From the IMG/VR virus record IMGVR_UViG_3300025896_000178, positions 1 to 25,770 of that record: a DNA stretch of 25,770 nucleotides; one strand, written 5' to 3'. The translations under genes were made by a program, and so were the position numbers. Below the pieces are notes generated by a model, which was given only the letters and a program-made list of their open reading frames with translations, was not told the DNA's origin and did not search any database. The stretch's first letter is position 1, and each line of letters starts with the position of its first letter. The DNA is from a virus. Positions 1-25,770 of this stretch are shown here, piece after piece.

Positions 1-2
1 CA

Positions 3-782
3 CAGCAATTTATAGATTTTGGAAATAGTACTCCTAATAATGGAGATACAATATTTGATGCTTTTTCAAAAGTAAATTCAAATGTAACAGATTTACAAAC
101 AGCAATAATAACTTCCTCTGATTCAGTTTTTAATGAGGTTAAAGTAGGTAAAGGAGCAGGAAATATATTGACTAATACTATAGTCGGTAGAAGCGCATTA
201 GCTTTAAATACAACTGGCTTACGAATTGTATCATTAGGAAATCAATCATTACCTGTTAATACTACAGGAAGTTATAACACTGTTATTGGAGATAGTTCAG
301 CATTTAATAATACTACAGGTTCATATATTACAGCAATAGGGCAAGGTGCTTTGTCTAATAATACTATTTTTAATAATATTATCGGATTAGGGTTCAATAG
401 CCAAGCAACAGCTTCAAATCAAATTAACTTAGGAGATGCCGCAATAACTTCTTTACGTTGCAATGTGCAAGTAATAACATCATTATCAGATGAAAGAGAT
501 AAGAAAGATATTTTAGAAATTAGCGAGGGTTTAGATTTTATTTCTAAATTAAAACCAGTGACTTTTACTTGGAATCAAAGAGATGGAAATAGAGTTGATG
601 TAAAATCTGCTGGTTTCATTGCGCAAGATTTATTAAAACTTCAAAATGATTCATTGATAGGAGAAAATTTAGATTTAGTTTCTGAAAATGACCCTAATCA
701 ATTAGAAGCAAGATATGCAAATCTTATGCCAGTAATGATAAAAGCAATACAAGAATTAAATGAACTATTAAAATCAAAATAA
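3..782 (+). CDS. Tail fibre/spike protein with C-terminal S74 chaperone domain (5' partial)
   Basis: The frame is open from the left edge, so the N-terminus lies outside the window. The first visible residues include GDTIFDAFSKVNSN, a motif common near the N-terminal part of tail-fibre proteins. The middle carries YadA-head-like repeats of the type NTTGSYNTVIG, expected to form a trimeric beta structure. The C-terminus starts with SDERDKKDI, the signature of the intramolecular chaperone (peptidase S74). In that family the Ser of the SD pair and a nearby Lys carry out self-cleavage after trimer folding. A TTG at 168 could be read as a start, but the conserved-looking coding sequence upstream argues against it. 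The stop overlaps the next ATG (TAATG). The role is probably host adhesion. I am sure of the S74 domain and less sure of its exact place in the virion. Confidence 0.88.
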   Translation, partial: QQFIDFGNSTPNNGDTIFDAFSKVNSNVTDLQTAIITSSDSVFNEVKVGKGAGNILTNTIVGRSALALNTTGLRIVSLGNQSLPVNTTGSYNTVIGDSSAFNNTTGSYITAIGQGALSNNTIFNNIIGLGFNSQATASNQINLGDAAITSLRCNVQVITSLSDERDKKDILEISEGLDFISKLKPVTFTWNQRDGNRVDVKSAGFIAQDLLKLQNDSLIGENLDLVSENDPNQLEARYANLMPVMIKAIQELNELLKSK

Positions 783-1123
783 TGGTAGAATTTCCAAACA
801 TAGAACATTATAAAGGAGATACGTTTAGAGCAATTCCAATGCAAATTAAATTTAATGGTATTGCAATAGATATTACTAACTATATAATTACAATGCAATT
901 AAAAAAAGAAATTGGAGGAGTTCCTTATTTAACTCTATCTTCAATAGCTAACGCAGGTATAACTATAGTTAATGGTATTATAGGTATATTTGAGATTAAT
1001 GAACAAATTATAGATATAAAATCAGGAACTTACATATACGATATTGAGTTTAATGATAATAATATAATAGATACATATATAAGAGGGAGTTTTAATATAA
1101 TAGGAGATGTAACAAATGGATAA
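782..1123 (+). CDS. Small tail/baseplate-associated protein, BppU-N-like
   Basis: This 113-residue protein has the pattern KGDTF, then IDITNY, then alternating hydrophobic strands and a YDIEF motif near the end. That resembles the small beta-sandwich found in BppU N-terminal-type baseplate proteins and in short structural genes of Bacteroidota phages. There is no signal peptide or membrane segment. It starts inside the stop codon of the S74 protein and overlaps the next gene by 8 bases, so it is translationally coupled in the tail operon. The assignment rests on pattern and position only; any small virion adaptor is possible. Confidence 0.55.
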   Translation: MVEFPNIEHYKGDTFRAIPMQIKFNGIAIDITNYIITMQLKKEIGGVPYLTLSSIANAGITIVNGIIGIFEINEQIIDIKSGTYIYDIEFNDNNIIDTYIRGSFNIIGDVTNG

Positions 1124-3011
1124 TATAATTGATATAAATATACCGCAATCTATGAAATCAGTATCATTTGATGTGCAACCTAATTATACGGTTGTAAATG
1201 TAAATAAAGTATATGGTAATATACAAAGCGGTAATCTTCAAGACGTTACTGATTTAGGTTATACAACTGATAATCCAATTATGGCTAATGCCTTTATAAA
1301 ATCTGGAGGATTATCTTCGGAATATTTAATGGCAAATGGCGAAAGTTCATTAGGAATAACTAAGACTTCTCAATTAATAAATGATGGAGATAATGGCATT
1401 AGTCATTTTATATCACTAGAAGATTTACCTGCTAACTTAATTTTATATCCTACTAATGTACCAAGTGGTATAGCAGGTTATTCTAAATTAGTAAACAATA
1501 TAAATGACCCAAGTTATAATACATTAGCTGTAGCTATTCCAACAGGAACAATAGTATCTACTAATCAATTTATAGCAGGGTTAATAACCTCAGCAGGAGT
1601 ATTAGTAGGAAATCCCGGTCAATTTAATATTACTACAATTGGTAATATAATGAAAACTTCAGGTAATGGAGATGCGGAGTTTTATTTTGAAATATGGAAA
1701 AGAACGAATGCTGGAACTGAAATATTAATAGCTACATCAGGAGCGACATTACCTGTAGTTAATAGCGGATATGCAGAATTTAGCGCAAGTGCTTTATGGA
1801 ATGATGGTACTTGGTTATCTACTGATTACGTAGTAATGAAATTTTATGGCAGTCATATTCACGGAGGAAGTAATCCAAGCTATAACTTTCAATTTGGGGG
1901 TTCTACTCCTGTTAGGACATTAGTACCTGTTCCGTTTACAGTTATTCCAAATATAAGTATAACTAACTTATTAGATTCAAACTATGCGATTTTAACAAAT
2001 GATAAAATAATTGTTACTAGTATTGCTTTAACATTACCTAGAGTAGTTACTTTGCCTTTAGCAAATTCTGTAAATTCAGGTTACGAATTAATAATAGCTG
2101 ATTTCATAGGAACAGTTACTAGTACAAATACATTGACTATTTCTAAATTAGGTTCTGATACTATTAACGGAATTAATACAGTAGTTATTGGAGCAAGTTA
2201 TGGTATGAGAAGGTTAATTTCAGATGGTATTAGCAAATGGTCATATGATGGCGGAGTTATGCGGATTTCTGATTATAATTTTAAAACTAACCAACCTATA
2301 ACAGCTAATATTAATGGAAAATTAACAAGTACTACAACCGATTTAGTAAATAGAAAATATGGTTATACGTTAAGCGATGATTTTGTAACTTTATTGTCTA
2401 ATAGCATATGGTCTAGGTCTACTATATTATCTGGTACTGGCGCATCTCAACCTTTATTATTAGATGAAAATCACATTGGTGTTTTTTCTTTTGGCTCTTC
2501 AGTTACTACTAATAGTGGATATTATATTATCAATTATGGAAGTGCAACAACTGCTAATTTATCTAAATTAATTCCAAATTTGCAAACCGATTTGATTTTT
2601 AAATTACCAGTAACGGTAAATTCATTAACTACAATTAGATTTGGATTTACAATAGGTTCTATAACTTCTACCGATGCTGTTTCTGGTGCTTATTTTGAAA
2701 TAAACGGAAATTCATTAGTTGGTAAAACAGCAAGTGCTTCTGTTAGAAGTAGTACGAGTGTTACAACATTAACCGCTGATGTTTGGTATCATCTAAGAGT
2801 TACGGTAGTTTCAACTTCATTAATAAAATACGACGTGTATCTTATGGATGGAACGTTATTCAGTACCCAAACTTTAAGCACAAACATTCCAACGGTTGCG
2901 TTAAATAGCATATTAATAGCCACTTGTTCAGATGTAGTAGTATCACAATTAGCTATCGTAGACTATATAGGAATTACATTTCCACCAATGATTCGTGGAG
3001 CATTAAATTAA
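1116..3011 (+). CDS. Large tail fibre / receptor-binding protein
   Basis: This 631-residue protein is rich in Thr, Ser, Asn and Gly and has no cysteine cluster or catalytic motif I can recognise. The N-terminal quarter contains GYTTDNPIMANAFIKSGG and TKTSQLINDGDNG, which recur in tail proteins of Bacteroidota phages. The C-terminal part (about residues 430-625) has WYHLRVTVVS and a beta-rich pattern like a concanavalin A or LamG-type lectin fold. This suggests a trimeric fibre with a carbohydrate-binding tip. It overlaps the previous gene by 8 bases and is followed by two further tail genes. The structural role is inferred from composition, motifs and position. Confidence 0.72.
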   Translation: MDNIIDINIPQSMKSVSFDVQPNYTVVNVNKVYGNIQSGNLQDVTDLGYTTDNPIMANAFIKSGGLSSEYLMANGESSLGITKTSQLINDGDNGISHFISLEDLPANLILYPTNVPSGIAGYSKLVNNINDPSYNTLAVAIPTGTIVSTNQFIAGLITSAGVLVGNPGQFNITTIGNIMKTSGNGDAEFYFEIWKRTNAGTEILIATSGATLPVVNSGYAEFSASALWNDGTWLSTDYVVMKFYGSHIHGGSNPSYNFQFGGSTPVRTLVPVPFTVIPNISITNLLDSNYAILTNDKIIVTSIALTLPRVVTLPLANSVNSGYELIIADFIGTVTSTNTLTISKLGSDTINGINTVVIGASYGMRRLISDGISKWSYDGGVMRISDYNFKTNQPITANINGKLTSTTTDLVNRKYGYTLSDDFVTLLSNSIWSRSTILSGTGASQPLLLDENHIGVFSFGSSVTTNSGYYIINYGSATTANLSKLIPNLQTDLIFKLPVTVNSLTTIRFGFTIGSITSTDAVSGAYFEINGNSLVGKTASASVRSSTSVTTLTADVWYHLRVTVVSTSLIKYDVYLMDGTLFSTQTLSTNIPTVALNSILIATCSDVVVSQLAIVDYIGITFPPMIRGALN

Positions 3012-3017
3012 AAAATT

Positions 3018-3122
3018 ATGATAAAATACAGAATGATTTTAGAAGATGGAAGTTGGATTGAAACTATTGATTTAGCTGAAGCAGAATTACAAGGAAATTA
3101 TATAATTATTAACGAAGAATAA
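3018..3122 (+). CDS. 34-residue hypothetical protein between tail genes
   Basis: This is a short open frame starting MIKYRMILEDGSWIE and ending in an acidic stretch. It fits tightly between two tail genes, with 6 bases before it and 1 base after it, which is the main argument that it is real. Its alternating pattern suggests a small beta hairpin. No family was recognised. Confidence 0.5.
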   Translation: MIKYRMILEDGSWIETIDLAEAELQGNYIIINEE

Positions 3123-3123
3123 A

Positions 3124-4095
3124 ATGAGTTTACTGACAAAAGCATCTCTAATATTAACTCCAAATGCCTATAAAGCAAATAAGTTATACTCAATTGTACC
3201 TTCAAGTGGATTAGGAGATATGACAATTACTAGGTCATCGCCTTATGCTACTAGAACAAATAGTTATGGAGTTATAGAAAATATAGGAGCGAATATACCA
3301 AGGTTAAATTATGATAGTATTGGAGGAAATCCATATATTTTAATTGAACCTCAGAGAACTAATTTATTATTAAATAGTGCTACTTTAGCAACGCAATCAG
3401 TAACTACAACTGCTACTTCTTATGTTATTTCATTTTATGGAACAGGCACAGTTGCATTAAGCGGAGCTTATGTTGGAACATTAGTAGGTATAGGAACTTC
3501 AACAAGAGTTACATTGATATTTACATCAACCGCATCGCCTTTGGCACTAACAGTTAGTGGAAGTTGTACTAATGCACAATTAGAAGCAGGAACCTTTTCA
3601 ACATCTTATATTCCAACTACTTCTTCAGCAATAACAAGAAATGCAGATATAATAAGTAAAAGTGGAGCTACTAGTCTTATTGGACAAACAGAAGGAGTTT
3701 TATATTGTGATTTTATATATAATCATACTCCAAATAACTATCCATCAATTGTTTTATTGGGAACTGCTACTGATAGTATTTATATTTCTGTAGGTATAAC
3801 AGGATTTTATTATATTGGAGTTAAAAAAGCAAGTGTAAGTCAATTAAATTTTAATAGTTATCCTTTACCCACAATAGGAACAAGAAATAAAGTAGCTATA
3901 TCTTATAAAGATAGTAATATAAAAGTTTACATTAATGGAGTTTTAAGATTTACTCAGCTATCAGGAACAATACCAACTTGTGATGTAATTAATTTAAGAG
4001 ATTTAACTTGGGGTGGAGAATATCCTTTAAATTCAGTTCAATTATATAAAACTCAATTAACAGATGCAGAATGCATAACACTAACAACTTTATAA
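3124..4095 (+). CDS. Tail protein with lectin-like (LamG-type) C-terminus
   Basis: The 323-residue product contains the block PRLNYDSIGGNPYILIEPQRTNLL at about residues 60-83. This motif is widespread in phage tail and spike proteins just before a carbohydrate-binding domain. The C-terminal half (about 180-320) shows a jelly-roll pattern, including NKVAISYKDSNIKVYING, typical of concanavalin A/LamG-like folds. No catalytic residues can be named. It follows the 34-residue gene by 1 base and is the last tail gene before the lysis genes. It is probably a second receptor-binding protein. Confidence 0.7.
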   Translation: MSLLTKASLILTPNAYKANKLYSIVPSSGLGDMTITRSSPYATRTNSYGVIENIGANIPRLNYDSIGGNPYILIEPQRTNLLLNSATLATQSVTTTATSYVISFYGTGTVALSGAYVGTLVGIGTSTRVTLIFTSTASPLALTVSGSCTNAQLEAGTFSTSYIPTTSSAITRNADIISKSGATSLIGQTEGVLYCDFIYNHTPNNYPSIVLLGTATDSIYISVGITGFYYIGVKKASVSQLNFNSYPLPTIGTRNKVAISYKDSNIKVYINGVLRFTQLSGTIPTCDVINLRDLTWGGEYPLNSVQLYKTQLTDAECITLTTL

Positions 4096-4106
4096 TAAAT
4101 ATTTAG

Positions 4107-4114
4107 TATATTTG
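4107..4114 (+). promoter_or_regulatory. Possible -7 promoter element TATATTTG
   Basis: TATATTTG matches the Bacteroidota -7 consensus TAnnTTTG and lies in the only gap between the tail genes and the lysis genes, 13 bases before the next ATG. I see no TTG at the expected -33 distance, so it may be weak or fortuitous. Confidence 0.35.
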
Positions 4115-4127
4115 TAAAAAAAATATT

Positions 4128-4259
4128 ATGGAAAAAGAACAAGCATTAGAAGTATTATTGAAAGTAGCTGAATTTGCTCAATCAAAAGGAATTTTATCTT
4201 TAAAAGATGCGATAATTGTAGCTCAAGCAGTAGAAGTATTAAATATAATAAAAGAATAA
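4128..4259 (+). CDS. 43-residue helical hypothetical protein
   Basis: The short frame encodes an almost wholly helical, amphipathic protein starting MEKEQALEVLLKVAEFAQ. The stop is one base before the holin ATG, so it belongs to the lysis cassette by position. It has no membrane segment. The function is unknown; a regulator of lysis timing is conceivable but nothing in the sequence shows it. Confidence 0.55.
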   Translation: MEKEQALEVLLKVAEFAQSKGILSLKDAIIVAQAVEVLNIIKE

Positions 4260-4260
4260 A

Positions 4261-4686
4261 ATGAAAACGTTATCAGCACTTACAATAGCTATTACATTAT
4301 TTTTAATGCCAATATCAGGATTACTTTTTACTATGATAGCTTTTGTAGTTCTTGATACGTTTATTGGAATTTATGTTTCTGTCAAGCTAAATGGATGGGA
4401 AAGTTTTAAATCCACAAAATTCTTCAATTTAGTCGTTAAATCGTTCTTCTATTTAGCGTCTATTATTATGGCTTATTTTCTTGATAAATATATGTTAGAC
4501 GGCTCTTTTATGGGTATTAAATTATTATTATCCAAGGCTATGACCGCAGTATGGATTTTTAATGAAGTTAATTCTTGTGATGAAAATTCAATGAAATTAG
4601 GAAATAAAAGTATTTGGGTATTATCGAGAGATTTAATAACCAAATTAAAAACATTAAAAAAAGATTTAAACGAACTAAAGGACTAA
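4261..4686 (+). CDS. Phage holin, Phage_holin_4-like
   Basis: This 141-residue protein has hydrophobic segments at about 7-40 (long enough for one or two passes), 60-76 and 83-102, followed by a charged helical C-terminus (RDLITKLKTLKKDLNELKD). The size, the order of segments and the motif FNEVNSCDENSMKLG before the charged tail resemble the toxin-secretion/phage-lysis holin family. It would form inner-membrane holes that release the endolysin. Its stop overlaps the endolysin ATG (TAATG), giving coupled expression. Confidence 0.8.
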   Translation: MKTLSALTIAITLFLMPISGLLFTMIAFVVLDTFIGIYVSVKLNGWESFKSTKFFNLVVKSFFYLASIIMAYFLDKYMLDGSFMGIKLLLSKAMTAVWIFNEVNSCDENSMKLGNKSIWVLSRDLITKLKTLKKDLNELKD

Positions 4687-5564
4687 TGAAATTAGATATA
4701 AACGGAATTAATTTAATAGCAGAATTAGAAGGACTTAAATTAAAGGCATATAAGGATTTAGGTGGTATTTGGACTATCGGTTTTGGAAATACATTTTATG
4801 CTGATGGTTCAAAAGTAAAAGAAGGAGATGTAGTTACAAAAGAACAAGCTTACTATTTATTTCACTTAATAGCTACAAAGTTTGAAAAAACAATTAACGA
4901 TAATGTTAAAAAACCATTAACTCAAAACCAATTTAACTCTTTATTTTGTTTTTGCTATAACTTAGGTCAAACTGCATTTATAAATTCCACTCTTTTAAAA
5001 TTAGTTAATATAAATCCAACTGATGCTAATATAGCTAAAGAGTTTTTAAAGTGGAATAAAATAGCAAGAGTAGAGTCTAAGGGATTAACTAATAGAAGGA
5101 TTAAAGAATCTGCATTATATTATACTAAAATATTATTTGTTTTATTCTTATTAACATCTTGTGGTACTCGTAAGGTTCAAAAATCTGATACAACAGAAGA
5201 TATTAAAGCAGAAGTAAACGTAAAGGTTGAAAATAATATTAAAAAGTCAAGTGATAGCTTTACGGAAGTAGTAGATAATTCTGAAATTATAACAATTGAA
5301 GCAATTGATACTATTAATCCACTCATAATAGGTGGTGTAACATACAAAAACGCACGTTTAAGCTACGTTAAAAATAAAATAAGAACTAATACTACATCTA
5401 AAGAAACAGTTGTAGATAAAGGCTATACGAAGGTTAAGGAACAAATTAAAGTAAATAAGGAACAGATTAAAGTAAATAAGGAACGTACTACTAATCCATT
5501 ATTGTATTTGATATTTCCATTAGTTATAGGTATTATGCTTATATTTGGTAAAAAATTCTTATAA
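4686..5564 (+). CDS. GH24 endolysin fused to a lipobox and C-terminal membrane segment (u-spanin-like)
   Basis: Residues 1-146 form a T4-type lysozyme (GH24) that cuts the peptidoglycan glycan backbone. The catalytic triad is visible as E15 (ELEG), D24 (KAYKD) and T30 (WTIGFG), and the usual end motif GLTNRRIKESALYY is present. The family normally stops there. Here the frame continues directly into a hydrophobic stretch (149-156) and a lipobox, LTSC, with C159. A charged region with a tandem EQIKVNK repeat follows, then a C-terminal membrane segment (about 271-287). Lipobox, periplasmic linker and C-terminal anchor are the architecture of a unimolecular spanin. The ATG at 4686 overlaps the holin stop and is preferred over a TTG at 4614 inside the holin gene. 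I see no ATG, GTG or TTG in frame just before the lipobox, so a separate spanin start would need a rare codon. Confidence 0.85.
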   Translation: MKLDINGINLIAELEGLKLKAYKDLGGIWTIGFGNTFYADGSKVKEGDVVTKEQAYYLFHLIATKFEKTINDNVKKPLTQNQFNSLFCFCYNLGQTAFINSTLLKLVNINPTDANIAKEFLKWNKIARVESKGLTNRRIKESALYYTKILFVLFLLTSCGTRKVQKSDTTEDIKAEVNVKVENNIKKSSDSFTEVVDNSEIITIEAIDTINPLIIGGVTYKNARLSYVKNKIRTNTTSKETVVDKGYTKVKEQIKVNKEQIKVNKERTTNPLLYLIFPLVIGIMLIFGKKFL

Positions 5565-5565
5565 T

Positions 5566-5703
5566 ATGAAAAAAAATTCAAATAGAAGATATAGATTAGA
5601 TAATTCTACAGCCAAAAAGATTGGTGCTACTCTAAATAAGAGTAATCGCTATATGATTAGTGCTTCTCAAGAGAAGAAACTTATCAATATAAAAAAAAAA
5701 TAA
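5566..5703 (+). CDS. 45-residue basic protein, stand-alone copy of the exonuclease N-terminal module
   Basis: The short frame starts MKKNSNRRYR and is very Lys/Arg-rich. It aligns along its whole length with the first 45 or so residues of the next gene. Shared positions include MKKN, RRYR, an A-K-G pattern, NKS-RY and a QE-K pair. The stop overlaps the ATG of that gene (TAATG). It is probably a small DNA- or protein-binding module made by partial tandem duplication. No known family was recognised. Confidence 0.65.
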   Translation: MKKNSNRRYRLDNSTAKKIGATLNKSNRYMISASQEKKLINIKKK

Positions 5704-6602
5704 TGAAAAAAAACGACGAAAGAAGGTATCGATTTAGTTTTCAAATTGCAAATAAAGTAGGAGTAGTCATAAATAAAAGTGGTAGGTATCGACTTACTAG
5801 AGAACAAGAAAATAAATACTTCGATATTGTTCAAAACCAAGAGCATATTAAAAGGCTTTTCTTCGATATTGAAACTTCACCAAATATTGTTTACTCTTGG
5901 AGAACTGGTTGGAATCTTACTATTCATCCTGAGAGTATAATAGAAGAACGTAAAATTATCTGCATATCATATAAGTGGGAACACGAAGATAAAATCCACA
6001 GGCTTACTTGGGATAAAAATATGTGTGATAAGAAAATGTTACAAGAATTTATATCGGTGGCTAATAAGGCTGATGAAATGATTGCTCATAATGGCGACAG
6101 ATTTGATATTAAGTGGATTAGAACACGATGTATCTATCATAGAGTACAAATGTTCCCTGCTTATAAAACTCTTGATACATTAAAGAAAGCCAAGTTCGGA
6201 TTTTTATTCAATTCCAATAAATTGGATTATATCGCTCAATATTTAGGAGTTGGAGCAAAAGTTAAGCATAGTGGATTTGATATGTGGAAAGAGGTTATGA
6301 AAGGTAATCCTGATGCATTAGAAGAAATGGGTGTTTATTGTGATGGAGATATAGTTGTATTAGAGGATGTTTATTTGACAATGCAGAACTACATTAAACC
6401 AAATACTCACGCAGGAGTTATAAACGGAAATCTAAAATATTCTTGTTCTGTTTGCTCAAGCGAAAATACCAAATTACTTAAAAATAATGTTACTGAATTG
6501 GGAACTATCAAAAGACTAATGGAATGTCAAGATTGTAACCACGTTCACGAAATTAGTAATTCAGCTTATAAACTTCATTTAGAAATGAAAGATAAGTATT
6601 AG
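5703..6602 (+). CDS. DnaQ-like 3'-5' exonuclease with C-terminal zinc ribbon
   Basis: This 299-residue protein has an RNase H-fold DEDD exonuclease core. Exo I is FFDIETSP with D55 and E57; Exo II is AHNGDRFD with N130 and D135; Exo III is YCDGD with Y212 and D216. These are the residues that bind the two metal ions. Residues 1-45 are a basic module duplicated in the gene just upstream. The C-terminus has two CxxC pairs (C248/C251 and C275/C278) that should bind zinc. It lies at the end of the late operon, not with the replication genes on the other strand. A role in DNA processing or host DNA degradation is possible. A proofreading subunit is less likely because no polymerase gene is seen in the window. 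Confidence 0.85.
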   Translation: MKKNDERRYRFSFQIANKVGVVINKSGRYRLTREQENKYFDIVQNQEHIKRLFFDIETSPNIVYSWRTGWNLTIHPESIIEERKIICISYKWEHEDKIHRLTWDKNMCDKKMLQEFISVANKADEMIAHNGDRFDIKWIRTRCIYHRVQMFPAYKTLDTLKKAKFGFLFNSNKLDYIAQYLGVGAKVKHSGFDMWKEVMKGNPDALEEMGVYCDGDIVVLEDVYLTMQNYIKPNTHAGVINGNLKYSCSVCSSENTKLLKNNVTELGTIKRLMECQDCNHVHEISNSAYKLHLEMKDKY

Positions 6603-6643
6603 TTGCCTCGGTAGGATAGTAAAAAAATTAGTTGCCTCGTTGG
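6602..6643. repeat. Two separated copies of the 13-bp repeat (core GTTGCCTCG)
   Basis: The core GTTGCCTCG occurs at 6602-6610, starting on the last base of the exonuclease stop codon, and again at 6631-6639, where it continues as TTGGG. The same unit is in tandem at 18863-18917 and 22399-22532. Here the copies are 29 bases apart rather than in tandem. Confidence 0.8.
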
Positions 6644-6657
6644 GTGTAAAAAGAATA

Positions 6658-6697
6658 AAACCCCACTAACATTTATGTCAGTGGGGTTTCTTTTTTA
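6658..6697 (+). terminator. Bidirectional intrinsic terminator between convergent operons
   Basis: The stem AAACCCCACT / AGTGGGGTTT, with an ATTTAT-containing loop, is followed on + by TTTCTTTTTT. On the - strand the same stem is followed by a T-rich run (TTTTATTCTTTTT). It therefore can end both the rightward late operon and the leftward early operon. Confidence 0.9.
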
Positions 6698-6831
6698 ATG
6701 AAGTTGTAGGGGTAAAAAACCACACTCATAAGTACTCATTCCCTATTCTGCCCGATAGGACTTAGCGTTCGTGAGAAGCCAAATTTCTCCAACACCTGTT
6801 ACTATACATATTTGACATCAAGTAACCGTTG
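6698..6831 (-). other. Gene-free stretch with three small hairpins (possible structured RNA, - strand)
   Basis: I see no coding frame worth calling. Read on the - strand after the tRNA-like gene, there are three successive hairpins: GTTACT/AGTAAC, GAGAA/TTCTC with a 7-base loop, and CCTAT/ATAGG. The middle one looks like an anticodon arm, but there is no T-arm consensus, so I do not call a second tRNA. A degraded tRNA cluster is one explanation. Confidence 0.3.
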
Positions 6832-6900
6832 ATGTTGTAGAAGGACTCGAACCTTCATCTACGCTTTACCGAGCGTATGCTACCATTACACCACACAACA
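6832..6900 (-). tRNA. tRNA-like gene with a shortened anticodon arm (identity unclear)
   Basis: On the - strand the acceptor stem TGTTGTG pairs with TACAACA. The D-arm contains TAATGGTA, and the T-arm is canonical (GAAGG-TTCGAGT-CCTTC). The total is 69 bases. The anticodon arm is 2-3 bases short: ACGCT/AGCGT encloses only a 6-base loop, CGGTAA, or TACGC/GCGTA encloses an 8-base loop, so no U33-anticodon frame is normal. A Thr (GGU) reading with U33 missing is one guess. U1-A72 is typical of bacterial tRNA-Gln. CCA is not encoded. It may be a decayed tRNA or a tRNA mimic. Confidence 0.6.
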
Positions 6901-6906
6901 AACTTT

Positions 6907-6974
6907 ATATGGCAGTTCAGTTATCTGCTACGTTTACTGACTTTTAAGCTACCTGTGCAGAAATCGCACCATAT
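6907..6974 (-). other. Possible folded RNA or degenerate tRNA upstream of the tRNA-like gene
   Basis: A closing stem ATATGG/CCATAT brackets about 56 bases containing a GTGC/GCAC hairpin and TCAGT/ACTGA pairing. The length and the closing stem are tRNA-sized, but no T-loop or D-loop consensus is visible. It lies 6 bases upstream of the tRNA-like gene on the same strand. Confidence 0.25.
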
Positions 6975-6980
6975 TTTTAT

Positions 6981-7232
6981 TTATAATCTTATTCTTATTT
7001 CATCTATAACTCTTTGCAAGGAATCTAATCCTTTTTCATTCTTAATCCAAATAACTGTATTATCATAGATGTTATCAAAATCTTCAACATCACTTCCAAA
7101 ATCCTTGTTATCTACTCTACCAATATGAAGTCCTTGTGTTTTGGTATTAGAACACTCTATTGCTCCAAATGTAATTTCTCCTAATCCACAGATATATTGT
7201 TTATCTACTTTCATTACTGTTTGCTTAGCCAT
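6981..7232 (-). CDS. 83-residue hypothetical protein
   Basis: This is the last gene of the leftward cluster. It starts MAKQTVMKVDKQYICGLGE, is acidic in the middle and ends in a basic helix. It overlaps the gene upstream by 19 bases. There are two cysteines (C15 and C27) but no paired metal-binding motif. No family was recognised. Confidence 0.6.
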   Translation of the reverse strand: MAKQTVMKVDKQYICGLGEITFGAIECSNTKTQGLHIGRVDNKDFGSDVEDFDNIYDNTVIWIKNEKGLDSLQRVIDEIRIRL

Positions 7233-7363
7233 TCTTCTCTTAGTTTTTTAATTAATAATTTTGCTTCTTTTTCCAATTCTAATGGTATGCGCACCTGAAT
7301 TACTTTGAAATCATAATCCAATAGCTTACGACCTGCTCCAACTCTGTTTCCTCCTTTATTCAT
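7214..7363 (-). CDS. 49-residue basic protein with GAGRK motif, ribbon-helix-helix-like
   Basis: The short frame begins MNKGGNRVGAGRKLL. The glycine-rich basic opening is frequent in small phage DNA-binding proteins. It is followed by a strand (VIQVRIP) and a long helix (LELEKEAKLLIKKLREEW), as expected for a minimal ribbon-helix-helix protein. It overlaps both neighbours by a few bases, which fits the cluster. DNA binding is an inference. Confidence 0.6.
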   Translation of the reverse strand: MNKGGNRVGAGRKLLDYDFKVIQVRIPLELEKEAKLLIKKLREEWLSKQ

Positions 7364-7529
7364 TTTCTATTAATTTATAAATATATTCTAATAATTCTAT
7401 TTCTCTTAGTTGACTTTCAATTAAGTATTTAGCTCTTTCGCTATCGACTTTCCAAAACTGATTAACGTCTAAATCTTGCTCTGCTACTTTAATCATAGCT
7501 CCTATTTTATTTAATGCTCTTTCCTTCAT
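7356..7529 (-). CDS. 57-residue helical hypothetical protein
   Basis: I prefer the ATG at 7529 (MKERALNKIG), which follows an AAGAAG stretch. An earlier ATG at 7556 would add 9 residues and deepen the overlap with the nuclease gene. The product is helical and rich in Glu, Leu and Ile (SERAKYLIESQLREIELLEY), perhaps a coiled coil. It overlaps both neighbours. No family was recognised. Confidence 0.55.
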   Translation of the reverse strand: MKERALNKIGAMIKVAEQDLDVNQFWKVDSERAKYLIESQLREIELLEYIYKLIENE

Positions 7530-7776
7530 AATCTTCTTTATAATCTGTCCATACATTTACTTCAAATCCAATATCTCTCAACTGCTTTATCCTTATCTTT
7601 TGTAATTCACTTAAAACTCCTTTTGGTTGTTTAACTTCTATAAATTGGCAAATTCCATCTTTTAATGCTATTAAATCAGGTATTCCATTCATTGATGTTT
7701 TAATCAATTTAATTACAGTCCAACCATCCTTTTCGAGATTAAACTTAATTTTAGTTTGAATTGCGCTTTCTAACAT
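7507..7776 (-). CDS. VRR-NUC domain nuclease
   Basis: This 89-residue single-domain protein has the VRR-NUC layout: E3 in the first helix, NGIPDLI with D34, FIEVK with E47 and K49, and then LQKIRIKQL with Q59. These are the PD-(D/E)xK metal-binding and catalytic positions of the family. Stand-alone phage versions of this size are common. It may act as a structure-specific or Holliday-junction-type endonuclease. It sits downstream of the SF2 helicase in the same leftward cluster, which suggests a role in replication or recombination. Confidence 0.85.
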   Translation of the reverse strand: MLESAIQTKIKFNLEKDGWTVIKLIKTSMNGIPDLIALKDGICQFIEVKQPKGVLSELQKIRIKQLRDIGFEVNVWTDYKEDYEGKSIK

Positions 7777-8156
7777 TTCAATTCAGCTATTTGTCTTTCA
7801 AGTTCTGGTTTTTGATTCTCAAGTGCTATTGTCTTTTCAGAATTATCAGTTTTAAATCTAATTCTTGAAGTTCCGTTTCCTAAAGTAACCCATTTTTCTG
7901 AACCTGTATGATAAAATTCTAATTCATCTGAACTCCATTCTTTAGGAATATTACTTTCTAATATCTCAGAATAAGTTTGGAATTCACTAGAATAAAGTCT
8001 AACCACAATTCCATTATGATTAATGATATAAATAGTTCCACTATCTGATTTCCACATAGTATCTAAATTTACTTTTGATAAATCTACAATATATCCATAT
8101 GAATCTTGTACTATTAATGCATCTTTAAAATACTCTTTTACTTGTTCTATTTTCAT
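7770..8156 (-). CDS. 128-residue hypothetical protein sharing a C-terminal domain with the gene at 17867-18274
   Basis: The ATG at 8156 (MKIEQVKEYF) is chosen because a promoter-like TACATTTG lies just upstream. The in-frame ATG at 8180 would fall inside the preceding gene. The last 50 or so residues (ELEFY, a GS-W stretch, IRFK, then a Glu-rich helix) align with the end of the 135-residue protein encoded at 17867-18274. The two are therefore likely paralogues or share a domain. No signal peptide or catalytic motif was seen, and the function is unknown. Confidence 0.6.
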   Translation of the reverse strand: MKIEQVKEYFKDALIVQDSYGYIVDLSKVNLDTMWKSDSGTIYIINHNGIVVRLYSSEFQTYSEILESNIPKEWSSDELEFYHTGSEKWVTLGNGTSRIRFKTDNSEKTIALENQKPELERQIAELKC

Positions 8157-8161
8157 AATTT

Positions 8162-8452
8162 CTATTTGTTTGTTTGACAAATGTACAACTCTATTTCTAT
8201 TTCCGCACTATCTTTTTCAACTATTTTTATAAATTTATCAAAATAATCAAATTCAAACTCTATAAAACCTCCTGACAGCACTTTAAAGCTATAAATCCAA
8301 TGACTTTTTTCTGAATTAGAGGCTTTATCCCACATTGGTTTTCCAACTTTACTAATACCACTCCAACGAATTTCTTTACCTAATGGTGTTTTCTGTACAC
8401 TGAAATCTAGCCAATATTTAATTTTCTGAACTTGTATATATCCTTTATCCAT
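8162..8452 (-). CDS. 96-residue hypothetical protein
   Basis: The product starts MDKGYIQVQKIKYWLDF and has alternating hydrophobic and charged residues with several tryptophans, suggesting a small beta-rich fold. It overlaps the helicase stop by 8 bases, so it is coupled to it. No motif or family was recognised. Confidence 0.6.
   Translation of the reverse strand: MDKGYIQVQKIKYWLDFSVQKTPLGKEIRWSGISKVGKPMWDKASNSEKSHWIYSFKVLSGGFIEFEFDYFDKFIKIVEKDSAEIEIELYICQTNK
8178..8185 (-). promoter_or_regulatory. Possible internal promoter element TACATTTG
   Basis: TACATTTG on the - strand matches TAnnTTTG and stands 21 bases before the ATG at 8156, inside the 3' end of the upstream gene. No -33 TTG is found at the right distance. 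Confidence 0.35.
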
Positions 8453-9665
8453 CTCTTCTAAAATTTGATAATGTATAATTCTTTTTATCCATTACTGATT
8501 TATAAATATTATCTTCAATGCCTCCTTTTGCAAATATCCAATAAATATCATTGGTTTGTCTTTCCATTGTAGTAAGCCTATCTCTTGATTGCCAATAACT
8601 TGTAGCTGAAAAATCAATGTTATAATAAACTAAATACTTAGCCTTTTTTAAACTTATACCTTCACGACCTGATACAATTTGTAAAGCTATACATTTATAA
8701 GTTGAATTAAATTCATCTAAATCCTCTGTTAGAATATCTCCATAAACAGATTTTAAAGCGTTTAATTCTTCTTTAAATTTGTAGAATATCGCTATTTTAT
8801 CGCTATTAAACTTTTCTTTAATAAATTCTGCCTTGGAATAATCAATTACTTTGGAAGTTCCATCCTCAAATTTGCAAGTTCCTGATGATAATTGATGAAC
8901 CTTTTGCATTAACTTAACTCCAGTATCTCCTAATATTAATCCACCTTTTCCATCAACTACTTTGTCACGCTTTAGTCTTTTTATGATTTCATAAGTTATA
9001 GATTGCATATCACAATATAAAATATGTTCGTTTACAGTAGATGTAAATCCTGCTTCCGCTTGAGTAAAAGTAAGGATATAAGGCTTAACCTTTTCCATTA
9101 TTTTTGATTCAATTCCATCTTTATAGACTTTTACTCTTGCGTACCCTAGATTTTGTTCTGTTACATTAACATAGTCATTTGCCCATCTATAAAAAGTAGC
9201 ATATTCCTTAAATGGAGTGCTATTTGAAACCTGTAACTGATGATACCATTGAGAGAACGATTCAGGAGTTGGTGTTCCTGATAAAAATATCATTGGAACT
9301 TTGCAAAACCTTTTTCGTATATCCTTTTGGTATTTACTTGATTTTGGAAATGCTGATAATCCGTGAGCCTCATCTAATATAATTATATCAAAGTCATTCT
9401 CTTCAATCGTGTGTAAAGATTCTTTATTTATAATAGTTATATCATATAAATATCCAACATTATCATAATCAGATTTTATTGAAGTAAATGCCTTAATCTT
9501 TGTAATAAATAGAACATTTTTAGCTCCATAATTATAAGCAGTTTCAAGAGCGGTAATAGTTTTTCCACAGCGGACTTGCATCGATAAATAAACAAAACCT
9601 TTTTCTCTTAATATAACAAGTGCTTCTTTAGCTATTCTTTCTTGATAATCTCTAATTTTAAACAT
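8445..9665 (-). CDS. SF2 DEAH-box helicase
   Basis: The motifs of a superfamily 2 helicase appear in order over 406 residues: an RDYQ start (5-8), motif I as QVRCGKT (30-36), motif II DEAH (98-101), motif III SGTP (129-132), a motif V-like SGREGISL, and motif VI QSRDRL (359-364). Motif I lacks the usual first glycine but keeps GKT. Phage proteins of this SNF2/DEAH type translocate on duplex DNA in replication or recombination. The start overlaps the HNH gene by 8 bases (ATGTTTAA). The first 31 residues are similar to a truncated frame at 10246-10341, so this gene appears to be one of two partly duplicated 5' ends flanking an HNH insertion. Confidence 0.88.
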   Translation of the reverse strand: MFKIRDYQERIAKEALVILREKGFVYLSMQVRCGKTITALETAYNYGAKNVLFITKIKAFTSIKSDYDNVGYLYDITIINKESLHTIEENDFDIIILDEAHGLSAFPKSSKYQKDIRKRFCKVPMIFLSGTPTPESFSQWYHQLQVSNSTPFKEYATFYRWANDYVNVTEQNLGYARVKVYKDGIESKIMEKVKPYILTFTQAEAGFTSTVNEHILYCDMQSITYEIIKRLKRDKVVDGKGGLILGDTGVKLMQKVHQLSSGTCKFEDGTSKVIDYSKAEFIKEKFNSDKIAIFYKFKEELNALKSVYGDILTEDLDEFNSTYKCIALQIVSGREGISLKKAKYLVYYNIDFSATSYWQSRDRLTTMERQTNDIYWIFAKGGIEDNIYKSVMDKKNYTLSNFRRDG

Positions 9666-10134
9666 AGTATCTGTTTTTTAATACATTATAAATAGTAGAT
9701 ATATCAACATTATATTTAATTGACATTTCTTTTATATTTCCTTTTCTTCCTAATATTGCATTTAATCTAATAAACTCAACTTGATTATTATTTAATTTTC
9801 TAATTGGATTTATTTTACCTAAAACATTATAAGAATGTATTTCGTTTTCTGAATGACTACACCACTCTAAATTAGATAAATTATTATTCAATCCATTTCC
9901 ATCAATATGATTTACACAAAGTTTTTGTTTAGGATTCTCTATAAAATAAATTGCAACTAATCTATGAATTAAAAATCTTTCTTGAATATTGTCTTTACTT
10001 AAAGTAACTCTCAAATATCCTTTAACGCTTTCTTTTTTTAATACTCTAATTTTTGAGTAATTATTACTTCTTACGTTTCCGTAATTAGATACTTCATAAT
10101 TTTCAAAATTGTAAATTGTTTTCCATTCTTCCAT
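9658..10134 (-). CDS. HNH homing endonuclease with NUMOD4 and C-terminal HTH
   Basis: The ATG at 10134 starts MEEWKTIYNFENYEVSNYG, the classic NUMOD4 opening, so an upstream in-frame ATG at 10158 is rejected. The HNH core is visible as IHRLVA (H57), VNHIDGN (N75, H76, D78), NNN (83-85) and NLEW (88-91). Residues about 113-155 look like a helix-turn-helix (NNNQVEFIRL, then SIKYNVDISTIYNVLK) for site recognition. Such genes spread by cutting conserved sites in essential genes. It lies exactly between a 31-codon helicase stump and the intact helicase, which marks the probable insertion site. It is preceded by its own promoter-like element and a structured leader. Confidence 0.9.
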   Translation of the reverse strand: MEEWKTIYNFENYEVSNYGNVRSNNYSKIRVLKKESVKGYLRVTLSKDNIQERFLIHRLVAIYFIENPKQKLCVNHIDGNGLNNNLSNLEWCSHSENEIHSYNVLGKINPIRKLNNNQVEFIRLNAILGRKGNIKEMSIKYNVDISTIYNVLKNRYYV

Positions 10135-10141
10135 AATAAGC

Positions 10142-10222
10142 AAAAACCTGCACATCAAAAGGTCGTAGTCTTTATCAATGCAGGAATTTAATAAAATTTT
10201 TAGTTGTAGCTACGACTCTACT
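10142..10222 (-). ncRNA. Candidate pseudoknot RNA upstream of the HNH gene
   Basis: On the - strand, arm 1 GTCGTAG (10216-10210) pairs with CTACGAC (10168-10162). Arm 2 CCTGCA (10184-10179) pairs with TGCAGG (10152-10147), so the stems interlock as an H-type pseudoknot. TTTTT follows at once (10146-10142), as in an intrinsic terminator. TATATTTG lies exactly 10 bases before arm 1. The same layout with different sequence occurs at 15617-15724. It could be an independent small RNA or a leader controlling the HNH gene, whose ATG is 7 bases after the U-run. Confidence 0.5.
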
Positions 10223-10226
10223 GATA

Positions 10227-10234
10227 CAAATATA
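10227..10234 (-). promoter_or_regulatory. Promoter -7 element TATATTTG for the pseudoknot RNA / HNH gene
   Basis: TATATTTG matches the Bacteroidota -7 consensus. The predicted start of transcription, 4-7 bases downstream, puts the pseudoknot at the very 5' end of the RNA. The -33 element is poor. Confidence 0.5.
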
Positions 10235-10245
10235 CAAAAAAATAA

Positions 10246-10341
10246 TTAAACTTCCATCGATAGATAAACAAATCCACATTCTTTTAGGATTTTAGTAGCT
10301 TTTTTAGCTATTTCGTCTTGATAAGGTCTTAATGTTAACAT
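10246..10341 (-). pseudogene. 31-codon stump of a second helicase gene
   Basis: The frame starts with ATG 3 bases after the mazG-like stop and reads MLTLRPYQDEIAKKATK, ending GFVYLSMEV before a TAA. It matches residues 1-31 of the helicase (MFKIRDYQERIAKEAL, ending GFVYLSMQV) and stops just before the RCGKT of motif I. At DNA level, 21 of 23 bases around the codons for FVYLSM-V are identical. It is best explained as the 5' end of the original helicase gene, cut off by the HNH element. Confidence 0.75.
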
Positions 10342-10344
10342 ACT

Positions 10345-10749
10345 TTATTTTATTAAGTTTTGCGCCATCTCTGTTAAATAGTGAATCCCTTCATTACCGT
10401 TCTGACCAATAGCCTTCATTCGTTCGTCAGATTTTTCTTCATCATAAACATCTTTTACAAATTGACCGTTTTCCATTTTGCCTGTTCTCTTTGAGATTAC
10501 ATTGTAAGCAGATTCAAGACAAGATTCTAAACTTAAACCTTGCATTTCTGCTTGGATTATGATAGTTACTAAAATATCTCCTAAAGCATCTTCTATTTCA
10601 TCTCTATCATTGTTCTCAATAGCTAATTCAAGTTCATTGACCTCTTCTATTGTTTTTAAACATTGTGCTGTTGGTGTCCCATTCTGTAGAATACCTTTTT
10701 TCCTACCCCATTCAATAACTAATCCCTCTAATTCTTGATAATTTTTCAT
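10345..10749 (-). CDS. MazG-like nucleoside triphosphate pyrophosphohydrolase
   Basis: This 134-residue all-helical protein has EEVNE (35-39) followed by EIEDALGD (51-58), the EExxE and ExxD metal-binding pairs of MazG-type NTP pyrophosphatases. KRTGKM follows at about 87-92. The family hydrolyses (d)NTPs to monophosphates, and phage members have been proposed to adjust nucleotide pools or alarmone levels. It overlaps the upstream small gene (ATGA). The helicase stump begins 3 bases after its stop, so mazG and helicase were probably adjacent before the HNH insertion. Confidence 0.85.
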   Translation of the reverse strand: MKNYQELEGLVIEWGRKKGILQNGTPTAQCLKTIEEVNELELAIENNDRDEIEDALGDILVTIIIQAEMQGLSLESCLESAYNVISKRTGKMENGQFVKDVYDEEKSDERMKAIGQNGNEGIHYLTEMAQNLIK

Positions 10750-10922
10750 TTTATTTGTTTTTTAACTTCTTGGTAATAAATATAATCTTCGTACTCTAAG
10801 TTTTTTATACTTAATATCTCATCAACTGCTATTAACGCTGCTTTTTTAGACTGATATTTATCATAGTTAGTTATACTATTGTATTTACTAACTAATTCTT
10901 TTGCTTTTTCTTTTGGTGTCAT
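10746..10922 (-). CDS. 58-residue TPKEKA-family small protein
   Basis: It starts MTPKEKAKELVSKY, then has AALIAVDEIL and ends YYQEVKKQIK. The same pattern (TPKEKA-ELV-KY, ALIAVDEIL, WQEVKQEI) is found in the 77-residue protein at 20558-20791, so this family has two copies in the window. It is probably a helical bundle. Short proteins of this type are common in Bacteroidota phages, with no assigned function. It overlaps both neighbours by 4 bases. Confidence 0.75.
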   Translation of the reverse strand: MTPKEKAKELVSKYNSITNYDKYQSKKAALIAVDEILSIKNLEYEDYIYYQEVKKQIK

Positions 10923-11110
10923 AATCCTTTTTCTTTTTTATAGATTTCTAATAATTGTTTAATTGTTAATTCTCCCATATCTTGATAAGTCAATGAATCT
11001 AAATATTCTCCAAATCTGATAGCAAATTCATTTCTTTCATTTAGTAATTGAGTTTCACACTCTTTTACATTAATTTTTCCTATATCGAATAAATGCAATA
11101 TTTTTCTCAT
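10919..11110 (-). CDS. 63-residue hypothetical protein
   Basis: This is a charged helical protein starting MRKILHLFDIGKINVKE and ending LLEIYKKEKGL. It overlaps each neighbour by 4 bases (ATGA type), which supports it as a real member of the cluster. No family was recognised. Confidence 0.65.
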   Translation of the reverse strand: MRKILHLFDIGKINVKECETQLLNERNEFAIRFGEYLDSLTYQDMGELTIKQLLEIYKKEKGL

Positions 11111-11358
11111 TGTATTAGCTCGTCTATGTTAATATTATACTTTTCAAGTATTTCTCCTATTGTTTCTGACATCTTTTCTATTCCGACAAAAATTCCTTCA
11201 GATTGAAGTGACATATTACTTTCTTCTTCTCTTTCTAATTTTTTTCGTAATTGTAAAATATCAAATAATGCACAAGCCATAGCTAATGATTTATTTACCC
11301 TTTCAAACTCTAATGTATCATCTGGATTAGATAGGTCGAATATTAATTTTGCTTTCAT
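11107..11358 (-). CDS. 83-residue protein with FDLSNPDD motif
   Basis: The N-terminus MKAKLIFDLSNPDDTLEFER, followed by NKSLAMACALFDIL, is a recurrent pattern of a small phage protein family whose function is not known to me. The C-terminal part (from about residue 43) is a Glu-rich helix. It overlaps neighbours by 4 bases on each side. Confidence 0.7.
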   Translation of the reverse strand: MKAKLIFDLSNPDDTLEFERVNKSLAMACALFDILQLRKKLEREEESNMSLQSEGIFVGIEKMSETIGEILEKYNINIDELIQ

Positions 11359-11516
11359 CTTATTGTTATTTTTTTATGTGTTATTAAAATTTCATTTACT
11401 ACTTTTAAAGTATCTCTTATGGCTTCTTTTATAAGCTCCTCTTGGTCTTTATCAGTATTTTGCCAACCGTAATTAGCTTCTAATTCTTTAAATACTTTTG
11501 TTACTGTTATTTTCAT
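11355..11516 (-). CDS. 53-residue hypothetical protein
   Basis: The short frame starts MKITVTKVFKELEANYGWQN and continues as one long charged helix ending in basic residues. The start overlaps the upstream stop and the stop overlaps the downstream ATG, so it fills the gap in the overlapping gene chain. No family was recognised. Confidence 0.65.
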   Translation of the reverse strand: MKITVTKVFKELEANYGWQNTDKDQEELIKEAIRDTLKVVNEILITHKKITIR

Positions 11517-11767
11517 AATCCATCTATTTCAAAATCAATACCATTTAATAAATATGTTCCTCCCAACGGTTCTTTAACGATAACTTTAAGACTAAAATCT
11601 AAATTATTTTCACGAATATCTTTAAAATCTTTTATCTCACTATCTTTTCCATAATAATCTCTTATTATTAATAGGGCATTTTCTCTATCAGAAGCTACCC
11701 CTATTACCATTCTTTCTTTATCCGAGTAATCATATTCTATGATTACAATTACCATTTTATTTTTCAT
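11513..11767 (-). CDS. 84-residue hypothetical protein, possibly leaderless
   Basis: The product starts MKNKMVIVIIEYDYSDKER and alternates beta strands and helices, suggesting a small alpha/beta fold. A TACATTTG element ends 4 bases before the ATG, so the transcript may start at or next to the initiation codon. It is the first gene after the HNH-AP2 gene. No family was recognised. Confidence 0.65.
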   Translation of the reverse strand: MKNKMVIVIIEYDYSDKERMVIGVASDRENALLIIRDYYGKDSEIKDFKDIRENNLDFSLKVIVKEPLGGTYLLNGIDFEIDGL

Positions 11768-11771
11768 AATT

Positions 11772-11779
11772 CAAATGTA
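11772..11779 (-). promoter_or_regulatory. Promoter-like TACATTTG 4 bases before an ATG
   Basis: It matches TAnnTTTG on the - strand. The spacing to the ATG at 11767 is the same 4 bases seen at 17527-17534. No -33 TTG was seen. Confidence 0.4.
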
Positions 11780-11799
11780 TTACTTTTACTTTGATTAAA

Positions 11800-12276
11800 C
11801 TAATATATCTCTTCATTTAATTTTTTATAATATGCTTCTGATGCATCAAAGTCATTCTCAAAATACCCTATATGAATTGTTTTACCATTTATAGTTATTC
11901 TACTTCTCCATTTTTTCATTGTATTGTGCCAACAGACACCTACATAATTAGAAGTTGACTTTATATGTTTTTTATTTGTATTTTCTCTAGTGGTTACTAT
12001 CTCTAAATTATTTACATTATTATTAGTTTTATCAAAATCAATATGATTAATAACAAGTTTATGCCCACATATTTTGTGATTTAAAAATGATTCAGCTACT
12101 AACTGATGGACTTGAATAGTTTTTATCTTTTTATCCTTATATATATTTATTTTACAATACCCATTAAGACTTATACTTTGTTTTAATATTAATTCTTTAT
12201 TATTTTTAATATTCCCTAAATTTGATATTTTATATAATCCTTCATATCCTTTAATATCTTTATATACTTCTTCCAT
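11800..12276 (-). CDS. HNH homing endonuclease with NUMOD4-like start and C-terminal AP2 domain
   Basis: This 158-residue protein opens with VYKDIKGYEGLYKISNLG (NUMOD4-like). The HNH core is QVHQLVAESF (H57), INHIDFDKTNNN (N77, H78, D80) and NNLEIV (89-94). Residues 110-155 (NYVGVCWHNTMKKWRSRI, then GYFENDFDASEAYYKK) form an AP2-type DNA-binding domain, known in many phage HNH proteins. It lies 5 bases after the primase-helicase stop. Unlike the other HNH gene, no duplicated target fragment is visible beside it. Confidence 0.88.
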   Translation of the reverse strand: MEEVYKDIKGYEGLYKISNLGNIKNNKELILKQSISLNGYCKINIYKDKKIKTIQVHQLVAESFLNHKICGHKLVINHIDFDKTNNNVNNLEIVTTRENTNKKHIKSTSNYVGVCWHNTMKKWRSRITINGKTIHIGYFENDFDASEAYYKKLNEEIY

Positions 12277-12281
12277 AATTT

Positions 12282-14612
12282 CTAATATATTTGTTCTTCT
12301 TCTATTTTATTACCATCTTCAATCATAAACCAATAACATCCGTTACTTTTATCAGATGAATATTTGAAGTTTTTATAGTTAGCGTACTTCTGCATCCAGA
12401 TCTGGAATCGCTTGCTTGATAAATTGTAGTTTTTCCAATCAGGATATTCTCGTTTGAAATTATCAAGATAAACTGTTTTATCTAATCTTACATTCATAGG
12501 AACATTTTCATTATCAGTTACGTATTCATTGAAAGCAGAATCAGTTTCAGCAATAAACTTACGCTCTTTAATATTCTTAGCATTTTGTGCTATAAGACCA
12601 AACTTTAAATAAACCTGTAAACAATAAACCATATAATTATCAAACCTAGAAAACTCAGCTAAATCCCAATCATCAAATAACTGGTGTCCAAATTCATCTA
12701 TTGGATTCAAATGCTTACCGTAGTACTGAGCTATCTCAACTTCCCATCTACGTCTATCATGTGAGTTTCCTTCTCCTTTAATTGCATAATTAGTTGATAT
12801 AACCATCTTTGGAGAATCTTCTACACTTAATTTAATAGCATCTTTATTCTTACGCTCCAATGTCATTCCTTCAGTAACTAAACTAAATTTATGCTCAAAG
12901 TTGAAATTCTTTACAACATCATCAAATACTAATACCTGAGTTTCTGCACTTAAAGTTTGGTATGCAAATGATTTTTTATCATCAAATGTTTTACCATCCA
13001 ATATAGATACGTTTCTAATTTTACAAATTCCCTGTACAAATAAACCTTTACCTGTCCCTCCTTCAGGATTGTCACTAATAACCTCATCATTAAGAATTAC
13101 TGCTTTATTATTAGTTTTGTTCTTATAAGATGATAGCAAATATCCAACTACAGATTCTAATGGAAGTGGTTCATTACTTGCTATATTAGATATAAATTTC
13201 TGATATTCATTAGTATGCTCCTCTAAAACTATAAAATCTCTATTTATTATCTGCTTTTCCCAAATATATCCTTTTATGTCAATATATTGAATAAGTTGAG
13301 CATAATCTTTAGTTACTTCAAGTATTCCATTATTATAAGCTATATAAGAACAATCTTTAGTATCCTTTAGCATTAAAAACTCAACAGTTTCAAGCATCAA
13401 TAGGTATTGTTCGCTAAACATATTATTGTTTTTAGAACAGTAAATCCACACTTCAATCTCTTCTCTTTTCATTAAATAACTTAATACAAAGTCTTTAATC
13501 TTTTCAATTGAAGTTTCTACAACCTTATTTTGTTTTACGTGAACCAATGTTGGTACTTGAGCATCGTGAGGAAAGTACTTCTTAAACCCATTTTTCTCAA
13601 GAAACATTTTATATTTAAGTGAGTTTACTTCAACCTTTCCTTTATCATTAATCCACCAAAATACAGCATCTTCATCATCTTGCTTTGTTTTATCATAAAC
13701 TTCCTCGGAAATACCAAATTCCTGCATTACTGCCTTCTTGCCATTCTTTAAACTTGACTTAATTCTATCAATTTTAACATAATCCTCAAAGAACTTAGAA
13801 TCGAATTGTCGTTTGGCATAAGCAGACTTAACTGTAGTTCTTGTTTCCTGCTCAGAGAAATCTCCTATTACAATATTATTAAAGATATATCCTTCAGCAG
13901 TATAAGCTGAAATTCCATATTCACAAAATGCTCCTGCTATATCAAAGATAAATGCATTTCGTTCTCCATCATTAAAACCTCTCTTCCAATTGAAAGCCAT
14001 AATCTTATCAATAATCTTGCCTTCATCAGTAAGTGGAAGCATTGGAACTTTTTCAGATAACTTATAACCTTCATCGAATAATTCAGTATCGAATAATTCT
14101 GCATCATAATTTGTGTAAATATTCTCATCATAAGATTCAAAACAAACTCTATCCACGTTACAGTTGGCAATATCAAAATATTCACTTGGGAATTTCTTAG
14201 AGAAAGCTTTAAAGTATTTTGGATGTGATTCTTTTGTAGCTACAGGAATCCTAACAACTCCTTTTATACCATTGCCACTTGGAGATATGAATAGTAAACA
14301 AAAATGTTTATTCTGCTTCAATTCTTCCAAATGTATGTTAATTGATTCATTATCGGGGTATTTGTCGTAATCTACAACCATTAGTCCTGAATGTGCTACT
14401 AAAGAATTGGAATTTCTCTCTGTAAATTCTCCTGCAAATAAGATACAAGGAAGTGTGTTTTTCTTACTCTTATCCCCACTTCTTATTTGTTCGATAGTAG
14501 TCTTTGATTTACCACTTTTAATACGCTCTACAACATCTTCTATTGACATTGGATATGGAATATCTTTTGACTTAAATAAGTCCTTAAAAACGCTTATTTT
14601 AATGTTTTTCAT
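12282..14612 (-). CDS. Primase-helicase: BT4734/VirE-N-type primase fused to SF3 helicase
   Basis: This 776-residue replication protein has a BT4734/VirE N-terminal-type region, with HSGLMVVDYDKY (74-85), SPSGNGIKGVVRI (110-122) and DRVCFESYD (154-162). This is an archaeo-eukaryotic primase-like core in this family. A helical PriCT-like stretch (about 200-270) leads to an SF3 AAA+ helicase. Its Walker A is EGGTGKG (517-523), Walker B is VLVFDD (560-565), the sensor Asn is in ISTN (605-608), and DRRRWE (619-624) carries the likely arginine finger. It should prime and unwind at the phage origin. It is transcribed leftward behind the methyltransferase gene, with 2 bases between them. Confidence 0.9.
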   Translation of the reverse strand: MKNIKISVFKDLFKSKDIPYPMSIEDVVERIKSGKSKTTIEQIRSGDKSKKNTLPCILFAGEFTERNSNSLVAHSGLMVVDYDKYPDNESINIHLEELKQNKHFCLLFISPSGNGIKGVVRIPVATKESHPKYFKAFSKKFPSEYFDIANCNVDRVCFESYDENIYTNYDAELFDTELFDEGYKLSEKVPMLPLTDEGKIIDKIMAFNWKRGFNDGERNAFIFDIAGAFCEYGISAYTAEGYIFNNIVIGDFSEQETRTTVKSAYAKRQFDSKFFEDYVKIDRIKSSLKNGKKAVMQEFGISEEVYDKTKQDDEDAVFWWINDKGKVEVNSLKYKMFLEKNGFKKYFPHDAQVPTLVHVKQNKVVETSIEKIKDFVLSYLMKREEIEVWIYCSKNNNMFSEQYLLMLETVEFLMLKDTKDCSYIAYNNGILEVTKDYAQLIQYIDIKGYIWEKQIINRDFIVLEEHTNEYQKFISNIASNEPLPLESVVGYLLSSYKNKTNNKAVILNDEVISDNPEGGTGKGLFVQGICKIRNVSILDGKTFDDKKSFAYQTLSAETQVLVFDDVVKNFNFEHKFSLVTEGMTLERKNKDAIKLSVEDSPKMVISTNYAIKGEGNSHDRRRWEVEIAQYYGKHLNPIDEFGHQLFDDWDLAEFSRFDNYMVYCLQVYLKFGLIAQNAKNIKERKFIAETDSAFNEYVTDNENVPMNVRLDKTVYLDNFKREYPDWKNYNLSSKRFQIWMQKYANYKNFKYSSDKSNGCYWFMIEDGNKIEEEQIY

Positions 14613-14614
14613 AA

Positions 14615-15604
14615 TTATATATTTTTAAATATGTGAGCTACTATATCTACTGTCCAAGAATTTCCTAAAGCCTTATATCTTTGTGTATTACTTACTCCCT
14701 CTGTATAATTATCAGGAAACGTTTGAAGTCTTTCACATTCTAACGGAATTAACTTTCTTGCAAACTCTCTTTCATAATCGAATACTTTTGCTTGATGATT
14801 CCCTCCAGTAATTGTGGTAAGACAAGGACTTTTTCCAAACTCATCATATACTCGTTTAATATTATCATTTCCATTCATATTTAATACGGCTATCTTTTGA
14901 CATTTGTCATATCTAATAACTCCATAAGGAACTCCTTTATACATATTAGCAGTAAGACAAGCAGACTTTCCATTTATTAAGTTTCTATGGTATTCCCATC
15001 TTTGTTTACCGTTTCTTAATCTGCTCATATAATCTATAGCTTCATAGCTTAAATAATACTTATCTTCTACAGTTTCTTCCAAAATATCTGATAATACCAA
15101 CTTCTTATCTGTTGGTTGTTCTATCCCTTCTATGTTAGTCCAATAATACCTAACTCTATTTTGAGCTGAAAGAAGTGAACTATTTATAATAATAGGAGTT
15201 ACTCCAACATAATCTGATATTACATCTTGATACTCTTGTTTCATTCTAACATTTTCCAATAGAAATTTAACATTAGGATTTAACATTTTAATATGATTTA
15301 AAATATCAGAAAACTCAAAGAATAATTTACTTCTCTCATCGTCAAAGTTTAATTGCTTTCCTGCGATACTAAATCCTTGACAAGGACTTCCTCCAATTAC
15401 CAAATCAATAGTAGTTAAATCTATATCCCACTCTTTCCAATTTACTATACTACCCATTTGGATTGTATTAGGATAGTTTTTAGTTGTAACCTGAATAGCA
15501 TATTTATCTATTTCACTTGCGTAGTAGTTATCTACTTTAATTCCTGCTTTTTCTAAAGCAACTTGACCTGCCGATATACCATCGAATAAACTTAATACAT
15601 TCAT
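14615..15604 (-). CDS. C5 cytosine DNA methyltransferase
   Basis: The motifs of a complete C5-methyltransferase are in order over 329 residues. Motif I is LSLFDGISAGQ (4-14), which binds S-adenosylmethionine. Motif IV is GGSPCQGFS (71-79) with catalytic C75, motif VI is ENVR (117-120), and motif VIII is QNRVRYYW (148-155). Motifs IX-X lie near the end (ECERLQTFPDNYTE and YKALGNSW). The target-recognition region is about 165-265. No restriction gene lies beside it, so it is likely an orphan phage enzyme protecting phage DNA from host restriction. It has its own structured leader and promoter-like element. Confidence 0.93.
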   Translation of the reverse strand: MNVLSLFDGISAGQVALEKAGIKVDNYYASEIDKYAIQVTTKNYPNTIQMGSIVNWKEWDIDLTTIDLVIGGSPCQGFSIAGKQLNFDDERSKLFFEFSDILNHIKMLNPNVKFLLENVRMKQEYQDVISDYVGVTPIIINSSLLSAQNRVRYYWTNIEGIEQPTDKKLVLSDILEETVEDKYYLSYEAIDYMSRLRNGKQRWEYHRNLINGKSACLTANMYKGVPYGVIRYDKCQKIAVLNMNGNDNIKRVYDEFGKSPCLTTITGGNHQAKVFDYEREFARKLIPLECERLQTFPDNYTEGVSNTQRYKALGNSWTVDIVAHIFKNI

Positions 15605-15616
15605 AATTAATTAAAT

Positions 15617-15713
15617 TAAAAAAACCTCAAGAGAAAAGGCATCCACTCCAAATCTCTCAAGGCTCTTGTTGGTTATAAAACCAATATGCTTTTTTATAGG
15701 TGGATGTTCTACC
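15617..15713 (-). ncRNA. Candidate pseudoknot RNA upstream of the methyltransferase
   Basis: On the - strand, arm 1 CATCCAC (15706-15700) pairs with GTGGATG (15646-15640). Arm 2 CCTTGAGAGA (15662-15653) pairs, with two G-U wobbles, with TCTCTTGAGG (15634-15625). The stems interlock. A separate hairpin TTGGTT/AACCAA (15684-15669) sits between the two 5' arms. A U-run follows directly (15624-15617). The promoter-like TACTTTTG ends 10 bases before arm 1, as in the copy at 10142-10234. The fold is conserved without sequence conservation, which argues for function. Confidence 0.55.
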
Positions 15714-15716
15714 TGA

Positions 15717-15724
15717 CAAAAGTA
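15717..15724 (-). promoter_or_regulatory. Promoter -7 element TACTTTTG for the RNA / methyltransferase unit
   Basis: It matches TAnnTTTG on the - strand. Since the upstream SSB-like gene ends at a terminator (16025-16059), a promoter is needed here to transcribe the methyltransferase and the genes that follow. The -33 element is not clear. Confidence 0.5.
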
Positions 15725-15777
15725 ATACTTTTATTTTAATATACTACTATAATATATAATAAATAAATAAAAAATAA

Positions 15778-15920
15778 TTCTTGTAAGAATTTGGAGTGCC
15801 TAAAGTGCTTAAATAATTTTATTTTTTCAACTTTTTTTTCATTTTATGCTTTTGTGTTTTGGGGGTGTCTAAAAATCAACAACATTTAGGCACTTTAGGC
15901 ACTCTAAATTCCTACAAGAA
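15778..15920. repeat. 37-bp inverted repeat with 69-base spacer
   Basis: Arms 15778-15814 and 15884-15920 are complementary at 34 of 37 positions, and the three differences are transitions that keep G-T pairing possible. Each arm contains a direct repeat, AGTGCCTAA/AGTGCTTAA-like. The spacer is pyrimidine-rich with a GGGGG run. It lies in the gene-free stretch 15725-16092 between the methyltransferase promoter and the SSB-like gene. It may be a lagging-strand or single-strand origin, a protein-binding site or a transcribed hairpin. Confidence 0.85.
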
Positions 15921-15940
15921 AAATGTTAAAAGACTAAAAT

Positions 15941-16019
15941 ATGTATAATCCTACAAGTTCGCATGTATAATCGGATTTATAATAGCTACTACAAATACAT
16001 ATGGATATAAATATCCATA
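15941..16019. repeat. Short direct repeat and palindrome
   Basis: ATGTATAATC occurs at 15941-15950 and 15963-15972, with TCCTACAAG repeated between here and the right arm of the large inverted repeat. TATGGATAT-AA-ATATCCATA (16000-16019) is a perfect inverted repeat. These could be binding sites belonging to the same structure as the 37-bp arms. Confidence 0.6.
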
Positions 16020-16024
16020 AATAG

Positions 16025-16059
16025 AAAAAACCCCTAACTAAATTAATAGAAAGGGGTTT
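16025..16059 (-). terminator. Intrinsic terminator after the SSB-like gene
   Basis: On the - strand AAACCCCT pairs with AGGGGTTT, followed by TTTT, starting 33 bases after the stop of the SSB-like gene. It should insulate that gene from the methyltransferase unit. Confidence 0.85.
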
Positions 16060-16092
16060 GTCCAACAAAAAAGAAATGATATACAAAACAAT

Positions 16093-16767
16093 CTAATAAG
16101 CCAACTCTTCTTCAGGCTCTATTTCTTCTTCGGCTTCAGCAACAACTACATCAGGTTTAACTAAATAAGCGTTTAAATAAGCCTCTAATTCATTATAAGC
16201 CACATCTGCTAAACTTCCTTCTTCATCAGTTAATACTTCTCCTAACACAGCGTTTGGAGTTGAATAAGTAACTGAACCTTTTTTACCTGCAATAGCTTTG
16301 TCAATAACTGACCATTGATTAGCTAATTTATTTCTATTAGCCTTAGTAAATTCTCCCCAAGCTTGAACAGCACTACCTTTCAATTGGATATTAGCTAAAT
16401 CTCCATTCTCTAACATAATATAAACAGACTTGATATAATGACCTCCTGCCATTTTTACAACATCTTTAATAGCTGAATATAATCCTTTTGCAATTGGATT
16501 ACCTTTGAATGGCTTAACATTCAATTCCTGAGTAGATAAGAACTTAACTTCATTAGAATAAATTCCACTTGCGTTTGAATCGCTCCAACCTTTAATCGTA
16601 CTTAACTCTTCTAATACTACAAACTTCAATGGAAGTTGTACATTTACATTTACTGCTTTTTCCTTATCGTAATAAGAAAAACATTTATCTTTTGATTTCC
16701 ATTCAAGAAATCTTGTACTTGGATTTTTTAATCCGCTTGCGAAAACCTTAGTTCTATTTGAACTCAT
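16093..16767 (-). CDS. Probable single-stranded DNA-binding protein with acidic tail
   Basis: This 224-residue protein has a central beta-rich region and ends in an acidic tail, EAEEEIEPEEELAY, with a terminal aromatic residue. This resembles T7 gp2.5-type and other phage SSBs, which use the tail to contact replication proteins. NPSTRFLEWKSKDKCFSYYD near the N-terminus recurs in proteins of Bacteroidota phages. It is flanked by its own promoter region and a strong terminator, as expected for an abundant protein. The OB-fold assignment is inferred; I cannot name DNA-contacting residues. Confidence 0.6.
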   Translation of the reverse strand: MSSNRTKVFASGLKNPSTRFLEWKSKDKCFSYYDKEKAVNVNVQLPLKFVVLEELSTIKGWSDSNASGIYSNEVKFLSTQELNVKPFKGNPIAKGLYSAIKDVVKMAGGHYIKSVYIMLENGDLANIQLKGSAVQAWGEFTKANRNKLANQWSVIDKAIAGKKGSVTYSTPNAVLGEVLTDEEGSLADVAYNELEAYLNAYLVKPDVVVAEAEEEIEPEEELAY

Positions 16768-16833
16768 AATATTGTAATTTAATTGGACTTGAAATTAAGA
16801 TGCTCAAGACGTACATCGATTATTAATATTTGG

Positions 16834-16841
16834 TAAATGTA
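16834..16841 (-). promoter_or_regulatory. Possible promoter element TACATTTA before the SSB-like gene
   Basis: It differs from TAnnTTTG at one position. Its context (GTATTACATTTA) resembles that of the methyltransferase promoter (GTATTACTTTTG). The leader downstream has a short GATG/CATC and CTTGA/TCAAG interlocking pairing (16788-16817) but no U-run. Confidence 0.35.
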
Positions 16842-16856
16842 ATACTTATTTATTTA

Positions 16857-16982
16857 TTATGCAAATTTAAGTGCAATTATTTTACGATAAACATTTACGA
16901 CTGATTCCTTGTTAACTCCTCTTTTGTAGTAGAAATCCATAATTCTATTTATTCTTTGTTTCGGACTTAATTGTTTTTTCAT
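16857..16982 (-). CDS. 41-residue basic hypothetical protein
   Basis: The short frame starts MKKQLSPKQRINRIMDFYYK and is basic and helical. It overlaps the upstream gene by 38 bases, more than usual here, so it is less certain. It could be a small DNA-binding protein. No family was recognised. Confidence 0.45.
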   Translation of the reverse strand: MKKQLSPKQRINRIMDFYYKRGVNKESVVNVYRKIIALKFA

Positions 16983-17280
16983 ATACGTATATAAATTTTT
17001 GCTTTCCTTTTATTATTCCATTGCAAGAATTATAGATAGAAAAGATGCTTACATTACAGAATTTTGCAGCTGACTTAACTGAAACATATTTTTTACCAGT
17101 AATTGTATTTTTTATCTTTCTATCAATATCAAAATATTCACTTCTCTTTTTCTTGTTAGTTCTGATTCTTTCCAACTCATCAAAATCCTTCTCTGTCCAC
17201 TTAGGTCTTGGCAAATCCCAAAGTTTTGAAGTTTTATTTCCTGCTTCAAATAGAATCTTGCTTATTTCTGAATTTCTCAT
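16945..17280 (-). CDS. Protein with C-terminal NUMOD1-like DNA-binding motif
   Basis: The first 60 or so residues (starting MRNSEISKILFEAGNKTSKLWDL) are not recognised. Residues about 62-100, TGKKYVSVKSAAKFCNVS followed by IYNSCNGIIKGKQKF, match the helix-turn-helix pattern of NUMOD1-type modules found beside homing endonucleases. No nuclease domain is present. It may be a remnant of a homing protein or a small regulator. The start overlaps the upstream stop by 4 bases. Confidence 0.65.
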   Translation of the reverse strand: MRNSEISKILFEAGNKTSKLWDLPRPKWTEKDFDELERIRTNKKKRSEYFDIDRKIKNTITGKKYVSVKSAAKFCNVSIFSIYNSCNGIIKGKQKFIYVYEKTIKSETKNK

Positions 17281-17522
17281 ACTGATTTTACGTATTTCCC
17301 GTTAGAATCCAATAGAAGTCTTACATCAAACTTAACATCATAATCCGAAACAACCTTATTAAGAATTATATTAACATCAGTATATCCTTGGAGATACATC
17401 ATTAATTGATTCTTTGTTAATTCTGGTTTATGTTTATTGAAATCAAACTTATCTCTATAATAAATATAAATTAATTCAATAGGACTTGATTCTTTAAATT
17501 TGATGTATTCTTCTCTTGTCAT
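17277..17522 (-). CDS. 81-residue hypothetical protein, possibly leaderless
   Basis: It starts MTREEYIKFKESSPIELIYI and has mixed helices and strands. A TACCTTTG element ends 4 bases before the ATG, so transcription may begin at or beside the start codon. No family was recognised. Confidence 0.65.
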   Translation of the reverse strand: MTREEYIKFKESSPIELIYIYYRDKFDFNKHKPELTKNQLMMYLQGYTDVNIILNKVVSDYDVKFDVRLLLDSNGKYVKSV

Positions 17523-17526
17523 CTTA

Positions 17527-17534
17527 CAAAGGTA
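17527..17534 (-). promoter_or_regulatory. Promoter-like TACCTTTG 4 bases before an ATG
   Basis: It matches TAnnTTTG on the - strand and sits directly after the stop of the upstream gene (17535). The spacing to the ATG is the same as at 11772-11779. Confidence 0.4.
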
Positions 17535-17762
17535 CTATAATTTAACAGTTATTTTACCAGTAGTGCAACTAAGCTTATGGATACCATTAAATTGACCGCA
17601 ATATCTACACTTCATTTCCCAAAGCTCATCACAATTTCCTTCTGCATCCATTGGAACTTTAGCAAACCAAGACTGTCTATGTGAACTTGTTATTGCACTA
17701 TATCTGTAACAAAACTCTTTTTGTTTACAGCCTACACCTGTGCATTTACTTATATCTGCCAT
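17535..17762 (-). CDS. Cysteine-rich 75-residue phage protein
   Basis: It starts MADISKCTGVGCKQKEFCYRY, giving C7, C12 and C18, and has a second cluster near the end (C44, CRYCGQ, C66). This arrangement suggests one or two zinc sites. The opening pattern recurs in small proteins of Bacteroidota phages, with no function known to me. There is 1 base between it and the upstream gene. Confidence 0.7.
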   Translation of the reverse strand: MADISKCTGVGCKQKEFCYRYSAITSSHRQSWFAKVPMDAEGNCDELWEMKCRYCGQFNGIHKLSCTTGKITVKL

Positions 17763-17763
17763 T

Positions 17764-17865
17764 TTAATCTAATTTATTTGCTATCCATTCAAAAATAGCT
17801 ATTAATAAATATCCAACTCCAATTCCTTCTAACGCTCCTTTTAATACTAATTTAAGAATTTCCAT
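17764..17865 (-). CDS. 33-residue single-pass membrane protein
   Basis: The frame starts MEILKLVLKGALEGIGVGYL and is one hydrophobic or amphipathic helix followed by WIANKLD. It fits with 1-base gaps on both sides, which is the main support. The function is unknown; an envelope role is possible. Confidence 0.55.
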   Translation of the reverse strand: MEILKLVLKGALEGIGVGYLLIAIFEWIANKLD

Positions 17866-17866
17866 T

Positions 17867-18274
17867 TTATAAGTTTTTTAATTGGTTTTGCAAATCTAAA
17901 ATTTTACTTTCTAATTCTTGCTTTTTTATTAGATTAGCGGGTTTAATTCTTAGTTCAATATTTGGATTCACCAAATCTTTCCATTCATCAGAATCTTTAT
18001 TTAAATACTGTAATTCACTTCCTTTAAATATCCTTTCAGTTTCGATTCCACAAGCATTTAAGAATATTTCTTCATTCCAAGTTTCATGTATATTTTCAGT
18101 CCAAATTGATACATAATATTTATCTAAATTTGTTATAATACCTATTTTGTATCCATTTGTTAAATAATTTGATTCATTAAAATCAGTTATACTTGTAATT
18201 TCAATTCTTACTAATTTATCCTTAACCGTATCAAATTGTTCTTGAGTGCATTTCATTGCTATTGCTTTTTTCAT
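17867..18274 (-). CDS. 135-residue hypothetical protein, paralogue of the gene at 7770-8156
   Basis: The C-terminal 55 or so residues (ELQYLNKDSDEWKDL, IELRIKP, then a coiled-coil-like LESKILDLQNQLKNL) align with the end of the protein encoded at 7770-8156. The N-terminal half has strands typical of a small alpha/beta fold. It overlaps the YqaJ nuclease stop by 1 base. The function is unknown. Confidence 0.65.
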   Translation of the reverse strand: MKKAIAMKCTQEQFDTVKDKLVRIEITSITDFNESNYLTNGYKIGIITNLDKYYVSIWTENIHETWNEEIFLNACGIETERIFKGSELQYLNKDSDEWKDLVNPNIELRIKPANLIKKQELESKILDLQNQLKNL

Positions 18275-18966
18275 TATTTCTTTAGATTTTTAGTTATTTT
18301 TTCAATATATGCTTCTTTTATACTTATTGCTTCTTTAAGTCTTTCCTTAATTAAGTCAATCATAACTTCATCACGTTCAACAACTATAAGATGATAAAAT
18401 TCTTCTCCCATAATAATACAGTAATTAAAGAAATATGCTCTTACTGAATTACTACACATCATCTGCATCTGCATCTGAGCTATATATTCCTTATCAATAT
18501 TTTCATCAGCCACAATCTTAAAGAACTTAGTTGCTCTTGGACACTTAATCTCAAGAATTGCATCTTTTCCAACTACTCCATCAGGAGAAGCTCCAGCGTG
18601 TTGTCCATAAGGAAACATAAACGATTCAGTAGCTTCAGGATAAAGCTCTTTAAATTTTGCAAAAGCCAATGGTTCTAAGTCAATTCCCCTTTGCATGTCA
18701 GCTCCTTTATAACTATCCTCAACCTGACCGTACATTTGCTCAATTGCCTTCTCAATTGCATAGGTTTCTCCCGTTTGACCTAATCCTTTAATTCCTAATA
18801 ACTTGTGGATAGAACTAGCGGTAAATTTTCCCCATCGGTCTTTAAACCATTCTTCACTTCTTTGGGTTGCCTCGTTGGGTTGCCTCGTTGGGTTGCCTCG
18901 TTGGGTTGCCTCGTTGGGGTAAAATTCTTCTAAATGCTCTAATGCTTTTTGTCTATTACTAATCAT
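18274..18966 (-). CDS. YqaJ-type viral recombinase exonuclease
   Basis: This is a lambda-exonuclease-like PD-(D/E)xK fold. It has RSEEWFKDRWGKFTASSIHK (36-55), then LEP with E98, GASPDG with D129, LEIK with E139 and K141, and AQMQMQM with Q164. These are the family's metal-binding and catalytic residues. It should resect double-stranded ends to give 3' tails for annealing; the partner annealing protein is not obvious here. Residues about 18-36 (starting NEATQRGNPTRQP) are translated from four copies of a 13-bp DNA repeat found elsewhere outside genes. The nuclease domain starts immediately after, so the insertion is in frame and probably tolerated. Confidence 0.88.
   Translation of the reverse strand: MISNRQKALEHLEEFYPNEATQRGNPTRQPNEATQRSEEWFKDRWGKFTASSIHKLLGIKGLGQTGETYAIEKAIEQMYGQVEDSYKGADMQRGIDLEPLAFAKFKELYPEATESFMFPYGQHAGASPDGVVGKDAILEIKCPRATKFFKIVADENIDKEYIAQMQMQMMCSNSVRAYFFNYCIIMGEEFYHLIVVERDEVMIDLIKERLKEAISIKEAYIEKITKNLKK
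18863..18917. repeat. Four tandem 13-bp repeats inside the YqaJ gene
   Basis: GTTGCCTCG cores start at 18866, 18879, 18892 and 18905, exactly 13 bases apart, separated by TTGG. Because 13 is not a multiple of 3, successive copies are read in different frames and give a 13-residue period (starting RGNPTRQPNEATQ) in the protein. Confidence 0.95.
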
Positions 18967-19690
18967 TTGCTAAATTTTTTAAACGTTTACTTATTAATTT
19001 ATACGCTTCTTCAAATTCTTCTTTAAATAAATAAGCTGAATTTTTATAGTATTTAGCTCCTTCTATTGCTTGATTCTCAATCGATACTATTTCTGCCCAT
19101 TTACCTTTGGAATATACGTAAACACCTCCAATACATAGAACATCATTTCCTTTTAAATAGTAATTATCTGCATCTGAAATCTGTTCTGATTTAAGTGCAA
19201 AATCAATATTTGTATTATCAATATAAACTCCTTTAACAAACCCTCTTTCTTTAGCTTCTTCCATTAAAGATTTTTCGGTTGGATGCTCTATAATTTTTGC
19301 CCATTTACCTTCTTTATACATCAATAAACCATTAAAATACATATCATTTGTTGATGGATAATATTGCATATAAGCACTTTCCATATTTAATGATTTTTCA
19401 GTGTTATAAGAACTTAAATCCTTAACAAAATCTCCAGTTTTATATCTTCTTCTAGCTTCTTTTTCAAGCATATCTTTAACTTCTTTATCTGAGGCTGATA
19501 CCCAATAATTAGAAATTATGCTCCAATAATTACCCCATATAACATCATTACTTCCATATCCTTTCTCATTATCCTTATATACTATAAAGTTATTATAAAA
19601 TTTATGTTTGTACCATTGACCAACTTGTAAATCAAAAAACTTTGGGTCTAATGCTAAAATTCTTGCTTTTTCTTCTTGTGTAATTTTCAT
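18959..19690 (-). CDS. 243-residue hypothetical protein with repeated GKWA motifs
   Basis: Two segments are similar: MYKEGKWAKII and VYSKGKWAEIV, each preceded by strands with N, Y and G. Motifs such as KEVKDMLEKEARRRYKTGD recur in phage proteins of unknown function. It is probably a duplicated small beta domain joined by helices. It overlaps the YqaJ gene and the gene upstream by a few bases. No catalytic residues were seen. Confidence 0.65.
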   Translation of the reverse strand: MKITQEEKARILALDPKFFDLQVGQWYKHKFYNNFIVYKDNEKGYGSNDVIWGNYWSIISNYWVSASDKEVKDMLEKEARRRYKTGDFVKDLSSYNTEKSLNMESAYMQYYPSTNDMYFNGLLMYKEGKWAKIIEHPTEKSLMEEAKERGFVKGVYIDNTNIDFALKSEQISDADNYYLKGNDVLCIGGVYVYSKGKWAEIVSIENQAIEGAKYYKNSAYLFKEEFEEAYKLISKRLKNLAND

Positions 19691-19890
19691 TTTAATAATT
19701 GTTTAATTTCTAATAATTTTTTTGACACGTAGTCATTTTCTGTTGTTGAGAAATAATCAATTAGATGCTCAACTCTTTCATCTATTTCATCTAATAAGTC
19801 AAATGTATCTCTGACTTGAACCTCTTCTGATTCTACCTCTATTTCATTAATAGGGTTATTAGGATTGTAATCATCATAGGTATCTAACAT
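19687..19890 (-). CDS. 67-residue acidic hypothetical protein
   Basis: It starts MLDTYDDYNPNNPINEIEVE, is strongly acidic, and ends in a helix with KKLLEIKQLLK. It overlaps neighbours at both ends (ATGTTAG at its start). A DNA mimic or adaptor is possible from the charge alone, but nothing specific supports it. Confidence 0.6.
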   Translation of the reverse strand: MLDTYDDYNPNNPINEIEVESEEVQVRDTFDLLDEIDERVEHLIDYFSTTENDYVSKKLLEIKQLLK

Positions 19891-19985
19891 TTTGCTTTCT
19901 GTTTTTGTTGTTCTTCGTACTTTCTTTTTGCTTCTATAGCTTCAGATTTGTGTTCTGCTGGTGTTTTGTGAATCCAGTTTTTCAT
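19884..19985 (-). CDS. 33-residue basic helical protein, first gene of its transcript
   Basis: It starts MKNWIHKTPAEHKSEAIEAK and is a charged helix ending QKQKAKC. It lies 27 bases after the best-matching leftward promoter of the window and overlaps the next gene by 7 bases. No family was recognised. Confidence 0.6.
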   Translation of the reverse strand: MKNWIHKTPAEHKSEAIEAKRKYEEQQKQKAKC

Positions 19986-20012
19986 TTTTATTATTGTTTT
20001 AAATATTGAGTA

Positions 20013-20042
20013 CAAATATATAACCTTTATTTGAATAAACAA
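20013..20042 (-). promoter_or_regulatory. Good Bacteroidota-type promoter, TTG-N19-TATATTTG
   Basis: On the - strand TTG (20042-20040) is followed after 19 bases by TATATTTG (20020-20013). Both elements and the spacing match the known flavobacterial consensus. It faces the 33-residue gene, the YqaJ operon and beyond. Confidence 0.7.
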
Positions 20043-20047
20043 TACTT

Positions 20048-20257
20048 TTATTGAAATTCTTTTCCGTGTTCGCTAATTATTTCCATCGTAACGTTTATTT
20101 CTTTCTGCTTCTTAAACTGGGAACAGAATTGTTCAATATCCTTGAAGTAAGTCCCTGAACTTGTACATTTTGTAACAGAAACCAATAATGCTGAAAACTT
20201 AACAAACATTATAGTTTGCTTTGGAATAGTTCCAATAACTTTTATATTAATTTTCAT
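20048..20257 (-). CDS. 69-residue hypothetical protein
   Basis: The ATG at 20257 (MKINIKVIGTIPKQ) is preferred. Starting at 20302 would create a long overlap with the upstream gene. The predicted strands and the ending VTMEIISEHGKEFQ suggest a small alpha/beta protein. It is the last gene before the promoter at 20013-20042. No family was recognised. Confidence 0.55.
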   Translation of the reverse strand: MKINIKVIGTIPKQTIMFVKFSALLVSVTKCTSSGTYFKDIEQFCSQFKKQKEINVTMEIISEHGKEFQ

Positions 20258-20561
20258 TGATAATATATTTAAAATCATTGTATAATTTAGGATATTGTCC
20301 ATTCATCATACCATAGAACTTACATCTCTTGATATTATTATCTTCATAGCAAGCCTTACCATTGAAATAAATCTTACCATCACTAATTCGCATTACCTTT
20401 TTATCTTGGCTTTTACCATAGGCTTTTTTAACTTCGTATCCTTTGTTTACACTGTCCAATTCAACCCAATCAAATAAGGTAAACTTACTTACCATTTTAT
20501 TCCATAGATAATGGCTATTATCTTTTCTAAGAATATCTGCAACCTCTAATACTTTCATCAT
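20247..20561 (-). CDS. 104-residue hypothetical protein
   Basis: It starts MMKVLEVADILRKDNSHYLW and contains DGKIYFNGKACYEDNN, with mixed helices and strands. It overlaps the upstream gene by 4 bases. No catalytic motif or family was recognised. Confidence 0.6.
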   Translation of the reverse strand: MMKVLEVADILRKDNSHYLWNKMVSKFTLFDWVELDSVNKGYEVKKAYGKSQDKKVMRISDGKIYFNGKACYEDNNIKRCKFYGMMNGQYPKLYNDFKYIINEN

Positions 20562-20791
20562 AATTTCTCTATTTCTTGTTTAACTTCTTGCCAATATTCA
20601 ATATTACCATTATGTTTTATATCCCATTTAAACTCTTTAATCATTAAGTTTAATATCTCATCAACTGCTATTAATGCGCATATTTTAGCAGATTCAATAT
20701 CTTCAGTCCAATCATAATCAGCATACAATCTCATTGTATGTTCTTCATATTTATTTACTAACTCTATTGCTTTTTCTTTAGGTGTAATCAT
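20558..20791 (-). CDS. 77-residue TPKEKA-family small protein
   Basis: It starts MITPKEKAIELVNKYEEHTM and contains ALIAVDEIL and YWQEVKQEIEKL, matching the smaller protein at 10746-10922. The DNA coding ALIAVDEIL is also nearly identical between the two. It is probably a helical protein of unknown function. It overlaps both neighbours by 4 bases. Confidence 0.75.
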   Translation of the reverse strand: MITPKEKAIELVNKYEEHTMRLYADYDWTEDIESAKICALIAVDEILNLMIKEFKWDIKHNGNIEYWQEVKQEIEKL

Positions 20792-21138
20792 AATCTACTT
20801 TTTACTATTATACAATCTCTCTTTATAAAATAATTAATTACTCTTGTACAGGTCGAGTACCTTATTCCTGTTATTTTTGCAACCTCAACGCAACTTCTTT
20901 TCCCTAACCTTACATAAGCCTCAATAATCTTAACTTGCTCTTTATAGTTATCTGGATTTGATAGAATAGGGTCGCTTGGATTTATATGCTTCTTATAAGA
21001 TATTTTATCGATTTCTTGTTGAGTAAAGTAATGTGTTAATATCCTCTTTTTACCTTTTATTCCTAACTTATCAAATCTATAAACTATCGTCCTCCTAGAC
21101 AATTTTAAATCTTTAGCTATTTCACTTATTGGTTTCAT
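20788..21138 (-). CDS. HTH DNA-binding protein with two predicted HTH motifs
   Basis: Residues 3-30 (ISEIAKDLKLSRRTIVYRFD) form a helix-turn-helix like those opening MerR- or LacI-type proteins. Residues about 70-112 (IIEAYVRLGKRSCVEVAKIT, then STCTRVINYF and IIVKS) look like a winged helix. Proteins with this second half are frequent among small early genes of Bacteroidota phages. It is a likely transcriptional regulator of the early cluster. Confidence 0.75.
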   Translation of the reverse strand: MKPISEIAKDLKLSRRTIVYRFDKLGIKGKKRILTHYFTQQEIDKISYKKHINPSDPILSNPDNYKEQVKIIEAYVRLGKRSCVEVAKITGIRYSTCTRVINYFIKRDCIIVKSRL

Positions 21139-21350
21139 TTGTAATTGTTGAATATTATTTCATTTTCTGATTCGTTATTTTCCATTCTTTTCAGGAGAGT
21201 TTCTTTAATAATATCATTTACATTATTTAATATAAATAAAGATTGTTCTGTCGTGTGATTTTTTAAAATAATATCAACACATCCTTTAATTTCGTCGGTT
21301 TTATCTTCCTTGAAGATATTTTCAAACCAATTTGTTATTTTGTTTTTCAT
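21135..21350 (-). CDS. 71-residue hypothetical protein
   Basis: The ATG at 21350 (MKNKITNWFENIFKEDK) lies 1 base after the upstream stop and is preferred to a TTG at 21368. The product is helical and charged with one cysteine. It overlaps the HTH gene by 4 bases. No family was recognised. Confidence 0.6.
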   Translation of the reverse strand: MKNKITNWFENIFKEDKTDEIKGCVDIILKNHTTEQSLFILNNVNDIIKETLLKRMENNESENEIIFNNYK

Positions 21351-21351
21351 T

Positions 21352-21570
21352 TTATTTAATTTCTTCAAACCATTCTTTATGCAATTCTTTTCCAGACTTT
21401 AAGACTAACCTGTTTAATTGATTTTGTCTTATTGTCATTCCTAAATCTAAGGCATCTAAAGTCATTTTAAACACTTCATTTTCACTATACATTTTTTCTT
21501 TTTTAGGTCTGCCCCCAAAGTAAGCATCTGCTAAGTCATTAAATTCTTTCATTGATAATAATTTTTTCAT
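21352..21570 (-). CDS. 72-residue hypothetical protein
   Basis: It starts MKKLLSMKEFNDLADAYFGG followed by RPKKEK, a basic patch, and then helices (NEVFKMTLDALDLGMTIRQN). It may bind nucleic acid through the basic patch, but this is only a guess. It is followed after 1 base by the next gene. Confidence 0.6.
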   Translation of the reverse strand: MKKLLSMKEFNDLADAYFGGRPKKEKMYSENEVFKMTLDALDLGMTIRQNQLNRLVLKSGKELHKEWFEEIK

Positions 21571-21578
21571 AATTCCTT

Positions 21579-21866
21579 TTATTCGTTGGGTATTTTTAAT
21601 AATACGTTATCTACTTCAATTTGTAATTCATATCGCAATTGCATCAAAGCTCTTTCTACAATTGGAATAATCTCTTCAGCTTGTATTCGTTTATAGCTTA
21701 ATGCTTTGATAAGAACTGTTTTCTTTTTGAATATTAAATACTTCAATGCTGTATCGTACATTTGCTTCCTATTTCTATTTAGCAATTCATAATTAGTATC
21801 GCAAGAACTTAATAAAATCTTATTGTTTCTAATTATTTGCTTCAAATCTATTTCTAACTCTTCCAT
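21579..21866 (-). CDS. 95-residue helical hypothetical protein
   Basis: It is an almost fully helical protein starting MEELEIDLKQIIRNNKILLS, rich in Lys, Leu and Ile, with coiled-coil potential. It overlaps the upstream gene by 13 bases. No family was recognised. Confidence 0.6.
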   Translation of the reverse strand: MEELEIDLKQIIRNNKILLSSCDTNYELLNRNRKQMYDTALKYLIFKKKTVLIKALSYKRIQAEEIIPIVERALMQLRYELQIEVDNVLLKIPNE

Positions 21867-22066
21867 ATTCTCTTTTCGTATGCTAGTTCTTCTCTTAATA
21901 AATCTATTTCGTTAATCATCTTTTTAACTGGATTAATCAATTCTCCAAGTATCCACTCTAAAGATAGGTCTAAGTTATTTATAATCCAATGCCTTGCATC
22001 TGATATGTTTGTGGCTTCAAATGTATAATGACCTCCTATTTCTGATGTTGCGTAAAATGTTTTCAT
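21854..22066 (-). CDS. 70-residue hypothetical protein with DARHW-NLDLS motif
   Basis: It starts MKTFYATSEIGGHYTFEATN, followed by SDARHWIINNLDLSLEW. This beta-beta-helix pattern is common in small phage proteins that I can only call conserved hypothetical. The C-terminus is a charged helix. It overlaps the first gene of the cluster by 4 bases. Confidence 0.65.
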   Translation of the reverse strand: MKTFYATSEIGGHYTFEATNISDARHWIINNLDLSLEWILGELINPVKKMINEIDLLREELAYEKRIWKS

Positions 22067-22293
22067 ATTAAATTCTCTAAATCTGTTAATTTTATTTCGT
22101 TTATATTCTCTTTTAAGAAATCTATTTTCATTTGATTTACCATTCCAAATTGCTCATCATTAATATCTAATAATAATTCCATAAATTCTTTTATTTCTTT
22201 TTCGTCTCTTCTTCCGTATCTGTATTCAAGCTCATTTAGTAAATCATCTAAATCAAATTTATCCATATCTACATCTACATATATTTTTGCCAT
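22063..22293 (-). CDS. 76-residue acidic protein, first gene of the leftward cluster
   Basis: I choose the ATG at 22293 (MAKIYVDVDMDKFDLDDLLN). A GTG at 22317 would add 8 residues that look like leader. The product is acidic, with a strand followed by helices (DEKEIKEFMELLLDIND). It lies 42 bases after the promoter-like element at 22343-22350. No family was recognised. Confidence 0.65.
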   Translation of the reverse strand: MAKIYVDVDMDKFDLDDLLNELEYRYGRRDEKEIKEFMELLLDINDEQFGMVNQMKIDFLKENINEIKLTDLENLI

Positions 22294-22342
22294 ATCTTTA
22301 TTAATTAGATTTGCCACATAAATTGCTTCCTTAATCTAAGTA

Positions 22343-22350
22343 CAAATGTA
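22343..22350 (-). promoter_or_regulatory. Promoter -7 element TACATTTG of the leftward cluster
   Basis: It matches TAnnTTTG on the - strand upstream of the first leftward gene. No -33 TTG is visible, so it may need an activator. Confidence 0.5.
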
Positions 22351-22398
22351 TATATAAATGTTTGATATAAATAATATTTTAACAATTATTTAACACTT

Positions 22399-22532
22399 GG
22401 GTTGCCTCGTTGGGTTGCCTCGGTAGGTTGCCTCGTTTGGTTGCCTCGTTTGGTTGCCTCGTTTGGTTGCCTCGTTGGGTTGCCTCGCTGGGTTGCCTCG
22501 CTGGGTTGCCTCGCTGGGTTGCCTCGCTGGGT
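22399..22532. repeat. Ten tandem 13-bp repeats (core GTTGCCTCG)
   Basis: Cores start at 22401, 22414, 22427, 22440, 22453, 22466, 22479, 22492, 22505 and 22518, each exactly 13 bases apart. The four linker bases vary in blocks (TTGG, GTAG, TTTG, CTGG), as after local duplication. The array lies in non-coding DNA; open frames through it are artefacts of the repeat. The GC content is far above that of the surroundings. Confidence 0.95.
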
Positions 22533-22550
22533 AAAAAGCAGAAAATCACA

Positions 22551-22650
22551 AAATGTTACAAAAATCACAAAATGTTACAAATACAACATTGTTACAAATC
22601 AAACAAATCCTGTGCAAATTGTTACAAATATAACATTGTTACAAATCAAA
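22551..22650. repeat. Five iteron-like GTTACA repeats
   Basis: GTTACA, mostly within TGTTACAAAT, starts at 22555, 22574, 22591, 22621 and 22638. The spacings of 19, 17, 30 and 17 bases put most copies about two helical turns apart. This resembles binding sites of a replication initiator. Confidence 0.6.
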
Positions 22651-22674
22651 CAATTTGTTAAATTTATCTTAATT

Positions 22675-22752
22675 CTATAAACCCTACCAATTTAGTAGGA
22701 TAAGGGCCGCCAGATCTGGAATCCTATAAACCCTAGCGAATTAGTAGGATAA
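22675..22752. repeat. 29-bp direct repeat with GC-rich centre
   Basis: Copies at 22675-22703 and 22724-22752 differ at three positions. Copy 1 contains the inverted repeat CCTAC/GTAGG. Between them is a GC-rich stretch with the palindrome CCAGATCTGG. They could be operators or initiator sites. Confidence 0.75.
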
Positions 22753-23052
22753 AGAAATTTGTTATTAAGGCAAAAATAGGGCAAAAATAAGCTAAAATCG
22801 ATTTTAAGGCATATTTAAGCTATTGTTTTTATCAAAATGTATCAGTGTATTAAAATAATGTTTTTATCGATTTAAAGCAAAATCCCAGTCATAGCAAGGC
22901 TTCCAGGCCTAGTCCTATTCTTACATTTGTAAATAGTTTAATAAATTTGTTAATTGTATAAGAATAATATAATAAATATGTTAATTTATTAAAGTAAAAA
23001 CTAATTTATGTTAAAGTTTAATAAAGGTAGTATTTTAATCAAATAGTGTTCA
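22753..23052. other. AT-rich non-coding region with palindromes
   Basis: No gene is supported. The stretch contains the perfect palindrome TAAAATCGATTTTA (22793-22806), the direct repeat GGCAAAAATA, a small GC-rich hairpin around 22897-22909, and then about 130 bases of nearly pure A+T with repeated AATAAAT-TGTTAATT-like words. The latter would melt easily, as expected of an origin unwinding element. Confidence 0.5.
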
Positions 23053-23060
23053 TATATTTG
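23053..23060 (+). promoter_or_regulatory. Promoter -7 element TATATTTG of the rightward operon
   Basis: It matches TAnnTTTG and is followed by a leader that can form ACCGTA/TACGGT around the 12-base palindrome GTAAAATTTTAC. The -33 element is weak. Confidence 0.45.
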
Positions 23061-23109
23061 CACCGTAGTAAAGAAGTAAAATTTTACGGTAACTACTAAT
23101 AACAATAAA

Positions 23110-23283
23110 ATGAAAAATTTAAACAATATAAATGGAATTTTAGGAATACTTTTTTTTGGGCTTGGCTTCGCTTCATTGTGTACGCTTAATAATATTAAAG
23201 ATATTAATTTGTCTTTTATTAGTATTTTTTTAGGCTGCATTTATACCAGTGTTTTTTTATACGTAGAGAATAAAAATAATTAA
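23110..23283 (+). CDS. 57-residue two-pass membrane protein
   Basis: It starts MKNLNNINGILGILFFGLGF and has two hydrophobic segments (about 8-26 and 34-51) with a short polar loop and a basic/Asn-rich tail. Its first five residues, and the DNA around the start, match the next small gene (MKNLN). It is placed between a promoter and the amidoligase operon. The function is unknown. Confidence 0.6.
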   Translation: MKNLNNINGILGILFFGLGFASLCTLNNIKDINLSFISIFLGCIYTSVFLYVENKNN

Positions 23284-23292
23284 AATAAAGTA

Positions 23293-23322
23293 TTGTTTAT
23301 ATCAATTATATAACTATCTTTG
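23293..23322 (+). promoter_or_regulatory. Good Bacteroidota-type promoter, TTG-N19-TATCTTTG
   Basis: TTG (23293-23295) is followed after 19 bases by TATCTTTG (23315-23322), the same geometry as the leftward promoter at 20013-20042. It drives the 29-residue gene and probably the amidoligase and amidotransferase. Confidence 0.7.
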
Positions 23323-23349
23323 ACCCAACAAATAAAAACAAAAAATAAG

Positions 23350-23439
23350 ATGAAAAATTTAAACGCAATTATTTTCGTAGTAGTAGTAATAGTATTAGTT
23401 TTAGCGGTTCACTTTTTAAGCGCACCCATTTATAGATAA
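23350..23439 (+). CDS. 29-residue single-pass membrane peptide
   Basis: MKNLNA is followed by a run of Ile, Val, Phe and Leu (about residues 7-24) and a short tail. It begins 27 bases after a good promoter and ahead of the amidoligase. Tiny membrane peptides can be toxins or regulators, but nothing here decides this. Confidence 0.5.
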   Translation: MKNLNAIIFVVVVIVLVLAVHFLSAPIYR

Positions 23440-23475
23440 TTTAATAACAATTTAACAACAACAAAAAAAACAATT

Positions 23476-24633
23476 ATGGAAACTCAACAATTAAGAAACG
23501 CAATTATTAGTATTAATTTAGATTATTGTACTAAAGAAGAATTTACAAACGGAGATGTTTTTGAAAACAACGGCTTTTATTATTCATTCGGTAACTTTGT
23601 AATTCTACATAATGGTAACGTTTGTGAAACTGATGACGCTATGTTTTGCGAATATTATGAAGAATATTACTATTGTGAAGACGTGACGGAAGTTAACATT
23701 TATAGAAGTACCGCATATTATTCTATGCGTGCAATCGAAAACGGTAGTTTTTATGAGTATAATGGCAGTTATTACGATTTTGATGCATTAAATTACAACG
23801 ATTTAAGATACGTTCAGGATTGGGAGAGAATAATCCCGCTCGACGCAGCATACTACAACGAAAACGACGGCGAATATTACGGCGAGCCACAAGATAACGA
23901 GAGTTATACGAGAAGTTACCATAACGGAAGCTATAAAAGCCAGAATTTTGATAATAAAAGCCCGTTCAAAATAGGTTTTGAGATTGAAAAAGAGGACAAA
24001 GATATTTTAGAATCAATTTACATTGATAGCTTCGAAGAAGAAACAGGCCATTTATGGAGAAAAGAAACCGACGGAAGCCTAGATAGTTATTCGGGTTTTG
24101 AGTTAATTAGTCCCACTTTTGAGTTGGATATAGACAAAATTTTTAACCTTATAGAATCGAATAATACACTTTTAGACCACATAAATGCAAAGTTTGGCTA
24201 TTCTTGTGGAGGGCATATAAATTTGAGTAAAAACGGTTTGTCAGGTAACGAGTTTTTTGACCTTGTAAAAGGTTATACACCTTTATTTTATTCGTTATAT
24301 TACGGTAGAGTTGACAAAACATACTCAAAAGGCAAAAGTAACCAAGATTTGAAAAATGAAAATCAAAAATACCAAGCTATCAAAATTCACGATAATAGGG
24401 TAGAATTTCGTATAATTTCGGCAGTTGTCAACGTTACTACTTTAAAGTGGCGCACAAAGTTAATGCAGTTAATTTGTGAGAATCCCACCGATAGTGTAAT
24501 AAAGGCATATTTCAATATCGAAACGGTTTTCGCTCCTTTAATTGCGGAAATGTACCCAACGGTTGAAAAGTTGGAAAAGTTGAAAAACAGAATAAAAGAG
24601 AATACTTTAAAATTTGAAAATATAACACTTTAA
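23476..24633 (+). CDS. ATP-grasp-type amidoligase (COOH-NH2 ligase)
   Basis: Residues 165-335 show the amidoligase pattern described for phage COOH-NH2 ligases: KIGFEIEKE (165-173), RKETDGSL (195-202), FELISP (208-213), CGGHINLS (244-251) and VEFRI (309-313). Such enzymes use ATP to join an amine to a carboxyl group on a peptide or small molecule. Residues 1-160 are an unusual Tyr-, Asn- and Asp-rich region with repeated GSYY/GDVF-like units and cysteines at 18, 50, 58 and 67; it may bind the substrate. The next gene encodes a glutamine amidotransferase that could supply ammonia, a pairing known from phages. The substrate is unknown. Confidence 0.75.
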   Translation: METQQLRNAIISINLDYCTKEEFTNGDVFENNGFYYSFGNFVILHNGNVCETDDAMFCEYYEEYYYCEDVTEVNIYRSTAYYSMRAIENGSFYEYNGSYYDFDALNYNDLRYVQDWERIIPLDAAYYNENDGEYYGEPQDNESYTRSYHNGSYKSQNFDNKSPFKIGFEIEKEDKDILESIYIDSFEEETGHLWRKETDGSLDSYSGFELISPTFELDIDKIFNLIESNNTLLDHINAKFGYSCGGHINLSKNGLSGNEFFDLVKGYTPLFYSLYYGRVDKTYSKGKSNQDLKNENQKYQAIKIHDNRVEFRIISAVVNVTTLKWRTKLMQLICENPTDSVIKAYFNIETVFAPLIAEMYPTVEKLEKLKNRIKENTLKFENITL

Positions 24634-24645
24634 AAAATAGAAATT

Positions 24646-25434
24646 ATGTGCATAGCAATATTAAACAAAAAGACAAAATTAAGCGAAAATAGTATTTATA
24701 ATTCTTGGCAAAATAACGAAATGGGCGGGGGTTTATTATATAATCAAAACGGAAAATTAAAGGTATTTAAAACCTATAAGTACAACGATTTTTTAAACGA
24801 ATATAATAATTTGAGGAATCAAAAAAATGTAGGTGCAATCGTTTTGCATTTTAGAATAGCGACAAGCGGAATCGACGGAATTGAAAACATACACCCCTTC
24901 AAAGTTAATGATAATTTAGGCTTCGTGCATAATGGAGTTATAAGCGGACTTGGAAATGTTAAACATTCGGATACGTTCCAATTTAACGAAATTTTACAAG
25001 GTTTCAAACACGATTTTATAAAATGCAAAACGTCTAAAATGTTTATTAATGAATATATAGGGACTTATAACAAATTAATATTTTTAGACAATTTAGGTTA
25101 CTATACAATCATAAACGAATCGGCGGGGCATTGGGATAAGTTAGGCAATTGGTATTCGAACGACAGTTATAAAAAAGTCAATACTTATGTTTATGCGGGT
25201 AACAAAAAGGTTTACAAGACTAACTATATAAAAGACGATCACTACCTTGACGAGTGGGATAATTTTAACGATGAAGAAAACTATTGGGATATATTTGAGG
25301 AAGTTTGCAAAGTTTATGGTTTAAACCCTATGAATGTATCGAGCGACAAAGAAATAGAATACTTTATAGGAATGAATAACTGTACAGATATATATAGCTT
25401 ACACAAACTTTTAACAATTGAAGAAAATGCATAA
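24646..25434 (+). CDS. Class II glutamine amidotransferase (Ntn hydrolase)
   Basis: The protein starts MCIAIL, so removal of Met exposes catalytic Cys2. HFRIATSG (68-75), NIHPF (81-85), FVHNGVI (93-99) and SDT (108-110) are the glutamine-binding and oxyanion motifs of the GAT-II family. It hydrolyses glutamine to release ammonia. Residues from about 160 on are rich in Tyr, Asn and Asp and are not recognised; no synthetase domain is present. The partner is therefore probably the amidoligase encoded 12 bases upstream. Both genes use more AAC, GAC and ACG codons than the leftward genes, hinting at a separate origin. Confidence 0.85.
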   Translation: MCIAILNKKTKLSENSIYNSWQNNEMGGGLLYNQNGKLKVFKTYKYNDFLNEYNNLRNQKNVGAIVLHFRIATSGIDGIENIHPFKVNDNLGFVHNGVISGLGNVKHSDTFQFNEILQGFKHDFIKCKTSKMFINEYIGTYNKLIFLDNLGYYTIINESAGHWDKLGNWYSNDSYKKVNTYVYAGNKKVYKTNYIKDDHYLDEWDNFNDEENYWDIFEEVCKVYGLNPMNVSSDKEIEYFIGMNNCTDIYSLHKLLTIEENA

Positions 25435-25543
25435 TAAGAAAACGAATGAAGCCCTCGCCTTCCTAATAGCTTTTATAGTGATAGGCGCAATCTATTTAAT
25501 ATTGAACATACTTTTAAACCTTTGCGAATTAATTACAAACTAA
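25427..25543 (+). CDS. 38-residue single-pass membrane protein
   Basis: The ATG overlaps the amidotransferase stop by 8 bases (ATGCATAA). MHNKKTNEAL is followed by a hydrophobic helix (about 10-32). It is the third tiny membrane protein of this operon, which suggests the pathway acts at the envelope. No family was recognised. Confidence 0.55.
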   Translation: MHNKKTNEALAFLIAFIVIGAIYLILNILLNLCELITN

Positions 25544-25629
25544 GGAACTGATCCAAGAATGCACAAAGCGGTAGGAGTTGACAAAAAAACACAACCGCAA
25601 CCGCTTACATTTTTCACGTAACGTATAAA

Positions 25630-25667
25630 AAAACTTTGTAAGAGTAAAATTTTACAGAGTTTTTTTT
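25630..25667 (+). terminator. Intrinsic terminator of the amidoligase operon
   Basis: AAAACTTTGTAA (25630-25641) pairs with TTACAGAGTTTT (25652-25663) with one G-U pair, and a T-run continues to 25667. The loop holds the palindrome also present in the operon's leader. Confidence 0.8.
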
Positions 25668-25670
25668 GTG

Positions 25671-25770
25671 GCAGATCCTGATGAGGCAGATCCTGATGAG
25701 GCAGATCCTGATGAGGCAGATCCTGATGAGGCAGATCCTGATGAGGCAGATCCTGATGAGGCAGATCCTG
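25671..25770. repeat. Perfect 15-bp tandem repeat running off the window
   Basis: GCAGATCCTGATGAG is repeated 6.67 times without a single change up to the last base. At about 53% GC it contrasts with the AT-rich surroundings. In one + frame it reads ADPDE repeats and stays open, but no start or context supports a gene. Confidence 0.95.

Follow-up and report, generated by a model that had tools for sequence, protein, structure and literature searches.

Kissing-loop leader RNAs with exchangeable pairing sequences as probable attenuators in flavobacterial phages

Introduction

Why should a phage place two short RNAs of the same layout and of entirely different sequence directly before two unrelated genes? 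The window analyzed here, a stretch of viral DNA of 25,770 nucleotides (IMG/VR record IMGVR_UViG_3300025896_000178), raises this question on its minus strand, where one such unit precedes a homing endonuclease gene and the other a DNA methyltransferase gene. The original prediction described both as pseudoknots with a TAnnTTTG element, a 10-base gap, two interlocked stems and an immediate U-run, and proposed a small RNA family or an attenuator. Here we examine the fold of these units, their distribution among phages, the genes behind them and the turnover of their pairing sequences, and we weigh what they may do.

Results

The two units share a kissing-loop fold

The stated coordinates, the TAnnTTTG element and the U-runs were all recovered on the minus strand, as were the gap of 10 bases and the two stems, including the 10 pairs of the second stem of unit 2, two of which are G-U. 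The predicted pairings hold, but a bare H-type pseudoknot does not describe the RNA, in which two loops kiss and two more hairpins, P1 and P4, take part in the fold. Because the last bases of the 10-base gap form the 5' strand of P1 (GTAG/CTAC in unit 1, GTAG/CTAT in unit 2), what had been called stem 1 is a loop-loop helix, here termed K, that joins the loop of P1 to that of the terminator hairpin. The 3' half of K in unit 1 is presented by P4 (AAAG/CTTT) inside the loop of the terminator hairpin P3; P4 of unit 2 is only GG/CC. The H-type pseudoknot alone was dropped for the kissing fold after P1 and P4 were found to covary. The parts of the two units are as follows.

10142-10234, minus strand: whole unit 1 (TAnnTTTG, P1, linker, P3/P4, U-run)
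10227..10234, minus strand: unit 1 Bacteroidota -7 promoter element TATATTTG, present in 40/40 promoter-blind unit-1-type homologues
10206..10221, minus strand: unit 1 hairpin P1, GTAG-(A GTCGTAG)-CTAC, with compensated variants in homologues
10210..10216, minus strand: unit 1 kissing strand K5', GTCGTAG, in the P1 loop, compensated in all 46 K-blind homologues
10147..10184, minus strand: unit 1 terminator hairpin P3, CCTGCA/TGCAGG (10184-10179 with 10152-10147), 5/6 pairs changed on two sides
10173-10170 with 10161-10158, minus strand: unit 1 inner hairpin P4, AAAG/CTTT, within P3, 3/4 pairs changed on two sides
10162..10168, minus strand: unit 1 kissing strand K3', CTACGAC, in the P4 loop, from covariation and complementarity
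10142..10146, minus strand: unit 1 U-run TTTTT, intrinsic terminator, nearly invariant in the 28-sequence alignment
15617-15724, minus strand: whole unit 2 (TAnnTTTG, P1, linker with P2, P3, U-run)
15717..15724, minus strand: unit 2 -7 promoter element TACTTTTG, from sequence
15696..15712, minus strand: unit 2 hairpin P1, GTAG/CTAT, loop AACATCCAC, from the predicted fold and compensated variants
15700..15706, minus strand: unit 2 kissing strand K5', CATCCAC, from the compensatory pair L575/L576
15669..15684, minus strand: unit 2 linker hairpin P2 (optional), TTGGTT-TTAT-AACCAA, from sequence and predicted fold
15625..15662, minus strand: unit 2 terminator hairpin P3, CCTTGAGAGA/TCTCTTGAGG, with weak P4 GG/CC, from sequence and predicted fold
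15640..15646, minus strand: unit 2 kissing strand K3', GTGGATG, from sequence and complementarity
15618..15624, minus strand: unit 2 U-run, seven T, from sequence

Five nucleotides separate TATATTTG from P1 in unit 1, whose RNA would be expected to begin at 10221 or an adjacent position, and an A/T-rich linker lies between its P1 and P3. P2 belongs to unit 2 and is absent from the unit-1 type. The predicted energy of P3-P4 is -11.8 kcal/mol in unit 1 and about -18 kcal/mol in unit 2, and that of K alone is about -8.5 to -9 kcal/mol. Isolated pseudoknot-like pairings are frequent in the window; the full layout occurs exactly twice, at these two positions.

The pairings covary among phage relatives

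A blastn search with unit 1 gave matches in 34 Flavobacterium and 4 Polaribacter phage records, and a search for the conserved 5' pattern yielded 51 contig stretches, from which 28 sequences were aligned. Under a structure of P1, K, P3 and P4, 99.8% of the 588 cells of this alignment are paired. Nine pairs changed on both sides, five in P3, three in P4 and one in K (C-G in 19 sequences, A-U in 9), and the covariation score of 0.266 compares with 0.056 in shuffles and at most 0.052 with the partners slid. P1 and most of K are invariant in this alignment because the search pattern had fixed both, and a new search was therefore made with the P4 flanks only (TGATAAAGN8CTTTTGA), blind to K and to the promoter. 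It returned 46 distinct units with eight K sequences, every one with a perfectly complementary K5' upstream; the remaining matches held no such unit, and the three of them in which P3 is weak look like coding sequence that fits the pattern by chance.

Promoter and start codon could be scored in the 40 of these 46 units that had enough flank. TAnnTTTG stands 4-6 nt before P1 in 40/40 (5 nt in 36; background 1%), and an ATG follows 9-19 nt after the start of the U-run in 39/40. P1 is paired in the same 40 units in four variants (GTAG/CTAC, TCGG/CCGA, TAGG/CCTA and GCAG/CTGT), and homologues of unit 2 have compensated P1 variants of their own (AAGTAT/ATACTT, AACAG/CTGTT, GCCG/CGGC and AGTTG/CAACT). 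TAnnTTTG is the -7 consensus of Bacteroidota promoters (PMC7366714), and its fixed spacing makes the first base of P1 the expected transcription start. The region upstream of the -7 element, where a -33 TTTG element was sought, has only an AT-rich, weakly T-biased profile. P4 reaches 4 bp in 66% of units compared with 32% when the flanks are shuffled, the unit-1 type has conserved unpaired bases outside K, and the linker between P1 and P3 spans 10-49 nt (median about 20, usually at least 15). Unit 1 and its close relatives, as read by eye, have no conserved ATG frame before the terminator of the trp leader-peptide type.

Comparison of homologues thus establishes P1, K, P3 and P4 together with the promoter spacing, the U-run and the ATG spacing. 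Compensatory changes in both stems, whose absence from further genomes would have counted against the original prediction, are present in the 28-sequence alignment, in the K-blind sample and in the pair L575/L576 described below, in agreement with its claim that pairing is kept while sequence changes.

The family is widespread in flavobacterial phages

Units were counted with a layout scanner (promoter, P1, K of 6-9 nt, P3 and U-run) that is strict and misses some of them. With the promoter included, AT-rich phage loci totaling 1.02 Mb gave 60 units and their dinucleotide shuffle gave 1, and when the promoter was not required TAnnTTTG was still present in 50/62 best units. A second sample was independent of the RNA, its 101 loci (1.35 Mb) having a primase-helicase gene as their sole selection criterion; here the scanner found 77 units, of which 48 have the promoter, against 1 and 0 in shuffles. 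Far from being isolated, the two window units have dozens of homologues. Altogether we collected 140 units of distinct sequence, among which K takes 59 forms (43 after merging shared 6-mers), a set that was pre-filtered for having an ORF and of which a few members are likely chance; on account of this filter its ATG statistic was discarded, and figures from the unfiltered 40 and 82 units are used instead. Two or three units each occur in phage hattifnatt9-1, where units lie at 13312 and 14346, and in several contigs, as do two in the window.

The unit-1 pattern had 0 matches in 84,980 prokaryote genomes, and the unit-2 pattern, searched in prokaryote genomes, found one AT-rich real unit, in a Bacteroidetes MAG contig (L270), the other matches being chance. 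Searching the named phages with unit 2 by blastn gave AT-rich noise only. The family is not universal, as Polaribacter phage Leef_1 and Flavobacterium phage elemoF have no convincing unit. Rfam searches, run with both gathering and relaxed cut-offs, gave no credible match to the window units or to 15 further loci of several K types, and no Rfam family reached its gathering score over any unit, which fits the earlier statement that no known riboswitch matched; a SpF19 match (E 0.006) was rejected as far below the family cut-off. No description of these RNAs was found in open-access papers. The family is thus widespread in flavobacterial phages and apparently undescribed.

Diverse genes follow at a set distance

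Pfam matches support the identities first proposed for the two genes behind the window units.

9658..10134, minus strand: NUMOD4-HNH homing endonuclease behind unit 1, ATG at 10134, 7 nt past the U-run (Pfam PF07463 and PF13392; PADLOC HEase)
14615..15604, minus strand: C5-cytosine DNA methyltransferase behind unit 2, ATG at 15604 (Pfam PF00145)

An ORF follows 79/82 distinct promoter-bearing units of all types, nearly always 9-25 nt after P3, against a background in the same loci of 10% of random positions with an ORF start 5-25 nt downstream. Among 65 downstream proteins, Pfam recognized 32 HNH_3, 26 NUMOD4, 4 GIY-YIG and 4 DEAD/ResIII helicases, with a C5 methylase, an N6/N4 methylase, primases, YopX and HTH proteins as single cases. 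The original prediction considered that the units could control selfish or defense-related genes; homing endonucleases do make up about half of the sampled cases, but a restriction to such genes does not hold, as helicases, primases and methyltransferases are found as well. The controlled genes are best explained as early phage genes generally, and their products are too diverse to be the binding partner of one RNA.

Copies lacking the promoter are also informative. The unit is kept before methyltransferase orthologues in L003, L004 and L025, with a short U-run (3-5 U) and no -7 element, and these units, like those of L573 and L579, which also lack a -7 element, stand directly behind the preceding gene. 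Such copies sit between genes of one operon and still end before an ATG, which supports a cis element with a role within operons. The choice first offered between a small RNA family and an attenuator stands, and it is tipped toward the attenuator by the ATG that regularly comes next and by the copies that lie within operons and have no promoter. A further promoterless unit, with K AAGTAGTGA, was observed at L237:994-1065, with similar ones in L502 and L503; that of L237 also scores on the opposite strand, like a bidirectional terminator. Four loci (L083:4130-4165, L235, L218 and L089:10050) share AATAGTT..GGTAATCTTTAAACC between unit and ORF, perhaps a second leader motif.

The leader seems to travel with the homing gene, since the cassette is present or absent before the same helicase in related phages. 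Directly behind unit 1 and its endonuclease, the window has a full helicase gene (8445-9665, minus strand), and just upstream of unit 1 lies a 31-codon copy of the helicase N-terminus (MLTLRPYQDEIAKKATKILKECGFVYLSMEV; 10247-10343, minus strand), a sign of cassette insertion with N-terminal duplication. The same helicase is preceded by unit and endonuclease in L206, L226, L228, L248, L249, L394 and others, and the site is empty in L244, L344, L210 and others. A second NUMOD4-HNH endonuclease of the window, with an AP2-like C-terminus (11800-12276, minus strand), lies 5 nt behind the primase-helicase gene and has no unit of its own.

The kissing sequence turns over rapidly

The leader of the primase-helicase gene offers one orthologous place at which K can be followed. 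A unit is present in 35/67 distinct leaders, compared with 0.15% of shuffled leaders, and the 35 units carry 23 different K sequences; the element is dispensable, given that about half of these leaders have no unit by these criteria. Loci L139 and L493 are near-identical upstream, up to and including the -7 element, and near-identity resumes right after the terminator and extends into a downstream protein that is 99% identical, but the intervening RNA is unrelated (K CATCCAC in one, GCATCAC in the other), so that the replaced segment spans transcription start to terminator only. Loci L575 (CATCCAC/GTGGATG) and L576 (CGTCCAC/GTGGACG), with upstream flanks 98% and coding starts 96% identical, differ in K by an A-to-G change in one strand that is matched by a T-to-C change in its partner, a fresh compensatory pair. 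Comparison thus also establishes the turnover of K.

Two unit-1-type RNAs occur on each of seven contigs (G014, G029, G030, G044, G052, G055 and G063), with differing K each time, despite identical K being common across phages. Within loci, 0/36 unit pairs share a K 6-mer, which is not significant against the 1.4-2.4 expected from between-locus rates, so that orthogonality of K within one genome, and with it a separation into channels, is suggestive and a lead only. Homing-gene lineage was ruled out as the cause of K, as one K can stand before unrelated genes and one gene behind different K. The rapid exchange suggests that K may have a partner outside its own molecule; none was found.

Other features of the window

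A 13-bp tandem repeat, TTGGGTTGCCTCG, occurs at 18862-18918 (4 copies), where it lies within the reading frame of a YqaJ recombinase, and at 22397-22532 (10 copies), with a few related copies near 6600-6650. Upstream of unit 2, a long inverted repeat, GAGTGCCTAAAGTGC/GCACTTTAGGCACTC (15783-15797 and 15890-15904), is accompanied by further AT-rich repeats and could be an origin or partition site. A 15-bp tandem repeat, GGCAGATCCTGATGA, runs into the window end at 25670-25770 in 6.7 perfect copies. A tRNA-like gene lies at 6831-6900 (minus strand); Rfam accepts it as a tRNA, and its anticodon is left unsettled by ARAGORN (gt only).

Discussion

Our analysis indicates that the units are probably 5' leaders of phage transcripts that act as promoter-proximal attenuators, with K serving as an exchangeable specificity tag. 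The order of promoter, leader, terminator and ATG, with its set spacings, makes a cis-acting leader the simplest reading, and promoter, structured leader, intrinsic terminator and gene follow one another in the order and closeness that an attenuator requires. What is inferred is the start and stop of transcription, partial read-through, regulation, the direction of the kissing effect, the signal and any action in trans. RNA polymerase would start at the first base of P1 or next to it, and P1 would fold first, displaying a 7-9 nt address, K5'. P3 with its inner P4 would emerge next, its loop showing the complement, K3'; P4 and K would form before P3, which would close once its 3' strand has emerged. 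The loops would then kiss, making the RNA of about 75-95 nt compact. Most polymerases would release at the U-run while the remainder read on into the gene, whose ATG lies 9-21 nt further. With a linker of 10-49 nt, K and P3 can probably coexist, and K would clamp the terminator. The kissing state would be the natural control point, as it could stabilize P3 or slow its formation, and read-through would change if a ligand, a protein or another RNA occupied either loop; neither a ligand nor a protein nor a competing antiterminator fold was found for the units.

Promoters closely followed by a terminator are familiar from late-gene attenuation in phage lambda, where the terminator shortly after the promoter in pR'-tR' gives a short leader RNA until Q allows read-through. 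The phage units share the promoter and nearby terminator before a gene, but they recur within one genome ahead of various early genes and their kissing fold is conserved; an antitermination protein was not identified for them. Leader attenuators with kissing loops are likewise a known kind, and the unusual part here is the turnover of the address, since leaders acting in cis seldom change so fast, and always with compensation, at one and the same genomic position.

This turnover raises the possibility, though not a likely one, that K is an address selected to differ. Terminated leaders would act in trans on nascent leaders with the same address, phages with the same K would interfere, and genes within one phage would run on separate channels. 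Such selection would fit the swapping of K and the surrounding RNA as cassettes between near-identical phages. A related and similarly doubtful reading makes each unit a stand-alone gene for a trans-acting small RNA, with K acting on RNAs of the same K from its own or a co-infecting phage and attenuation being secondary. Loop sequences act in this way in plasmid incompatibility and in P1/P7 c4 immunity. Structure at both RNA ends would suit such a gene, as would the fast turnover in near-identical phages (the L139/L493 segment swap) and the differing K of units that share a locus or contig, but it leaves the ATG at a set distance after almost every unit and the promoterless copies inside operons unaccounted for, the 0/36 count is not significant, and no trans target was identified. 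In the C4 antisense RNA of P1/P7 and in ColE1 RNAI/RNAII, the loop sets specificity and changes by compensation between relatives. The phage units resemble these short RNAs in having specificity-setting, compensating loop sequences; they differ in holding both kissing partners in one RNA of about 80 nt, in which action in trans would be only an inferred addition, and the Rfam covariance model for c4 antisense RNA gave no match to them.

That the kissing fold instead binds a small molecule that changes during infection, as a metabolite riboswitch, seems improbable. In the guanidine-IV (mepA) riboswitch, the loop of a 5' hairpin pairs with that of the terminator hairpin directly before the gene, and this kissing opposes the terminator, setting the balance of termination and read-through (PMC11611296). 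The gross layout of the phage units, with a 5' hairpin loop pairing with the loop of a terminator hairpin, is alike (PMC11611296), and the unit-1 type has the conserved unpaired bases outside K noted above. However, these bases differ between K types and K itself varies freely, so that no shared binding pocket is apparent. The phage units also differ in their want of an Rfam match, in standing before many kinds of phage genes that have no metabolism in common, and in a linker, usually of at least 15 nt, with which kissing and terminator look compatible.

It is more improbable still that the units form part of a type III toxin-antitoxin-like pair, in which the RNA would restrain the nuclease encoded next to it. 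The order of promoter, pseudoknotted RNA, leaky terminator and nuclease gene is identical to that of ToxIN, and about half of the sampled downstream genes are HNH nucleases, with a few GIY-YIG. Yet the units at 10142-10234 and 15617-15724 are single, with no tandem RNA repeats, and their terminator belongs to the fold itself; RNAs of the same type also stand ahead of genes for methyltransferases, primases, helicases and HTH proteins, and the same protein may be preceded by RNAs of different K. The downstream genes are unrelated to ToxN and to one another, and none of the 25 downstream families listed is a ToxN/AbiQ-type endoribonuclease. Chance pairing in AT-rich DNA, for which the frequent isolated pairings of the window might speak, is ruled out by covariation and by the counts of the full layout against shuffles (77 versus 1 in the primase-helicase loci).

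The leader attenuator favored here is built from unusually modular parts, namely promoter, address loop, a terminator with the complementary loop, and gene, and its variable yet self-matching pairing address points to a new, address-coded gene switch. It is a candidate mechanism for limiting or timing the expression of phage and homing endonuclease genes in hosts that lack Shine-Dalgarno control, and it would be a natural source of orthogonal kissing-loop terminators for work in Bacteroidota. The turnover of the address suggests competition between phages at the RNA level; if K is indeed an address selected to differ, these leaders would constitute an RNA incompatibility or superinfection system between phages that share the same K.
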